Part shown: piece after piece, positions 1 through 64,000 of the stretch
How positions within the stretch are numbered: position 1 is the first letter of the stretch
Layout of the letters: each line of letters starts with the position of its first letter
Source: Methylophaga sp.
Lineage (GTDB): Bacteria > Pseudomonadota > Gammaproteobacteria > Nitrosococcales > Methylophagaceae
Assembly: GCA_030148085.1 (NCBI GenBank)
Contig: JASBUF010000067.1
Span: 62,001 to 126,000, forward strand
DNA length: 64,000 nt
Direction of reading: 5' to 3'
Made by a program: the position numbers and the translations under genes
The notes under the pieces: model-generated
Told to the model about the DNA's origin: nothing
Seen by the model: only the letters and a program-made list of their open reading frames with translations
The model's database searches: none

Positions 1-1447
1 ACCAGACAAACTCTAATGGCGCAGGCGTGCTGCCAGACAAGCTTAAGCCAGGTTCACCATCTTTGGCCGCTTTGACCGGATAAAACGGGATCGCATCATA
101 AATAAAGGGCGTGTCCTGTCGATCGAACAGCGTATTGACCGCATCGACCAAGCGCTTGTGTGAGCGCCAGTTGGTATCCAGACTGAATTCATTTTCTGAT
201 GCTTTCTTCGCATTGAGATAGGTAAAGATATCGGCGCCACGGAAGCTGTAGATCGCCTGCTTGGGGTCACCAACAAAAAATACCGGCTGTTCGCTGCCCG
301 CGAAGATACTGCTGAAACACTCGTACTGAATCGGATCGGTGTCCTGAAACTCGTCAATCAGCGCCGCCTTAAACTGTTGACGAATGCGTGCAGCCAGCTT
401 TTCACCTTGCTCCCCTTTCAAAGCTTGCTGCAAGTTAATCAATAGATCATCAAACGCCTGCACCTTGCTCTGCAGCTTGCGTTTGGGCAGTTCATCACAG
501 AGGTATTGAGCCAACTGTTGATGAAGATGCTGAAGTTGAAGCTCACGCCCCTGCATCAGCATTTGCATGGCGTCATGAAGTGCCTCACAAGCATCCCATA
601 AACTGAGTTCTGGCAATGCTTTATTTTTCTTTAGCGCCCCTTCCAACTCACTGCGGGTGAACTTGATGAACTTATCGAACAGCTGACTCGGCACCTCAGG
701 GCTATTCATCAACTGCTGCATCTCAACAATCCAGCCCTCAACACTGGCTTTACGGTATTTGTTGCCATTCAGCAGATCGGCATCTCGCAGAACCGCGAGC
801 GCTTGCTCTGCTTCCTGCAGCCAACGCTGACGAACATGAGCGAAGTTGCTATCAACCAATTGTTGGGCTGCATTAACGTCTATCGTCGGTAAAGGCAGGT
901 AATGCAGATACGGCTTCCCAGGTAGGCTACCCACCGCACTTAACAAGGTCTCCGGCGTCAGCTTCTGCGACAACACAAAGCGGGCAAAGGCTTTATCAGC
1001 GGTGCTGATGTAACGCCGCCAGAAGTCATCCACTACGGCCTGTTTAATGTCCTGCTCATCCGTCACCATTTCCATATCAAAGAAATGACCGCTCTCAAAG
1101 GCAAAGTCCTGCAAGGCGCGTTGGCAAAAGCCATGAATAGTAAAGATGGCAGCTTCATCAAAGCTCTGAATCGCCAGTTTCAGGCGCTTTAGCACCATTG
1201 GGTCGGCATCGTCATTCTTCGCGAGAGCCTGCCTTTCATCCACCAGCCGTTTTCGCAGGCGGCTGCGTAGTTCTTCGGTCGCTGCACGAGTATAGGTTAC
1301 GACCAGGATCTGACTGACTTCCAGCTGCTTTTCCGTGACCAGACGGCAGTAGAGCTCAGCCAGCGTGAAGGTCTTACCGGTACCGGCACTGGCCTCAATC
1401 AGATTGATGCCCTGCAGTTCAACAGTTTTGGCGTCAAACAGCTTCAT
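1..1447 (-). CDS. recB: RecB, exonuclease V beta subunit (N-terminal part, truncated by window edge)
   Basis: This is the N-terminal third or so (about 482 codons) of the SF1A helicase-nuclease subunit of RecBCD, which loads on double-strand ends and unwinds and degrades DNA until Chi. Translating the minus strand from the ATG at 1447 gives MKLFDAKTVELQG followed by a Walker A box EASAGTGKT (residues about 18-26) and the TYTRAATEELR segment typical of RecB/UvrD helicases. The start codon overlaps the recC stop as ATGA, so the two are translationally coupled. The frame stays open to base 1; the C-terminal nuclease domain, and presumably recD, lie to the left of the window. Confidence 0.95.
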   Translation of the reverse strand, partial: MKLFDAKTVELQGINLIEASAGTGKTFTLAELYCRLVTEKQLEVSQILVVTYTRAATEELRSRLRKRLVDERQALAKNDDADPMVLKRLKLAIQSFDEAAIFTIHGFCQRALQDFAFESGHFFDMEMVTDEQDIKQAVVDDFWRRYISTADKAFARFVLSQKLTPETLLSAVGSLPGKPYLHYLPLPTIDVNAAQQLVDSNFAHVRQRWLQEAEQALAVLRDADLLNGNKYRKASVEGWIVEMQQLMNSPEVPSQLFDKFIKFTRSELEGALKKNKALPELSLWDACEALHDAMQMLMQGRELQLQHLHQQLAQYLCDELPKRKLQSKVQAFDDLLINLQQALKGEQGEKLAARIRQQFKAALIDEFQDTDPIQYECFSSIFAGSEQPVFFVGDPKQAIYSFRGADIFTYLNAKKASENEFSLDTNWRSHKRLVDAVNTLFDRQDTPFIYDAIPFYPVKAAKDGEPGLSLSGSTPAPLEFVW

Positions 1448-4400
1448 AGCTCGCCTCCCTGCAGATGCTGAACAATCGGCAGATATACCTGCTTGGCGAT
1501 TTCGATAAAGTCATCATTGAGGGGAGATTGTTTAACCACCAGTTGATGGTAAGCATCATCCTGCTCAGCAGTGAGCTGCCCCTGACCTCGCCAACTATTT
1601 TCCGCTTTAGCTAGGGCCTGCTCCGGATTTTTTCCCTCAGACAACTTGAAGTATTCCAGACTGGTTTTATCGAAAAACGGTAATGGTTGATGCAACCCTT
1701 GCCAGTACAAAGTGAGTAGCCGAGAGAATATCTGGGTCGGACTGGTGACAGGTAAAAACTGATACAACTTATCCTGCAAGACTAATGTCGTTTCCAGCTG
1801 CACTCCTTCCGGCCGCAAGATATTGAGCAGCAAATGATCAATCCACGCTGCAATGATGTCTTTGCCTTTGGGTTTTGCCAGCCGGTAACGTAACAATCCC
1901 TGCTGGCTGATGCCTTCAAGTTGCCCACCTAGCCTGAAACCATCAATATTAAGGTCGACCGGAGAGCTCATCGATGGTGAGTCAGGCAGGTTCGGTGCGA
2001 GGGTTTCGATAAAAGCGTTGACGGTTTGTGATTCCTGCTCATACCAGGCTTCACCCAATTCTCCCTGTGGCAACACACCCATCGCAGCAATCACAGGCTT
2101 GAGGCCTTCATCACTGAACTGAGTCAGGTTCGCTTCCAGTAATTGCTGACGCAGCTGCCAGCTTTCCAGCCCATCCAAGGTAAAGGGCTCGCGGCTTTCC
2201 AGCTCTTCATCCTCGAGTTCTAGACGTATATTCAGTCGCTCCCGTAGCAGGAACTTGATTGGGTGAGCAAAGAAACGGGCTAATTGATTAGCGGTGAGAT
2301 CACGCCAGCTGGCATCGGCTTCATCCAGTACAGTATCGAACCAATCAACTGATGGAACCATGTCTGACAATGGACACTGCGCCGCATTGAAGCTGAATAA
2401 CTTGGCATTCTCGCCATTGAAATAGCGTTTACTGAACGGCTGCAGTGGATGCTGCGTTTTAATTTGCGTGAGAATATCGGCCCCTTGCTCCGTTTCAAAA
2501 CGCTCACATAGCAGATCCTGCAAATCACTGATCAGCACCGATGGCGGCACTTCGCTGTTGTCGACAATGCTGGCACCAACGTAGCTGATGTAGAGCGTTT
2601 GCTGTGCCGATAAAAGCGCTTCCAAAAACAGGTAGCGGTCATCATCACGGCGGGAGCGATCACCTTCACGGTGATCCTGAGACAGCAAGTCAAAACTCAG
2701 CATCGGCTGACGACGAGGGAAGACCTCGTCATTCATACCAATCAGACAGACCACCGAAAACGGAATACTACGCATCGGCACCATACCGCAGAAGGTCACA
2801 CCGTGCCCCATAAAGCGGTGCGTTGTATCAACCGCATCCAGATGCGACTGTAACCAGCTGTGAATCAACTCGATGCTGACTTCCTGCTCAAAGCTGGCGT
2901 GCATAGCACTGTCCTGCAAGCGATCAAGCTGGCTGCGAATAGCGTTTAATTCGCTATCAAAAACGTCGTCTTCTAGCCCCTCAGTATCGAAAAAAGCATC
3001 CAGACAGGAAGTCAGTTGGGCTTGCCAATCAGCAATGGTTAATCGTCTGTTTAGTTGCTTACGCCAATGTGCCAGTGCATCAATAAAGCTGCATAAGGCC
3101 GCCACCATGCGCGCCTTATCACCGCTGATGCCATCCATTGCCAGTTGGCCATCAAACAAACGCCACTGCTGACCCGGCTCAGTCATCGGCATCGCCATGC
3201 CGAGCATCAATCTATCGAGGCCGGCACGCCAGGTATTCGCATCGCTGGCAGGTAGTTCAAGCTGCTGTTTATCACCACTATCGAGTCCCCAGCGTGTGCG
3301 TGTTTCACCACACCACTGCCGGATCCAAGTCAAACCGGCATCATCCAGCCCAAAGCGATTCTGCAGTGCCGGACATTCCAGCAAGGCAATAACGGTATCC
3401 ACATCAAAACGTGATTGTGGCAACTGCAGCAGGCTGAAGAAGGTAGTGATGAGCTGACTTTCCTGCTGGCCACTGCTGTCGGCAATACTGAATGGAATGC
3501 GGTGCTTTTCTTCGGTGGCAGCGAATACCGCTTCAATCCACGGTGCATAGAGATCAATATCCGGCGTCATCACCACAATATCGGTCGGCGCAAGGCTGGG
3601 ATCTCGCTCAAACATGGCCAATAGCTGGTCGTGCAGGACTTCAATTTCACGCATAGCGCTATGGCAGACATGGATTGCTACCGACGTATCATCAGCCTCA
3701 ACAGCCGTCTTTTCGCCGGGTTCGAGTAGATACATATCGCGCTGCAGTTCGGCGAGCATTGAGCCGCCTTCCGACTCAATAAACAAGGTGTCTGCTTCAT
3801 GCGTCGTTTCCTGCAACTGGCGGAAGAACTCCATGCCCTGCTTGCCCAGACTCGCGAGTAACGGATGACCGGGTTCAGCCTCAATGACTTCGTCGAAATT
3901 AAGCTGCAACTGCTCTCGTTGGAGCTGTTTCGGATCACGCAAATCGCCCCAGTAAAACTCGCTTGGCGACAGATAATAAAAGGTGATATCGACAAAACGG
4001 GCTAATAAGGCAAAGGTCTGCAAATACACTGGCGGCAACGCTGAAATACCGACAATGCTGATCCGTGATGGCAAGCCCTGCGGCGCTGAGGAGGCCTCGG
4101 TCAGCTGCTGATGCATCTTCTGTAATAAAAAGGCACGGTGTTTGGGTTCAGGATCATGCTCCGTGAGCCTATGCCATAACTGACTCTGCCATGAGTCGGT
4201 ATCGCCCTGCTCCCAGCGGTTCACCCAGTCCGGGCGATACATCAGGTATTGGTCAAAGGTATCGGCGATACGTTCGGCCAGTTGATAGCGTTTGAGTTCA
4301 TCATCACTGCCCGCCAGATAGGCCGCTACAGGCTCAAAACCGGGCAGCTCAATACTCTCAGGCAATAAGGCATAAATACGCCAAGCAAGCGAGGATTTCG

Positions 4401-4656
4401 CATAGGGTGACTGAAGAGGGATATCCGGCCACAATTCACGAAACAAATCCCAGATATAGGCAGACGGAAACGGAAATGTCAGGTTAGCTGCTATGCCGTG
4501 ATGCTGCGCTAGAAACAATGAGATCCAGCGCGATAATTCGTTACTCTGAACAAGGATAGTTTCAGCTTCAAACGGCCCAAGTGGCGCTTCACGCTGTTGC
4601 TGGGCGAGATGATTCATCAACTGCACCAGCGTGTTGCTGTAAACGACCTTGAGCAT
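1444..4656 (-). CDS. recC: RecC, exonuclease V gamma subunit
   Basis: RecC is the Chi-recognising, catalytically dead helicase-fold subunit of RecBCD. The 1070-residue length fits the family. Near the N-terminus it reads NELSRWISLFLAQ (residues about 38-50) and in the middle GMNDEVFPRRQ (about 690-700), both typical of RecC/AddB-like proteins. Translation starts at ATG 4656 and ends 4 bp inside recB. A divergent promoter region of about 117 bp separates it from msrAB. It should be co-transcribed with recB; the identification rests on family motifs, length and the recC-recB order. Confidence 0.95.
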   Translation of the reverse strand: MLKVVYSNTLVQLMNHLAQQQREAPLGPFEAETILVQSNELSRWISLFLAQHHGIAANLTFPFPSAYIWDLFRELWPDIPLQSPYAKSSLAWRIYALLPESIELPGFEPVAAYLAGSDDELKRYQLAERIADTFDQYLMYRPDWVNRWEQGDTDSWQSQLWHRLTEHDPEPKHRAFLLQKMHQQLTEASSAPQGLPSRISIVGISALPPVYLQTFALLARFVDITFYYLSPSEFYWGDLRDPKQLQREQLQLNFDEVIEAEPGHPLLASLGKQGMEFFRQLQETTHEADTLFIESEGGSMLAELQRDMYLLEPGEKTAVEADDTSVAIHVCHSAMREIEVLHDQLLAMFERDPSLAPTDIVVMTPDIDLYAPWIEAVFAATEEKHRIPFSIADSSGQQESQLITTFFSLLQLPQSRFDVDTVIALLECPALQNRFGLDDAGLTWIRQWCGETRTRWGLDSGDKQQLELPASDANTWRAGLDRLMLGMAMPMTEPGQQWRLFDGQLAMDGISGDKARMVAALCSFIDALAHWRKQLNRRLTIADWQAQLTSCLDAFFDTEGLEDDVFDSELNAIRSQLDRLQDSAMHASFEQEVSIELIHSWLQSHLDAVDTTHRFMGHGVTFCGMVPMRSIPFSVVCLIGMNDEVFPRRQPMLSFDLLSQDHREGDRSRRDDDRYLFLEALLSAQQTLYISYVGASIVDNSEVPPSVLISDLQDLLCERFETEQGADILTQIKTQHPLQPFSKRYFNGENAKLFSFNAAQCPLSDMVPSVDWFDTVLDEADASWRDLTANQLARFFAHPIKFLLRERLNIRLELEDEELESREPFTLDGLESWQLRQQLLEANLTQFSDEGLKPVIAAMGVLPQGELGEAWYEQESQTVNAFIETLAPNLPDSPSMSSPVDLNIDGFRLGGQLEGISQQGLLRYRLAKPKGKDIIAAWIDHLLLNILRPEGVQLETTLVLQDKLYQFLPVTSPTQIFSRLLTLYWQGLHQPLPFFDKTSLEYFKLSEGKNPEQALAKAENSWRGQGQLTAEQDDAYHQLVVKQSPLNDDFIEIAKQVYLPIVQHLQGGEL

Positions 4657-4773
4657 AAACCGATTTATCCCTAAAAATAGCTGTGTTTTGTTGTCTAAAG
4701 AAGCATTCTACAGTGAAACATTTAGCCTGTTCATGCATCAATAACAGGTAAGCAACAATCAGGTAATGACGCC

Positions 4774-5730
4774 ATGACTAATCAATATAAAAAAGACGCA
4801 GACAAAATTGACCAACTGGATGCCATGCAATTTCGTGTCACCCAGCAATGCGGCACCGAACCGCCGTTTATGAACGCCTATTGGGATAATAAGGCTCCCG
4901 GGCTGTATGTCGATGTCGTCTCCGGTGAACCTCTGTTCTCTTCAACTGACAAATTCGATTCTGGCACCGGCTGGCCGAGCTTTACCCGCCCTGTTGAAAC
5001 AGAAAATGTGACTGAACATAGCGATGAAAGTCTCGGCATGGTGCGCGTCGAAGTACGCTCACAACATGGTGACTCGCATCTGGGCCATGTGTTTCCGGAC
5101 GGCCCGATCGAACGCGGTGGACTTCGCTACTGCATCAATTCAGCCAGCCTGCGGTTTATCCCGAGTGACCAACTGGAACAGGAAGGCTACGGCGAATATT
5201 TGCCTTTATTCGAAGCAAAAAAAGCAGTTGAAGAAGAAACGGCTGTTCTGGCTGGCGGCTGCTTCTGGGGCATGGAAGAATTATTCCGTCAGCAACCGGG
5301 CGTGTTGCGAACCCGCGTTGGTTACACCGGCGGTCATGTGCCGGATGTGACCTATAAGGATGTGAAAACCGGCACTACTGGCCATGCAGAAGCCATTGAA
5401 GTGGTGTTTGATCCGACCAAGATCAGCTTCCGCAAACTGCTGATCTTTTTCTTCAGCATGCATGATCCCACCACCAAAAACCGTCAGGGTAATGATTTAG
5501 GTGATAGCTATCGCTCAGCGATTTTTTGCCTCGACAGCTCGCAAGCTGTCACAGCCAGCGAAGTCATTAAAGCGTTGGATGCCAGCGGTAAACTGCCCGG
5601 CCCGATTGTCACCGAAGTCGTCAAAGCCAGTCCGTTCTACGAAGCCGAACCGGAACATCAGAATTACCTGCAGCATTACCCGAATGGCTATACCTGCCAC
5701 TGGGTAAGACGTGACTGGCAGCTGGATTGA
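4774..5730 (+). CDS. msrAB: Fused peptide methionine sulfoxide reductase MsrB-MsrA
   Basis: A bifunctional repair enzyme that reduces both methionine sulfoxide diastereomers in proteins. Residues 1-150 are MsrB, with the conserved SGTGWPSF segment (about 63-70), [10 protein letters not shown] and the catalytic Cys120 in [11 protein letters not shown]. Residues about 155-318 are MsrA, with its catalytic Cys163 in GGCFWGMEE, followed by the GYTGG and GHAEA elements. The MsrB half lacks the paired CxxC zinc ligands of zinc-type MsrB. There is no signal peptide, so the protein is probably cytosolic, whereas the fused MsrAB of Neisseria is exported. The order B then A is one of the two known fusion orders. 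It stands alone, divergent from recC. Confidence 0.95.
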
Positions 5731-5791
5731 CACACCCCGGTAATCCACTCATGATGCGGTGAGAGTACGATTTTCTATACGGCTGAACATT

Positions 5792-6472
5792 ATGCGAATT
5801 TTGTCTGTTGAGGACGACAAAGACATTCTGAAATACATCTGCAAAGGACTTGAGCAGGCAGGTCATACCGTAGACGCTGCCGATAATGGTCGGGATGGTT
5901 TATTTCTGGCTACCACGGAACAGTATGACGTCATTGTCGTTGACAGAATGATGCCCCAACTTGATGGAATCACACTGATAAAAACCCTACGTGGTGCAGG
6001 TAACCACACACCGGTGATCATCCTGAGTGCTCTGGCTGATGTCGATGATAAAGTCGTAGGGTTACGGTCTGGTGGTGATGATTACCTGACCAAACCCTTT
6101 GCCTTTGCAGAACTTCAGGCACGTATCGAGGTATTGGCAAAACGTGGTCAGCCTTCTGCCAGTGACAGCGAACACTCTCTCAGAGCTGGCTCACTTGAAG
6201 TCGATTTACTCGCCAGAACCGTCAAGCGTGACGGTCAAACGATTGAATTGCAGGCCCGGGAATTCAAGTTACTGGTCTACCTAATGCGGCATAAAGGTCA
6301 GGTCGTCACCCGCACCATGCTTCTGGAGCACGTTTGGGATTACCACTTCGATCCACAGACGAATGTGATCGACGTGCATATCAGTCGATTACGCAGCAAA
6401 CTGGATAAAGGCTTTGACACTCCTCTGATACGGACGGTACGTGGTGCAGGATACGCCATCTCCGACTCATAG
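5792..6472 (+). CDS. OmpR/PhoB-family response regulator
   Basis: DNA-binding response regulator of 226 residues. The receiver domain (1-115) has the acidic pair in SVEDD, the phospho-acceptor Asp in VVVDRMMP (about residue 51) and the KPFAF lysine (about 102). The winged-helix domain (about 130-225) ends in RTVRGAGY, the usual OmpR-family C-terminal hairpin. I chose ATG 5792 because an upstream GTG (5759) would add 11 residues before the start of the receiver fold. The sequence is closest by eye to the CusR/CzcR/QseB group, but no metal or signal can be assigned. Its 3' end overlaps the histidine kinase by 32 bp. Confidence 0.9.
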   Translation: MRILSVEDDKDILKYICKGLEQAGHTVDAADNGRDGLFLATTEQYDVIVVDRMMPQLDGITLIKTLRGAGNHTPVIILSALADVDDKVVGLRSGGDDYLTKPFAFAELQARIEVLAKRGQPSASDSEHSLRAGSLEVDLLARTVKRDGQTIELQAREFKLLVYLMRHKGQVVTRTMLLEHVWDYHFDPQTNVIDVHISRLRSKLDKGFDTPLIRTVRGAGYAISDS

Positions 6473-7736
6473 CTCCCGCCGCTACGTCAAAAGCTCCAGC
6501 TTTGTCATGGCACTACTGTTCACCGTGCTCTGCGGTGCCGCAGCAACCAGTCTTGGTTTTTTTATCAACTATTTCACCAAAGGCCACTTCGTTCACAGCA
6601 CCGAGTCGCTACTGGAAACTCAAATCGCCTATGTGGATGCGCTCGGGGTAGATCAAGCACGGCTGAACACCGATGGCGAGTATGTTTTTCTGACAGCGGA
6701 TGGCACCTTACCGGACTCGATTGAATCGAAGATCACAGTACTGACAGAAGGGATCATTGTTTACCAAGCGCCCGAAAAAGAAAAACATTTCGCCGCTAAA
6801 GTGCACAGATTGGCTGATGGCCGACGTCTGCTGGTTTCCACTGACATCACCGATGTATCTAACGATTTCCGTTTTATGCAGTGGCTGGGCCTCGGCAGCA
6901 TTGTATTTGTCATGCTGGTCGTGTTTGTCAGCTACATCATCAGTATTTTTGTCGTCACCGGCACCAACGAGATTGCTGGCACTGCTCGCGACATCATTAA
7001 AACCGGGGATTTGTCGCGACGAATTGAAGTGAAATCGGGCTGGGATGATCTTAGTAATATGGCCAGTGTGCTGAATCTATTACTGGATCGCATTGAGGTG
7101 CTGATGCAGGGGGTTAAGCAGGTCTCAGACAATATTGCCCATGATCTGCGTCGTCCTTTAACACGGCTACGCAACCACATTGAAAGCCTGGATTCATCAG
7201 CCGAGCATGATGAGTTACTGCGTGAAGTGGACCAGCTGATGACGACCTTCAATGCCCTACTCCGCATTTCACGTATTGAGCAGGAAAAGCAACGCAGTCG
7301 TTTCCGCGAGACAGAGCTCTCTGACATTCTTCGTGATGTGATTGAGCTCTATGAACCCGTGGCGGAAGACAGGCAAATCCATATCAACTCAGCGCTCATG
7401 AGCTACTCCCTCAATGCAGATCGGGATCTGTTATTTCAGGTCTACGCCAATATTCTCGATAACGCGATCAAATACACACCAGATAACAGTACCATCAAGC
7501 TTAAGATGCAGCATGACGGCACTAAAATCACGGTATCTGTTGAGGATAACGGTCAGGGTGTAGAGGAGTCAGAACTGAACCGGATCTTTGATCGTTTTTA
7601 CCGTAGTGACGAGGCTCGCCATTCACCCGGGAATGGCCTCGGTCTGGCTCTGGTCAAAGCGGTGATTGAGTTACATGATGGCGAGGTTTGGGCCGAACAG
7701 GCCGATCCCGGACTAAGAATCATTACACGTTTGTAA
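6441..7736 (+). CDS. Two-component sensor histidine kinase
   Basis: Partner kinase of the preceding regulator. A first membrane helix (about residues 22-45), a periplasmic segment of about 100 residues, a second helix (about 148-172) and a HAMP linker precede the dimerisation box with phospho-acceptor His in DNIAHDLRRPLTRLRNH (about residue 233). The ATPase core follows with the N box DNAIKYTPDN, G1 DNGQG, F box RFYRSDEARH and G2 GNGLGLALVKA. The start is uncertain: tandem GTG codons at 6441 and 6444 lie inside the regulator gene, and a later ATG would cut into the first membrane helix. The deep overlap implies translational coupling. The stimulus is unknown. Confidence 0.9.
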   Translation: MVQDTPSPTHSSRRYVKSSSFVMALLFTVLCGAAATSLGFFINYFTKGHFVHSTESLLETQIAYVDALGVDQARLNTDGEYVFLTADGTLPDSIESKITVLTEGIIVYQAPEKEKHFAAKVHRLADGRRLLVSTDITDVSNDFRFMQWLGLGSIVFVMLVVFVSYIISIFVVTGTNEIAGTARDIIKTGDLSRRIEVKSGWDDLSNMASVLNLLLDRIEVLMQGVKQVSDNIAHDLRRPLTRLRNHIESLDSSAEHDELLREVDQLMTTFNALLRISRIEQEKQRSRFRETELSDILRDVIELYEPVAEDRQIHINSALMSYSLNADRDLLFQVYANILDNAIKYTPDNSTIKLKMQHDGTKITVSVEDNGQGVEESELNRIFDRFYRSDEARHSPGNGLGLALVKAVIELHDGEVWAEQADPGLRIITRL

Positions 7737-7782
7737 TTGTTCGGACAGTTTCCAGTAACGCAGACTCTGACAAGATTTAGAC

Positions 7783-9030
7783 ATGGATGTAGCAATCATC
7801 GGAACAGGTATCTCAGGCTTAGGAGCGGCGTATCTTCTTCACCCGCACCACAACATCACTGTGTTTGAAAAAAACGCCTACATTGGTGGTCACTCTCGCA
7901 CAGTTGATGTGAAACACAGCGGCAAGTCTATCCCGGTCGACACAGGGTTTATCGTCTTCAATGACTGGAATTACCCTAATCTACTGGGCCTGTTCAACGA
8001 ACTGGATGTGCCGTATCAGAAAAGTGATATGTCCTTTGGCGTCTCCATTAATGACGGCTGGCTGGAGTATGCCTCAGGCGGCTTGTTTGCTCAGAAGAAA
8101 AACCTGTTACGTCCTGACTTCTATCGCATGCTGGCTGATGTGATCCGCTTTAACCGTCAGGCTTCAAAATTCATAGAAAAAGACCCAACCATCAGTCTGG
8201 GGGCTTGCCTTGATGAGCTGAACATGGGGAACTGGTTTCGCCAGTATTATCTGCTGGCCATGGGCGCAGCCATCTGGAGTTGCCCGCTTGAAACGGTGAT
8301 GGAATTCCCCGCCAGTACCTTTGTTCGCTTTTTTAAAAATCACGGCTTATTGAATTTGGTACGGCGCCCGCAGTGGTACACCGTCTCAGGCGGCAGTCGA
8401 GAGTATGTGAGTCGGCTCACCGCTTCATTTAAAGACCGGATTCGGTTGAACGCAGCAGTGTCGAGTGTGCACCAGGCAAAAGACAAGTGGTGCGTGGTGC
8501 AGGACAACGGTGAGAGTGCGCTGTTCGATCAGGTTATTTTTGCCTGTCATGCCGATCAAGCCATGTTGATGTTTCTTGACGCCACCGATGAACAGCGAGA
8601 GGTGATTGATGCTTTTCGCTATCAGCAAAACCAGATCATTCTGCACAGCGACACCCGCTTTATGCCCAAGCAGCGACGTTGTTGGTCGAGTTGGGTGTAT
8701 CTGTCAGAAACGCAGCGAGATGACAAACCCGCCGTTTCATTGAGTTACTGGATGAATAATCTGCAGGGCTTACCACGGGCTCTGCCGCTACTGGTCACGC
8801 TGAATCCAGGCACCCGACCTGCTGATGAACTGATACATGACGAACATGTGTTCACCCACCCTATTTTCGATGAAAAAGCGATCCAGGCTCAGGGAAAAAT
8901 CCCCTCAATCCAAGGCCAGAACGGTATCTGGTTCTGTGGAGCCTATCAGCGCTACGGTTTCCATGAGGATGGTTTACTCAGCGCAGTGAGAGTTTGTGAG
9001 CAGATGGGAGTCCCAATCCCATGGCACTAG
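7783..9030 (+). CDS. FAD/NAD(P)-binding amine-oxidase-like oxidoreductase (COG2907 type)
   Basis: Flavoprotein of 415 residues with an N-terminal Rossmann dinucleotide site GTGISGLGAA (residues 7-16), the acidic end of beta-2 in VFEKNAYIGGH (about 27-37), and a C-terminal FAD-contacting segment WFCGAYQRYGFHEDGLLSA. It belongs to the predicted NAD/FAD-binding proteins found beside DUF1365 and Cfa in many proteobacteria. By that context I infer that it acts on membrane acyl chains, as a desaturase or dehydrogenase-like enzyme. The substrate is not demonstrated. It opens a tight eight-gene plus-strand series only 46 bp after the histidine kinase and overlaps DUF1365 by 10 bp. No strong Shine-Dalgarno precedes it. 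Confidence 0.85.
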   Translation: MDVAIIGTGISGLGAAYLLHPHHNITVFEKNAYIGGHSRTVDVKHSGKSIPVDTGFIVFNDWNYPNLLGLFNELDVPYQKSDMSFGVSINDGWLEYASGGLFAQKKNLLRPDFYRMLADVIRFNRQASKFIEKDPTISLGACLDELNMGNWFRQYYLLAMGAAIWSCPLETVMEFPASTFVRFFKNHGLLNLVRRPQWYTVSGGSREYVSRLTASFKDRIRLNAAVSSVHQAKDKWCVVQDNGESALFDQVIFACHADQAMLMFLDATDEQREVIDAFRYQQNQIILHSDTRFMPKQRRCWSSWVYLSETQRDDKPAVSLSYWMNNLQGLPRALPLLVTLNPGTRPADELIHDEHVFTHPIFDEKAIQAQGKIPSIQGQNGIWFCGAYQRYGFHEDGLLSAVRVCEQMGVPIPWH

Positions 9031-9785
9031 ATCATCACATCATCGCTGGTGAGGTGATGCATGCCCGACTCTCCCCCAAAAAGAACGCGTTCAAGTATCA
9101 GACCTGTTATGTCTCGATCAATCTCTCTCGCCCAGACTCACTACCCATCAATCGTAACCATTTCGGACTACTCAGTTTTTACGACAAGGATCATGGTGCA
9201 TCTGACCACAGCGATCTGCTGACTTGGGCGCGCTCTATCCTCACAGACCATGGTCTGGCTTATCTCAAAGGCGACATCGTGTTGGTCACCATGCCGCGAG
9301 TCATTGGTTATGTCTTCAACCCAGTGAGCTTCTGGCTTTGTCACGATGAACAGGGAAGTTGTCGTGCCATTTTGTGTGAGGTCAACAACACCTTTGGTGA
9401 GCGTCATGTATATCTCTGCGCCCATGATGACCACCGGCCAATCACGCGTTTTGAAACGCTTGAAGCCGAAAAAGTGTTTCATGTGTCACCGATGCTCAAG
9501 CGTGAAGGCCATTACCGCTTCCGCTTCGATCTCACAGCCGAACGCTTCGCTGTGTGGATTGATCACTATGACGGTGATGGCAACAAGCTATTGGCTACCT
9601 GGCTGATTGGTGAAAAAGAAACTATGACAGCGGGCCGTTTACGTTCGGCTTTTTTCCGCTTCCCGTTAATGACGCTAAAAGCCATCGTACTGATTCACTG
9701 GCAGGCGCTGAAATTACTCTGCAAGGGTATTCCCTACATTAGCAAACCGGCTCAAAAGCACCACCGTGTGACTACAAGTAAATAG
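9021..9785 (+). CDS. DUF1365 family protein
   Basis: Protein of 254 residues in the DUF1365 (COG3496) family, which has no established biochemical function but is very commonly found between an FAD oxidoreductase and a cyclopropane-synthase-like methyltransferase. Recognisable segments are GEVMHARLSPKKNAFKY (about 9-25), MPRVIGYVFNPVSFWLC (about 91-107) and the CEVNNTFGERHVYL block. There is no signal peptide. The C-terminal region is mildly hydrophobic and basic and may associate with membrane. Its start, ATG 9021, lies inside the preceding gene with GGGAG about 10 nt upstream. I infer a role in the same acyl-lipid modification pathway as its neighbours. Confidence 0.88.
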   Translation: MALDHHIIAGEVMHARLSPKKNAFKYQTCYVSINLSRPDSLPINRNHFGLLSFYDKDHGASDHSDLLTWARSILTDHGLAYLKGDIVLVTMPRVIGYVFNPVSFWLCHDEQGSCRAILCEVNNTFGERHVYLCAHDDHRPITRFETLEAEKVFHVSPMLKREGHYRFRFDLTAERFAVWIDHYDGDGNKLLATWLIGEKETMTAGRLRSAFFRFPLMTLKAIVLIHWQALKLLCKGIPYISKPAQKHHRVTTSK

Positions 9786-9846
9786 ATTACAAAAACGTAA
9801 TACTGCGTTAAGCAGACAGTAAGGTCACCACAGCTAGGGTAGACAC

Positions 9847-11007
9847 ATGCTTATAAAAACTGCCACTGACAAACTACTCAAACAGCTCTCTGTGATTCGT
9901 TACGGGTCATTGCAGTTGACCTTACCCGATGGCAGAGAATATCTGTTTTCAGGTCAGGAAGACGGCCCAACAGCCGATATCACGCTACACCGCTGGCAGG
10001 TCATTGCTAACCTGATACGTAAAGGCGATATCGGTTTTGCTGATGATTATCGCCATGGGCACTGGGACAGTTCAGACCTTATCGCTCTCACTACGCTGGG
10101 TCTACAAAACCGACAGGCTCTCGATGCGTGCATCACCGGCAGCACCCTGTCACGCGGCCTCGCGATGATCTCGTATCTGTTTAAGCTCAATACCCTGCAA
10201 GGCAGCAAGAAGAACATTCATGCCCACTACGATTTAGGCAATGACTTTTACAAGCTGTGGCTTGATCCCACCATGACTTACTCTTCAGCCATTTTTAATC
10301 AGCCCGGCGAGAGTCTGACTCAGGCACAACACAATAAATACGATCGCATTTTGGGTTGCCTAGATGCTAACAGTGGCTCTGTGCTTGAGGTGGGCTGTGG
10401 TTGGGGCGGTTTTGCTGAACGGGCATTGGAAAAAACCAATCTTCAACTCAAAGGCATCACCCTATCTGAAGAGCAGCACCATTTCGCCGGCAAACGACTC
10501 AATGGCGCAGCCGATATCGTACTTGAAGACTACCGCCACCAGCAGGGCAAATTTGATTATCTGGTCTCAATCGAGATGTTTGAAGCGGTCGGTGAGCGCT
10601 TCTGGCCCACTTACTTCAACAAAATGGCCAGTTTGCTCAAACACAAAGGTCGCGCCGTAGTGCAGACCATCACCATGAACGAGCAGGATTTTAGTCGTTA
10701 CCGTCGTGGTGGAGACTTTATCCGAAGTTTTATTTTTCCCGGCGGCATGCTGCCAAGCCCATCACGGTTTGATGAGGTTGCACGGTCAGCAGGACTCAAA
10801 ACAGACGCACCCTATTTCTTCGGCCGTGATTACGCGACCACTTTGAAAATGTGGCTGGATAATTTCGACAGCGAAAAGCAAAACGTCCTTGCATTGGGCT
10901 TTGATGAGCCCTTTATTCGTCTCTGGCGTTTTTATCTGGCCGCTTGTATTTCCGGTTTCAACACCGGTAGAACTGACGTCATGCAAATTGAGTTAAGCCA
11001 TGCTTAA
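9847..11007 (+). CDS. cfa: Cyclopropane-fatty-acyl-phospholipid synthase family methyltransferase
   Basis: SAM-dependent enzyme that adds a methylene or methyl group to unsaturated acyl chains of membrane phospholipids. The N-terminal lipid-binding domain leads into AHYDLGNDFYKLWLD (about residues 126-140), then the SAM motif I EVGCGWGGFAE (181-191) and the catalytic-core segments SIEMFEAVGERFW and FIFPGG. The 386-residue length is normal. Because it sits with an FAD oxidoreductase, DUF1365, DUF3833 and SDR genes rather than alone, it may be a specialised Cfa homologue, such as one making methylated or furan fatty acids, rather than the housekeeping cyclopropane synthase. That is inference from context. 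Confidence 0.88.
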   Translation: MLIKTATDKLLKQLSVIRYGSLQLTLPDGREYLFSGQEDGPTADITLHRWQVIANLIRKGDIGFADDYRHGHWDSSDLIALTTLGLQNRQALDACITGSTLSRGLAMISYLFKLNTLQGSKKNIHAHYDLGNDFYKLWLDPTMTYSSAIFNQPGESLTQAQHNKYDRILGCLDANSGSVLEVGCGWGGFAERALEKTNLQLKGITLSEEQHHFAGKRLNGAADIVLEDYRHQQGKFDYLVSIEMFEAVGERFWPTYFNKMASLLKHKGRAVVQTITMNEQDFSRYRRGGDFIRSFIFPGGMLPSPSRFDEVARSAGLKTDAPYFFGRDYATTLKMWLDNFDSEKQNVLALGFDEPFIRLWRFYLAACISGFNTGRTDVMQIELSHA

Positions 11008-11527
11008 TTTCAGTCACCCCATACTCGCAACTCTGTTGCTGTTATCGTCATTTTCGCTATCGGCTGTAGAGCGTTCATTGCTGAACCAGCATATCGCTCA
11101 ACCTGAAAAGGTTGGAGAAGGCAGCCTGACCTACCTGTTCTGGCATGTATACGATGCCACCCTCTACGCCAGCGAGGGACAATGGCAGCCTGAACAGCCT
11201 CATGCACTGTCACTCACCTACCAACGCGCATTGGAAGGCAAGCAGATTGCTGATCGTTCGATTGAGGAAATGCGTCGTCAGGGCATCAATGACGAACTCA
11301 AAATGGCCAGTTGGCATCGCCAGCTCAGTCAGATCCTGCCCGATGTCGATCAGGGAACCGTACTGACGGGTATCTTCACTGAAGATAAGACAACCGTGTT
11401 TTATCAGGCTGATACTAAACTGGGTGAAATCGAGGATCCTGACTTTGGCAAACACTTCTTCGCTATTTGGCTGGGCGAAAATACCTCAGCACCCAACCTG
11501 AGAAAACAGCTTCTGGCTCTGCCATGA
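11000..11527 (+). CDS. Periplasmic chalcone-isomerase-like protein
   Basis: Exported protein of 175 residues. Residues 1-22 form a signal peptide with a hydrophobic run rich in Leu, Ser and Thr ending in LSAVE. The remainder resembles the bacterial chalcone-isomerase-like domain (family PF16036), a fold also known for fatty-acid binding. Typical features are YLFWHVYDATLYAS (about 44-57) and the FGKHFFAIWLGE segment near the C-terminus. Flavonoid chemistry is not expected in this setting; a lipid-binding role fits the operon better. It overlaps cfa by 8 bp and the MFS gene by 4 bp. The domain call is from pattern recognition. Confidence 0.75.
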   Translation: MLNFSHPILATLLLLSSFSLSAVERSLLNQHIAQPEKVGEGSLTYLFWHVYDATLYASEGQWQPEQPHALSLTYQRALEGKQIADRSIEEMRRQGINDELKMASWHRQLSQILPDVDQGTVLTGIFTEDKTTVFYQADTKLGEIEDPDFGKHFFAIWLGENTSAPNLRKQLLALP

Positions 11528-12825
11528 ATGCCGTTGCCCACATTGATACAGCAACTCTGCTCAGGTATGGCTTTATTGCCATGCCATTGGCTTTTGCAGG
11601 TCTGCCACTCTATATCCACGCACCAGACTTCTACACCCGTGAGTTCGGGATTAGCATCGGCTTAATAGGTATCATCCTGCTTGGCATACGTCTCTTCGAT
11701 GCGATTCAGGATCCCATTCTCGGTTTTTTATCTGACAAATACGCTCGCTTTCGCCTTGTCTTACTCTACGTTGGTGCCATCATCCTCGGCACTGGCATGG
11801 TCGGTTTGTTTAGCTTTACGCCATCGGCTGATACCGCGATTATCTGGTTTGCCATTCACATGGTTCTCGCCACAACAGGTTTTAGCCTGCTGACCATCAA
11901 CCTCAATATGATTGGTGGCTTTTGGGTAAACGAAAGCACGGAAAGAACCCGTATCACCTCAACTCGTGAAGCATTAGGTTTGGCAGGCTTAGTGCTCGCA
12001 GCCGTGTTTCCCGGTATCGCAAGCCAATTTCTGACGGACGCACAGGCCTATAGCTTTCTCGCCTTAACCTTTGTCATATTGCTCGTTGTTGGAATTTGGC
12101 TGTTACAGCTATTTCTCAAAAACCTGCCCGCTCAGCATCCAATCCATCAGGGCTTTGGCTCAGCCAAGTGGTCATTCTTTCATCTTTTCACCGGCGAACA
12201 GAAAACGTATTTTCTGGTTTGCTTTTTGTCCTACCTTGCGTCTGCAATACCTGCTGTACTGGTGTTATTTTTCATCCGCGATTACTTGCAGGCCGAAGCG
12301 TGGACACCGTTATTTCTGATCTGCTATTTCCTCGCAGGTGCAGCAGTGATGCCGGTCTGGTATGCCCTGTCGAAACGATTTGGTAAAGCAGAAACCTGGC
12401 TGCTCAGCATGATGCTGGCTGTTTTCACCTTTGTCTGGGCATACACCCTTGAGCAGGGAGCCATTGTTCCCTATTTACTCATCTGTCTACTGTCGGGCTT
12501 CGCACTAGGTGCTGACTTGGCGCTGCCACCCTCGATCATGGCTGACAGAATTGAGCATCTTCATCACCAGGCAGACGCATCGCAGTATTTTGCTCTGCTT
12601 GCCCTTTTACCCAAAGTCGCCATCGCTATCGCCAGTGGCGGCGCATTTCTGGTTTTGGATCATTTCGCTTTTGTCCCTGGCGAGCAAAACAGTGCTCAGG
12701 CACTGTCGGGGCTTATCCTGATTTACGCGATTGTTCCCTGCCTGATCAAACTGCTCTCTGCTGTGTTTTTGTGGAGAGATATTCGCTATCAAGGAGGTAG
12801 TTATGCACACCACACTTCGCACTAG
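11524..12825 (+). CDS. MFS transporter, GPH/melibiose-carrier-like (MFS_2)
   Basis: Integral membrane carrier of about 433 residues with roughly 12 hydrophobic segments. The RLFDAIQDPILGFLSDKYARFR motif between helices 2 and 3 is the hallmark of the glycoside-pentoside-hexuronide/MFS_2 group, whose members also transport lipids such as lysophospholipids in other systems. I take ATG 11524, overlapping the previous stop as ATGA, since starting upstream would put an extra 19 residues inside the preceding gene. The substrate cannot be read from sequence; in this operon a lipid or fatty-acid derivative is plausible. Confidence 0.82.
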   Translation: MNAVAHIDTATLLRYGFIAMPLAFAGLPLYIHAPDFYTREFGISIGLIGIILLGIRLFDAIQDPILGFLSDKYARFRLVLLYVGAIILGTGMVGLFSFTPSADTAIIWFAIHMVLATTGFSLLTINLNMIGGFWVNESTERTRITSTREALGLAGLVLAAVFPGIASQFLTDAQAYSFLALTFVILLVVGIWLLQLFLKNLPAQHPIHQGFGSAKWSFFHLFTGEQKTYFLVCFLSYLASAIPAVLVLFFIRDYLQAEAWTPLFLICYFLAGAAVMPVWYALSKRFGKAETWLLSMMLAVFTFVWAYTLEQGAIVPYLLICLLSGFALGADLALPPSIMADRIEHLHHQADASQYFALLALLPKVAIAIASGGAFLVLDHFAFVPGEQNSAQALSGLILIYAIVPCLIKLLSAVFLWRDIRYQGGSYAHHTSH

Positions 12826-13042
12826 CCTCAACACCGTTGTCACCATTGCTTGTCTAAGCCTGCCAGCGACTTCGGTATCTCATGCAGAAAAAGTGCATCA
12901 GCCGGACTTCACACCAGGCATCTCAACAGCAGATGAGCACTATCATTTCTATGAGCAATTACTATGTAACTGTGAATCCGAGAATGGTCTGTCGTTTGTA
13001 CAGTGGGATGACATCGATGGACGGGAGAATCATGTGCAATGA
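12803..13042 (+). CDS. Small secreted protein of unknown function
   Basis: A 79-residue product that I do not recognise. It begins with a likely signal peptide (residues 1-28, hydrophobic run ending SVSHA) and leaves a mature part of about 50 residues rich in acidic residues and His, with a Cys-Asn-Cys pair in LLCNCES. A very strong ribosome site, AAGGAGG at about 12791, precedes the ATG. It overlaps the MFS gene by 23 bp and DUF3833 by 4 bp (ATGA), so it is well embedded in the operon and probably real. The CxC pair could bind a metal or form a disulfide. Confidence 0.65.
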   Translation: MHTTLRTSLNTVVTIACLSLPATSVSHAEKVHQPDFTPGISTADEHYHFYEQLLCNCESENGLSFVQWDDIDGRENHVQ

Positions 13043-13584
13043 AACAGACTGTATCGAGGATTTTACTTATGGGAATCATCACGTTTATGACTGCCTGTAG
13101 CGGACCTAATCTCGCCAATTACAAACAAGATGCGCCGCCACTGAATCTCAAAGACTACTTCACGGGGCCAATAAAAGCCTGGGGATTGGTTCAGGATAGA
13201 AAGGGCCAGGTCACGCGCCGCTTTGATGTTGTTATGCACGGCTCATGGGAAGGTGATGTCGGTACACTGGAAGAGCACTTCGACTACTATGACGGTAAAA
13301 CAGACAAACGTGTCTGGACGATTACACAAGTCAGTGCAGACCGCTATGAAGGTCAAGCAGGTGATATTATCGGTAAAGCCACTGGGGAAGTATCTGGGAA
13401 CACCATGCGCTGGGCCTACGTGATGGACTTACCGGTCGGTGATACGACGTATAAAATCACCTTTGATGACTGGATGTTTTTGATGAATGATGGCGTTTTG
13501 ATTAACCGTTCTTACCTGAAAAAGTTTGGTATTACCGTGGCTGAACTGACTTTGTTTATGCAGAAACAACCGCCAACCGAATGA
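13039..13584 (+). CDS. DUF3833 family lipoprotein
   Basis: Lipoprotein of 181 residues with a short signal ending in a lipobox-like TACSG (Cys about residue 21). The rest matches the DUF3833 pattern: DYFTGPIKAWGLVQDRKGQVTRRF at about 40-63, which is a lipocalin-like beta-strand start, and the repeated GxxTGEVxGNTMRW and DDWMFLMNDGVLINRSYLKKFG elements. DUF3833 proteins recur beside cfa/DUF1365/FAD-oxidase clusters, and the lipocalin-like fold would suit lipid binding at the membrane, though no member has a firm function that I know of. It overlaps the small protein upstream and the SDR downstream by 4 bp each. Confidence 0.85.
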   Translation: MKQTVSRILLMGIITFMTACSGPNLANYKQDAPPLNLKDYFTGPIKAWGLVQDRKGQVTRRFDVVMHGSWEGDVGTLEEHFDYYDGKTDKRVWTITQVSADRYEGQAGDIIGKATGEVSGNTMRWAYVMDLPVGDTTYKITFDDWMFLMNDGVLINRSYLKKFGITVAELTLFMQKQPPTE

Positions 13585-14333
13585 TAAAAGACTGGCAAGA
13601 CAAAACCGTCTGGCTAATCGGTGCCAGTAGTGGCATCGGTCGAGCACTGGCTCAGGCCTTTGCTAAACGAGGTGCCAGGCTGCTGCTCTCAGCACGACGC
13701 GAAACAGCGCTTAGCGATTTGGCTGCCAGTCTCGGTGAGCATCACCTTGCCCTTCGTCTCGACATCGCCGATGAAGAGGCTGTGATTGAGGTTGTTAAAC
13801 GTATCACTCAGCAAAATATCCGGGTCGACAGCATTATCTGCCTTGCCGGCGCCTACGAGCCGGGTCGTATTGATGAACTTAATAGTGAAACGCAGGCTGC
13901 GATCATTAACACCAATATCAACGGCACATTCAACGTTATCCGCCACACCCTTGCGCATCTCAGACAGCACCACGGCCAACTGGTTATCTACGGCAGCGTG
14001 GCCGGCTATCGCGGCCTGCCTAAAGGCCAACCCTACAGTGCAACCAAGGCAGCGCTGATCAATCTGGCAGAGAGTCTGTATCTGGAAGAAAAGCCTAATC
14101 AGGTCGACGTTAAACTCATTAATTCCGGGTTTGTGGACACCCAACTGACACGCAAAAACCAGTTTGATATGCCAATGATGATCAGCGCTGAAGAGGCGGC
14201 AGAAGCGATCATCAAAGGGCTGGGCAAGTCTGCGTTTGAAATTCATTTCCCGAAACGCTTCACCTTTATGATGAAGTGTCTGCAACGGCTACCAAACTGG
14301 TTATTTTTTGCCATTGCCGGCAGAATGAACTGA
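13581..14333 (+). CDS. Short-chain dehydrogenase/reductase (SDR)
   Basis: Classical SDR of 250 residues. The NAD(P) site is GASSGIGRA (about 14-22). The catalytic set comprises Ser in YGSVAGYRG (about 139-141), then Tyr and Lys in YSATKAAL (YxxxK, about 152-156). Arg residues after the first strand (LSARRE) suggest NADPH preference. It is the last gene of the eight-gene series and likely reduces or oxidises a keto/hydroxy group on the pathway's lipid product or precursor. Its stop lies 3 bp from the stop of the convergent sulfide:quinone oxidoreductase, with no obvious hairpin between. Confidence 0.88.
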   Translation: MIKDWQDKTVWLIGASSGIGRALAQAFAKRGARLLLSARRETALSDLAASLGEHHLALRLDIADEEAVIEVVKRITQQNIRVDSIICLAGAYEPGRIDELNSETQAAIINTNINGTFNVIRHTLAHLRQHHGQLVIYGSVAGYRGLPKGQPYSATKAALINLAESLYLEEKPNQVDVKLINSGFVDTQLTRKNQFDMPMMISAEEAAEAIIKGLGKSAFEIHFPKRFTFMMKCLQRLPNWLFFAIAGRMN

Positions 14334-14336
14334 GCC

Positions 14337-15608
14337 TTATTTAAGTAATTTAATACCAAGCAGGTTGAGAATTTTACGTTCAACTTTGGGCTCAGACAGA
14401 CCACGCTTCATCTTGAACAGGAAGTACTTCTCAAAGGCAATTTTGGCCCACTGCACCCAGTGGCCTTTTTTCATCCAAGCCACATTGCGTGGCGGAATCT
14501 GTGGCTCAGCAACAAAAGCGGCACCGGTATGACCTAAGTCGGCTAGACAAATCGCATTCCAGCTTGGCTGACTATCTGGTTCACGACCTTCAACTGCCGC
14601 CTTGATATTGTTCACCGTGGCGCGGGTCATACTCTCAATCATATAGCCGGTTTTCGGTGCACCAACTGGCAAAGCCGTTGCTTCAATCGGCGGAATCGCG
14701 ATACAAACACCAACGCCGTAAATGTTCGGATAAACCGGGCTACGCTGGTAGTCATCGACTTTCAGGAAGCCTCGTGGATTAACCATCTCATCACCCAGAC
14801 CAGCCACACAATCCACGCCCTTGAACGCAGGAATCAACATCGAATAATTGAACGGCAGCTGATGTGTTTTGATGGTTTCAGCCTTGTCATCCACTTCTTC
14901 CACCAGCATTTTGCCGGACTCGACTTTTTTCACCCGCGCATTGGTGATCCACTTGATATCGTTTTGTCGAAACTCTGACTCAAACAAGCCTTTGGAATCG
15001 CCGACACCGCCCAGGCCCATATGGCCGATATACGGTTCCGGTGTAACAAAGGTAATCGGCACTCGGTGACGCAGCTTGGCTTTACGTAGCGCACGGTTCA
15101 TGATCATCGCGAATTCATAGGCCGGCCCAAAGCAGGATGCGCCCTGCACGGCACCCACCACAATCGGGCCCGGATCTTTCAGAAACGAGCGCCAGCTGTC
15201 ATACGCGTCTTCAGCATGATCAATGGTGCAAATGGATTCGGTAAAACCCTCAGGCCCAAATCCTTCAATCTCGTCAAAGCTCAGCTTAGGTCCGGTGGCG
15301 ACGACAAGGTAGTCGTAACTCAGACTGGTACCATCTGCCAGAGTCAGTCGGTTGTACTGGGCTTCAATCTCTTTAACACCAGAGTCGTAGAAATGAATGC
15401 CTTTATTTTCAAGCACGGGCGCGAGTTCAAAGCTAATCTGCTCACGCTTACGCCAACCAACAGCCACCCATGGGTTACTCGGAACGAAGTGAAAAATCGG
15501 GGTATTGGACACCACGCTGACACGGTGATTGTTGTCCAGTGCATCCCGCAATTCGTATGCAGCAGGTAAGCCGCCAGTGCTGGCACCTACAATGACCACA
15601 TGTGCCAT
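14337..15608 (-). CDS. sqr: Sulfide:quinone oxidoreductase
   Basis: Membrane-associated flavoprotein that oxidises sulfide to sulfane sulfur and passes electrons to quinone. The N-terminal FAD site is VGASTGGLPAAYELR (residues 7-21). Three cysteines, Cys127 (ESICTID), Cys159 (GASCFGP) and Cys354 (NAICLADLG), fall almost exactly where the three essential cysteines of Acidithiobacillus SQR lie (128, 160, 356). This is better support than flavoprotein homology alone. A basic, amphipathic C-terminus suits monotopic membrane binding. It is convergent with the SDR and 59 bp downstream of hslO. Together with the FCSD-like gene at 47.7 kb it indicates sulfide oxidation or detoxification. Confidence 0.85.
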   Translation of the reverse strand: MAHVVIVGASTGGLPAAYELRDALDNNHRVSVVSNTPIFHFVPSNPWVAVGWRKREQISFELAPVLENKGIHFYDSGVKEIEAQYNRLTLADGTSLSYDYLVVATGPKLSFDEIEGFGPEGFTESICTIDHAEDAYDSWRSFLKDPGPIVVGAVQGASCFGPAYEFAMIMNRALRKAKLRHRVPITFVTPEPYIGHMGLGGVGDSKGLFESEFRQNDIKWITNARVKKVESGKMLVEEVDDKAETIKTHQLPFNYSMLIPAFKGVDCVAGLGDEMVNPRGFLKVDDYQRSPVYPNIYGVGVCIAIPPIEATALPVGAPKTGYMIESMTRATVNNIKAAVEGREPDSQPSWNAICLADLGHTGAAFVAEPQIPPRNVAWMKKGHWVQWAKIAFEKYFLFKMKRGLSEPKVERKILNLLGIKLLK

Positions 15609-15667
15609 AAGAATTCCCGACTAAAGAAACAAATGCTCAAACTAAAGCTTTTTCACAGTGCTGACAA

Positions 15668-16564
15668 TCAGTGCAGCGTATCCGGATGATCGCCCTCAGT
15701 GGGTATCGTCTCACTGAAAATTTCGGCCACATCGACTTTATCAAAGTGATAATGTTCGTTACAGAACTCGCAGGCGACCTCAATGCCGCCTTCAGCATCG
15801 AGGATGTCTTCAGCTTCCTGCTGGCCCAGCATGCTGATGGTTTCAGCCACGCGTTCACGAGAGCAGGTACAGGCGAACTGTAGGGCTGTCGGCTCAAACA
15901 AGCGCACCTGTTCTTCATGAAACAGACGATGCAACAGCGTTTCGACTTCCAGCGTCAACAGCTCATCGTCAGTGATGGTCGCTGCCAGTTGACTAACACG
16001 TGACCAGTCTTCTTCTGCCGCGTGTTTAGCTGACTCGTCACTGGGTAACTGTTGTAAGAACAGCCCGGCGACATTGTGATCATTGGCGTAGAGCCAGATT
16101 TTCGTGGCCAACTGCTCAGAGTGTGCGAAATACGTTTCCAGTGTCTCAGCAATTGAGTCACCGTGAACACTGACCACACCCTGATACGGTTTTTTGGCGC
16201 CTTCGACTTCAATCGTGATCGCCATCGTGCCCTGGCCAGTCATTGTTTGTAGCCCCGCATCATCAGCGATCTCGGCATCCCCATCCCATTGGGCAAAAGC
16301 ACGTAACGTATGCTTGCTGGTGCATTCCACCATTAAGAGACTGACCGGGCCTTCTGAGCGAATTTGTAGCACCAGGCGACCACTGATTTTAACGGTTTCA
16401 GTGAGTAAGGCTGCTGCGCCCATCATTTCGCCCAGCACACGGCGAATAGCCACCGGATAGTCACGACGATTGAGCACTTCCTGCCAGCTTTCCTGCAGGC
16501 TCACCCATTCGCCACGAATCGCGGCGTTATCGAAAATAAAACGTTGTAAACAATCTGACTTCAC
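15668..16564 (-). CDS. hslO: Hsp33 redox-regulated chaperone
   Basis: Holdase chaperone activated by oxidative unfolding. The 298-residue product carries the redox switch near its C-terminus: Cys232-x-Cys234 and Cys265-xx-Cys268, which bind zinc when reduced and form disulfides on oxidation. I start at GTG 16564, giving MKSDCLQRFIFD, which fits the usual Hsp33 N-terminus; a longer reading adds 20 residues that would include the htpG terminator region. It lies just downstream of htpG but behind a terminator, so it probably has its own promoter in the 85-bp gap. Confidence 0.93.
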   Translation of the reverse strand: MKSDCLQRFIFDNAAIRGEWVSLQESWQEVLNRRDYPVAIRRVLGEMMGAAALLTETVKISGRLVLQIRSEGPVSLLMVECTSKHTLRAFAQWDGDAEIADDAGLQTMTGQGTMAITIEVEGAKKPYQGVVSVHGDSIAETLETYFAHSEQLATKIWLYANDHNVAGLFLQQLPSDESAKHAAEEDWSRVSQLAATITDDELLTLEVETLLHRLFHEEQVRLFEPTALQFACTCSRERVAETISMLGQQEAEDILDAEGGIEVACEFCNEHYHFDKVDVAEIFSETIPTEGDHPDTLH

Positions 16565-16595
16565 GTGAAAAACACTCTTGGTGTATGGCCGATAT

Positions 16596-16622
16596 AAAAA
16601 GGCCGGACAAAATAGTCCGGCC
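16596..16622 (-). terminator. Rho-independent terminator of htpG
   Basis: Perfect 8-bp inverted repeat GGCCGGAC / GTCCGGCC with a 6-nt loop, followed on the minus strand by five T residues. It sits 27 bp after the htpG stop and separates htpG from hslO. Confidence 0.9.
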
Positions 16623-16649
16623 ATTTTATCGCATTCGCGGCGCTGGGGC

Positions 16650-18557
16650 TTAAGCGATCTTAAGAAGAATCTCGTTGATACGCTTCACGTAGCTCGCCGG
16701 GTCTTCCAGCTGACCACCTTCTGCCAGCAGCGCCTGATCGAACAGGATCGATGCCCAGTCAGTAAAGCGTGCGTCATCAGATTCATCTTTCAACTTCGCA
16801 ACCATTGGGTGCTCAGGATTCAGTTCCAGAATCGGTTTACTGCCATCGACCTGTTGACCGGCCGCTTTCAGCATGCGCTCAAGGTTGGCGCTCATATCGT
16901 AGTTGTCGGCAACCAGACATGCAGGTGAGTCAGTCAGACGATGGGTAATACGCACGTCTTTAACCTTGTCTTCCAGCGTTTTCTTCACGCGTTCCACCAG
17001 ATCTTCAAAGTTTTTATCGGTTTCTTCGTGCGCTTTTTTCTCGGCTTCATCTTCCAACTCGCCGAGATCCAAGTCACCTTTCGCCACCGATTGCAGATGT
17101 TTACCATCAAACTCGGTCAGCGAGTTGACCAGCCATTCATCGACGCGGTCAGTGAGCAGCAGCACTTCGATACCTTTCTTACGGAACACTTCCAGATGCG
17201 GGCTGTTCTTCGCGGCAGCAAAGCTTTCAGCAGTGATGAAGTAAATCTTGTCCTGCTTCTCTTTCATGCGGCTGACATAGTCTTCCAGCGACACGGTTTG
17301 ATCGACAGTACCGGACTCGGTCGAGGCAAAACGCAGTAATTTAGCCAGCGTTTCTTTATTGGCAAAGTCTTCGCCCGGACCTTCTTTAATGACCTGACCG
17401 AACTCTTTCCAGAATTCAGCGTATTGCTCAGGTTCGTTTTTCGCCATTTTGCTGAGTTCGCTCAGCACTTTCTTCACTGAGGCAGCGCGGATGGTGTCGA
17501 TGGTCTTGCTGCTTTGCAGGATTTCACGTGACACGTTCAGCGGCAAATCATTGGTATCAATCACACCACGGATAAAGCGCAGGTAACGCGGCATTAACTG
17601 CTCGCTGTCTTCCATGATGAACACACGTTTCACATAGAGCTTAATACCGTGCATGCGGTCACGATCCCACAGATCAAATGGTGCTCTGGATGGGATGTAC
17701 AACAGTGACGTGTATTCAATGTTGCCTTCAACCTTGTTATGGCTCCAGCTCATCGGATCCTGAAAATCGTGAGCAACCTGCTTGTAGAACTCTTTGTACT
17801 CATCGTCGGAAATGTCGTTTTTCGACAAGGTCCACAGCGCAGTTGCCTTGTTAACGGTTTCCTCGCCCTGATCGGCTTCATCAATTTCGCCATCTGGATT
17901 CGGCATCGCGTCTTTCGCCATCACTATCGGCAGATTGATGTGATCCGAGTATTTACTGATGATGTTACGCAGACGCCAACCGTTTAAGAATTCATTTTCG
18001 CCGTCACGTAGGTGCAGAATAATCTCAGTACCGCGAGTCGCTTTTTCGATGGTTTCAATGCTGAACTCACCTTCACCCGCTGATTCCCACTGCACACCGT
18101 GTTCAGCGCCCAAACCGGCGCGACGAGTTTTCAGTGTCACTTTTTCAGCGACGATAAAGGCAGAATAGAAACCGACACCGAACTGGCCGATCAGTTGTGA
18201 GTCTTTGCTTTGATCGCCGGTCAGGCTATCGAAGAACTTGCGGGTGCCACTGCGGGCGATCGTACCAATGTTCTCAATCACCTCTTCACGATTCATACCG
18301 ATACCGTTATCACTGATGGTGATGGTTTTGGCATCGGCATCAAAGGCAACGCGAATCTTCAGTTCCGCATCGTCTTCGTAGAGTGCATCGTCTGATAAGG
18401 CTTCAAAACGGAGCTTGTCTGCCGCGTCTGCCGCATTGGAGACCAGCTCACGTACAAAGATTTCCTTGTTGGAATACAAGGAATGAATCATCAGGTTCAA
18501 TAATTGTTTGACTTCAGTTTGGAAACCCATGGTTTCCTTGTGTGCATCAACGCCCAT
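16650..18557 (-). CDS. htpG: HtpG, bacterial Hsp90 chaperone
   Basis: ATP-dependent homodimeric chaperone of 635 residues. The N-terminal GHKL ATPase domain shows [13 protein letters not shown] (about 40-52), the DNGIGM nucleotide-binding motif and [11 protein letters not shown] lid segment. The middle domain contains the [10 protein letters not shown] catalytic-loop arginine region, and the C-terminal dimerisation domain follows. ATG 18557 is preceded by GGAGG at 10 nt; an internal ATG at 18530 with AAGGA is an alternative. A heat-shock promoter match lies 43 bp upstream and a terminator immediately follows, so it is monocistronic. Confidence 0.97.
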
Positions 18558-18599
18558 TGAAAAAATGCCTCCATCTGGCTATTGGTTAGATAAGCAAGC

Positions 18600-18628
18600 A
18601 GATGGGGACACCGAGAAGCAAAATCAAG
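18600..18628 (-). promoter_or_regulatory. Sigma-32 (RpoH) heat-shock promoter of htpG
   Basis: On the minus strand, CTTGATT (18628-18622) and CCCCATCT (18607-18600) are separated by 14 nt. The consensus is CTTGAAA-N13-15-CCCCATNT: five of seven bases match in the -35 and all defined bases match in the -10. It lies 43 bp upstream of the htpG start. Confidence 0.82.
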
Positions 18629-18733
18629 CGTTAAATTTTTCCACGATACAAACTTGGTTTTTTGTCATCGCCCTTCCATAATGGGTCTGTATGAATCGGG
18701 TTCTGACAAGCCACTAACGGACGTGTCTGCTAC

Positions 18734-19486
18734 ATGTCAAAAAATCAGCTACGTATTTTGACCTACAACCTGCATAAGGGATTTAACACCAGTCGGCGGC
18801 AGTTTACCCTGCACCCGATTCGCGATGCCCTAATGCAAACCAATGCCGACATTATGTTGCTGCAGGAAATTCAGGGTCAACACAGTGAGCACCGACTGGC
18901 ACAACAAGCTTGGCCGGATGAACCTCACTTTGAGTTTCTCGCTAAAGATGTCTGGCCACATTACGCCTATGCTAAAAACGCCGTTTACAGTGTCGGCCAT
19001 CACGGCAACGCGATTCTGAGCAAATACCCGCTGGTGAACTGGGAAAACATCAACGTCTCCCCGTTCACCTGGGCCAGCCGCAGCCTGCTACATGCCGAAA
19101 TTCAACTGCCCTGGCGTGAGGACACTCTGCATATCATCTGTATTCACTTGGGCCTTATCGGACTTGAACGTCGGCGTCAGTTCGTCACCTTGTGCGAACG
19201 CATAGACGCCCACGTGCCTCATGATGCCCCACTGATCGTCGCTGGCGACTTCAATGACTGGGCCGGTCAGGCAGAAAAGCGGTTATCTCAGCATCTGGAG
19301 TTGAAAGAAGCCTACCGCACGCTGCATAACCGCTATGCCCGCACCTGGCCAGCGTGGCTGCCGGTACTGAAGATGGATCGTATTTATTACCGGGGTATGG
19401 AGCCGGTATTGTGTGAAAGACCACCGCATTCTTCGTGGAACCGGCTGTCTGATCACGCTCCTCTCTTCGCCTCATTTGATTTTTAA
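18734..19486 (+). CDS. Endonuclease/exonuclease/phosphatase family protein (YbhP/YafD-like)
   Basis: Metal-dependent phosphoesterase fold of 250 residues. The strand-initiating TYNLHKGF (about 10-17), the catalytic Glu in MLLQEIQ (about 42), the GHHGNAILSKYPL segment, the HLGL His, the AGDFNDW aspartate/asparagine pair (about 174-180) and the terminal SDHAPLFASF His are all present, so it should be active. No signal peptide is apparent. Substrate could be nucleic acid or a small phosphoester. It precedes a DUF1232 gene by 11 bp and both probably share a promoter in the 176-bp divergent gap with htpG. Confidence 0.85.
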   Translation: MSKNQLRILTYNLHKGFNTSRRQFTLHPIRDALMQTNADIMLLQEIQGQHSEHRLAQQAWPDEPHFEFLAKDVWPHYAYAKNAVYSVGHHGNAILSKYPLVNWENINVSPFTWASRSLLHAEIQLPWREDTLHIICIHLGLIGLERRRQFVTLCERIDAHVPHDAPLIVAGDFNDWAGQAEKRLSQHLELKEAYRTLHNRYARTWPAWLPVLKMDRIYYRGMEPVLCERPPHSSWNRLSDHAPLFASFDF

Positions 19487-19497
19487 ACACGATTTTC

Positions 19498-19881
19498 ATG
19501 ACACTGGCTCAACACTGGAAGCACTGGGCAAAAGCGCTTAAACAACAGACTCTGGCACTCTACTACGCCTGTCAAGATCCAGACACGCCGCGCCTCAGTC
19601 GCTGGCTGGCGTTAGCCGTTATCGCCTATGCCTTAAGCCCGATTGACCTCATCCCCGACTTCATCCCCGTGTTGGGTTATGTCGATGACTTGCTGTTATT
19701 GCCTTTGGCCTGCTGGTTGATTATCCGCACCCTGCCGGAAGTTGTCTGGCAACGCAGCCTGGAGAAAGCGCGTACGACGCCACTAACATTGGCAAAAAAA
19801 CGCTGGATGGCCGTCGTCATTGTGCTGATATGGACAGTTGTTACTGCCATCTTTGGCATCTGGCTGCTAAAGTTAATCTAA
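19498..19881 (+). CDS. DUF1232 (YkvA-like) small membrane protein
   Basis: Protein of 127 residues. The DUF1232 core is visible as ALAVIAYALSPIDLIPDFIPVLGYVDDLLLLPLA (about 39-72), which contains the diagnostic SPIDLIPD turn between two hydrophobic helices. A further hydrophobic helix (about 102-125) ends the chain. The function of the family is unknown. It is 11 bp behind the EEP gene and 48 bp ahead of gluQ. Confidence 0.88.
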   Translation: MTLAQHWKHWAKALKQQTLALYYACQDPDTPRLSRWLALAVIAYALSPIDLIPDFIPVLGYVDDLLLLPLACWLIIRTLPEVVWQRSLEKARTTPLTLAKKRWMAVVIVLIWTVVTAIFGIWLLKLI

Positions 19882-19929
19882 AACCACCCAACAAAGTCAG
19901 TTAAACGGACTATTTGAAACGCTGCTGGG

Positions 19930-20850
19930 ATGACAGACATTAATAAACCATATATCGGCCGTTATGCGCCCTCACCTACCGGACCTTTGCACTTCGGCTC
20001 TCTGGTCGCGGCAGTGGCCAGCTATCTCGATGCCAGAAGCCATGATGGGCGCTGGTTATTACGCATGGAAGATCTGGATAAACCGCGGGAAATGCCGGGC
20101 GCAGCAGACGACATATTGCACATGCTCGAGGCCTATGGCTTTGAATGGGATGGCAGCATTCTGTATCAGAGTGAGCGCCATGACCGCTATCAGTCGGTAC
20201 TAGATAGACTCATTGCCGCTGACTGGGTCTACCCCTGTAACTGCAGCAGGCGTGAAGTCACCGAAATCGCCCGCGCGGGCATTGACGGTCCGGTCTACCC
20301 AGGCACCTGTCGCAACGGTCTGAGCCATAAGCGCGCTGCCCGAGCCTGGCGCTTTAAAACCGATGCAGCGCATCTGGTGTTTAAAGATCAGATTCAAGGG
20401 ATGTTTGATCATCGTATGCAGCAAGATGTCGGCGACTTTATCCTCAAGCGTGCCGATGGCCAGTTTGCCTATCAGCTTGCCGTCGTCGTTGATGATGCTG
20501 ATCAAGGCATCACCCACGTGGTGCGCGGTGCCGATCTGCTCAACTCATCCAGCCGACAGATCTTATTGCAGTATGGTCTGCACCTGCCTTCACCCCATTA
20601 TGCACATATCCCGGTCGTGGCAGGCCCTGACGGACAGAAACTCAGTAAACAAACCCATGCTCACCCCATCGGTAATCAAAATGCAGCTGAGATGCTCTGC
20701 TTTGCCTATCGTTTTCTTGGCATGAATGTGCCTGATGAACTTGCACAACAATCACTCAGCGCGATTTGGTTGTGGGGTCTGCAACACTGGGAAATAGACA
20801 AGGTAGCGAAACAATTAAGTATAGAATTTCCTGTCACAACAATTCCTTAG
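19930..20850 (+). CDS. gluQ: Glutamyl-Q tRNA(Asp) synthetase
   Basis: GluRS paralogue lacking the anticodon-binding domain; it attaches glutamate to queuosine at position 34 of tRNA-Asp. The class I HIGH-like signature APSPTGPLHFGSL (about 12-24) and KMSKS-like GQKLSKQ (about 235-241) are present. Cysteines in YPCNCSRREV and YPGTC (about 100-122) are the expected zinc ligands. The 306-residue length fits GluQ-RS rather than full GluRS. Confidence 0.95.
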   Translation: MTDINKPYIGRYAPSPTGPLHFGSLVAAVASYLDARSHDGRWLLRMEDLDKPREMPGAADDILHMLEAYGFEWDGSILYQSERHDRYQSVLDRLIAADWVYPCNCSRREVTEIARAGIDGPVYPGTCRNGLSHKRAARAWRFKTDAAHLVFKDQIQGMFDHRMQQDVGDFILKRADGQFAYQLAVVVDDADQGITHVVRGADLLNSSSRQILLQYGLHLPSPHYAHIPVVAGPDGQKLSKQTHAHPIGNQNAAEMLCFAYRFLGMNVPDELAQQSLSAIWLWGLQHWEIDKVAKQLSIEFPVTTIP

Positions 20851-20896
20851 CGCTGGCTGTCATAAAAATTTAACATCTCTGTAACAAAAAACGTTC

Positions 20897-20923
20897 TAAG
20901 CTTTCCTTGATGTTAGTCGATAC
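20897..20923 (+). promoter_or_regulatory. Sigma-28 (FliA) promoter of the chemoreceptor gene
   Basis: TAAGCTTT (20897-20904), 11 nt, then GTCGATAC (20916-20923). Against the flagellar consensus TAAAGTTT-N11-GCCGATAA each half matches 6 of 8 with exact spacing. It ends 29 bp before the chemoreceptor start, as expected for a motility-class gene. Confidence 0.7.
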
Positions 20924-20952
20924 TACTTCTATCGAATACAAGGTAAATACTC

Positions 20953-22827
20953 ATGCTTAAGAACCTAACAATAAAAAAGAAACTGTTCGTTCTTGCAGTT
21001 CTCGTTGCCGCTTCACTCTTCATCCTATTAGTGGTGCAAGGCGTTGGCATCAAAAAAATCGAGCAACTTGAGTCGCTGTCAGCACAGTCCTATCAGGCTG
21101 AAGTCGATATGCTTATGCTTCGTCGCAACGAAAAAGACTTTCTGTCTCGTCTTGATCTGAAGTATCAACTGTCGTTCAACGACAACATTCAGAGCATGTT
21201 GACTCGTTTACTGGAGTTTGAGGCTCAACTCAATAATTTGCCTGAACAAAAAGCACTGGCTGAGCAATTGATTGATGTCATCAATCAGTATGGGCAAGTC
21301 TTTAATGAGTTGGTTGAAACACAGGTTGTGATTGGCCTTGATCATGAAAGCGGGCTTTATGGTTCGCTGAGAAAGTCCGTGCATACCATCGAATCGATTC
21401 TGGAAACAGAAGCATCCGATACATTATTAAAAGATATGCTGACGCTTCGCCGCAATGAAAAAGACTTCATGCTACGTCTCGATATGAAATACGTGGAACG
21501 CTTCAAAGCTAACGTCAAGGCTTTTGAGCAGTCTATATCCGACAGTTTCATTTCACCCAACCAACAATCTGCTATTCGCCAAGCCCTCAGTCAGTATGAA
21601 AAAGATTTCCTGGCACTGGTTGATGGCGTCGAAAAGCTAGGTTTTGAATCAGATCAAGGCAAGCGTGGTGAAATGAGAAATATCATTCATCAATCGGAAA
21701 GTTTGTTGGCAGAACTGCAGAGTGGAATCAAAGCGATTATTCCAAAGAAAATGTTCCAGATTGAAGTCATTGCCATCAGCCTGTCATTGTTCCTGTCTAT
21801 CATCATCGTCGGTTTTATTATTTTGCTGGGCAAAGGTATCAATCGTTCCGTTGCCAAACTCTATGACACCATGATTGCCGCTAACCAATCGCGCGATCTG
21901 AGCATTCGCGCCAGCATTGATGCCGATGATGAAATCGGTCACATGTCGCGGGCTTACAATGACATGACAAACTCATTCCAGAAGCTCATCAATGAAGTCA
22001 TCTCATCCGCGCAAACCGTCAGTGCTGCTGCAGAAGAGTTATCTGTTATCACCGGCCAGACCAGCCAGGGGGTCCTGAATCAACAGAGCAGCAGCGAGCA
22101 GGTCGCCACGGCAATGAATGAAATGACAGCGACAGTACAAGAAGTCGCTCGAAGTGCGGCAGATGCCGCGACAGCTTCTCGAGATGCTGACCAAGAAACT
22201 GAACAAGGCAAGCAGGTCGTGTCAAAAAGCGTGGACGGCATTAAACACTTGGCTGCATTGGTCGAGGATAATGCCAACTCAATTCGTGATCTTCAGGTGG
22301 AAAGCGACAATATTGGTACTGTCTTAACGGTCATTCAGACAATCGCCGAACAAACCAATTTGCTAGCCCTTAATGCGGCTATCGAAGCGGCCCGTGCCGG
22401 TGAATCAGGACGAGGTTTTGCCGTCGTTGCCGACGAAGTGCGCACACTTGCTCAGCGTAGTCAGCAGTCTACCGAAGAAATCAAAACCATTATTGAACGC
22501 CTGCAAGGCGGTGCCAATAAATGTGTAGATGGTATGTTGGCAGGCAAAGAGAAAGCCGCTGAGAGTGTAACTTTGGCTGAGTCTGCTGGTAACTCTCTGG
22601 CTATTATTTCTCAGCGTGTGATGACGATACGTGATATGAACACACACATCGCCAGTGCTGCCGAAGAACAATCTGCCGTGGCAGAAGATATTAACCGTAA
22701 CGTTAATCAGATTGCATCGATTGCCGAGGAAAATGCCCGCAGCACATCACAAACTATGGAAACAAGCCAGTCATTGGCACAACTGGCTAACGAGCTGCAA
22801 ACGCTGGTGAACCAATTCAAGGTGTGA
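20953..22827 (+). CDS. Methyl-accepting chemotaxis protein with HBM-type sensor domain
   Basis: Transmembrane chemoreceptor of 624 residues. TM1 is about 11-30 and TM2 about 272-294. Between them an all-helical periplasmic domain of about 240 residues contains the near-identical sequence [16 protein letters not shown] / [16 protein letters not shown] twice (about 55-70 and 162-178), characteristic of the two stacked four-helix modules of HBM sensors. HAMP follows (about 296-348), and the cytoplasmic signalling tip is [38 protein letters not shown] (two stretches of the canonical hairpin). No C-terminal pentapeptide tether is present. A sigma-28-type promoter lies upstream. The ligand is unknown; known HBM domains bind TCA intermediates or other small ligands. 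Confidence 0.93.
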
Positions 22828-22908
22828 TATTCATAACCTGTCAGCGACGACCGGTTTAGGCTAAAACCCATGCCTGTAAATTTGACTTTAAACGACTTCT
22901 GACCGCTC

Positions 22909-25233
22909 ATGTTTCTGAGCTATGAGCGGGCAGGAAGCCAAGTAGACTACCTTCAAAAAAACATATGGACCTCGTTCTGTGTGTTGCTCTTTGCTGGTCT
23001 AATCTTGCTCTACATCATCTCAACACTGACTTGGCAAAGCATTTATCGCGATACCCTGAATAACCAGCAAGACACCATTTTTCTGGTTTCCACTTCGACA
23101 CTCACTACGCTACGTACGCAAGAAAATCAGTTAGATCTGATCGGGTTACAGTTGCTCGAAAATGACAACTACACAGATCTCTCAAGAACCCGCTCCATCA
23201 TGCACAAACTTCTGAACAATCCGGTTATTGCAGGGTTTGGGCTTATCAGTAATGACGGTAACTTCTTGGTTTCGAGTAATACGTTTCATCCCTCACTATT
23301 ACCCAATCTGAAGCACCACCCCGCCACTAATGAATCGTTTTTGCAAACTCTCGAAAGCGAAAAAATGGTGGTAGGTAAAACCTACTTATCGCCGACATTG
23401 GGGCGATGGATATTACCCATTCGTAAGGCATTACGTGATGAGTCAGGTAAGGTGGTGGCCGTAGTCTCGGCTGGCCTGGAAGTCACTGGTAACTACTCAT
23501 TTATCGAGGGCCAGGGTTATGACACTGATGGCGATAATTTGATGTTGCTGAGAGAAAAGGATTTATACCCACAGTACGTATCTACTGGCTATCTCAACTA
23601 CTCACCGGATGTATATAGACAACCTCTCTTAAAAGAAAACTATGACTATACATTTCGTGTTCTGAAAGCTCAGGGGATAGACCGCCAAGAGATAATGTCA
23701 GGCAATAAAATATATAACCTCGAAGTAACAAACCGCTTTGGTAGAGACGAGGTGGTTTCATTTCGCTACCTCAATGAGTTCGAGCTCTGGGTACTTGCAT
23801 TCAAACCAAAATCAGACATTACTAACAAGTTTCTGAGCATCTTCTGGACTTACCTAATCGCCTTTTTACTTGTTATGTCTACTCTGTATTGGCTGTTCTC
23901 ACGGCTGGTAAAAACTGAGAGACAACGCGTCGAGGAGCTTGAATTCAAAAGCTACCATGATGACCTGACAGGACTCCCTAATCTAGCCAAACTAAAACTG
24001 GTGTCAGCCGGGGCTCATGAACAAGACAAATCTTCCTATCTGATTTTTTATGTCGATTTAGATAATTTCAAATCGGCCAATGAAAGTTTTGGTAGAGACT
24101 TCGGTGACGAGGTTTTAATTGATATTGCACGTCGACTTAGCATCTTCTGTCCGGACATGGACTGTGTTTACCACACCAGTGGTGATGAATATGTGATTCG
24201 TAAACCCGTCAGCACGGATGATGATATCTATGCGTTGGCAAGACAGTTATTGAGCATACTTTCAGAACCTTATGCCAGAAATGATGCCAGCATCATGCTA
24301 ACTGCCAGTATTGGTGTGGCCTGTTCTCCAGAGCATGGGAAAACGCTCTCAGAGACAATTAAAGCCGCCGAGATCGCCATGTTTGAGGCAAAAAAGCATA
24401 AAAACCACTGTTCTGTCTTCGATAACAGCATCTACGCTGCGCATCATGAAAAACAAAGCATAGAACAAGAACTTAAGCTGGCCGTGGGCAGCAAACAGTT
24501 TTGCATCCATTACCAACCACAATTTAATAGTGATGGCGTGGTGACAGGGCTGGAAGCCTTGGTCAGGTGGCACAACCCGAAACTGGGATTTATTCCCCCC
24601 GACAAATTTATTCGTATTGCCGAGTCAGCCGGGTTAATGCCCAGTCTTGGTAAACATATCATGTCACTCATTTTCCGTGACGCGAAGCAGATCGATACCC
24701 TGTTGGACTCACCTATTCACTTGGCAATCAACATTTCTGCCACACAATTTATGCAGGATGATTTCGTTACTCAGTTTGTAGATATGCATCAGCAATGCCC
24801 GTCAAAAAACATTCTCTATGCACTCGAACTGACAGAAAGCGTGTTTGTTGAGGACATGGGATTTTTACTGCCCAAAATTGAAGAATTGCGTGCTCAGGGC
24901 ATTACCCTGTCGCTTGATGATTTCGGCACCGGCTTCTCTTCATTGAGCCTGCTGCGACAGCTTCCTATTGATGAACTCAAGATCGATAAAAGCTTCGTTG
25001 ATTCTTTGATAGATGATATGACCGCCCGCAAAATGATTAAAAACATCATTTCCATCGGCGACACCCTTGAGCTGTCTGTTATCGCCGAAGGCGTCGAAAC
25101 AAAGCAACATGTAGACATTCTACAGAGCCTGAACTGTCATCGTTTCCAAGGCTATTATTTTTCCAAACCACTACCACTGGATGGCCTGATGAGTTGGATA
25201 AAAGAAAAAGATTTACATCAGAAATTATCTTAG
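22909..25233 (+). CDS. Membrane c-di-GMP phosphodiesterase with periplasmic Cache-like, degenerate GGDEF and EAL domains
   Basis: 774 residues. TM1 (about 21-43) and TM2 (about 307-327) bracket a periplasmic region resembling a double-Cache sensor. The GGDEF domain (about 345-510) carries SGDEY instead of GGDEF, so cyclase activity is doubtful and it may bind GTP as a regulator. The EAL domain (about 520-770) looks intact: GLEALVRWH, NISATQF, ELTESVF, LDDFGTGFSSL and the later ELKIDKSFV and AEGVET metal/catalytic segments. The likely net activity is c-di-GMP hydrolysis under an external signal. It follows the chemoreceptor by 81 bp and may be co-transcribed with it. Confidence 0.9.
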   Translation: MFLSYERAGSQVDYLQKNIWTSFCVLLFAGLILLYIISTLTWQSIYRDTLNNQQDTIFLVSTSTLTTLRTQENQLDLIGLQLLENDNYTDLSRTRSIMHKLLNNPVIAGFGLISNDGNFLVSSNTFHPSLLPNLKHHPATNESFLQTLESEKMVVGKTYLSPTLGRWILPIRKALRDESGKVVAVVSAGLEVTGNYSFIEGQGYDTDGDNLMLLREKDLYPQYVSTGYLNYSPDVYRQPLLKENYDYTFRVLKAQGIDRQEIMSGNKIYNLEVTNRFGRDEVVSFRYLNEFELWVLAFKPKSDITNKFLSIFWTYLIAFLLVMSTLYWLFSRLVKTERQRVEELEFKSYHDDLTGLPNLAKLKLVSAGAHEQDKSSYLIFYVDLDNFKSANESFGRDFGDEVLIDIARRLSIFCPDMDCVYHTSGDEYVIRKPVSTDDDIYALARQLLSILSEPYARNDASIMLTASIGVACSPEHGKTLSETIKAAEIAMFEAKKHKNHCSVFDNSIYAAHHEKQSIEQELKLAVGSKQFCIHYQPQFNSDGVVTGLEALVRWHNPKLGFIPPDKFIRIAESAGLMPSLGKHIMSLIFRDAKQIDTLLDSPIHLAINISATQFMQDDFVTQFVDMHQQCPSKNILYALELTESVFVEDMGFLLPKIEELRAQGITLSLDDFGTGFSSLSLLRQLPIDELKIDKSFVDSLIDDMTARKMIKNIISIGDTLELSVIAEGVETKQHVDILQSLNCHRFQGYYFSKPLPLDGLMSWIKEKDLHQKLS

Positions 25234-25284
25234 CTCTGCTACATTGATCGATAATTAGGACGATTATCAGGATTCACAAAACTG

Positions 25285-26580
25285 ATGAACTTTCTCTCAA
25301 GGCTGATTTTAATTTCATCATTTGCAGCAACATTGGTTCTGATTGGCTGCAGCCAATCTGACGGTGAGCAGCAAGGTGTGTCCTTGCTAATTGAAGGTAA
25401 AGCCAGCTATTCGGCACAGCGTAATTTACCCGTCGGCAGCCAGTTGATTTTACGGCTGGAAGATGTGTCTGCCCTGCCCAACTCCCCCGCCATACTGGCA
25501 GAAAAAATCATCCACCTGGAAACTCAGCAAAAACCCTTTCGCTTTCAGCTCCGGGTATTTCGAGATCAGTTAGCCCATGACACCACCTATGCACTCCGTG
25601 TCCTACTAATCAGCGCTGATGGTGATAGGTGGACAGCAGAGAACCTCTACCGTATCAATCAGCAACACAGTCATGTTGATCTGGGACAGATCAGCCTACA
25701 ACAAGCTGTCGAGCAAAAAGAAGATACCGCTTTGTTCGTGTGTGGCTCACGAACCATTAAAACCCAGTTTTCCCGTCAGTACCTGCAATTGCAGCTCAAC
25801 GATGATGTCTATCACCTGCAGCAGGTGGCCAGTGCCTCTGGATCGCAATATCAAAGCAAATGTGGGCAAGTCGAGTTCTGGAACAAAGGCACTCAGGCTC
25901 ACCTCACTATGGCCGGGTTTGAGTGGCCGACCTGTACTCGAGTTAGCGAAGGCACGCTGGCATTGTTTCCCTTTCAGGCGCAAGGAAATGAGCCAGGCTG
26001 GCGACTCACGGCACATTTTGATCAGGTCAAACTAGACTGGAATTATGGTCAGCAGCATCTGCTGATGCCCTACCCCTTACTGGATCTGACTCACAGTGGT
26101 TTTGTTTTGCACTCCAAAGCCGATTCACGCCTGCTGCGAGTCAATGTGCTGAATAGCCTGTGCCGTGACTCCATGTCCGGTCGCCCCTATCCGCAACATG
26201 TTAAAGTGCTGTTCGGCGATCTGCATTTAAGTGGTTGTGGGGGCAACAGTCAAAGCTTGCTGACCGGCGATGAATGGATTGTTGAAGATATCAATCGGCA
26301 AGGCATTATTGACGCCTCCCGCATCACGTTGCAGTTTGATAAAAGCGGGCGTCTGCATGGCCGGGCATCGTGCAATCAATACACCACCACCTATGAACTG
26401 ACCGAACAAATTGATATCGGTCAAGCCATTACCACCCGCAAAGCCTGCGCGCCTGCCCTGATGAATCAGGAACAACGCTTCCTGACATTGCTGGCAGACG
26501 TCATCCAGATTGATTTCGACGAAAAGGGCGCCCTGCTACTGTCGACAGCGGATGGCAATACATTGACTGCCCGCCGGTGA
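25285..26580 (+). CDS. Multidomain lipoprotein: YbaY-like, MliC-like and META domains
   Basis: Envelope lipoprotein of 431 residues with lipobox LIGC (Cys about 22). By pattern I see, in order: a YscW/YbaY-type domain (about 33-132), starting IEGKASYSAQRNLPVGSQLILRLEDVS; an MliC-like lysozyme-inhibitor module (about 148-225), FVCGSRTIKTQF with a second Cys in SKCGQVEFW; a COG3650-like segment after GNEPGWRLTA (about 235-335); and a C-terminal META/HslJ domain (about 338-430) with GRASCNQYTTTYEL and TRKACAPALMNQE. MliC domains inhibit c-type lysozyme, so protection of the cell wall from host or predator lysozyme is plausible. Individual domain limits are approximate. It is convergent with the RND pump gene. 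Confidence 0.75.
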   Translation: MNFLSRLILISSFAATLVLIGCSQSDGEQQGVSLLIEGKASYSAQRNLPVGSQLILRLEDVSALPNSPAILAEKIIHLETQQKPFRFQLRVFRDQLAHDTTYALRVLLISADGDRWTAENLYRINQQHSHVDLGQISLQQAVEQKEDTALFVCGSRTIKTQFSRQYLQLQLNDDVYHLQQVASASGSQYQSKCGQVEFWNKGTQAHLTMAGFEWPTCTRVSEGTLALFPFQAQGNEPGWRLTAHFDQVKLDWNYGQQHLLMPYPLLDLTHSGFVLHSKADSRLLRVNVLNSLCRDSMSGRPYPQHVKVLFGDLHLSGCGGNSQSLLTGDEWIVEDINRQGIIDASRITLQFDKSGRLHGRASCNQYTTTYELTEQIDIGQAITTRKACAPALMNQEQRFLTLLADVIQIDFDEKGALLLSTADGNTLTARR

Positions 26581-26603
26581 CGACAGAGGATGAGGATAGA
26601 AGA

Positions 26604-29600
26604 TTAGGCCTCTACCGGTCGGTAAAGACGTCGGCCTTCAAGTTTTCGCAGCAGGACATAGAAAATCGGGGTAAAGAACAGACCAAAGAAGGTCACACCC
26701 AGCATGCCCGAGAACACGGTCACGCCAATATCATTACGCATCTCGGAACCGGCACCGGTCGACAACACCATCGGCACGACGCCCATGATGAACGCAAACG
26801 AGGTCATCAGAATCGGACGCAGACGCATGCGACTGGCCTTGATCGCCGCCTTCACCGTTTGCATGCCATTGATTTCCAATTCACGGGCAAATTCAACAAT
26901 CAGAATCGCATTCTTACTAGCCAGACCGGCTAATACAAAAAAGCTTATCTGAGTAAAGATATTGCTATCGCCATTCGTGACCCAAACACCAAACACGGCA
27001 GCCAGAATCGACAACGGCACTATAGTGATAACGACCAATGGCAGGATCAGACTTTCGTACTGTGCGGCCAATACCAGGAAGACCAGCAATAGACACAGCG
27101 GGAAGATAAAGATCGCAGTATTACCACTCAGCACTTGTTGGTAGGTCAGCTCAGTCCACTCAAATACCATGCCTGGCGGTAAGGTTTCTTCAAGAATTGC
27201 ACTGATTGCATCCTGTGCCTGACCACTCGAGTAGCCCGGTGCGGCATTACCGTTAATATCTGCCGCCAAATACCCGTTATAGTGCGCTGCACTCTCAGGG
27301 CCATAGCTCTCCCGCATTTCAATCACGCTACCCAGTGGCACCATTTCACCCTGGTTGTTACGTACCTTGAGATTCAACGCATCTGACGGACTGTTTCGGT
27401 ATTCCGAATCGGCCTGTGCAATCACCTGATAGGTTCGACCAAACTGGTTAAAGTCATTGATATACAGAGAACCCAGATAAATCTGCATGGTGTCAAAGAT
27501 CTCTTTGACATCCAGTCCCAGCTGTTTGGCCTTGGTTCTGTCCAGATCGGCGTAAAGCTGGGGCACATTGATCTTGTAGTTGGAGTAAACACTGGTCAAA
27601 ACTGGATTCTGCCAAGCTTGTCCCACAGTTTCGTCAACAACCGCTTGCAGACTCTCATAGCCCATATCTGCCCGATCTTCGATCTGCAGCTTGAAGCCAC
27701 CGGTCGTACCAAGACCAAGAACCGGTGGTGGCGGGAATATGGCAATAAAGGCTTCTTCAACCTGAGCAAACTTCGCCTGCAAACGCCCGGCAATGGCCGT
27801 TGCTGACAGATTAGGATCGGCACGTTCTTCAAACGGATCCAGTGGCACAAACACGATGCCTGCACTCGGACTATTGGTAAATCCATTCACCGATAGGCCC
27901 GGGAATTGAACCGCATTCGCCACACCCGGCTCATCCAAAGCAATACGCCCCATTTCCCGGATCACCTCTTCGGTACGGTCCAACGATGCCCCATCGGGTA
28001 ACTGCGCGAAGCCAATTAGATACTGCTTATCTTGTGCTGGCACAAAGCCTTTCGGTAAGGCATTGAGGCCATAGGCAGTAAAGCCCAGCAATACCGCATA
28101 AATCACCACCGAAATGGTTTTATGACGAAGCAGCCCTGCTACCGAATTCGAATAACCATGTGAAGCCCGTTTGAAGCTACGGTTAAACCAGTTAAAGAAC
28201 CAGCCAAACAGAAAATCCATTACCTTAGTCAGACGATCTTTTGGCATATCATTACTGCGCAACAACAAGGCTGACAGAGCCGGACTCAGGGTCAATGAGT
28301 TGATCGCAGAAATCACTGTCGAAATCGCAATGGTGATGGCAAATTGCTGATAAAACTGACCGGTCAGACCACTGACAAAGGCGATCGGAACAAACACTGC
28401 CACCAGCGTCAGCGAGATAGCAATAATCGGCCCACTGACCTCACGCATGGCCTGATAACTGGCCTCTAAAGGTGATAGACCCGCCTCGATATTGCGCTCA
28501 ACATTTTCCACCACCACGATAGCATCGTCAACAACGATACCGATCGCCAATACCAGACCAAACAATGACAGTGTGTTAATCGAAAAACCGAGCAAGTGCA
28601 TCACGGCAAAGGTACCAATGATCGACACCGGCACAGCCAGCAGTGGAATAAGCGAAGCACGCCAGGTTTGCAGGAACACCACCACTACGATGACGACCAG
28701 GGCCAGCGCTTCCAACAGGGTCATGATGACGGCACGAATGGATTCTTTAACAAACACCGTCGGGTCATAGACCACTTCATAATCAACGCCCTCAGGGAAA
28801 CGTTGTTTGAGGTCGGCCATAATGGCACGCACATTGTCAGAAATTTGGATCGCATTAGCGCCCGGCGACTGGAAAATCGGAATCGCCACCGCAGGCTGGT
28901 TATTCAGCATTGAGCTCAGACTGTACTCAGACGCCTCCAGCTCGACTCTGGCGACGTCTTTCAGTCGTGTGATCTGACCTTCAGTGCCAGCACGGATAAT
29001 GATTTCTTCAAACTCTTCCGGACTCTCAAGGCGGCCTTTGGCATTGATCGGTAACTGCATATCAATCGGGCTAGCCATCGGTGCTCCACCAATCAAGCCT
29101 GCAGCCACCTGAACATTCTGCTCACGAATCGCATTAACCACATCGGTTGCGGTCAGTCCTCTTTCGGCGACTTTTTCAGGGTTTAGCCAGATCCGCATAG
29201 CATAGTCACCGGAGCCAAACAGACGCACCTGTCCAACACCTTCCACTTTGGCTAATTCATCTTTGACGTTCTTCAAGCCGTAGTTACGAAGGTACAACTC
29301 GTCGTAGCGTTTATCCGGTGAGGTTAAATGCACCACCATGGTCAGATCCGGGGAGCTTTTGACCACGGTTACACCTAGCTGACGGGTGACTTCCGGCAGA
29401 CGTGGAGTCGCCTGTGTTACCCGGTTTTGAACCATCTGCTGCGCCAAGTCTGGATTGGTACCAATCTTGAAGGTGACTGTCAGCGTCATACGACCATCAG
29501 AAGTCGCCTGTGAAAACATATACAACATGTTTTCAACGCCGCTAAGTTGCTCTTCTAACGGTCTAGCAACGGTTTCGGCAATGACTTTCGGGTTGGCACC

Positions 29601-29756
29601 AGGGAATGAGGCATTAACAACAACCGAAGGCGGCACCACCTCGGGGTATTCCGAGATAGGCAGCTTGAACATTGACAGCAAACCAGCAATAAAGATCAGC
29701 ATGGACAGCACGCCAGCAAAAATCGGTCTGTCCACGAAAAACTTGGAAATATTCAT
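26604..29756 (-). CDS. RND (HAE1) multidrug efflux pump, MexF/OqxB-like
   Basis: Inner-membrane proton-driven tripartite pump subunit of 1050 residues. The N-terminus (MNISKFFVDRPIFAGVLSML) and the EYPEVVPPSVVV element match the MexF/OqxB branch. The proton-relay Asp pair is in VLAIGIVVDDAIVVVENVERN (about 400-420), with the second repeat's GLASKNAILIVEFA element near the C-terminus. Two large periplasmic loops and about 12 TM segments are evident. It sits 34 bp downstream of its adaptor gene. No outer-membrane channel gene follows (the next gene is convergent), so a TolC-type protein encoded elsewhere must complete the pump. Confidence 0.95.
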   Translation of the reverse strand: MNISKFFVDRPIFAGVLSMLIFIAGLLSMFKLPISEYPEVVPPSVVVNASFPGANPKVIAETVARPLEEQLSGVENMLYMFSQATSDGRMTLTVTFKIGTNPDLAQQMVQNRVTQATPRLPEVTRQLGVTVVKSSPDLTMVVHLTSPDKRYDELYLRNYGLKNVKDELAKVEGVGQVRLFGSGDYAMRIWLNPEKVAERGLTATDVVNAIREQNVQVAAGLIGGAPMASPIDMQLPINAKGRLESPEEFEEIIIRAGTEGQITRLKDVARVELEASEYSLSSMLNNQPAVAIPIFQSPGANAIQISDNVRAIMADLKQRFPEGVDYEVVYDPTVFVKESIRAVIMTLLEALALVVIVVVVFLQTWRASLIPLLAVPVSIIGTFAVMHLLGFSINTLSLFGLVLAIGIVVDDAIVVVENVERNIEAGLSPLEASYQAMREVSGPIIAISLTLVAVFVPIAFVSGLTGQFYQQFAITIAISTVISAINSLTLSPALSALLLRSNDMPKDRLTKVMDFLFGWFFNWFNRSFKRASHGYSNSVAGLLRHKTISVVIYAVLLGFTAYGLNALPKGFVPAQDKQYLIGFAQLPDGASLDRTEEVIREMGRIALDEPGVANAVQFPGLSVNGFTNSPSAGIVFVPLDPFEERADPNLSATAIAGRLQAKFAQVEEAFIAIFPPPPVLGLGTTGGFKLQIEDRADMGYESLQAVVDETVGQAWQNPVLTSVYSNYKINVPQLYADLDRTKAKQLGLDVKEIFDTMQIYLGSLYINDFNQFGRTYQVIAQADSEYRNSPSDALNLKVRNNQGEMVPLGSVIEMRESYGPESAAHYNGYLAADINGNAAPGYSSGQAQDAISAILEETLPPGMVFEWTELTYQQVLSGNTAIFIFPLCLLLVFLVLAAQYESLILPLVVITIVPLSILAAVFGVWVTNGDSNIFTQISFFVLAGLASKNAILIVEFARELEINGMQTVKAAIKASRMRLRPILMTSFAFIMGVVPMVLSTGAGSEMRNDIGVTVFSGMLGVTFFGLFFTPIFYVLLRKLEGRRLYRPVEA

Positions 29757-29790
29757 CGCGTTCCTTCGTTCAGAAAGCTGCAGAAAATAG

Positions 29791-30969
29791 TTATTCAGTC
29801 ACAGCCACGTGCTGATCAGTCTCAGCCGCTTTCACTGTCACCTTGGAATTCGGACGGATATGGGACAGGCCGTTGACTATCACACGGTCCCCGACGCTCA
29901 ATCCTGATAAGACGATACGTTGTCCCTCATGATGTGCACCAAGCACAACCTCACGGTAGGTCGCGACATCATCGGCAGTCACAGCGTAAACAAACTTCTT
30001 ATCCTGATTGGTACCAACTGCACGCTCAGGCACCAGCAATACCTGCTGCTCTTGTGCTGCACCCAGATGAACATTGGCATACATACCGGGTGTTAAAGCC
30101 CCATCGGTATTCGTGAAAATCGCCCGCGCACGGATCGTACCGCTGGAAGTATCAAGGCGATTATCAAAAGAATGAATGACACCCTGATAGCTAACACTGT
30201 CATCTGCTGCCAATGTCATTTCAACTGGCATCGGTTCACCACCCTGCTCGCGACGTACAGACTTGATATAGGTTTGCTCATCCACATCAAACTCGGCATA
30301 GAGTTTGTCTCTGGCCACAATGGTAGTCAGCACCGGCGCATTAGGTGATGTTTCGATAATATTGCCCACCGTCAATTCAGCACGACTGAGCTGGCCACTG
30401 AACGGAGCACGGATATAGCAATAGTCCAGATCCAGTTTGGCCTGTGCTAATGCACTGTTGGCTTCATCAATCGCAGCGTTGGCGACATGAAACTCATTCT
30501 GCGCAGCATCATATACACTTTCCGATACCAGCTTTTTGCCTACCAACTGCTCGGCTCTAACGAGTTCATCTTTGGCCAATTTGGCACGTGATTTTGCTGA
30601 TGCCAGTTGCGCCTCTGCACGTTTCACAACCGCCTGATAAGGACGCGGGTCAATCACAAACAGTAAGTCATCTTTTTTGACTTCCTGACCATCTTCAAAC
30701 AAAACCTGCTGCAACTCGCCGCCCACCAGAGGTTTGATTTCAGCCTGATCCACGGCACTGAGACGGCCAGAGAAGCGAGTCCAAATCCGCACTTTTTCCT
30801 GTTTAATAGTCAGGACTTCAGCAACAGGTGGCGGTGGCATGTCCATCGTTGCCGTTTGCTCACTACTGACCTTGCTGACATAGATCGCCGCAGCGGCCGC
30901 ACTTAAAGCCACCAGTAAAAACAGTTTGCCCCAGCCTTGCTGGCGGCGCTTAGGTGTGTGATCCAACAT
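29791..30969 (-). CDS. RND efflux periplasmic adaptor (MexE-like membrane fusion protein)
   Basis: Adaptor linking the RND pump to an outer-membrane channel. A membrane anchor (about 12-32) precedes the lipoyl half-motifs FSGRLSAVDQAEIKPLVGG and YIRAPFSGQLSRAEL, a coiled-coil hairpin (about 95-160, alternating Ala/Leu/Lys) and beta-barrel domains to residue 392. No lipobox Cys is seen, so anchoring is by the N-terminal helix. I take ATG 30969, 8 nt after GGAG, rather than the TTG two codons earlier. Divergent from tetR across a 296-bp region with palindromic operators. Confidence 0.93.
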   Translation of the reverse strand: MLDHTPKRRQQGWGKLFLLVALSAAAAAIYVSKVSSEQTATMDMPPPPVAEVLTIKQEKVRIWTRFSGRLSAVDQAEIKPLVGGELQQVLFEDGQEVKKDDLLFVIDPRPYQAVVKRAEAQLASAKSRAKLAKDELVRAEQLVGKKLVSESVYDAAQNEFHVANAAIDEANSALAQAKLDLDYCYIRAPFSGQLSRAELTVGNIIETSPNAPVLTTIVARDKLYAEFDVDEQTYIKSVRREQGGEPMPVEMTLAADDSVSYQGVIHSFDNRLDTSSGTIRARAIFTNTDGALTPGMYANVHLGAAQEQQVLLVPERAVGTNQDKKFVYAVTADDVATYREVVLGAHHEGQRIVLSGLSVGDRVIVNGLSHIRPNSKVTVKAAETDQHVAVTE

Positions 30970-31045
30970 ACTCAATTCTCCCGCTGCGAGTTTCGGCAGC
31001 GCCGTGCTTCCATGTGTAAGGATAAAGATAAGATTGACTAGAATA

Positions 31046-31061
31046 CATACCGGTCGGTATG
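31046..31061. promoter_or_regulatory. TetR-type operator palindrome 1
   Basis: CATACCG-GT-CGGTATG, a perfect 7-bp inverted repeat with a 2-bp centre, 76 bp upstream of the adaptor start. Its form is typical of operators bound by TetR-family repressors of RND pumps. Probably the binding site of the divergent regulator. Confidence 0.75.
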
Positions 31062-31075
31062 CACGTCAAGACAAA

Positions 31076-31094
31076 ATTAGACGATTGGTCTAAT
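31076..31094. promoter_or_regulatory. Second inverted repeat in the efflux control region
   Basis: ATTAGAC-GATTG-GTCTAAT, perfect 7-bp arms around a 5-bp centre, beginning 14 bp after operator 1. Its sequence differs from the first palindrome, so it may be bound by another protein or be a weaker TetR site. It also overlaps where promoter elements for the adaptor gene would be expected. Confidence 0.5.
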
Positions 31095-31253
31095 AACACC
31101 AAAAACAAGCATTATCTCAATGAATTTATTAAACTAAATTAAATTTAACTTGTCAGTAGACGATACTAGACATTAAGGTTTAATATGACAGGACTATGAC
31201 ATTTTCCTGTTGATTCAGACCGTCTGGTATTTATCTTTTATAACAGGCTCACC

Positions 31254-31259
31254 TATAAT
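31254..31259 (+). promoter_or_regulatory. -10 element (TATAAT) immediately before tetR, implying a leaderless mRNA
   Basis: A perfect TATAAT ends 6 nt before the A of the tetR ATG at 31266. Transcription normally begins about 7 nt after the -10, which would put the start site at the initiation codon itself. No Shine-Dalgarno is present. The -35 region near 31231 is weak (TTATCT). Confidence 0.55.
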
Positions 31260-31265
31260 TTAGAC

Positions 31266-31916
31266 ATGTCCGTATCTGAAACCCGTGAAAAATTGTTAGA
31301 GACAGCATTGACGCTGATCTGGCAAAGCAATTACAGCATTGTTGGCGTCAATGAGATCTGTAAACAGGCTGGCGTTACCAAAGGTGCCTTCTATCACCAC
31401 TTTGAATCAAAGGCGAGTCTGTTTTGTGAAGCCACGGCCTACTATTGGCAGGTCATTAAAAAAGATCTCGACACCATTTTCTCGCCGGTCAATTCCCCCC
31501 TTGTGCAACTGGAAAACCTGATTCAGTTTTTATTCCAGGCTAAGCTCAGTGATGATAGTGTTCGCGGCTGCCCTTTCTTCAACGCTGGTGCCCAAATCGG
31601 CACTGATGATGCAAAAGTCATTGAAGCACTGAAAAACCTGTCACAAACCGCCATCACTTATAACCTTGCTTTGATTAAGTCGCTTGACGCCGGCGGTTAT
31701 ATGGAACGAAGCGGTGATATGGAACAACAGGCCAGACTGATGTACCACTTCATTCACGGCGTCATGAGCTATGCCTATGTTCAGCCGGATGTCGAGACCA
31801 TCAAAAAGGATCTGCCTGAAGGCCTGTACCGTCTACTCGGTATCAAGCAAATGTATTGGTACAGCACTTCGCCTACCTGGGAAGCTGTGCCGAGTGTGCA
31901 GCAAGAACGCGCCTGA
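31266..31916 (+). CDS. TetR/AcrR-family transcriptional regulator
   Basis: Likely repressor of the divergent RND pump. Residues about 8-55 form the TetR helix-turn-helix, with GVNEICKQAGVTKGAFYHHFESKASLF containing the recognition helix followed by the YHHF signature. The rest (to 216) is the variable ligand-binding and dimerisation part; RGCPFFNAGAQIG resembles TetR_C domains of the NemR/YcdC-like group. No ribosome-binding site precedes ATG 31266. Its TGA stop abuts the convergent thpR stop, the two together forming the palindrome TGATCA. Confidence 0.9.
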   Translation: MSVSETREKLLETALTLIWQSNYSIVGVNEICKQAGVTKGAFYHHFESKASLFCEATAYYWQVIKKDLDTIFSPVNSPLVQLENLIQFLFQAKLSDDSVRGCPFFNAGAQIGTDDAKVIEALKNLSQTAITYNLALIKSLDAGGYMERSGDMEQQARLMYHFIHGVMSYAYVQPDVETIKKDLPEGLYRLLGIKQMYWYSTSPTWEAVPSVQQERA

Positions 31917-32426
31917 TCAGCCTTTCAGTGGCCAGCGCGCCAACACACGGTAACGCACCCCGTGTTCCGTTGACACCGATTGCACTAGGGCAAAATCCTG
32001 TGCTGTAAAGTGGATTGGCTCAAAGACAAAATCCGGTCGCTGCTGCGCTTTTCTCGACAGGGTAATATGCGCTCTGAACGGACGCTGGTCGAGTCGGATT
32101 GGAAAGCCTTTGACCATGCGAGTAAGCTGGTTAACCAAATCATAGACCCTGTCGGGCTGACGCCGGCAGGTCAGACAGATCACTCGCGGACGCTTCCAGT
32201 AGTCCAGCTCATCAAACACCAGTTCAAGTGGCGCGGCCCGAATCTCTGCGGCTAAGCGCTCAACAGCATTTGCGATGTCATCTTCCACATTCCCCAGAAA
32301 CACCAGAGTCACATGCAGGTTCTGTGGTATCAGCTTTCTCCCGGCACCATCCAGTTGCTGATTGAGACTGTCAATCTGTTCCCGTGTTGTCTCATCGGGC
32401 CACAAGGCAAAGAACAGCCGTTTCAT
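31917..32426 (-). CDS. thpR: RNA 2',3'-cyclic phosphodiesterase (2H phosphoesterase)
   Basis: 2H-family enzyme of 169 residues that opens 2',3'-cyclic phosphates (formerly called 2'-5' RNA ligase). The two catalytic H-x-T/S-x motifs are present: HVTLVFLGN (about 38) and HITLSRK (about 122). FFALWPDE at the N-terminus is the usual family start; I therefore use ATG 32426 and not the GTG three codons upstream. It is 9 bp after the stop of the diguanylate cyclase gene and probably co-transcribed with it. Confidence 0.92.
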   Translation of the reverse strand: MKRLFFALWPDETTREQIDSLNQQLDGAGRKLIPQNLHVTLVFLGNVEDDIANAVERLAAEIRAAPLELVFDELDYWKRPRVICLTCRRQPDRVYDLVNQLTRMVKGFPIRLDQRPFRAHITLSRKAQQRPDFVFEPIHFTAQDFALVQSVSTEHGVRYRVLARWPLKG

Positions 32427-32435
32427 ACACCACAC

Positions 32436-33863
32436 TCAGAACACAATAGTGCGGTCCCGGCCATCATGTTTGGCCTGATATAAGGCCAAATCGGCACGTT
32501 TGATGGTTTCCTCCAGCACTTCATCATCACGGTAGTCCGTCACACCAAAACTGGCTGTTATCATCATCGTACCAAGACTGAAATCGGTCTGGCTAATTCG
32601 CAGCCGTAAATGCTCAGCTAAAGCTCTACCGCCTTTGGCATCAGTTTCCGGACACAGAATCAAAAACTCTTCTCCGCCCCAACGACCAACCACATCATTC
32701 TCGCGAACATTTTCGGTCAGCAGTTGAGCTAACTTTTTCAGAATTTCATCCCCCACCACATGCCCATAGCTATCATTGATACGCTTGAAATGGTCGATAT
32801 CGATGATCAACAGCGAAAAGCTATGACGGTAACGCTGATAGCGCTTGAGTTCGTTTTCAAACACCTGATGCAGGTAATAGCGGTTCGGTATGCCGGTCAG
32901 GTGATCACTGTGTGACAGCGCTTCAAGCTGACGATTTACTTGCTGTAATTCACGGTTATGCCGGTTCACCATAAAGTAGTGATAGAAAAATAAAGCCAGC
33001 AACACGCTGGCACCGAGCAACATTTTCCAAATCAGGCTGTAATCAAAATGATACTGAAAGGTGAGTGACAGCCAGTTGTTGAGAATACGCTGGCGATCGG
33101 CATCGTGTGTGGCGGCAATGGCTTTGTTATAAATCGAAACCAGTTCAGGCAAGTCCTTGCGGATGCCAATGGACATCGCATAATGCTCATCCAGTACACC
33201 GTTTATTTTGATCAGCGAAATACCGTGCTTCAGAGTCTGGTAATTAATGCTCGGCACCGTATCAATAAACCCGTAGACCTTACTCTTTTCCACCATTTTC
33301 AGACCCTGACTGGCCGTATCGACCAACAGTAAATCGATTTCAGGGTAGCGCTTACGCATGATCTCAATGCCGGCATAACCTTCTACCATGGCAAAACGCT
33401 TATCCATCAATGGCATCAGGTCAATAATGAAAGGGTTTTCCGGCTGAGTCGCCACGGCAAAGGGGTAAAAAATGAAAGGGTCGGTCACAGTAAGGTAGTG
33501 GCGCCGGCTGGCTACGTCCTGTGCGCTCGACAAGACGTCACATTTCCCCTTTTCCATATACTGCAGTGATTGCTGCCAGCTATCCGTGACCTGGATAACA
33601 ACCGGCTTGTCCAGCATATCTGCCCAGAGTTGGTGAAAGTCCGACATGATGCCACTGTGTCGGTGTTGCTCATCAATGCCTTCATAGGGCATCCAGTCCG
33701 GGTCGGTGCACAAGCGGATGACCTCCACCTGTTGCAGCCAGCTCTGTTCCTGTTTTGTGAGTTCAAGTCGTGGTTCTGCTCCTGCCAATGGTATGGCCAC
33801 TACAAACAGCCACACCATCCACCACGCCTGCGCCTGATATTGTCTCTTCATCCCTGAGCACAT
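32436..33863 (-). CDS. Diguanylate cyclase with periplasmic solute-binding (SBP_bac_3) sensor
   Basis: 475 residues. A signal peptide (about 8-29) is followed by a family 3 solute-binding domain (about 35-265) beginning IRLCTDPDWMPYE, the start seen in amino-acid-binding-protein-like sensors. A TM helix lies at about 279-299, a short coiled-coil linker follows, then a GGDEF domain (about 315-475) with WGGEEFLIL and the D-x-D-x-FKxxND metal site (IDIDHFKRINDSYGH). An apparently active cyclase that reads a periplasmic solute. Start could be ATG 33863 or ATG 33851; neither has a strong ribosome site. Confidence 0.92.
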   Translation of the reverse strand: MCSGMKRQYQAQAWWMVWLFVVAIPLAGAEPRLELTKQEQSWLQQVEVIRLCTDPDWMPYEGIDEQHRHSGIMSDFHQLWADMLDKPVVIQVTDSWQQSLQYMEKGKCDVLSSAQDVASRRHYLTVTDPFIFYPFAVATQPENPFIIDLMPLMDKRFAMVEGYAGIEIMRKRYPEIDLLLVDTASQGLKMVEKSKVYGFIDTVPSINYQTLKHGISLIKINGVLDEHYAMSIGIRKDLPELVSIYNKAIAATHDADRQRILNNWLSLTFQYHFDYSLIWKMLLGASVLLALFFYHYFMVNRHNRELQQVNRQLEALSHSDHLTGIPNRYYLHQVFENELKRYQRYRHSFSLLIIDIDHFKRINDSYGHVVGDEILKKLAQLLTENVRENDVVGRWGGEEFLILCPETDAKGGRALAEHLRLRISQTDFSLGTMMITASFGVTDYRDDEVLEETIKRADLALYQAKHDGRDRTIVF

Positions 33864-33879
33864 AACATCACATCATGCG

Positions 33880-34650
33880 TTACTCGTGATCACGGATGAA
33901 CACCCACTCATCGGCTTTCGACATGTCTTCACTGAAACGGTAGCCTTCATAATCAAACTGTTTAAGCGCATCCGGTTCAGTCAATTTGTTATCGATGATG
34001 TAGCGGCTCATCAGGCCTCTCGCCTTTTTGGCATAGAAGCTGATCATCTTGTATTGGCCATTTTTCCAATCCTTGAATACTGGTGTAATAATCCGCGCTT
34101 TGAGTTTTTTCGCCTCAACGGCTTTGAAGTATTCATTCGATGCCAGGTTGATCAGCACACCATCCTGCAACGCCTCATCCTGTTGCAGTGAATCGCGTAG
34201 CTTACTTCCCCAGAACGCGTAGAGATCTTTACCGCCAGTGTTATCCAGCTTGGTACCCATTTCCAAACGGTAAGGCTGAATCAAATCCAGCGGCTTCAAC
34301 ACACCATAGAGGCCGGAGAGGATTCGCAGATGCTGTTGCGCAAACTCGAACCCAGCCTCATCCAAACTGTCAGCATCCAAGCCGGTATAGACATCACCTT
34401 TAAACGCCAACACGGCCTGCTTGGCATTATCGATGTTGAATGGTGTCTGCCAAGACTCGTAACGCGCCGCATTGAGGCCCGCCAACTTGTCACTCAGCTT
34501 CATCAGGCTGGCGATATCTGCGATGCTCATCTTACGCAAGCGCTCAATCAGCTTGGCTGAGTCATCCAGATAGCGTGGTTGAGTATGGGTGGACGTCACC
34601 GCCGTGCTCTCGAAATCCAGCGTCTTCGCTGGTGAAATCACCATCAACAT
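33880..34650 (-). CDS. yaaA: YaaA family peroxide-stress protein (DUF328)
   Basis: 256-residue cytosolic protein of the YaaA/UPF0246 family, which binds DNA and lowers free iron during peroxide stress in E. coli. The diagnostic N-terminus is [15 protein letters not shown], with [22 protein letters not shown] (two adjoining segments, about 111-132) and [11 protein letters not shown] further on. The length matches the family. It lies 16 bp upstream of the diguanylate cyclase start and 30 bp downstream of DUF4389, all minus strand. Confidence 0.95.
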
Positions 34651-34680
34651 GGTCGAACTTTATCCTTTCTTATTTTTTTA

Positions 34681-35064
34681 CTAATCGGAAGTGCTGCGTT
34701 TATCGCCGCCCGGTTGTCCGACATCACCCGTACTTTCGACTGACTTTTCGTAGTCAACATCATCTTCTTCAGTATCGGTATCAGTCTCATCTTCAGCCCA
34801 GCTATTGAACGGAAATGGGCGACGGTCATCGGTATACGTCAGAAACGCTACGATACGGTAGACATACTGCGTCAGATCAGACGCAAAGTCGGCAACATCG
34901 TCATTTGGCTTGCCGGTAATCAAAGCAAACAGTAGCTGAACAATCACTACAACGGTCACCAACATCATCACCAGATAGAGGATAACGGCAAACAAGATCA
35001 TGTAGAGGATCCGCATCCATTGGTTTTTATTGCTGATGTTTTGTTTGACTTGCTCGTTATCCAT
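34681..35064 (-). CDS. DUF4389 small membrane protein
   Basis: 127-residue protein. A hydrophobic region of two closely spaced helices (about 19-48) carries the LYMILFAVILYLVMMLVTVVV run, followed by ITGKPNDDVADFASDLTQYVYRI and a strongly acidic tail rich in Asp and Glu (residues 92-127). This is the DUF4389 layout; function unknown. I chose ATG 35064, which has GGGAG in front, over a longer reading that would add 29 residues. Confidence 0.85.
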   Translation of the reverse strand: MDNEQVKQNISNKNQWMRILYMILFAVILYLVMMLVTVVVIVQLLFALITGKPNDDVADFASDLTQYVYRIVAFLTYTDDRRPFPFNSWAEDETDTDTEEDDVDYEKSVESTGDVGQPGGDKRSTSD

Positions 35065-35249
35065 AAAATACTCCCTGTTGAATTTCACACTTACTTTACC
35101 ACTTCGGTCATAGTCTGTGACCACCAGCAATAAAACCTTTTTGTCACCCACCTTGTGAGGCTAACTCGCACTAAAACCCGCAGAAACTAGAGCTTGAGCA
35201 CGGATTATGGGACACTTAACCGATTGTAATTGAGAACAATGAATTAAAG

Positions 35250-35774
35250 ATGAAATTATCGGCGGGGAAACTGATTACAGGCATCGATACATTCACCGAA
35301 ACCAGTGGCAAAGCCGTGTCCTGGTTGGTATTGGCGATGGTTGTATTGATTGGTTACGACGTGGCGATGCGTTACCTGTTTCAACAGGGTTCGGTCGCCA
35401 TGCAGGAACTGGAATGGCATTTGTTCGCCCTGCTGTTTCTGCTCGGCGGGGCTTACACACTGAAACATGACGATCATGTTCGGGTTGATATTCTGTTTAA
35501 AAGCCGCTTTGTGTCCGACCGAGGACGTGCCTGGATTAACATTCTTGGAACACTACTGTTCCTGTTTCCCTTCTGCCTACTTATTCTCATCACCAGCTGG
35601 CCTTTTGTTGAAAATGCCTTTTATTACAACGAAGGCTCGCCCGACCCCGGCGGACTGCCCTACCGATTTATTCTCAAGGCTGCCATTCTGCTTGGCTTTT
35701 TAATGATCATGCTGCAGGGGCTGGCTGATCTGCTGAAACACGTCCAAGTCTTACTGAACAAGGAGAGCCGTTAA
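35250..35774 (+). CDS. TRAP transporter small permease (DctQ-like)
   Basis: Four-helix Q subunit (174 residues) of a tripartite ATP-independent periplasmic transporter. Four hydrophobic segments and the family features DVAMRYLF (about 34-41) and EWHLFALLFLLGGAYTLKHDDHVRVDI (about 53-79, split across helix 2) are seen. It overlaps the M subunit by one base (TAATG). No DctP-type solute-binding protein gene is on either side. Confidence 0.92.
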   Translation: MKLSAGKLITGIDTFTETSGKAVSWLVLAMVVLIGYDVAMRYLFQQGSVAMQELEWHLFALLFLLGGAYTLKHDDHVRVDILFKSRFVSDRGRAWINILGTLLFLFPFCLLILITSWPFVENAFYYNEGSPDPGGLPYRFILKAAILLGFLMIMLQGLADLLKHVQVLLNKESR

Positions 35775-37081
35775 TGGAATATTGGGCTCTTGCCATGTTC
35801 GCCGTGTTGTTTCTGCTGCTTCTGGCAGGCTACCCGGTCGCATTTACTCTCGGTGCTATCGCCTTTGCCTTTGGTAGCATTTTCTTAGGTTTCGATTTCT
35901 TTAATCTGCTGCCTTTGCGGATTTGGGGCATCATGACCAACTTCACTCTATTGGCTGTGCCCCTATTCGTGTTTATGGGCGTGTTACTGGAAAAATCCGG
36001 TATCGCCGAAGATCTGCTCGACACCATGGGCCGCTTGTTCGGTAACCTGCGTGGTGGTCTGGCCATTTCTGTCGTCGTCGTCGGTGCATTATTAGCTGCG
36101 ACCACCGGCGTTGTCGGCGCTTCTGTCGTCACTATGGCGGTGATTGCCCTGCCCTGTATGCTTAAACGTGGTTATGCACCATCGTTAGCCAGCGGCACCA
36201 TTGCCGCCTCCGGTACATTGGGACAAATCATTCCCCCCAGCATTATTCTGATCCTGCTCGGTGACGTCATCGGTGTGCCTGTAGGGGAACTGTTTATTGC
36301 GGCCACTGTACCCGGCGCTTTGCTGATTGGCGGCTATATTCTCTATATCGTCTGGACAGCCTGGCGTAAGCCTGAAGTGGCGCCAGCAATGAATACCCAT
36401 GAAGAGTTTGATACCGGCCTTGCTCTGGCCGTTGTTAAAAGTCTGCTGCCTCCGCTGTTCCTTATTGTTGCTGTATTAGGCTCCATCTTTTTCGGTGTCG
36501 CTTCCCCCACAGAATCTGCTGCTGTGGGTGCTTTGGGTGCGATTTTTCTGGCCGCCGTTCATAAGCGTCTGAACCTCGCGAACCTGCAGGAAGCGATGCA
36601 GCGCACGACTCGCCTGACCAGCATGGTATTTATCATTTTTATCGGTGCAACCGCCTTCGGGCTAGTCTTTGTCGGCATGGGCGGTGACAAGCTGATTCTG
36701 GATATTTTCAGTAGTCTGCCCGGTGGCAAATGGACCTTCCTGATCCTCAGCATGCTGCTGATCTTCGTACTCGGATTCTTTCTCGACTTTATCGAAATCT
36801 GCTTTATCGTGGTGCCGGTGATTGCACCGGTGGCGATTCATATGGGTTTGGACCCACTCTGGTTCGCCTTGCTGATTGCTTTGAATCTGCAAACGTCTTT
36901 CCTGACACCGCCGTTCGGCTTTTCCCTGTTTTACCTGAAAGCCAGCGCGCCACCGACATTAAAACTGCAGTCCATCTATCAGGGCATCGTGCCGTTTGTC
37001 ATGGTACAAATACTGGTTTTATCGCTGATGATTGCCTTCCCGCAAGTCAGTCTGTGGCTGCCAGGCCTGATGCAAAACTAA
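35774..37081 (+). CDS. TRAP transporter large permease (DctM-like)
   Basis: 435-residue ion-coupled membrane component with about 12 hydrophobic segments. Typical signatures include FVFMGVLLEKSGIAEDLL (about 66-83), GVVGASVVTMAVIALPCML, SGTIAASGTLGQIIPPSIILILLG (two adjoining stretches) and FIEICFIVVPVIAPVAI in the second half. Probably imports a carboxylate or similar anion with sodium. A strong terminator follows. Without an adjacent binding protein the substrate cannot be guessed. Confidence 0.94.
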   Translation: MEYWALAMFAVLFLLLLAGYPVAFTLGAIAFAFGSIFLGFDFFNLLPLRIWGIMTNFTLLAVPLFVFMGVLLEKSGIAEDLLDTMGRLFGNLRGGLAISVVVVGALLAATTGVVGASVVTMAVIALPCMLKRGYAPSLASGTIAASGTLGQIIPPSIILILLGDVIGVPVGELFIAATVPGALLIGGYILYIVWTAWRKPEVAPAMNTHEEFDTGLALAVVKSLLPPLFLIVAVLGSIFFGVASPTESAAVGALGAIFLAAVHKRLNLANLQEAMQRTTRLTSMVFIIFIGATAFGLVFVGMGGDKLILDIFSSLPGGKWTFLILSMLLIFVLGFFLDFIEICFIVVPVIAPVAIHMGLDPLWFALLIALNLQTSFLTPPFGFSLFYLKASAPPTLKLQSIYQGIVPFVMVQILVLSLMIAFPQVSLWLPGLMQN

Positions 37082-37087
37082 GATAGA

Positions 37088-37116
37088 AAGCCACCTTTTT
37101 CGGGTGGCTTTTTTAC
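37088..37116 (+). terminator. Rho-independent terminator after the TRAP permease genes
   Basis: AAGCCACC / GGTGGCTT (8 bp) with a 7-nt loop, followed by a T run on the plus strand. It runs into the stop codon of the convergent cyclase gene at 37113. Confidence 0.88.
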
Positions 37117-37904
37117 TTACCTGGCAATAACGCCACGATCCGCACCGGCGCACCACTACCGCCTTTTATTTTCATTGGCAGTGCAACGATAAAGGCCCCT
37201 GTTTCGGGCAGTAATTTCAGATTCGCCACGTTTTCCATCCCCGGAATATTGTGCTCGAACAGGATTTGATGGGTTTCAAACAACGTTGAACCTCCATAAT
37301 CGATACTCGGTGTATCCAGTCCCACAGCATTGATATTGCGCTTGCTCACCAAAAAGCGGGCAGCCTCCGGATGAATGCCGGGAAATTTCAAATTGATGAC
37401 TGCTGCTTCGCCCCGCTCATCAGTCCCCATATAAGCCACCTTATCAGGCCAGAGTTTGCTTGAGCCAGTGTCGATAAGCAGAATACTGTTATCCGGAATC
37501 TGCCCGTGAGCTTGTTCCCACCGCAAAATATCATCCACCGAAAACTGATAATTTCGATCACGCTCGGCTTGTTCGATTACCCGAATCACCACGGCTGGGC
37601 CAATCAGTTGTGTCACTGGAATTTGATCCACGGTCTGCCTGTTTTCGGCAAAATGAATAGGCGCATCAATATGGGTGCCACCGTGCTCGGCCGACATAAA
37701 ATTATAGGCCGTGTAGTAAAAACCCTTTTCCGTATGTCCTTCAAAAACGGTGCTTTTTTTAAAGCCTTCAGCGGTTGGCCAATAAATGGTCGCTTCGGAG
37801 AAGTCATGGCTGAGATCCACCCATTCCCCCTGCAACAAGGCCTTCTGTTCTGAAGAGCACGCCAGAACAAACAATGAAAGAAAAACAATAACAAACCTTT
37901 TCAT
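37113..37904 (-). CDS. Cyclase-family (kynurenine formamidase-like) lipoprotein
   Basis: Putative metal-dependent amidohydrolase of 263 residues. The cyclase/KynB signature HGGTHIDAPIHF (about 75-86; consensus HxGTHxDxPxH) supplies the metal ligands, and VGLDTPSIDYG (about 193) is the second conserved block. A short lipoprotein signal ends in LACSS (Cys about 16), so unlike cytosolic kynurenine formamidases it should be attached to the envelope. Substrate unknown; cleavage of an amide or lactone near a TRAP permease could be coupled to uptake, but they are convergent. Confidence 0.85.
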   Translation of the reverse strand: MKRFVIVFLSLFVLACSSEQKALLQGEWVDLSHDFSEATIYWPTAEGFKKSTVFEGHTEKGFYYTAYNFMSAEHGGTHIDAPIHFAENRQTVDQIPVTQLIGPAVVIRVIEQAERDRNYQFSVDDILRWEQAHGQIPDNSILLIDTGSSKLWPDKVAYMGTDERGEAAVINLKFPGIHPEAARFLVSKRNINAVGLDTPSIDYGGSTLFETHQILFEHNIPGMENVANLKLLPETGAFIVALPMKIKGGSGAPVRIVALLPGK

Positions 37905-38132
37905 AAACGCATCCCCCTAGTCGTCGCACCGACTGACTGTTGTTATCACTAGCTTACTCTGTAATGCAACTCTCAACCCATTCTTCTAACAGCATTTTTT
38001 AGTGACTCTCGGCTCAGTAAGTCAAACCCCGAGCGAAGGAGGCAAATGTGAAAGCGTGAACTGATTCACACAACCGTGACGAAGCAATATTTTTGTCACG
38101 AAAGGTTCACAATTGTTGCCTATTTTGGCGGC

Positions 38133-39773
38133 ATGAAAAATACCGATACTGATCAACTTCGTGCCCAACTGATTGCAACTTTGTGGTCGTTGAAGGCCGC
38201 CATTAGCAAACACCCTAATGCCATTAAAGGACTGGGCTACGTTCATTTCAACACTCTCATCAAGGACGAAGCGTACCGCTTATCCATCCTCCAGGCAGCG
38301 ACAGCTTCGTCTATTGAAGAAGTTCGCGAGCTTGCCTTGGCCGCCTTAAAAAACCACCTTCCTGGGCCACTCGCCAAGAACACAATTGATGAAACCAGCA
38401 ATACAGTTGCAATGACTTCAATGGCAGAAAGGCATCAGCATCAGCAAGACCATCCGGAGAAAAAGCGCGCCTTCAGCTTGTGGCTGAAATCTGCCCTGCT
38501 CTTTGTCTTGATGGGCGGCATGACAACGGCTGCCATCAGTGGCTGGTTGTGGAATAGTGACATTCAGGTCGTCGAAGCTCCGATTAATGAATCTCAGACT
38601 TGGTCAACTGACAAAAAGTACATCTTAAACGGTCTTATTTTTGTGGAAAGTGGTGCGACACTGACCATCGAACCAGGCACTCACATTGCCGGTGCACCGG
38701 GCTCTGCCCTTATCGTCACCCGTGATGCCAAAATTAATGCTCAGGGGCAGAAAAATGCACCGATTGTGATGACCTCGAGCCAAGCGGTTGGTGAACGTCA
38801 GCGTGGTGACTGGGGTGGTCTGGTATTACTCGGCAATGCGACCGTTAATAGTGGCACTGGCCATATTGAAGGCATTGAAAAAGATGACCCTCGCGGCGGC
38901 TATGGCGGCATGGCCGACACAGGCTCTTGTGGTGTACTCAAATATGTACGAATCGAATTCGCAGGTTATGAAATTTCTCAGGACAACGAACTCAACGGAC
39001 TCACCCTGGGTGGTTGCGGCTCCGGCACCATCATCAACCATGTTCAGGTTCATATGGGCCTGGATGATGGCGTCGAAGTATTTGGCGGCACCGTCAACCT
39101 TAAGCACATCCTGATCAGTCGTCCCGGTGATGATGGCCTCGACTGGGATCGTGGCTGGCAAGGCAATGGGCAATTTATCATCGTCCATCAAGGCCACGAT
39201 GACGGCGATAATGCCATCGAAGCGGATAATGATGCCTCGAACCCGAATGCTACGCCGCGCTCTAATCCAACTTTATCCAATATCACGCTGGTTGGCTCGG
39301 GTAACAACACCATTGCCCAGCGCGGTCTGCTGCTGAGACGCGGTACCGGTGGTGATTTCCGTAATGTCCTCATCACCGGATTTAGTACCGAAGCACTGGA
39401 TATTGGCGATGTTGACACCGCAGAGCTGACAGGATCAGGTGAGTTAAAAGCCAATGGTTGGGTTATTCAAAACAGCGATATGCGCTATTTCTCAGAAGAA
39501 CGCGATAGTCAGAATGATGATGATGGCTTTTCTGAGCAAAGCTGGATTCAGCAGACAAATAATGAGCTGACGCCTCGCGAGATTATTCTGTTTGCCAATA
39601 CGCCGGGCCAGATTCCTGACTTTGCCCCGCTCCCTCGCTCAGCAGCTACCAAGATTAATGTGCCTTTACCCCAGGGAGAATTTTGGGATGAAGGCGCTAA
39701 CTTTGCCGGAGCGATTCGCCCCGGCTCTCGCGTCAGTTGGCTGGATGGTTGGACGGCTTACCCAATTAATTGA
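38133..39773 (+). CDS. Membrane-anchored right-handed beta-helix protein of unknown function
   Basis: I do not recognise a named family with confidence. With the ATG at 38133 the protein has 546 residues: an N-terminal soluble, mostly helical region (1-110), one TM helix (about 115-139), then a long extracytoplasmic part with beta-helix character. That part carries repeated short strands with Asn and Gly turns such as LNGLIFVESGATLTIEPGTHI, ILGNATVNSGTGHIEG-like strands, LKYVRIEFAGYEI, INHVQVHMGLDDGVEVFGG and a run of Asp-rich turns (HQGHDDGDNAIEADNDASN). It has the type II orientation (positive residues KKRAFSLWLK before the helix). A longer reading from 38076 seems unlikely. It stands alone between convergent neighbours. 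Confidence 0.8.
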   Translation: MKNTDTDQLRAQLIATLWSLKAAISKHPNAIKGLGYVHFNTLIKDEAYRLSILQAATASSIEEVRELALAALKNHLPGPLAKNTIDETSNTVAMTSMAERHQHQQDHPEKKRAFSLWLKSALLFVLMGGMTTAAISGWLWNSDIQVVEAPINESQTWSTDKKYILNGLIFVESGATLTIEPGTHIAGAPGSALIVTRDAKINAQGQKNAPIVMTSSQAVGERQRGDWGGLVLLGNATVNSGTGHIEGIEKDDPRGGYGGMADTGSCGVLKYVRIEFAGYEISQDNELNGLTLGGCGSGTIINHVQVHMGLDDGVEVFGGTVNLKHILISRPGDDGLDWDRGWQGNGQFIIVHQGHDDGDNAIEADNDASNPNATPRSNPTLSNITLVGSGNNTIAQRGLLLRRGTGGDFRNVLITGFSTEALDIGDVDTAELTGSGELKANGWVIQNSDMRYFSEERDSQNDDDGFSEQSWIQQTNNELTPREIILFANTPGQIPDFAPLPRSAATKINVPLPQGEFWDEGANFAGAIRPGSRVSWLDGWTAYPIN

Positions 39774-39786
39774 TTAGTTAGGTTTG

Positions 39787-39811
39787 CCATAACAGATTGA
39801 TATGGTTAGAT
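39787..39811 (-). repeat. Collapsed attC-like remnant downstream of the ICMT-like gene
   Basis: Read on the minus strand: ATCTAAC (R''-like), 11 nt, GTTATGG (R'-like). The boxes lie in the order and position expected 3' of a cassette gene, but the usual 50-100 nt centre is missing. The flanking GCATCTAAC on the minus strand is identical to that of the 40595-40603 remnant. Probably a deletion product; low certainty on its own. Confidence 0.35.
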
Positions 39812-39826
39812 GCGTAAAAAAACGCC

Positions 39827-40546
39827 TCACCAGATAAATGGAATAAGCCGATAACGTAGCCTTGCCATGTAACCAACATAACCGGGCAAGGTCTCCTGCA
39901 ACGTCCTCTCCTCAACAAAAATCCGTGCAATCACAAAGCTGAAAACAAAGGGCAGTGCCAGAAGACTGGCATAGCTTTCCAGCCACAATGCCACCCCGAT
40001 GAGGAAGAACAGTAAGCCGCAATACATAGGATGACGAATATGAGCATAAAGTCCCGTATCGATGAGTACTTGCCCACGTTCTGATTGGTCTTTGACGATC
40101 GGTGCAGCAAATGCATTTTGATACAACGACATAATGATAATGCCAAATCCTATGACAAACAGTGCGCCACCGAAAAGCGACACAACGAAATGTGGCGGCG
40201 CTAACAATTGCAGATGAAACACATCAATGGGAATAAACACGAACCACGCCATGAATGAGATAAGCAAAAGCGCTGTAATTACTCTATCCGCCATTGGTTG
40301 TGTCTTATCGATTGGCCCAGTGATTCGAGCCTCCAAACTGCCTGGTGCCCACAAGGCAAGCACAACTGTCGACACGAATAATAAAAAGCCATACACGACA
40401 AGAAACATCATCGCACGAGGCCAATCCAAAGTCCCTGCAGGAAGGAACAGTAAGACGGCGAACAAGGCGATTTGAACCGACACGCCAAGTAACCCCTTGA
40501 TTAACAGCATGTGGTCTCGCAGATTCTCTGTTCTCGGTAAGTTCAT
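39827..40546 (-). CDS. Isoprenylcysteine carboxyl methyltransferase-like membrane protein
   Basis: 239-residue membrane protein with about five hydrophobic segments. The ICMT/PEMT-type signature near the C-terminus, YAHIRHPMYCGLLFFLIG (about 167-184), holds the His-Pro-x-Tyr SAM-site motif, followed by EERTLQETLPGYVGYMARLRYRLIPFIW, whose E-E pair and YxxY pattern are family features. It should methylate a lipid or small hydrophobic substrate using SAM. It is the last minus-strand gene of the cassette run and lies between two decayed attC sites, so it may be a captured cassette gene that is now fixed. Start at ATG 40546. Confidence 0.8.
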   Translation of the reverse strand: MNLPRTENLRDHMLLIKGLLGVSVQIALFAVLLFLPAGTLDWPRAMMFLVVYGFLLFVSTVVLALWAPGSLEARITGPIDKTQPMADRVITALLLISFMAWFVFIPIDVFHLQLLAPPHFVVSLFGGALFVIGFGIIIMSLYQNAFAAPIVKDQSERGQVLIDTGLYAHIRHPMYCGLLFFLIGVALWLESYASLLALPFVFSFVIARIFVEERTLQETLPGYVGYMARLRYRLIPFIW

Positions 40547-40560
40547 TTCCTGGTTTCATT

Positions 40561-40603
40561 CAGCCGACGCATCAGCGGTCGACTGCAGTGCCTTGTTAGA
40601 TGC
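40561..40603 (-). repeat. Decayed attC site (3' half lost)
   Basis: Read on the minus strand it starts GCATCTAAC (R'' box, 40603-40595) followed by AAGGCACTG, as in a normal L'' region, then a central stem CAGTCGACCGC / GCGTCGGCTG with a 4-nt loop and one bulge. The expected L'/R' half (ending GTT) is not found before the start of the ICMT-like gene at 40546. It lies 47 bp after the zinc-ribbon gene stop. Confidence 0.5.
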
Positions 40604-40649
40604 CATGGTAAAAGATTAAAAACTTACTCCTATCACACCATATTTCCTA

Positions 40650-41027
40650 TTAATGATGATTCATTGGGCTAGCAGGATAAATTCGGGTTCTATGAACATA
40701 ACCACACTCCTCGCAATGATATGTTATGGGTACCTTATTAGAGCCGCCAAAAATGGCCTTCTTTTTACGGCTGGCGTGATATATGGCTCTCCCACCGCAC
40801 TTGGGACATCGCCCCACAATTAGGTTGCGAAATACAAAGCCTGTTACAAGAAGTGCTAAAGCTGCCGGTACCATTCCAAAGACAATAAATACAACCTCTT
40901 TTACCTGCAGAATGTCAGTAAGTGAGGGTCGTATGGTTTCGTGGACACTCATACCTAACATAAAGCCACTGAGCAAAGCTGCGATGTTTGCCAGAAATAA
41001 AAAGGCTAGATGTAATGGAATGGGCAT
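40650..41027 (-). CDS. Zinc-ribbon membrane protein of unknown function (cassette gene)
   Basis: 125 residues, no family name recognised. Two hydrophobic helices (about 6-27 and 44-68) are followed by a cytosolic zinc-ribbon: CPKCGG (about 74-79) and CEECGY (about 104-109), four cysteines in CxxC pairs with a basic stretch (SRKKKAIFGG) between. A good ribosome site, AAAGGA, precedes ATG 41027. An intact attC lies immediately upstream on the minus strand and a decayed one downstream, so it forms a single-gene integron cassette. Confidence 0.75.
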   Translation of the reverse strand: MPIPLHLAFLFLANIAALLSGFMLGMSVHETIRPSLTDILQVKEVVFIVFGMVPAALALLVTGFVFRNLIVGRCPKCGGRAIYHASRKKKAIFGGSNKVPITYHCEECGYVHRTRIYPASPMNHH

Positions 41028-41066
41028 GGACTATTCCTTTTGGTTCTGTTCATGGGTAATTCGGAC

Positions 41067-41150
41067 ATTTAACGCAAAGCTTTGGGGCAGCAGGTGCAAC
41101 GCGTAGACTGTCCCAGCCGCGATAGCGGCGACAACAGCGCCTTGTTATGC
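41067..41150 (-). repeat. Integron attC recombination site B
   Basis: 84 bp. On the minus strand it runs from GCATAAC (R'', 41150-41144) to GTTAAAT (R', 41073-41067). Inner boxes are L'' GCT-G-TTG and L' CAAAGC, which pair with one unpaired G in L'', the extrahelical base that directs strand choice by IntI. The central part adds short stems (GCCGC/GCGGC). The stop codon of the GFA-domain gene (TAA) lies inside R'', as is common for cassettes. Confidence 0.8.
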
Positions 41151-41561
41151 ATTTTCTGGTGCATGCTCTTGGTACTGGGTGACTCCTTCAGGGATTACTT
41201 CCCAACTTGCTTTAGAGCCAACAAAAATATGCCTGCCAATTTCTATTTCTGGGTCTTCGTTAAGACACCCCAATGTTATACCGTGTACTTTATCCTCGTA
41301 GATTCCACACAGAGTAGAGCCACATTGCTTGCAGAACTGAAAGCCAAAGCCATGTTGGCTAGCATAAGTAGTTAAATATTCCTTGCCTCTAACCCACCTA
41401 AAGTCTGATGAATTTACTAAAGCATAAGATGACGCTTGGGAGCTAAATGCTTTTCGGCAACGCGAGCAATGGCATGATCTTGCGTCAAATAGCGCACCAT
41501 CTATTTCATACTTAATTTCACCGCAAAAGCATTCGCCTGTTAATTTCACTGGATTCTCCAT
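41145..41561 (-). CDS. GFA-domain (CENP-V type) zinc protein (cassette gene)
   Basis: 138-residue protein of the GFA family (glutathione-dependent formaldehyde-activating enzyme-like). Zinc-binding cysteines are in the usual places: CFCGEIKYE (about 11-19), CHCSRCRKAF (about 30-39) and FCKQCGSTL (about 76-84). GFA-fold proteins are frequent passengers of integron cassettes; formaldehyde chemistry should not be assumed. The ATG at 41561 is only a few bases from the upstream R' box, leaving no room for a normal leader. Bounded by attC A upstream and attC B downstream, giving a cassette of about 500 bp. Confidence 0.88.
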   Translation of the reverse strand: MENPVKLTGECFCGEIKYEIDGALFDARSCHCSRCRKAFSSQASSYALVNSSDFRWVRGKEYLTTYASQHGFGFQFCKQCGSTLCGIYEDKVHGITLGCLNEDPEIEIGRHIFVGSKASWEVIPEGVTQYQEHAPENA

Positions 41562-41564
41562 GAT

Positions 41565-41654
41565 GCATAACGCCCCGCTAAACGGAGAGCGTTAGCGAGT
41601 CCGGTGGAGGCCACGCTTTTTGTGGCTGGAACGTATTTGAGCGGTTTGTTATGA
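41565..41654 (-). repeat. Integron attC recombination site A
   Basis: 90 bp. On the minus strand it begins TCATAAC (41654-41648) and ends GTTATGC (41571-41565). L'' reads CCGCTCAAA and L' reads TTTAGCGG; they pair fully except for one unpaired C in L'', the hallmark extrahelical base of attC. The centre contains AGCCAC / GTGGC(C)T stems. The site strongly resembles chromosomal-integron attC repeats of marine gammaproteobacteria. The upstream gene's TAA stop is inside its first box. Confidence 0.9.
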
Positions 41655-42344
41655 GTTTTCACGCCGAGCCTTTTCCTCTGCGAACCGCTTTTCCCTTTCC
41701 TCTCTTTCTTCTTTGCGGTCTTCACTCGAGTATACGTCTGCTTTAACTCGCTTGAAGCCACTTACAACATGACCTATATCTTTCTGAATTTTTTCTAAGC
41801 TTTGTGCCATGGAATATAAATTTGGTTTGCCTAGTTGATAGCGACCTTTTAATTCACTCATGTCGAGTATTATTTCATCGGTATATTTCTTTCCGGTTGC
41901 GCTTTTGTAACTGAGTCTAAAAGACAAAATAGAAGATGATTTACCTTCAAAGTCCTCTGTTGTTTGGGTATAAGTAGAATATATGTTTTGGCCGGGGCCA
42001 AAATGACGAAGACCTGTTTTAAAGAAATTTGACTCAGTGAATTCACCGAGAAGTTTTGCTGCTGACTCCCCACCTGTAATTACTGACGGTGAGAACTGTA
42101 AATCACTCGCTGGACCTAAACCAATATTTTGGATATTAAGGCGAATTATATGTATGGCAAATTCAAAACTCTCAATTGTTATATGTATTTTGGGCTCTGT
42201 CTGAACCTCCCTCATCTTTCTAGTTTCAGAAACCAAAAAACCAGTAAGAACTGCATAGATTACGGTCGATAGGGTAACAACAGCAGTAAATATTACCGTC
42301 AAGGCCTCAGAATTCTGCTTAAGAAAATTCAACATTTCAGTCAA
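41649..42344 (-). CDS. Membrane-anchored protein of unknown function (cassette gene)
   Basis: 231 residues, not assigned to a known family. One TM helix near the N-terminus (about 14-36), then a soluble domain with beta character (EPKIHITIESFEFAIHIIRLNIQNIGLGPASDL, about 50-82 in two runs) and a highly charged C-terminal tail of Glu, Arg and Lys (about 205-231) that is likely helical. The start is TTG 42344 with AAGGAG 9 nt upstream. Base composition is visibly richer in A and T than the flanking core genes. It ends within attC A, and an R'-like GTTATGA lies 19 bp upstream, so it is the outermost cassette seen. Confidence 0.75.
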   Translation of the reverse strand: MTEMLNFLKQNSEALTVIFTAVVTLSTVIYAVLTGFLVSETRKMREVQTEPKIHITIESFEFAIHIIRLNIQNIGLGPASDLQFSPSVITGGESAAKLLGEFTESNFFKTGLRHFGPGQNIYSTYTQTTEDFEGKSSSILSFRLSYKSATGKKYTDEIILDMSELKGRYQLGKPNLYSMAQSLEKIQKDIGHVVSGFKRVKADVYSSEDRKEEREEREKRFAEEKARRENS

Positions 42345-42607
42345 CGTAAAACTCCTTTTGACTCATAACAGTGTGTTAATGAGGTCTCCGACCTCATAAT
42401 AGTTATTAGTGTGTCTGCCTCATAACATCTCCAAGCTGCTCTTAATTCATTGAAGTTTAAACAAATTACTGCAAACAAATGATCGAAGTTAGGAATTATG
42501 AGGCCAACTAGTGACCGGGTGAGAGAATCGGTGTGAAAGATAGTGCGTAGTGCTGTCATATCGGAATCTCCATTTCGCGATACTGAGTTGAACTGAGAGT
42601 CTACAAC
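42345..42607 (-). other. Cassette boundary region without a confident gene
   Basis: About 260 bp between the outermost cassette gene and the terminator of the next core gene. On the minus strand an R'-like GTTATGA box lies at 42369-42363, and a perfect hairpin ATGAGGTC / GACCTCAT (42379-42397, 3-nt loop) just beyond it. A 72-codon reading frame (42559 to 42341) with GGAG before its ATG crosses the hairpin and overlaps the cassette gene; I do not regard it as a supported gene. No full attC or attI could be defined. Confidence 0.45.
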
Positions 42608-42638
42608 AAAAAAAGCCTGCTGACTCTCTCAAGCAGGC
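42608..42638 (-). terminator. Rho-independent terminator of the PAS-GGDEF gene
   Basis: On the minus strand GCCTGCT / AGCAGGC, 7-bp stem with a 10-nt loop, followed by seven T residues. It begins 18 bp after the diguanylate cyclase stop. Confidence 0.9.
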
Positions 42639-42655
42639 CACGTGTTTTCACATTC

Positions 42656-43594
42656 TTAAGCGGCTTGAATGGTGTTTCTTCCCTGCTGCTTGGCTTGATA
42701 CAAGGCTTTATCAACAGTGTTGATAAAGTCTCTTGAGTCATGGCTATGGGTCGGCACTAAGGTTCCTGCACCAATGCTGATAGTGAGCAGTTGTGAAACA
42801 TCGGATTGCTGATGTGAAATCTGCAGTTTGAAGATCGCTTTCTGACAGCGTTCAGCAATTATCTTTGCCGCTTCCGCGTCTGTTTCTGGCAGCACCATCA
42901 CAAACTCTTCACCACCAAAGCGTGCAAAAAAGTCTCGCGACCGCGTGGCGACAGTGGATAGGGTTTGTGCGACTTGCTTGAGGCAATCATCACCCAAGAT
43001 ATGTCCGTAAAAGTCGTTATATTGCTTGAAAAAGTCGATATCTATCAGCAATAGAGACAAAGGCTGCTTATCTCGTCGGGCCTTGACCCACTCCCTCTCC
43101 AGCACGGAATCGAACATACGGCGGTTGGAAACCCCGGTTAAACCATCCTTGAAGGAGAGTTCTTCCAGTTCTTTTTGCAAGTCGAGCAGTTTTTGTTCGG
43201 TTTCTTTACGTTCGCTGATGTCGAACATAAAGCCAATCAAGGCTTCGACTTCGCCGTTTTCATCTCGCGCCACATGCACGACATCACGGATCCAGATGTA
43301 CTCTCCGTCTTTGGTCATGGCGCGGTAATCTGCCTCGTGATCGGTACCGGACTGAGACTGAGCTACACAGAAGTCTACGACCCAGGCTCTGTCTTCCGGA
43401 TGCATACGTTCTGCCCAGTCATTGACTGAGACCCAACTTGAAGGCGCCCAGCCCAATAAGGCTTCTATTTGTGGGCCGATGTAGCTGAACTGGAGCGTCT
43501 TCCAATCGATTTTCCAGGGAATGGCTTTGGTCGACTCCAGCAACGTTTTATAAACATCGCTCGCAGGTTCCATGGGCTCTGTGTTTTCAGTCAT
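42656..43594 (-). CDS. PAS-GGDEF diguanylate cyclase
   Basis: 312-residue cytosolic protein. A PAS domain with PAC tail (about 15-140; LLGWAPSSWVSVNDWAERMHPEDR and GEYIWIRDVVHVARDENGEVEALIGFMFDISERK are typical) is joined by a coiled coil to a GGDEF domain (about 150-312) with FARFGGEEFVMVLPE and the IDIDFFKQYNDFYGH metal and substrate site. Expected to make c-di-GMP in response to an internal ligand or redox state. It is monocistronic with its own terminator and forms the core-genome border of the cassette array. Confidence 0.93.
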   Translation of the reverse strand: MTENTEPMEPASDVYKTLLESTKAIPWKIDWKTLQFSYIGPQIEALLGWAPSSWVSVNDWAERMHPEDRAWVVDFCVAQSQSGTDHEADYRAMTKDGEYIWIRDVVHVARDENGEVEALIGFMFDISERKETEQKLLDLQKELEELSFKDGLTGVSNRRMFDSVLEREWVKARRDKQPLSLLLIDIDFFKQYNDFYGHILGDDCLKQVAQTLSTVATRSRDFFARFGGEEFVMVLPETDAEAAKIIAERCQKAIFKLQISHQQSDVSQLLTISIGAGTLVPTHSHDSRDFINTVDKALYQAKQQGRNTIQAA

Positions 43595-43656
43595 AACGCT
43601 TGCTACCTTAGGCTACTAAGCTGGGTGAAATTCATCATCCCTGACTACGCTCACTC

Positions 43657-44640
43657 TTAACTTCGTTCAAAATCGAAACTGATAACCTCTGCCAGCCGTT
43701 GCTTGCCCGTTATCAGTAACATTAATCTATCCAGTCCTAAAGCCACACCGGTACAGGCTGGCAAACCTGCGTCTAATGCTGCCAGTAGATGCCCATCTAT
43801 TGGCATGACTGGCTTTGACTCTGCCTGACGCTGCTGATTATCCTTCTCAAAACGTCGATGCAGTTCATCCGCATGCTGACATTCATCGTAGCCATTGGCC
43901 AGTTCCAACCCGCCAGCATAGACTTCAAAACGTGCTGCGACCTGATGTCCGTACTGATTCTGATAGACCTTGGCCAGTTGCGCCTGCGAGGCCGGAAAAT
44001 CAAACACGATCACCGGCACAGCCAATGTCGCTAGCTGAGGTTCAATCACCTCACTCATCAGCAATTCCAACCAGCCATCACGCTCACATTGCCAGTCCTG
44101 CGGTAAGCCCGCTATCTGTGATAAGGCAATATCTTGTAGTGAGCTGGTATTCGTCACTTCAATATCCACATCCAGATACTGCTTGAAAGCGTCATGATAA
44201 GTCATGCTGATCGCCGCAGGCAGCCCGGCGACATCCTGTAACAGGTTATCGACCTCAGTCATCAAGGCTTGATAGCCAAGTGCAGGACGGTACCACTCCA
44301 GCATAGTGAATTCGGGGTTATGCCTGCGGCCAAGTTCACCATGACGAAAGACCTTGGCAATTTGGTAGATATCACCGATACCTGCCGCCAGCAGGCGTTT
44401 CATAGCGAATTCAGGGGAAGTCTGAAGGTAATAGGACTTAGGTTTTAGACCAGCAGGCTGATACACCGTGCTGAAGCTGTCGAGATAGATCGCTGTGGGA
44501 GCGGCTTGTGACAAGACCGGTGTTTCGACTTCGAGCACATCTCGATCAGAAAAAAAACGGCGGACATCAGCTAATAGCTGAGCCCGCCGTTTTAATGTTT
44601 CTATCTCTGCACTAGGTTGCCAGTCAATGGTGCTATTCAT
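43657..44640 (-). CDS. epmA: EpmA, EF-P lysine (R)-beta-lysyl ligase
   Basis: Class II lysyl-tRNA-synthetase paralogue (also PoxA/GenX/YjeA) lacking the anticodon-binding domain. It attaches beta-lysine to Lys34 of EF-P. 327 residues, with motif 2 region VFRHGELGRRHNPEFTMLEWYRP (about 97-119, two runs) and motif 3 GVALGLDRLMLLITG near the C-terminus. The substrate-site element ELANGYDECQ is also present. Located 147 bp downstream of efp on the same strand, with a long hairpin in between. Confidence 0.96.
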   Translation of the reverse strand: MNSTIDWQPSAEIETLKRRAQLLADVRRFFSDRDVLEVETPVLSQAAPTAIYLDSFSTVYQPAGLKPKSYYLQTSPEFAMKRLLAAGIGDIYQIAKVFRHGELGRRHNPEFTMLEWYRPALGYQALMTEVDNLLQDVAGLPAAISMTYHDAFKQYLDVDIEVTNTSSLQDIALSQIAGLPQDWQCERDGWLELLMSEVIEPQLATLAVPVIVFDFPASQAQLAKVYQNQYGHQVAARFEVYAGGLELANGYDECQHADELHRRFEKDNQQRQAESKPVMPIDGHLLAALDAGLPACTGVALGLDRLMLLITGKQRLAEVISFDFERS

Positions 44641-44691
44641 GACAAAAGGTCAGTGCAGAGAGGTTAATCACAGGATTTTGCTTCAGGCCAA

Positions 44692-44760
44692 GGCATTTTG
44701 TGCACGCAGAATGGGAGCCTAGAGAAACTAGGTGACCATTCGAGTACACAAAATAACGCC
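44692..44760. repeat. Long imperfect hairpin between efp and epmA
   Basis: Nested complementary blocks: GGC/GCC, TTTTGTGCAC/GTACACAAAA (one mismatch), AATGG/CCATT and CCTAG/CTAGG around a 5-nt AGAAA loop, separated by small internal loops. There is no T run in either direction, so it is not a classic terminator. It could attenuate efp read-through into epmA, bind a protein, or be a small non-autonomous element. Confidence 0.6.
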
Positions 44761-44787
44761 AGCATGGAGCAAAAGCCGAGGATGAAA

Positions 44788-45357
44788 TTAGTCTTTAGCG
44801 CGTTCTACGTAGGTCGAAGTACGGGTATCAACACGCAGTACTTCACCGATTTCGATGAATAACGGTACACGTACAACAGCACCGGTTTCCAGTGTGGCAG
44901 GCTTACCGCCACCGCCAGAGGTATCACCACGTACGCCTGGATCAGTCTCAACTACAGCCAGGTTTACGAAGTTAGGCGGTGAAACCAGCAGAGGCGCACC
45001 GTTCCACAGTGTCACGGTGTAAACATACTGTTCTTTCAGCCATTGTTTAGATTCGGCAATGGCATTTTCGTCCGCAGCATACTGTTCGAAAGTGCTTGGG
45101 TCCATGAAGTGCCAGAATTCACCATCGGTGTAGGAGTATTCCAGATCCATCTCTACAACATCCGCACCTTCAACTGTGTCATTTGATTTGAACGTGCGCT
45201 CGTTTACACGACCTGTTTTTAGGTTACGGAATTTAACACGGTTGAAAGCCTGACCTTTGCCTGGCTTGACGAATTCGTTCTCGATGATGCTGCATGGATC
45301 GCCATCCAACATGAATTTGAGACCTGATTTAAATTCATTCGTACTATAACTTGCCAT
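44788..45357 (-). CDS. efp: Translation elongation factor P
   Basis: EF-P relieves ribosome stalling at polyproline stretches. 189 residues in three beta-barrel domains. The modified lysine is Lys34 in the loop PGKGQAF, a Lys rather than the Arg seen in rhamnosylated EF-P, which agrees with the presence of epmA and epmB nearby. I start at ATG 45357 (MASYSTNEF, with AGAGG upstream); a reading from 45453 would add 32 residues not found in the family and would run into epmB. Confidence 0.97.
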
Positions 45358-45402
45358 CTTGACCTCTTTTAGGGGACGATCTTCGCCTGCCTGAGAATAA
45401 AA

Positions 45403-46416
45403 GTGACTATGATACCTCAATCCCCGCCTGTAAAGACAAAACAACGCTGGCAACAGGCGCTGGCTAGTGCCGTGTCGGATGCCGATGAATTACTGGCGCA
45501 GCTTGGCCTGAGTCAGGCGCTGACGGCTATCGATAAAGACAAAATTCGTCAGTTTCCGCTGCGTGTGCCGCAAAGCTACATCAACAAGATGCGCTATGGC
45601 GACAAACACGATCCGCTGCTCAGACAGGTGTTTCCGCTGATTGATGAAAGCGTTGAGGTGGAAGGCTATTTACAGGATCCGGTGGGCGATCATTTAGCTG
45701 TGACCTCGCCCGGTATGCTGCAGAAATATCAGGGCCGCGCCCTGCTGGTGACCACCGGTGCCTGCGCGGTACATTGCCGTTACTGCTTCCGTCGTCATTT
45801 TCCCTATGCGGACAGTAATCCGCTTGCCAGCCAATGGCAGCAGACCATCGAACAAATTAAACATGACCAGAGCATCAATGAAGTCATTCTGAGTGGCGGC
45901 GACCCGTTGTCGCTCAGTGACGACAAACTCTCACGCTTGGTTGAAGACTTATCTGCAATACCGCACCTGAAACGGCTGCGTATTCACTCGCGCCTGCCAG
46001 TGGTGTTGCCTGAGCGTATTGATGAGCGCCTATTAGCCTGGCTAGAACGCTGTCCGTTAAAAGTAATGATGGTGATTCACGCCAACCATGCCAATGAAAT
46101 CGATAACGAGGCAGAACAGGCCCTGTCCTCCTTACAGAAAGCGGGCTGTCAGCTGCTCAATCAAGCTGTACTGCTGAAAGGGGTCAACGATACTGCGGCG
46201 GCCTTAGTGGCTTTGTCGGAAAGGCTTAGCGAGGTCGATGTGATGCCCTATTACCTGCATCTGCTGGATAAGGTTGCAGGTGCACAGCACTTTGATGTGC
46301 CGGAACTGGAAGCGATGGAACTCATTGCCGCTATCAGAACACAACTACCGGGGTATCTGGTGCCGCGTCTGGTCAGGGAAATTCAGGGTGAAGCCAGTAA
46401 AACGGTGATTGGCTAG
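45403..46416 (+). CDS. epmB: EpmB, lysine 2,3-aminomutase for EF-P modification
   Basis: Radical SAM/PLP enzyme (YjeK) converting L-alpha-lysine to (R)-beta-lysine for transfer by EpmA. The 4Fe-4S cluster motif C121-x3-C125-x2-C128 is in [27 protein letters not shown] (about 164-173) is a SAM-binding turn, and a PLP lysine is expected in the C-terminal quarter. The frame opens with GTG 45403; ATG 45409 is an alternative start. Divergent from efp across 45 bp, so the modification genes flank their target. Confidence 0.95.
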
Positions 46417-46421
46417 GATGC

Positions 46422-46444
46422 CCTCTCCCGAAAACCGGGAGAGG
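46422..46444. terminator. Perfect hairpin between convergent epmB and gltA
   Basis: CCTCTCCCG / CGGGAGAGG, 9 bp with a 5-nt AAAAC loop, 5 bp after the epmB stop and 15 bp before the gltA stop. No T tract follows on either strand, so it is either a weak bidirectional terminator or a REP-like element. Confidence 0.5.
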
Positions 46445-46458
46445 ACGATGAGCTTGGC

Positions 46459-47619
46459 TTACTTACGCTCTGCCATAGGCACATATTCACGAGGGCCGCT
46501 GCCGACATAAATCTGCGTTGGGCGATAAATACGGTTATCTGAAATTTGTTCACGCCAGTGCGCTAACCAGCCTGCAGAACGCGCTACAGCGAACAGGGCA
46601 GTGAACTGATCTTCAGGGATTCCCATTTGCGAGTAGAGAATACCTGAGTAGAAATCCACGTTCGGGTATACGCCTTTGTGACCCAAACGGTCAGCACAGA
46701 CCTCTTCCACTTTCATCGCGGTTTCAAACATTTCGTCGAGCTCACCACCGCGATCTTCAACCAGTTGTTTCACCATGCCGTGCAGAATCTTGGCACGTGG
46801 GTCTTTCACCTTGTATTCGCGGTGGCCCATGCCCCAAATGACTTCTTTGTTTTTGAGTCTTTCATCCACCCAGGCTTCGGCTCTTTTCGGTGAACCGATT
46901 TCGCGCAGCATCTGCACAACGCGCTGGTTAGCCGCACCATGTAATGGGCCGGACAAGGTACCGATGGCGGCAGAAATCACGCTATAAGGCGTCGCCAGTG
47001 TTGAGCCCGCCACCAGTGCTGCAAAAGTTGACGCATTTAACGTGTGCTCTGCATGCAGGATCAAACAGACATCCATAATGCGTGACATCAAAGGATCAGG
47101 CTCTTCACCTGAGAACATGTACAGCAGATTTTTCGCAACAGACAGATCTTTGCGAGGTTGAATCGGGTCCCAACCATTACGAATATGCTCCCACATGGCA
47201 ACCAAAGGGGCCATTTGGGCAATGATGTTGACCGTCATATTCTTAACGTAATTCAGATCTTCACACGCTTCCGCATCGGTCAGACATTCAGTACCAGGGT
47301 AGAACATACCGAGACTGGATACCGCGGTTTGCAGCATATCCATCGGGTGACCGGTGTGAGGGAAATGACGCATCATTTCGCGGATGTGATATTTGATGCG
47401 GTAGTTTTCACGCAGCTTTTGAGAAAAGCCGTGAAGCTCAGCAGAAGTTGGCAACTCACCATCCAGGAGCAGCAAAGTGGTTTCTTCAAATGTGCTTTGG
47501 AACGCTAGCGATTCGAGGGAATAACCACGATAGCTGAGTATGCCTTTTTCACCATCAATATCCGAAATTGATGATTTTGTAGCGGCAACACCCTGCAGCC
47601 CCGGTAGAAAATCTTTCAT
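46459..47619 (-). CDS. gltA: Citrate synthase
   Basis: Condenses acetyl-CoA and oxaloacetate to citrate. 386 residues, a short-type enzyme. The active-site elements are LHAEHTLNASTFAALV (about 188-203, first His), SGPLHGAANQRV (about 223-234) and GHREYKVKDPRA (about 266-277), with Asp in YPNVDFYSG (about 320-328). The short type overlaps 2-methylcitrate synthases; with no prp genes adjacent, citrate synthase is the better call. It lies 108 bp downstream of the FCSD-like gene, with probable promoter in that gap. Confidence 0.92.
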   Translation of the reverse strand: MKDFLPGLQGVAATKSSISDIDGEKGILSYRGYSLESLAFQSTFEETTLLLLDGELPTSAELHGFSQKLRENYRIKYHIREMMRHFPHTGHPMDMLQTAVSSLGMFYPGTECLTDAEACEDLNYVKNMTVNIIAQMAPLVAMWEHIRNGWDPIQPRKDLSVAKNLLYMFSGEEPDPLMSRIMDVCLILHAEHTLNASTFAALVAGSTLATPYSVISAAIGTLSGPLHGAANQRVVQMLREIGSPKRAEAWVDERLKNKEVIWGMGHREYKVKDPRAKILHGMVKQLVEDRGGELDEMFETAMKVEEVCADRLGHKGVYPNVDFYSGILYSQMGIPEDQFTALFAVARSAGWLAHWREQISDNRIYRPTQIYVGSGPREYVPMAERK

Positions 47620-47727
47620 TTATAACCTCATTTTTTCTTGATGGTGATAATGGCAGGTGAGCTGCATTATACCGTCATTACCCTGGCAACGACATGCTGA
47701 AGCCGCATTGCAGATTAACTTAATGTA

Positions 47728-48996
47728 TTAGTTGAGAATATCGGACCAGATATTGTGTGCCCAGGCATCGGCAAAGCGCCCTTCCATTTCGCTACCCATT
47801 TCCGAAATACCGCCACCGGGCAAGGCCGCCATTTGGCCAGCTTCTTTATCATAGCCGAATACCGCAGCCACATGACCGGCTCGTTCGCCATCAACAAAGC
47901 TGTAGCAAGTGTTACCAAACTTTGGACTCTGCTCGACCTGCTGCTCTTTCAACAGGGCTATTACAGCAGCAGCACAGACTTTGGCCTGAGAGTTGGCAAT
48001 ATGACCGGACTTAGGCAGATTGGAAGCCACCGCATCACCAATCACATGGACTTTGTTGACCGCTGTTGACTCATAACTGCGGAAATCCACCGCACACCAA
48101 CGTTTATCGACATTGATGACGCCAGCCATTTCAGCCACCTTACCTGCTTTTTGTGGCGGAATCACATTCAATACGTCAGCTGTGACGTCATCAAACAAGG
48201 TCTCGACCGACAAACTCTCTACATCGACCGACTCCAGACCATTGCTGGGGTGGTAATCAATCAAGCCGGCATACTGCCGCTCCCACTCACCGGAGAAGAA
48301 ATCCTTTTTAGACACAATACCGCCATTGGCATCGAAAATAATCAGCTTCCCGGTCGGGTTATGCTGCTTGAGGAATAAGGCAATCTGACAGGCACGTTCA
48401 TAAGGTCCCGGCGGACAGCGAAATGGCGCAGCAGGCACCGTCATCACGACTGTTCCGCCTTGCGGCATGGCCTTGAGTTGATTGAATAATAACTGCGTTT
48501 GCGCTCCGGCTTTCCAGGCATGTGGCACTCTCGTCGCCACAATGTCAGGCGTCAGCATCGGCAAGTCGCTATAAATAAAATCCACGCCGGGGGCCACGAT
48601 GAGCCGGTCATAATCGAGCACAACACCATCATCCAGCTTCACCTGCTGCTTTTCTGTGTCGATGGCAGTCACTGAGGCCTGAACGGTTTTCACCTTGTGT
48701 TGTTTCGACAGCGACTGATAGTCATGTGTCAGTTGCTGCAGCGTACGGTTGCCACTGAGCACCAAGTTGCTCTGCGGACAGGAAACAAAACGTGAGTTTT
48801 TTTCCACCATGACCACATCCAGATCAGGGGCCCATAGTTTCAGGTATTTGGCTGCGGTCGCACCGGCAAAGCCGCCACCGATAACCACAACACGGTGTTT
48901 GCTATACGTTTTCGCCGCCAGATTCAGATAGGGAAATAAGGATAAGGAACTGACCGTTGCAGCCGTTTTTAGTAGTGTTCGACGGTTTAGCGTCAT
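47728..48996 (-). CDS. fccB: Flavocytochrome c sulfide dehydrogenase-type flavoprotein (FccB-like), Tat-exported
   Basis: 422-residue periplasmic flavoprotein predicted to oxidise sulfide and pass electrons to a c-type cytochrome. A twin-arginine signal (NRRTLLK at 4-10, hydrophobic to about 29) leads to the FAD site VVVIGGGFAGATAAKYLK (about 36-53). Cys73 in SCPQSNLVLSG is placed like the covalent flavin Cys of FccB. Cys194/Cys203 (RCPPGPYERAC) and Cys301 (WCAVDFRSYES) include the redox-disulfide positions and the C-terminal FCSD domain. Start ATG 48996 has GGAGGAGGG in front. No cytochrome subunit gene is adjacent, so the electron acceptor must be elsewhere. Confidence 0.82.
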   Translation of the reverse strand: MTLNRRTLLKTAATVSSLSLFPYLNLAAKTYSKHRVVVIGGGFAGATAAKYLKLWAPDLDVVMVEKNSRFVSCPQSNLVLSGNRTLQQLTHDYQSLSKQHKVKTVQASVTAIDTEKQQVKLDDGVVLDYDRLIVAPGVDFIYSDLPMLTPDIVATRVPHAWKAGAQTQLLFNQLKAMPQGGTVVMTVPAAPFRCPPGPYERACQIALFLKQHNPTGKLIIFDANGGIVSKKDFFSGEWERQYAGLIDYHPSNGLESVDVESLSVETLFDDVTADVLNVIPPQKAGKVAEMAGVINVDKRWCAVDFRSYESTAVNKVHVIGDAVASNLPKSGHIANSQAKVCAAAVIALLKEQQVEQSPKFGNTCYSFVDGERAGHVAAVFGYDKEAGQMAALPGGGISEMGSEMEGRFADAWAHNIWSDILN

Positions 48997-49075
48997 GATT
49001 CCCTCCTCCACCTTCCTGTCCGACTCATTCTATACGTCAATGTTGCCAGCTTACCGCAGCACAAACGCTAGGTGT

Positions 49076-49348
49076 TCAGTTACAAGTTCTGGACTCGTTG
49101 AGTTTCAGCCTGCTGAAATAGGGGTTTTCCGTCTTTGCCTCAATCATCACGATCTGGCGCAGCGGCACATCCCTAACCTCTTCGACACCTTTGAGACGCA
49201 GACACTCCTCACCATCGGCATTTCGGGTGAGATCCAGCGCCTCGCCTTCCAATTGCCCCTCTGGCAAATGCAGGCTTAGCCTGTAGTGATACAGACAGGC
49301 AACTTCCAGATTATCAACAATGGTACAGGCGATAGGTGACTGTTCCAT
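49076..49348 (-). CDS. rof: Rof-like Rho-binding antiterminator
   Basis: 90-residue protein similar to Rof/YaeO, which binds Rho's primary RNA site and reduces termination. The start ACTIVDNLEVACLYHYRLSLHLPEG (about 7-31 in two runs) matches the C-x-x-x-D-x-LE-x-AC pattern, and a five-stranded Sm-like barrel can be followed through RDVPLRQIVMIEA. It ends with an extra basic tail. Located 18 bp after the end of lipA on the same strand; co-transcription is possible. Confidence 0.75.
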   Translation of the reverse strand: MEQSPIACTIVDNLEVACLYHYRLSLHLPEGQLEGEALDLTRNADGEECLRLKGVEEVRDVPLRQIVMIEAKTENPYFSRLKLNESRTCN

Positions 49349-49366
49349 GCCGAGCCTCGTCAGTAC

Positions 49367-50323
49367 TCAGGAAACCTTTTCGCCCTGCGCCTGAAGATCG
49401 GCGTGATAGGACGAACGCACCATCGGACCGCTGGCGACATGGTCAAAGCCGATCTGTTTGCCGAGTTCGCGCAGTTCATCAAATTCTGCCGGGGTAACAA
49501 AGCGCTCGACAGCCAGATGATGGCGGCTGGGTTGCAGGTATTGTCCTAGCGTCAGCATACGGCAGCCATGATCACGCAAATCCTGCATAACCTGTTTGAC
49601 TTCTTCCATGGTCTCACCCAGACCCAGCATCAAGCCAGACTTGGTTGGTACTTCGGGATGCATAGCCTGAAAACGTTTAATCAAATTCAAAGACCACTGG
49701 TAGTCGGAACCGGGACGTGCAGCTTTGTACAGGCGTGGCACAGTTTCGAGGTTATGGTTGAAGATGTCCGGCGGACTCGTGGTCAGGATTTCCAGCGCGA
49801 CATCCATACGGCCACGAAAATCCGGCACCAGTACTTCGATATCAGTTTGTGGTGACTGACGGCGGACTTCATCAATACATTGCACAAAGTGATTGGCACC
49901 ACCATCACGCAGATCATCACGATCGACCGAGGTAATAACCACGTGCTTGAGCTTCATCGCGGCAATGGTTTTAGCCAGATGTGCCGGTTCATTTTCATCC
50001 AAGGGATCGGGACGGCCATGCGCCACATCACAGAACGGGCAGCGACGGGTACAAATATTACCCATGATCAGGAAAGTGGCAGTCCCGTGGGCAAAGCATT
50101 CACCCAGATTCGGGCAGGCGGCTTCTTCACAGACGCTGTGCAGATTATGCTCACGCAGCATGTCTTTGATGTGCTGCACTTTTGGATCGCCATGTGATTT
50201 GGCCCGAATCCACTCTGGCTTACGCTTCGGCTGGGTGGGCTCAATTTTGATCGGGATCCGTGAGACTTTTGACTCGCCTTTTAGCGGGCGTACATCACGT
50301 CTGCCGTCTGTTGTTTCTGTCAT
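49367..50323 (-). CDS. lipA: Lipoyl synthase
   Basis: Radical SAM enzyme inserting two sulfurs into octanoyl groups on lipoyl domains. The auxiliary cluster cysteines are Cys65, Cys70 and Cys76 ([12 protein letters not shown]) and the SAM-cluster cysteines Cys91, Cys95 and Cys98 (CTRRCPFC). The C-terminal VRSSYHA Ser that ligates the auxiliary cluster is also present. 318 residues, normal length. It overlaps lipB by 4 bp (ATGA). Confidence 0.98.
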
Positions 50324-50934
50324 AAATTCATACCTGATGGCATCTGCGCTTGAAAGGCAGACACAAAATGTTGTTTGGCTTCAGCCATCGTCAGTTCAAT
50401 GCCCAGTGACGCAAGGTCGATCACTTCCATGCCAGCATAGCCGCAGGGGTTAATAAAACTGAAGGGAGTTAGATCCATATCAATATTAAAACTAACGCCA
50501 TGATAGCAGGCGCCGCGTTTAACACGTAAACCCAGCGAAGCAATCTTGCGCTTATCGACATAGACGCCGGGTGCATCTTTGCGTGCATACGCCTCGATAT
50601 CAAAGTTGTTCAGCATCGAAATTACCGACTGCTCAAGGCGGGTGACCATTTCACGTACACCGGACTTTATCCGGCGTAAATCAATCAGGGTATAAGCCAC
50701 CAACTGACCCGGGCCGTGATAGGTGACCTGACCGCCGCGATCGGTTTCTACCAGCAGGATATCATGCAGATTGAGCACATGGGTCGGATCGCCATTGGCA
50801 CCCTGGGTAAAAACCGGCTGGTGTTCGAGCAGCCAGAGTTCATCTTCGGTATCCGCATCACGCGAGAGCGTGAATTCACGCATCTGAGTCACGACCGGCT
50901 CATACGCCACCAGGCCGAGATCCTTGATAATCAT
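50320..50934 (-). CDS. lipB: Octanoyl-[ACP]:protein N-octanoyltransferase
   Basis: Transfers octanoate from ACP to lipoyl domains, the step before LipA. 204 residues. [13 protein letters not shown] (66-78) is the family signature; the catalytic pair is Lys130 (KIASLG) and Cys164 (NPCGY). It sits 6 bp downstream of ybeD and overlaps lipA. The ybeD-lipB-lipA order is conserved in gammaproteobacteria. Confidence 0.98.
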
Positions 50935-50940
50935 CGTTGA

Positions 50941-51216
50941 TTAGAGCACGTACTTGATGCGCTGATGACTGCTCAATTCCATGTAAATCGCATCAAGCTG
51001 CTGTTTGCTGGTCGCACGGATCATGACGGTGATCGAAGTAAATTTGCCACCTGAACTCTGCCTGGAGCTGACTGCACCTTCGGCAAGATCATCGACATGA
51101 CGACGCACGATTTCGATGACGATCGCATCCAGATCGTCGCTGGTTTCGCCCATTGCTTTGATGGCAAAGTCACAGGGGAACTCCAGTAACGTTTCCTGAT
51201 CGTCCTGCTCGCTCAA
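50941..51216 (-). CDS. ybeD: DUF493 (YbeD) family protein
   Basis: 91-residue ACT-like small protein of the YbeD/DUF493 family, regularly found ahead of lipB; proposed to regulate lipoate metabolism or act allosterically, but not proven. Typical elements are LLEFPCDFAIKAMG (about 10-23) and the C-terminal LYMELSSHQRIKYVL-like strand. It overlaps the aminotransferase stop by 4 bp. Confidence 0.93.
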   Translation of the reverse strand: MSEQDDQETLLEFPCDFAIKAMGETSDDLDAIVIEIVRRHVDDLAEGAVSSRQSSGGKFTSITVMIRATSKQQLDAIYMELSSHQRIKYVL

Positions 51217-52061
51217 ACCTCGCCCTCCTGCTTATAACGCTGATAGCGTGCATCGAGCTGTTGCCATAAAGGTCCCGGTCTACCAGTGCCTACAGCTTGC
51301 CCATCTAATGTAGTCACCGGCAGCAATTCACGAGTCGAACTGCTGATCCAGATTTCCTCAGCATTTCGAAGCTGCTCTGCAGTGACCGCTTCTTCACGAT
51401 AGGTCATACCGGCAGCCTGTGCCAGTTCCAACACTAAATCACGGGTAATGCCGGGCAGCACTTTTTCATCTTTCGGCGCGGTAAAAATGACGCCATCAAT
51501 TACTGCATAGCTGTTACTGGCGGAGCCTTCGGTCATATAGCCATCGCGGAGCAGCAAAGCTTCCTGCGCACCGGCATCCTGCGCTTGTTGGCGCAACAAA
51601 CTGTTTGGCAGCAAGGTGATGGCCTTGATATCACACTGAGACCAGCGGATATCGTTCACTGTGATCGCTTTAATGCCGTCCTGCTTATACCACTCGGGCA
51701 AAGGCTTAATCGGGTTAGTCATGACAAACGCCGTCGGCTCAACGCCTTCCGGGAAGACATGGTCGCGCGGAGCAACGCCACGGGTCACTTGCAGATAAAC
51801 GGCCTGATCGCCATCACCATTCTGCTTCACCAGTTTGCTGATGATCACGCTCCAACCGGCCTCATCGTAGGGATTAGCCATGCGCACGCCATTAAGGCTG
51901 CGTTGCAAACGCTGAAGGTGTTCTTTCAAACGAAATGGCAGGCCGTTGTAGACTGGGATGACTTCATAAACACCATCACCAAGCAGAAAGCCACGGTCAA
52001 GCACTGATACCTGAGCTTGTTCGGCAGGCAGATAATCGCCGTTTAAAAATACGGTTCTCAC
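51213..52061 (-). CDS. dat: D-amino acid aminotransferase (class IV PLP)
   Basis: Fold-type IV PLP transaminase of 282 residues. LDRGFLLGDGVYEVIPVYNG (about 21-40) is the N-terminal signature, and the PLP lysine is Lys146 in CDIKAITLLPN. GYMTEGSASNSYAV and the LPGITRDLVLELA segment follow. It fits D-alanine/D-glutamate transaminases better than branched-chain or aminodeoxychorismate lyase members, and its place between dacA and ybeD agrees with a cell-wall D-amino-acid role. Substrate preference is inferred. Confidence 0.88.
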   Translation of the reverse strand: MRTVFLNGDYLPAEQAQVSVLDRGFLLGDGVYEVIPVYNGLPFRLKEHLQRLQRSLNGVRMANPYDEAGWSVIISKLVKQNGDGDQAVYLQVTRGVAPRDHVFPEGVEPTAFVMTNPIKPLPEWYKQDGIKAITVNDIRWSQCDIKAITLLPNSLLRQQAQDAGAQEALLLRDGYMTEGSASNSYAVIDGVIFTAPKDEKVLPGITRDLVLELAQAAGMTYREEAVTAEQLRNAEEIWISSSTRELLPVTTLDGQAVGTGRPGPLWQQLDARYQRYKQEGEV

Positions 52062-52064
52062 AAA

Positions 52065-53213
52065 TTAGCCCCAAATCCACAAAAGAATTTCATCGATCAG
52101 GCGACGCCACCAGCTGCCTTTTTCGACAGTCGTCAACGCAACCAAGGGCTGCTTGGCAATGACTTCATCACCGAGACGAATTTCCACCTCACCAAGCTGA
52201 GCACCAGCTTCAATTGGCGCGATGACAGGTTGCTGAATATTGGTTGTTGCAGCGAGATCATCGTATTGCCCACGCGGTACGGTCACTGTCAGATTTTTAG
52301 CCAGACCTAAAGCGAGCTGATCCTGTGCGCCTTTCCAGACTTTGGTATCGGTAATCGTGGCGTTGGCCTGATACAACTGATGGGTTTCGAAGAAACGGAA
52401 GCCATAGTTCAGCAGTTTTTGCGTTTCCTGTGCACGGGCATTCTCACTGCGTGTACCCAATACGACCGTGATCAGACGCATATCACCACGCTTGGCTGAT
52501 GCCGCCAGACAAAAACCGGCTTCTTCGGTATGACCTGTTTTCAGGCCATCCACACTGTTATCACGCCACAGCAGCTTGTTACGGTTGTGCTGAGTGATGT
52601 CGTTGTAGGTAAATTCTTTTTCGGCATACCAGGCGTAATGCTCAGGGAAGTCGCGGATAAGCGCCGCAGACAAGGTCGCAATATCACGCGCCGTGGTGTA
52701 ATGCTCAGGATTGGGTAGACCTGTCGCATTCATGTAGTTGGTGCCAAACATACCCAGCTGTTGAGCATATTGATTCATCATTTGGGCAAAGACTTCTTCA
52801 CTACCGGCAATATGCTCAGCCAGAGCGACCGCAGCATCATTACCAGACTGCACAATCATGCCACGCAACAACGCCTCAACCGAGACCTTGGTGTTGACCT
52901 TGATGAAACTGCGCGAGCCTATCATACGCCAGGCTTTTTCACTGATCAGCACTTCATCATCCAGGCCAATATTGCCGGAGTGCAGTTCATGCGAAACGAC
53001 ATAGGATGTCATCAGCTTGGTGATACTCGCTGGGGGCAGACGTTCATCGGCATTTTCCTCTGCCAACACCCGACCACTGTCATAATCAATCAAAACATGA
53101 GCTTTGGCTGCCACGGTTGGCGCCGAAGGTTTGGGCGTCACAACAGCAGCTTGTGCTGTCAGCATTGTGACCAGAAACAATAAAAACAAAACAACTTTCG
53201 TGTTTCTCAACAT
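52065..53213 (-). CDS. dacA: D-alanyl-D-alanine carboxypeptidase (PBP5/6 type)
   Basis: Low-molecular-weight penicillin-binding protein that trims the terminal D-Ala of peptidoglycan stem peptides. Signal peptide 1-22, then the three active-site motifs: Ser63-I-T-Lys66, Ser123-Gly-Asn and Lys225-Thr-Gly. A C-terminal beta domain and an amphipathic tail (RRLIDEILLWIWG) should hold it on the outer face of the inner membrane. 382 residues. It lies 24 bp after rlpA and 3 bp before dat. Confidence 0.96.
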   Translation of the reverse strand: MLRNTKVVLFLLFLVTMLTAQAAVVTPKPSAPTVAAKAHVLIDYDSGRVLAEENADERLPPASITKLMTSYVVSHELHSGNIGLDDEVLISEKAWRMIGSRSFIKVNTKVSVEALLRGMIVQSGNDAAVALAEHIAGSEEVFAQMMNQYAQQLGMFGTNYMNATGLPNPEHYTTARDIATLSAALIRDFPEHYAWYAEKEFTYNDITQHNRNKLLWRDNSVDGLKTGHTEEAGFCLAASAKRGDMRLITVVLGTRSENARAQETQKLLNYGFRFFETHQLYQANATITDTKVWKGAQDQLALGLAKNLTVTVPRGQYDDLAATTNIQQPVIAPIEAGAQLGEVEIRLGDEVIAKQPLVALTTVEKGSWWRRLIDEILLWIWG

Positions 53214-53237
53214 GATGGACTCTCAGGATGAAAAAAT

Positions 53238-54062
53238 TTAATCGACGACGATTTGGCTGTCGCGAAAGCCTAGACCGACCAATTTGGCAGCAAGACTGTC
53301 ACCGTAGCTGACACTCGCCAGCGGCCCTACTCTGACCCGGTAAAGCGTACCTTGTACCCCTTCCAGCGGTACCACCCTCACCGTATCGGTGATATCCCGT
53401 TGCAAACGTGATTTGACTTGCTCAGCGCGGTTTCGAGTACTAAATGCCCCGACTTGCAGAAACATCGCGGCTGAGCCTGCGGGCTTTACCGGTGACGGTT
53501 CCGTGTCAGTGGCAATCGCGGTTCTCTTAGTCGCGCCCGGTGTAATCGCTTTGACTTCCACCAGACCGGTTCCCTTGGCAACGATGCCCAGCTTGGTCGC
53601 TGCGCTATATGATAAATCAATCAGGCGATTATCGTGAAACGGTCCGCGATCATTTACTTTCACGATGACCTTGCGACCATTTTCCAGATTGGTTACTTCA
53701 ACATAACTCGGTAAAGGTAACGTTTTATGTGCCGCAGTCATCGCATACATATCGTAAAGTTCACCGCTGGAAGTGCGGCGACCATGGAACTTGGTGCCAT
53801 ACCAGGAGGCTATACCTTTCTCACGGTAACCATCAGCACTGGCTAGCGTGTAATAGCTTTTGCCAAAAACTTCATACTGACGAGGGTTACCGTATTTACT
53901 ACGCGGCTCAACCTTGGGCACCGCATCCGGCACCTGACTGACATCGGGCACTTTTGTTGGTGCGCCATCGCTATCAGATACCTCAGGCACGGTGCCGCAA
54001 GCCACTAATAGCAAAAAGCTGGCTATCAGTGTCGTGCTGCGAATAACGCGCGATAATCTCAT
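53238..54062 (-). CDS. rlpA: RlpA septal lipoprotein with SPOR domain
   Basis: 274-residue lipoprotein (lipobox LLVAC, Cys about 22). The double-psi beta-barrel lytic-transglycosylase domain (about 80-175) shows GIASWYGTKFHGRRTSSGE, with the catalytic-site Glu, and VKVNDRGPFHDNRLIDLSYSAA with the catalytic Asp. The C-terminal SPOR domain (about 197-274) begins FLQVGAFSTRNRAEQVK and would bind denuded glycan at the septum. It abuts mltB with a 1-bp overlap. Confidence 0.95.
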   Translation of the reverse strand: MRLSRVIRSTTLIASFLLLVACGTVPEVSDSDGAPTKVPDVSQVPDAVPKVEPRSKYGNPRQYEVFGKSYYTLASADGYREKGIASWYGTKFHGRRTSSGELYDMYAMTAAHKTLPLPSYVEVTNLENGRKVIVKVNDRGPFHDNRLIDLSYSAATKLGIVAKGTGLVEVKAITPGATKRTAIATDTEPSPVKPAGSAAMFLQVGAFSTRNRAEQVKSRLQRDITDTVRVVPLEGVQGTLYRVRVGPLASVSYGDSLAAKLVGLGFRDSQIVVD

Positions 54063-55039
54063 TACAACTCACCAACCTGCTGTCGAATCGCTTCGGCCAA
54101 CTGGTAGACGGCCATCGCATACATACGGCTGTGATTGTAACGAGTGATGGCATAAAAATTCTGCCGACCAAGCCAATATTCTTCACCCTCTGGCTGGGTC
54201 AGGCCAATGACTGACAATTTGTCACTTCCTGCTGGCAACTGAGCCAGCGAAAACCCGGCTACCGCGAGTTCTTCACGGGTAAACGCCGGTTTTAAATCAG
54301 TACCATTGATACCTTCAGGTAATGAGCTATTAAGTACTGTGCGATGGACGATAGACTCACCCGGCTTCCAACCATGCACAGCAAGGTAATTAGCGATACT
54401 GCCAATAGCATCGGTTGGATTGGTCCAGATATCGCGATGCCCATCTTTATCAAAGTCGATGGCATAGGCGCGGTAGCTGCTTGGCATAAACTGCCCCAGT
54501 CCCATCGCACCGGCATACGAGCCGACGGGGTCCAGCTGTGACATCTGCTCTTCACGCGTCAGAATCAGGAAATGTTCCAGTTCGCTGGTGAAAAACGGAC
54601 TGCGCGGCGGATAACGGAATGCCAGCGTCGACAAGGCATCAATGACCCGGTAACCACCGACATTGCCACCATAGCGGGTTTCAACGCCTAAAATAGCGAT
54701 GATGATCTCAGCTGGAACACCATAGGTCTGCTCGGCCTGCGACAGGGCTTCTTTGTGTTTTTCCCAGAAATCGACACCGCCGGAAATACGCGATTCGGTC
54801 AGAAAAATATTACGGTATTCATACCACGGCTTACTCTTCTCCGCCGGTCGCGAAATCGCTTTTAGAATGCTGTCTTTAACCTCAACCTCGGCAAACACCT
54901 GTTCCAGCTCTTGCTGGTCAAAGCCATGTTCAGCCACCATTTTGTTGATGAACTGCGGCAAATCCGGTAACTCAGGGTTAGCCAGGACGGGCAAGGCCGT
55001 CAGACACAATAGGGCACTACTCAGTACAACTTGTTTCAC
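54062..55039 (-). CDS. mltB: Lytic murein transglycosylase B family
   Basis: 325 residues with a cleavable signal (1-20, LPVLA/N) and no lipobox Cys at the cleavage site, unlike E. coli MltB. The catalytic Glu120 is in GVETRYGGNVGGYRVIDALSTLAF (two runs), followed by AMGLGQFMPSSYR and DFDKDGHRDIW, the latter an EF-hand-like calcium loop. Overlaps rodA by 4 bp. Probably a periplasmic, soluble lytic transglycosylase acting with the elongation complex. Confidence 0.94.
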   Translation of the reverse strand: MKQVVLSSALLCLTALPVLANPELPDLPQFINKMVAEHGFDQQELEQVFAEVEVKDSILKAISRPAEKSKPWYEYRNIFLTESRISGGVDFWEKHKEALSQAEQTYGVPAEIIIAILGVETRYGGNVGGYRVIDALSTLAFRYPPRSPFFTSELEHFLILTREEQMSQLDPVGSYAGAMGLGQFMPSSYRAYAIDFDKDGHRDIWTNPTDAIGSIANYLAVHGWKPGESIVHRTVLNSSLPEGINGTDLKPAFTREELAVAGFSLAQLPAGSDKLSVIGLTQPEGEEYWLGRQNFYAITRYNHSRMYAMAVYQLAEAIRQQVGEL

Positions 55040-56169
55040 GGCGACATCATCCTCCGGTGGGTATGAATGGACATCAGGATACCGAAGCCAGCCAGCAAGG
55101 TCACCATTGAGGTACCTCCATAACTGATCAACGGCAAGGGCACCCCGACTACGGGTAATAATCCGGTTACCATGCCCACATTAACGAACACGTAGACCAG
55201 AAAAGTAATGGAAATACTGCCAGCCAATAACCGGGAAAAACTGCTTTGTGCCTGGCTGGCAATAAACAGGCCGCGAGCAGCGATAAGCAAATAAAGACAT
55301 AGCAACATGATCGCGCCGACCAGACCGAATTCTTCGGCAATCACAGCAAAGATAAAATCGGTCGAGCGTTCAGGCAGAAACTCAAGATGTGACTGGGTTC
55401 CCTGCAGCCAGCCCTGACCGAAAACACCGCCTGACCCAATGGCAATCTTTGATTGGATAATGTGGTAACCGGCGCCGAGTGGATCGTTTTCCGGATTCAA
55501 AAAGGTGAGTACCCGGCGCCGCTGGTAATCGTGCATGAAATACCATAAAACCGGCGCCGCAGCCGCGCAGCTACCAATAAAGCTAAGGATGAGTTTCCAA
55601 CTGATGCCAGCCAGAAACACTACAATCAGACCTGAGCTGGCAATCAGAATTGCTGTACCCAGATCCGGCTGTTTGGCAATCAGGAATGCCGGCAAACCAA
55701 TCAGTACTAGCCCGAAAATAAGACGCCATGCTGAAGGCGGTAAAGGCCGCTCGGCCAGAAACGCGGCAATCAGAATGGGTACTGCCAGCTTAATGATTTC
55801 CGAAGGCTGGAAGCGGAAAAAGCCCAGATCAAGCCAGCGTTGCGCCCCCTTACCTTCCGTACCGAAGAGCAGCACGGCCAGCAGCAGTATTAAACCAAAA
55901 CCATAAAGCCAGTAAGCACTGTCGCGCATCCGATCCGGATGAATCTGGGCAATAATGAGCATAGCGGCCATCGCCACACCGAGTCGCACCAGCTGTCGTA
56001 TGATCAGGCCCATATCCTGCCCGCCGGCGCTGTAAAGCATCATCAGACCTACGCCCAACAGCAACAGCAGGCACAGCAACAGCGTGGCATCTACATGAAG
56101 CATCTGCAGCAGCCGTCCGGGCTGCCAGCCATTTCGCTGTTGTCTATCACTGATCAGGCTGTGGTTCAT
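55036..56169 (-). CDS. mrdB: RodA, SEDS-family peptidoglycan glycosyltransferase
   Basis: Polymerises lipid II in the elongasome together with PBP2. 377 residues, about 10 TM helices. SEDS signatures: DLGTAILIASSGLIV (about 181-195), GSGGVFGQGWLQGTQSHLEFLPERSTDFIFAVIAEEFGLVG (several runs, about 252-292) and VGVPLPLISYGGTSM near the C-terminus. Overlaps mrdA by 23 bp, and mltB by 4 bp, giving tight translational coupling. Confidence 0.97.
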   Translation of the reverse strand: MNHSLISDRQQRNGWQPGRLLQMLHVDATLLLCLLLLLGVGLMMLYSAGGQDMGLIIRQLVRLGVAMAAMLIIAQIHPDRMRDSAYWLYGFGLILLLAVLLFGTEGKGAQRWLDLGFFRFQPSEIIKLAVPILIAAFLAERPLPPSAWRLIFGLVLIGLPAFLIAKQPDLGTAILIASSGLIVVFLAGISWKLILSFIGSCAAAAPVLWYFMHDYQRRRVLTFLNPENDPLGAGYHIIQSKIAIGSGGVFGQGWLQGTQSHLEFLPERSTDFIFAVIAEEFGLVGAIMLLCLYLLIAARGLFIASQAQSSFSRLLAGSISITFLVYVFVNVGMVTGLLPVVGVPLPLISYGGTSMVTLLAGFGILMSIHTHRRMMSP

Positions 56170-58015
56170 CCAGTTCCAGTCCGAAATGTTGAATTATCAA
56201 TTTACGTGCTATTGGCGCAGCAACTTTACTGCCACTACCGCCATTTTCTACTACTACTGCCACCACAAACTCAGGCTTATCTGCTGGCGCAAACGCAATA
56301 AATAAGGCGTGGTCATGTAATTTTCTGGCAATGGTTTCGGCATCGTATTTTGCATCCTGCGCAATTCCAAAGACCTGCGCTGTGCCCGTTTTACCCGCTA
56401 CCTTGAACGGCATTTTTTCACCGACATGGCGCGCGGTACCGCGGGCACCATGTATGACCTCGACCATCGAGTCTATCACCGCTTCCCAGTTCTGGCTGTT
56501 CTGCATCGGCAGGTTGTTGACCCTGTCGCTGCTGCGCAATTGCATCGTGTTATCCCCTGCCTTACGGCTGGCACGCACGACCCGTGGTTCCTGCATCACA
56601 CCGCGCATGGCTAACGTCGCTGTGGCATGCGCCAGTTGCAGTGGAGTGGTCTGGTTAAAGCCTTGGCCGATACCGGAGATCAAGGTTTCACCAGGGAACC
56701 AGGCCTGATTGCGACTGGCTCGCTTCCATTCGCGTGAGGGCGACAGACCTGCGCTTTCGCTTGGGATATCGATACCACTTTGGTGACCGAAGCTGAATAA
56801 GTCCAAAAACTGGTGTAGGCGATCGATGCCCAGCGTATGCGCCAAATCATAAAAGTAGACGTCACAGGACTGCGCCACCGCATCAGTCATATCGACCATG
56901 CCATGGCCATGGTGTTTCCAGCAGCGGTAGCGATGATCATGACCAGGCAAGGTATACCAGCCAGGGCAGTAGGTTTTCGAATGCTCGGTTACCACGCCCA
57001 ATTCGAGGCCCGCGAGTACGACAAAAGGCTTTAATGTGGAGCCCGGCGGGTAACTGCCACGTAATGCGCGATCAAACAGTGGTCGATCCGGCGAATCACG
57101 TAGCTCCGCATAGTCTTTGCTACTGATACCGGAGACGAACAGATTTGGGTCAAAGTCCGGCTTGCTGACCAGTGCCAGCACGGCACCGTTACGCGGATCC
57201 AGCGCCACAACAGAGCCATTGAAGTCTGTCAAAGCCTCACCGGCAACCCGTTGTAGATTGATATCCAGATTGAGAAACAGATCATCGCCGGAATGGGACG
57301 GTTCTGACATTATCTCGCGCACAATGCGCCCCTGCACATTGGTTTCTACCTGACGGTAGCCAACCTCGCCATGCAAGGTCTCTTCGTATTCTTTTTCCAC
57401 CCCGGTCTTACCGATCTGCAAGGTGCCCTTGTAATCCTGCTGGTCGATGATCTGCAATTCGCGCTCATTGATGCGACCAACATAACCAACAGCATGCGCA
57501 AACAGGTTGCCCTGCGGGTAATGGCGGATCAGGCGCCCCTCAATATCAACACCGGGAAAACGATGACGATTGGCGGAAAAACGAGCCACTTCCTGCTCGG
57601 TAAGACGTTGTCGGACGACAACTTGATGAAACTGTCGATGCTGCTTGAGACGCTCACGAAACTCTTCGATATCTTCGTCGGTGAGCGACATCAGGGTGGT
57701 CAACTCGGCAATCGTCTGTTCCAGATCTGGCACCTTTTCCGGCACCATTTCCAGACTAAAGGTCGGAATATTTTCCGCCACCATGACGCCGTTACGGTCA
57801 TAAATCAGACCGCGTTGCGGCGGCAGCGGCTCGATATCGACACGATTGCGATCGGACAACGAATCAAAGTGTTCGTATTCAACCACCTGCAACACCACCA
57901 AACGCACAAACACCGCACTGAACACTAGCACGGATAAAAAGGCAGCGAATAACAAACGGCCGTTTATCAGTCGACTTTCACGGAAATGATCTTTGAGGGT
58001 AAAGCGCGTCGCCAT
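56147..58015 (-). CDS. mrdA: Penicillin-binding protein 2 (MrdA)
   Basis: Elongation-specific transpeptidase of 622 residues. N-terminal TM (about 20-42), dimerisation/pedestal domain with PPQRGLIYDRNG (about 65-76), and transpeptidase domain with Ser326-T-L-Lys329, Ser383-Cys-Asp and Lys542-Thr-Gly-Thr motifs. It forms the elongasome core with RodA and MreBCD, whose genes are contiguous. 8 bp separate it from mreD. Confidence 0.98.
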   Translation of the reverse strand: MATRFTLKDHFRESRLINGRLLFAAFLSVLVFSAVFVRLVVLQVVEYEHFDSLSDRNRVDIEPLPPQRGLIYDRNGVMVAENIPTFSLEMVPEKVPDLEQTIAELTTLMSLTDEDIEEFRERLKQHRQFHQVVVRQRLTEQEVARFSANRHRFPGVDIEGRLIRHYPQGNLFAHAVGYVGRINERELQIIDQQDYKGTLQIGKTGVEKEYEETLHGEVGYRQVETNVQGRIVREIMSEPSHSGDDLFLNLDINLQRVAGEALTDFNGSVVALDPRNGAVLALVSKPDFDPNLFVSGISSKDYAELRDSPDRPLFDRALRGSYPPGSTLKPFVVLAGLELGVVTEHSKTYCPGWYTLPGHDHRYRCWKHHGHGMVDMTDAVAQSCDVYFYDLAHTLGIDRLHQFLDLFSFGHQSGIDIPSESAGLSPSREWKRASRNQAWFPGETLISGIGQGFNQTTPLQLAHATATLAMRGVMQEPRVVRASRKAGDNTMQLRSSDRVNNLPMQNSQNWEAVIDSMVEVIHGARGTARHVGEKMPFKVAGKTGTAQVFGIAQDAKYDAETIARKLHDHALFIAFAPADKPEFVVAVVVENGGSGSKVAAPIARKLIIQHFGLELDEPQPDQ

Positions 58016-58023
58016 AAACCTGT

Positions 58024-58503
58024 TTAGCTTACCCGGAAAGTACGTCGGATCTTACGCAATACGGCATACATGATGGGCCACATCAAGGTACTGCTAACAA
58101 CCGGCATCCAGAGAATCCAATGCATTTCCGGTCTGGCCATCAGCATGGCCACACTGTGCACCAAGGCCACTACCGTAAAAATGGTCAGCGCCTGCTGCCA
58201 CAAAGGGTATTGTCTCAGTTGCAGATGAAAACGGGCGATGAGATACACCGCCAGCGCATAGCTGAATGCCATCACACCAAGTGTGCCACCCATCATCGCA
58301 TCCATCAATAGACCGCTTAGCCAGCCAATGCCGATACTGACGCGCTGTGGCAGGGCCATGGCCCAGTAAATTAAGGTCATCACCACCCATTCCGGACGAA
58401 AATAACGCGCAGACTCCGGCATCGGCATCAACATCAACAACATGGCGATAACCAGCGTGACGACAATGGCAAAGCCATTACGTGACTCAGCGATTGTTGC
58501 CAT
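58024..58503 (-). CDS. mreD: MreD, rod-shape-determining membrane protein
   Basis: About 159 residues and five hydrophobic segments; FRPEWVVMTLIYWAMALPQRVSIGIGWLSGLLMD and the GGTLGVMAFSYALAVYLIARF region follow the family pattern. I take ATG 58503 (MATIAES), which overlaps mreC by 17 bp and gives the usual length; a longer reading adds 28 basic residues inside mreC. Confidence 0.95.
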   Translation of the reverse strand: MATIAESRNGFAIVVTLVIAMLLMLMPMPESARYFRPEWVVMTLIYWAMALPQRVSIGIGWLSGLLMDAMMGGTLGVMAFSYALAVYLIARFHLQLRQYPLWQQALTIFTVVALVHSVAMLMARPEMHWILWMPVVSSTLMWPIMYAVLRKIRRTFRVS

Positions 58504-59440
58504 CAACACTCTCCTCCGCATCAGGCAGACTGCTGGCCGCCTCAGAAGCCGCATTCTCTGCTGCTTGTGTTTCAGCTGTTGCAGCATCGGGCTGAGTCAG
58601 CAAAGGTTCGGTTCTGATTTTTTCGCCAGGTAAGACCAGCATCAACTCACGGCTGGTGGACAAATTAGCGGCAGGTTCAACCTTGATATCAGCAAAGGCT
58701 TTGCCCTGCGGGAAATTTACTGACACCACTTTACCGACCGGATAGCCCACCGGAAAACGTCCGCCCAAGCCAGAGGTGACAAGCAAATCGCCCTCACGCA
58801 CATCCGCGTTATGAGGCAGGAAATCCATTTGCAGGTATTCACCCAGACCACGCCCCGTCACCACCGCTCGCAGCCCATTGCGGTTGATCTGAACTGGAAT
58901 GCTGTGACTGGGGTCAGTCAGCAGAACGACTCTGCTCGACAACGATGACGTTTCGGCCACCTGGCCCATCACACCATACGCATCCAGCACTGGCTGGCCG
59001 ACATAGACGCCGTAGTTTTTACCTTTATCGATAATGACTTGCTGTGAAAATGGGTCCAGATCGACAGTGACCAGTTCGGCCACCTGTACACGTTCCTGCA
59101 ATCGAAAAGATGAACCCAGAAGTTCCTTAAGGCGCATGTTCTCACGCTCCAGCGCCTGCATTTTTTGTAAACGTAGATCCTGCAGCATCGTTGTGGCGTT
59201 CAGCACAGCGATCTGTTCGCGTAATTCTTCACGTTCCTGAAAGAAGTCTCCCAGCCAATCCACGAAATTAGTTGGTAAGGAGGCTGTGACCTGAACTGGG
59301 TAGACCAATGTCGACAAGGCAGCACGAACTGGCTTGAAATAATCCAGTCGCGAATCCAGAAAGAACAGTACCAACGATGCCAGAATCGCCAGCATCATCC
59401 GGGCATTAAGCGAAGGTGTGTGAGTAAATAACGGTTTAAT
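58487..59440 (-). CDS. mreC: MreC, rod-shape-determining protein; probable ATT start
   Basis: Periplasmic scaffold of the elongasome. The first ATG in frame (59398) begins MMLAIL and leaves out the family's usual N-terminus. Reading back to an ATT at 59440 gives (M)KPLFTHTPSLNARMMLAIL, which lines up with the E. coli start MKPIFSRGPSLQIRLILAVL-type sequence. There is no ATG, GTG or TTG between 59440 and the upstream in-frame stop. After the TM helix come a coiled coil (about 65-105) and the beta domain with QVIIDKGKNYGVYVGQPVLD and TSGLGGRFPVGYPVG. The C-terminal tail is Ala/Glu-rich. The gene lies behind the mreB terminator. Confidence 0.93.
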   Translation of the reverse strand: MKPLFTHTPSLNARMMLAILASLVLFFLDSRLDYFKPVRAALSTLVYPVQVTASLPTNFVDWLGDFFQEREELREQIAVLNATTMLQDLRLQKMQALERENMRLKELLGSSFRLQERVQVAELVTVDLDPFSQQVIIDKGKNYGVYVGQPVLDAYGVMGQVAETSSLSSRVVLLTDPSHSIPVQINRNGLRAVVTGRGLGEYLQMDFLPHNADVREGDLLVTSGLGGRFPVGYPVGKVVSVNFPQGKAFADIKVEPAANLSTSRELMLVLPGEKIRTEPLLTQPDAATAETQAAENAASEAASSLPDAEESVDGNNR

Positions 59441-59464
59441 GACTAGCGTCCAGAACGTTCAAAA

Positions 59465-59506
59465 CAAAAAAGACCTTCGCAACTGGCAAGCATTCGCAAA
59501 GGTCTT
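59465..59506 (-). terminator. Terminator after mreB
   Basis: On the minus strand AAGACCTT / AAGGTCTT (8 bp, extended by GC with one mismatch), loop of about 15 nt, then a T run. It lies 21 bp after the mreB stop, so mreCD expression needs read-through or a promoter inside the short gap. Confidence 0.8.
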
Positions 59507-59527
59507 AATCTAACCATCTGTCACAGA

Positions 59528-60676
<1,149 letters not shown>

Positions 60677-60696
60677 TTAAAGATTTGGAACTGTCG

Positions 60697-60984
60697 ATGA
60701 GTTTAGATAAACACGATGTAGAAAAAATCGCGCATCTCGCGCGCCTGTCGATACAGGAAGACGACATCCCTCACTACGCACGGGATCTGAACAACATCCT
60801 CAATCTGGTAGAACAAATGAGTGCCGTTGACACCAGCGACATCCTGCCTATGGCTCACCCTCTTGATGCAACCCAACGTCTACGTCCTGATGCAGTCACT
60901 GAGGTCAATCAACGTGAGGCCTTCCAGGCTATTGCACCTAAAACCGACGCCGGTGTTTATCTGGTTCCAAAAGTCATCGAATAA
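60697..60984 (+). CDS. gatC: Asp-tRNA(Asn)/Glu-tRNA(Gln) amidotransferase subunit C
   Basis: 95-residue GatC, which wraps around and stabilises Gat[12 protein letters not shown] (about 6-16), [25 protein letters not shown] and the invariant C-terminus VYLVPKVIE are present. ATG 60697 is chosen over the TTG at 60685. 20 bp upstream of gatA. Confidence 0.96.
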
Positions 60985-61004
60985 AGCGAATTACAGGCTC
61001 TTTC

Positions 61005-62459
61005 ATGCATAACAAATCATTACCCGAACTCTCGACAGCCCTGCACAGCGGTGAAATCAGCAGCGTAGAACTGACTCAGCATTATCTGGATCGCATCAAC
61101 AAATATAACGGTGACCTCAACGCCTTTATTACCGTCACTGACGATCGTGCCCTTGAACAAGCCAAGGCTGCAGACAAACTGCTGGCCGATAAAAAAGCAG
61201 GTCCGTTGACTGGTATTCCTCTGGCACATAAAGACATTTTCTGCACCAAAGGTGTCCGCACCAGCTGCGCCTCCAAAATGCTGGATAAATTTGTCGCCCC
61301 CTATGATGCGACTATCGTCGAAAAAATCGACGCAGCCGGCATGGTCACTTTGGGTAAAACCAATATGGATGAATTCGCCATGGGTTCATCGAACGAGACC
61401 AGCTATTACGGCCCGGTTAAAAACCCCTGGGATACTAACTGTGTACCCGGTGGTTCTTCCGGTGGTTCTGCGGCAGCAATGGCAGCCAGACTGGCACCGA
61501 TTGCGACCGGTACCGATACCGGTGGTTCGATTCGTCAGCCAGCCTCGCTGTGTAACCTGACCGGTCTGAAACCGACTTATGGCCGTATCTCCCGTTACGG
61601 CATGATTGCCTTTGCCTCCAGCCTCGATCAGGCTGGCCCGATGGCCAACAGCGCGGAAGATGCCGCCTGGTTGATGAACGTGATGTCTGGTTTTGACGAA
61701 CGTGATTCCACCAGTGTCGATCGTGACGTGCCGGACTACACCGCGAGCTTGAATGATTCTCTCGAAGGTCTGACCATCGGTCTGCCTAAGGAATACTTCG
61801 GCGAAGGTCTGGATTCGAAAGTGGCTGCCGTTGTCGAAACAGCGATCAAGCAATATGAATCCATGGGTGCCAAGCTAAAAGAAATCACCCTACCGAATAC
61901 TGCTCTGGCTGTACCGACTTATTATGTTGTTGCCCCTGCCGAGTGTTCATCAAATCTGTCGCGTATGGACGGTGTCCGTTTCGGTCACCGCGTCGAAGAC
62001 CCGAAAGACCTGATGGATCTCTACACCCGCTCACGTGGCGAGGGTTTCGGCGAAGAGGTCAAACGCCGCATTATGATTGGTACCTATGCCCTGTCAGCCG
62101 GTTACTACGATGCCTATTACCTCAAAGCGCAGCAGTGCCGTCGCCTGATCCGTGATGACTTCCTCAAAGCCTTTGAAGACGTCGATGTCATTATGGGCCC
62201 TTCAGCGCCGACACCTGCGTTCCGTTTCGGTGAGAAAACCGACGATCCTGTCGCGATGTACATGGAAGATATTTACACTATCAACGTCAACTTGGCGGGA
62301 ATTCCCGGAATGTCTATCCCGGCCGGTTTCATCGACGGTATGCCGGTAGGTCTGCAAATCATCGGTAACTATTTCGATGAAGCGCGACTGCTCAATATCG
62401 CGCATAAATACCAGCAGGAAACCGACTGGCATAAACAGATGCCAGAAGCGTTTAAATAA
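61005..62459 (+). CDS. gatA: Asp-tRNA(Asn)/Glu-tRNA(Gln) amidotransferase subunit A
   Basis: Amidase subunit producing ammonia from glutamine for transamidation of mischarged tRNA. 484 residues. The Ser-cisSer-Lys triad is visible: Lys76 (AHKDIF), Ser151 in [11 protein letters not shown] and Ser175 in [12 protein letters not shown] strong terminator follows 10 bp later; gatB, which usually completes this operon, is not next. Confidence 0.97.
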
Positions 62460-62468
62460 TCGCTGAGT

Positions 62469-62492
62469 AAAAGGGGCTTCGGCCCCTTTTTT
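62469..62492 (+). terminator. Rho-independent terminator of gatCA
   Basis: AAAAGGGGC-TTCG-GCCCCTTTT(TT): a 5-bp GC stem capped by a TTCG tetraloop, extended by A/T pairs and followed by T residues. Confidence 0.95.
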
Positions 62493-62546
62493 ATTGTCTG
62501 CTATGCTTGCAGCAACATTCGCGAGGGACATAAAGGAAGCCGTCAG

Positions 62547-64000
62547 ATGAAAGCCGCAGAACTGTTCGTTAAATCGCTTGAGAATGAAGGTGTGGAGTAC
62601 CTGTTCGGTATTCCGGGAGAAGAGAATCTGGACGTCATGGATGCCCTGCTCGACTCATCGATTCGCTTTATCACCACCCGTCATGAACAGGGCGCTGCGT
62701 TTATGGCGGACGTCTATGGTCGCCTGACTGGCCGAGCCGGTGTCTGTATCGGCACTCTGGGTCCGGGTGCCACTAACCTGATTACCGGTGTCGCCGATGC
62801 CAATATGGATCATGCCCCATTGGTTGCGATTGCCGGTCAGGCGTCAACGCATCGTCTGCATAAAGAGTCGCACCAGGTTCTGGATCTGGAAGCGATGTTT
62901 CTGCCTATCACTAAGTATTCAACCCGTATCGTCAGCCCCAATGTAATTCCGGAAATTGTGCGTAAGGCCTTTGATCTTGCGCAGACCGAGAAAACCGGGG
63001 CCTGTTTTATGGAGTTTCCGGAAAATATCGCCGAAATGGAGATTGACGATGTGCCTTTACGGGTGAGGCATACCATGCCACCGGAACCGGCAGCGGAACA
63101 GATTGAGCGAGCTGCTGAAATCATCGCCAGTGCCCAGAATCCGATTATTCTTGCCGGTAACGGTGTCGTTCGCTCCAGAGCGTGCGAGGAATTGGCCGAC
63201 TTTGCCGAAAAATTGGGTATTCCTGTCGCCAACACGTTTATGGCCAAAGGTGTAATTCCATTTCGTCATCCGATGGCTTTAGGCAGTGTCGGGCTGCAGT
63301 CCAACGATTATGCCAACTGCGGCTTTGCCGGTGCCGATGTTATTATCTGCATCGGTTACGACATGGTCGAATATCACCCTTATCTGTGGCACCCGTCACG
63401 CGATCGCACCATTATTCATATCGATACCACCCATGCCGAAGTCGATGCCCACTACAGCGTCGCGCTGGCCGTGGTCGGTAATATTCGCCATAGCCTCAAT
63501 CGCATTGCTGAACTGACCACACCGCATGAAGGTAAAGCGCTGCGCATTTTGCGTGACAGCCTGATCAAAGAAATGAACCTGCATCGGAATGACACCGAAT
63601 TTCCGGTCAAGCCGCAGAAAATTATCTGGGATCTGCGCACTGCTATGGATCTGGAAGATATTGTCATCTGCGATGTCGGTGCTCACAAGATGTGGATGTC
63701 ACGCATGTTCCGCTGCGAATACCCCAACACCTGCATTATCTCCAACGGCTTTGCCAGCATGGGTATAGCGGTGCCTGGCGCCATTGCGGCCAAATTGGCC
63801 CACCCGGAACGTAAAATTGTCGCCGTCACCGGTGATGCTGGCTTTTTGATGAACTCGCAGGAAATCGAAACCGCGATGCGCCTCAATATCGCCATCGTAA
63901 TTCTAATCTGGAACGATGCCAGCTACGGCCTGATCGAGTGGAAACAGCAAAATCAGTTCGGTCGCACCAGCCATGTCGAATTCACCAACCCGGATTTTGT
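62547..64000 (+). CDS. Acetolactate-synthase-like ThDP enzyme (3' end beyond window)
   Basis: About 485 codons are present and the frame is open at the right edge. FGIPGEENLDVMDALLDS (about 20-37) and RHEQGAAFMADVYGRLTGRAGV (about 50-71, with the catalytic Glu) mark the pyrimidine-binding domain. VTGDAGFLMNSQEIETAMRLNIAIVILIWNDASYG holds the ThDP/Mg motif (GD...N, about 430-464). Sequence and the absence of an ilvN-type small subunit upstream suggest the AlsS-like or generic acetolactate-synthase large-subunit group. The order of reaction (anabolic, catabolic or another 2-oxoacid decarboxylation) cannot be decided here. ATG 62547 is preceded by AAGGAAG. Confidence 0.85.
   Translation, partial: MKAAELFVKSLENEGVEYLFGIPGEENLDVMDALLDSSIRFITTRHEQGAAFMADVYGRLTGRAGVCIGTLGPGATNLITGVADANMDHAPLVAIAGQASTHRLHKESHQVLDLEAMFLPITKYSTRIVSPNVIPEIVRKAFDLAQTEKTGACFMEFPENIAEMEIDDVPLRVRHTMPPEPAAEQIERAAEIIASAQNPIILAGNGVVRSRACEELADFAEKLGIPVANTFMAKGVIPFRHPMALGSVGLQSNDYANCGFAGADVIICIGYDMVEYHPYLWHPSRDRTIIHIDTTHAEVDAHYSVALAVVGNIRHSLNRIAELTTPHEGKALRILRDSLIKEMNLHRNDTEFPVKPQKIIWDLRTAMDLEDIVICDVGAHKMWMSRMFRCEYPNTCIISNGFASMGIAVPGAIAAKLAHPERKIVAVTGDAGFLMNSQEIETAMRLNIAIVILIWNDASYGLIEWKQQNQFGRTSHVEFTNPDF

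Follow-up and report, generated by a model that had tools for sequence, protein, structure and literature searches.

Gene content of the locus

In the 64,000-nt stretch of Methylophaga DNA analysed here (the window), which lies within a 144.8-kb contig of a 2.46-Mb assembly (95 contigs, 89.9% complete), four minus-strand open reading frames follow one another in the same direction, as a preliminary description made from the sequence had noted. They are accompanied by two attC sites, a decayed attC and, at their head, a predicted attI (Table 1). The nearest named relative at this locus is Methylophaga thiooxydans DMS010, and the window contig is also present among the compared whole genomes (as G002, same genus).

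Table 1. Coordinates of features at the window array and at the second array of the same genome (contig C91, locus L092)
Feature	Position	Strand	Description
Probable intI remnant, GAAATGGAGATT	42565-42576	(-)	Exact; antisense of intI start, 175 nt from attI
attI	42362-42425	(-)	DR2, DR1-L palindrome and R box; matches intI-adjacent attI of relatives
attI DR2-like repeat, TTATGAGGCAGAC	42413-42425	(-)	Position and sequence type as in relatives' attI
attI core	42362-42401	(-)	DR1-L palindrome TATTATGAGGTCGGAGACCTCATTAA (42376-42401) and R box CACACTG|TTATGAG
Cassette 1, 798 bp	41571-42368	(-)	Extends from the attI crossover to that of attC1
Cassette 1 gene, 231 aa	41649-42344	(-)	Probable N-terminal membrane helix
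attC1	41565-41654	(-)	42.3 bits, E 6e-8 (model R1, window)
Cassette 2, 498 bp	41073-41570	(-)	Also in another attI-headed array, M. thiooxydans
Cassette 2 gene, 138 aa	41145-41561	(-)	GFA family, PF04828, E 5.9e-21
attC2	41067-41150	(-)	35.8 bits, E 2e-6 (model R1, window)
Cassette 3 gene, 125 aa	40650-41027	(-)	N-terminal half hydrophobic, zinc-ribbon-like tail
attC3, decayed	40555-40601	(-)	R'', L'' and L' retained, R' gone; aligned to L072:13278-13333
Fourth gene	39827-40546	(-)	Phospholipid methyltransferase-like (PF04191); begins 9 nt past attC3
C91 attI core (L092)	5735-5760
C91 attC sites (L092)	4071-4149, 3449-3505, 1984-2061, 947-1042

The interval between epmA and dctM, often with a GGDEF gene, recurs in the genus; the window cassettes are absent from it in the genomes of all 12 relatives compared, where other genes take their place. 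Since the cassettes are missing from the same locus in relatives, the window array can be regarded as an accessory insert, and the comparison revealed no syntenic conservation of these genes. The proposal that the array is embedded in core genes held for the epmA side, which is conserved in the genus, and in part for the GGDEF gene, which occurs in much of it, but not for the beta-helix gene on the other flank. For the latter (window 38076-39773), M. thiooxydans gave the only well-conserved match (69-71% identity); there the gene sits immediately next to epmA, and the GGDEF gene is absent.

The protein of cassette 1 gave no match in Pfam, NCBIfam or PADLOC, and one distant homolog was found among 228 other genomes of the class. 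The GFA-family protein of cassette 2 falls far under the NCBIfam cut-off for S-(hydroxymethyl)glutathione synthase and is 87% identical to a copy in an M. thiooxydans array located elsewhere, the DNA homology extending from the R' GTTA to R'' TAACAAGGC. Given these exact R'-to-R'' boundaries, cassette 2 behaves as a mobile cassette as far as can be judged from its sequence. A further GFA paralog (G000:C68:6395-6808; 75% identical, with an internal stop) has no attC cluster detected around it. The cassette 3 protein remained under Pfam cut-offs, and the fourth gene had no match in 23 other genomes of the genus. In the first two array genes the stops lie inside R'' (TCATAAC and GCATAAC), in agreement with the earlier reading.

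attC sites, attI and a probable remnant of intI

For the identification of attC sites we built a covariance model (R1) from 55 attCs of intI-adjacent arrays of relatives, selected beside integron integrases matching TIGR02249, the window being excluded. With the textbook pairing, in which R'' pairs with R' and L'' with L' around a single extrahelical base, 76.9% of the cells of the R1 alignment were paired and the covariation score was 0.407, compared to 30-37% and 0.06-0.14 when the partner was slid by 1-3 columns. Under this model attC1 and attC2 both scored, at precisely the coordinates first proposed for them (Table 1). Indeed, they were the top two matches of an independent box/bulge scanner across the 64 kb and lie approximately 0.5 kb apart in one orientation; when the search was extended to the whole genome, one cluster on contig C91 provided the only other scoring sites. 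An Rfam search of the array stretch gave nothing relevant.

Folds cut at the boxes were clearer than earlier folds with extra flanks. In the bottom strand of attC1, R'/R'' and L'/L'' are paired in the fold (z -2.98, with none of 200 shuffles equal), which supports the predicted site as a folded bottom-strand substrate; this applies to attC1 only, and attC2 gave no canonical fold in the free-energy model (z ~0). That the fold of attC2 is no better than those of shuffles would suit an explanation by chance similarity, or by a plain accessory operon containing inverted repeats. Nevertheless, 2.46 Mb hold only two scoring clusters, both attI-headed, and the exact cassette boundaries are common to another species, so that we attach a negligible probability to this explanation.

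Two decayed sites had also been proposed. The first, attC3, aligns to a relative's attC with 4 mismatches over 45 nt (score 70, versus 14.8 +/- 2.7 for shuffles), and its sequence is plainly the remainder of an attC type occurring in relatives; its low score under R1 (14.2 bits) results from the loss of the R' box. The second, at 39787-39811 beyond the fourth gene, reached 8 bits (E ~1.2 in 6.5 kb) and was rejected as unsupported. The fourth gene, previously counted as part of the run, is accessory, but its membership is unproven and we treat it as a candidate cassette only.

The run had been described as ending at position 42369. This base is the G of the attI crossover, which lies between 42369 and 42368, and the attI head itself had been overlooked. 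Between intI and the first cassette of several relatives we found the consensus TTATTATGAGGCCnnnGGCCTCAT(T/A)AA(A)CAnnCTG|TTA, preceded by a first-half repeat (e.g. AATTATAAGGCCGCC), and the head of the window array is, by its sequence, a predicted attI of this kind. The DR2-DR1-L-R order of the Methylophaga attI is one that we take to resemble attI1. An attI core identical to that of the window occurs in another genome (G011:C38) with a different flank; for the head of the window array, the sampled genomes yielded no ortholog. A scan near attI, which covered the sigma-70 consensus only, detected no sigma-70-like promoter.

At 175 nt upstream of attI, GAAATGGAGATT is present without mismatches, and no exact match occurred in 1420 shuffles. 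In relatives it reads, in antisense, as the start of intI (M-x-x-S-P-F) and lies 195-208 nt from attI in heads bearing intI or an intI fragment; in the window the start codon is apparently changed from ATG to ATA. In local alignments of the window attI-intI spacer, the score was matched by 1 of 300 shuffles (G014) and 3 of 300 (G012). It is thus likely that the window intI was deleted down to ~12 codons; we say likely and not certain because the spacer as a whole aligns only moderately better than shuffles do. The terminator hairpin of the GGDEF gene starts 38 nt beyond the fragment.

The absence of an integron integrase from the window, noted at the outset, extends to the 144.8-kb contig and to the assembly: no intI over the IntI cut-off was found in any of them, and the tyrosine recombinases of the source genome comprise XerC/D-like and other enzymes only. 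The assembly being 89.9% complete, an intI elsewhere in the genome could have been missed. With 95 contigs and this level of completeness one might also propose a complete integron whose intI is merely missing from the assembly. We consider this very unlikely, since the locus is inside a long contig and the GGDEF gene occupies the position of intI, its hairpin only 38 nt off; moreover, an intI elsewhere would make the window array a platform served in trans and not a complete integron.

For dispersed arrays we had first considered that a distant IntI inserts cassettes directly at a chromosomal attG, with no integron platform at the locus, which is a route of cassettes into genomes documented by Loot et al. 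2024 (doi 10.1038/s41564-023-01548-y, as cited in PMC12444791). We dropped it once an attI was found at the head: the array starts with a full attI of the intI-adjacent type and a probable intI start fragment, neither of which attG needs, and this route is now very hard to credit here.

We therefore consider the window array most likely to be a decapitated integron, that is, a CALIN that has retained its attI. The CALIN-type label of the preliminary description agrees with two good attCs, a decayed one, the lack of intI and the absence of the cassettes from this locus in the 12 relatives, but the cluster is not bare. Taken as a whole, that description was borne out in part: its attC sites and CALIN character stood, its fourth-gene site and core flanks did not. 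With high confidence, the locus represents a small integron in which intI was deleted to its first codons, leaving attI and three cassettes, and belongs to a genus-wide set of integrase-less arrays. When IntI was available, circular cassettes would have been inserted at attI between G42369 and T42368 by way of the folded bottom-strand attC, which would explain why all cassettes point one way, why stops fall in R'' and why leaders are short; expression of the array presumably started from a promoter near attI. As no IntI is seen in the source genome, the array probably no longer changes, unless it is served by an integrase in trans.

attI heads and cassette turnover in Methylophaga

A search of the genome for intI and attI outside the array had been proposed; it gave a further attI on C91 and no intI in the assembly. 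On C91, a second attI-headed integrase-less array (L092, 947-5760) lies between recD and a YhcB-like gene. Its first cassette (L092 4156-5685(-)) encodes an OLD/AAA-type ATPase matching PADLOC AriA of PARIS defence (E 2.4e-75), with a 40% identical relative in an M. thiooxydans array (L201); the neighbouring cassettes gave no AriB match. With 2-3 attCs at the window array and 4 on C91, both are below the more than ~10 of a large sedentary chromosomal integron.

Across the genus, the attI core pattern, allowing up to 3 mismatches, matched in 20 of 24 genomes, the reversed pattern used as a control giving 0 matches; within the family, one further genus has the core in some of its genomes. Heads with both core and R box number 71 in 18 Methylophaga-genus genomes. 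At 59 of the 71, attC sites were found within 7 kb on the same strand (132 attCs in total), and at none on the opposite strand. Five of the 71 adjoin an intact intI and 7 an N-terminal part or frameshifted copy, and intI over the cut-off is present in 6 of the 24 genomes. Several genomes carry six to eight heads (e.g. G014 on C3/C1, G012, G022 and G023). At L068:13950, L131 and L143:3946, the array contains a further attI-like core a few kb down from its head. One genome, G009, had no attI-core match, and its array head (L204 ~1850-1950) consists of another palindrome, GGCTGCCATCCAT...ATGGATGGCAGCC, ending in CACTGTTAGG, which is probably a diverged attI.

Six integrase-less heads (L201, L135, L169, L151, L159 and L150) carry an N-terminal piece of intI only, kept to residue 35-104 and always at the attI-proximal end. 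Because the fragments differ in length between heads, this suggests copying or acquisition of entire integrons, with loss of intI from its far end.

Cassette turnover was examined in 29 orthologous pairs of heads at 11 loci (the C91 array being one of the 11), in which the upstream flank is common and neither genome has an intact intI; pairs within one locus are not independent. The common flank mostly exceeds 1.1 kb, with 81-98% identity over the 400 nt before the crossover. Identity remains at ~0.95 through attI to CTG|TTA and falls to ~0.3, the level of chance, from the next base on; two orthologous pairs of heads with intI gave the same pattern. A shared array ORF was present in only 2 of 44 ortholocus pairs. 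As homology ends at CTG|TTA, the junctions show cassettes replaced at the cut site of IntI with no integrase adjacent, and as neither genome of a pair has an intact intI, the gene was most simply already lost in the common ancestor. By this comparison, cassettes were turned over at orthologous intI-less attIs. The simplest agent would be an IntI acting in trans, through which some arrays of the genus would have exchanged cassettes after losing their own intI.

Cassettes also recur in both the intI array and integrase-less arrays within one genome (G014; 98% and 90%), and in an intI array and an integrase-less array of different genomes (G006 and G022; 100%). In a genome that is 99% complete (G013), three heads were found and no intI over the cut-off, and the integrase may thus come and go.

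From their sequences, the genus most likely holds a set of attI platforms that lack an integrase and have exchanged cassettes site-specifically in the past. We lean towards a distributed integron in Methylophaga, in which up to 8 chromosomal attI platforms per genome, nearly all lacking an adjacent intI and that of the window included, have their cassettes swapped by one trans-acting integrase that may be resident or may come and go by transfer; at the window's own array, action in trans is an inference. A dead relic, cut off once from its integrase and only decaying since, with no servicing in trans, would be consistent with the loss of R' in attC3, the altered intI start codon and the lack of intI in the assembly. 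Other intI-less heads argue against it, including that of C91, which differs in its cassettes from its orthologs in G003 and G013, starting precisely at the crossover, although these are not the window's locus. We consider the dead relic possible but doubtful.

Arrays without an integrase are commonly regarded as degraded integrons or as breaks in the assembly. Those of Methylophaga keep the docking site, remain at fixed places long enough to be common between species, and have changed cassettes at the very position where the integrase cuts, after losing their own intI. Whether one integrase serves many platforms becomes a directly testable question, and a search that stops at 'CALIN' can overlook attI-headed platforms.

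Comparison with known integron systems

Our search of the open-access literature gave no account of Methylophaga integrons, nor of genomes with multiple attI heads lacking an integrase. A loss of intI has been described in Treponema (PMC3607928). CALINs, as defined by IntegronFinder (PMC9024848), comprise at least 2 close attCs in one orientation with no intI nearby and are probably degraded integrons. The window array is alike in its clustered attCs without intI, but it keeps a recognisable attI and probably a fragment of the intI start; in Methylophaga, attI-headed arrays are the rule, with up to 8 heads per genome.

For Xanthomonas (PMC12444791) and Shewanella (PMC9229058), arrays without an integrase are described at several chromosomal sites across the genus, with mobilisation in trans considered possible; Xanthomonas CALINs also occur near recD, as does the C91 array. 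An attI does not appear in the consulted text on either group, whereas in Methylophaga it is present at nearly every such array examined, and a comparison of junctions reveals site-specific turnover.

Activity of IntI outside the canonical intI-attI platform is likewise represented by attG (Loot et al. 2024, as cited in PMC12444791) and by delta-attI (PMC12901181). The attG is a chromosomal site other than attI, whereas in Methylophaga whole attI sites stand alone as chromosomal array heads; delta-attI belongs to unusual cassettes of mobile integrons, and the Methylophaga attI is the head of an array.

The complete integrons of five relatives (G005, G006, G012, G014 and G019) are also close parallels. 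They and the window array are alike in attI architecture and attC families, in the divergent layout of intI and array, and in having cassettes common between arrays. The five have intI and 3-12 attCs, whereas the window array has fewer attCs and a deleted intI; of the elements of a complete integron, it retains an attI head and same-orientation cassettes bounded by attC, and lacks an intact intI.
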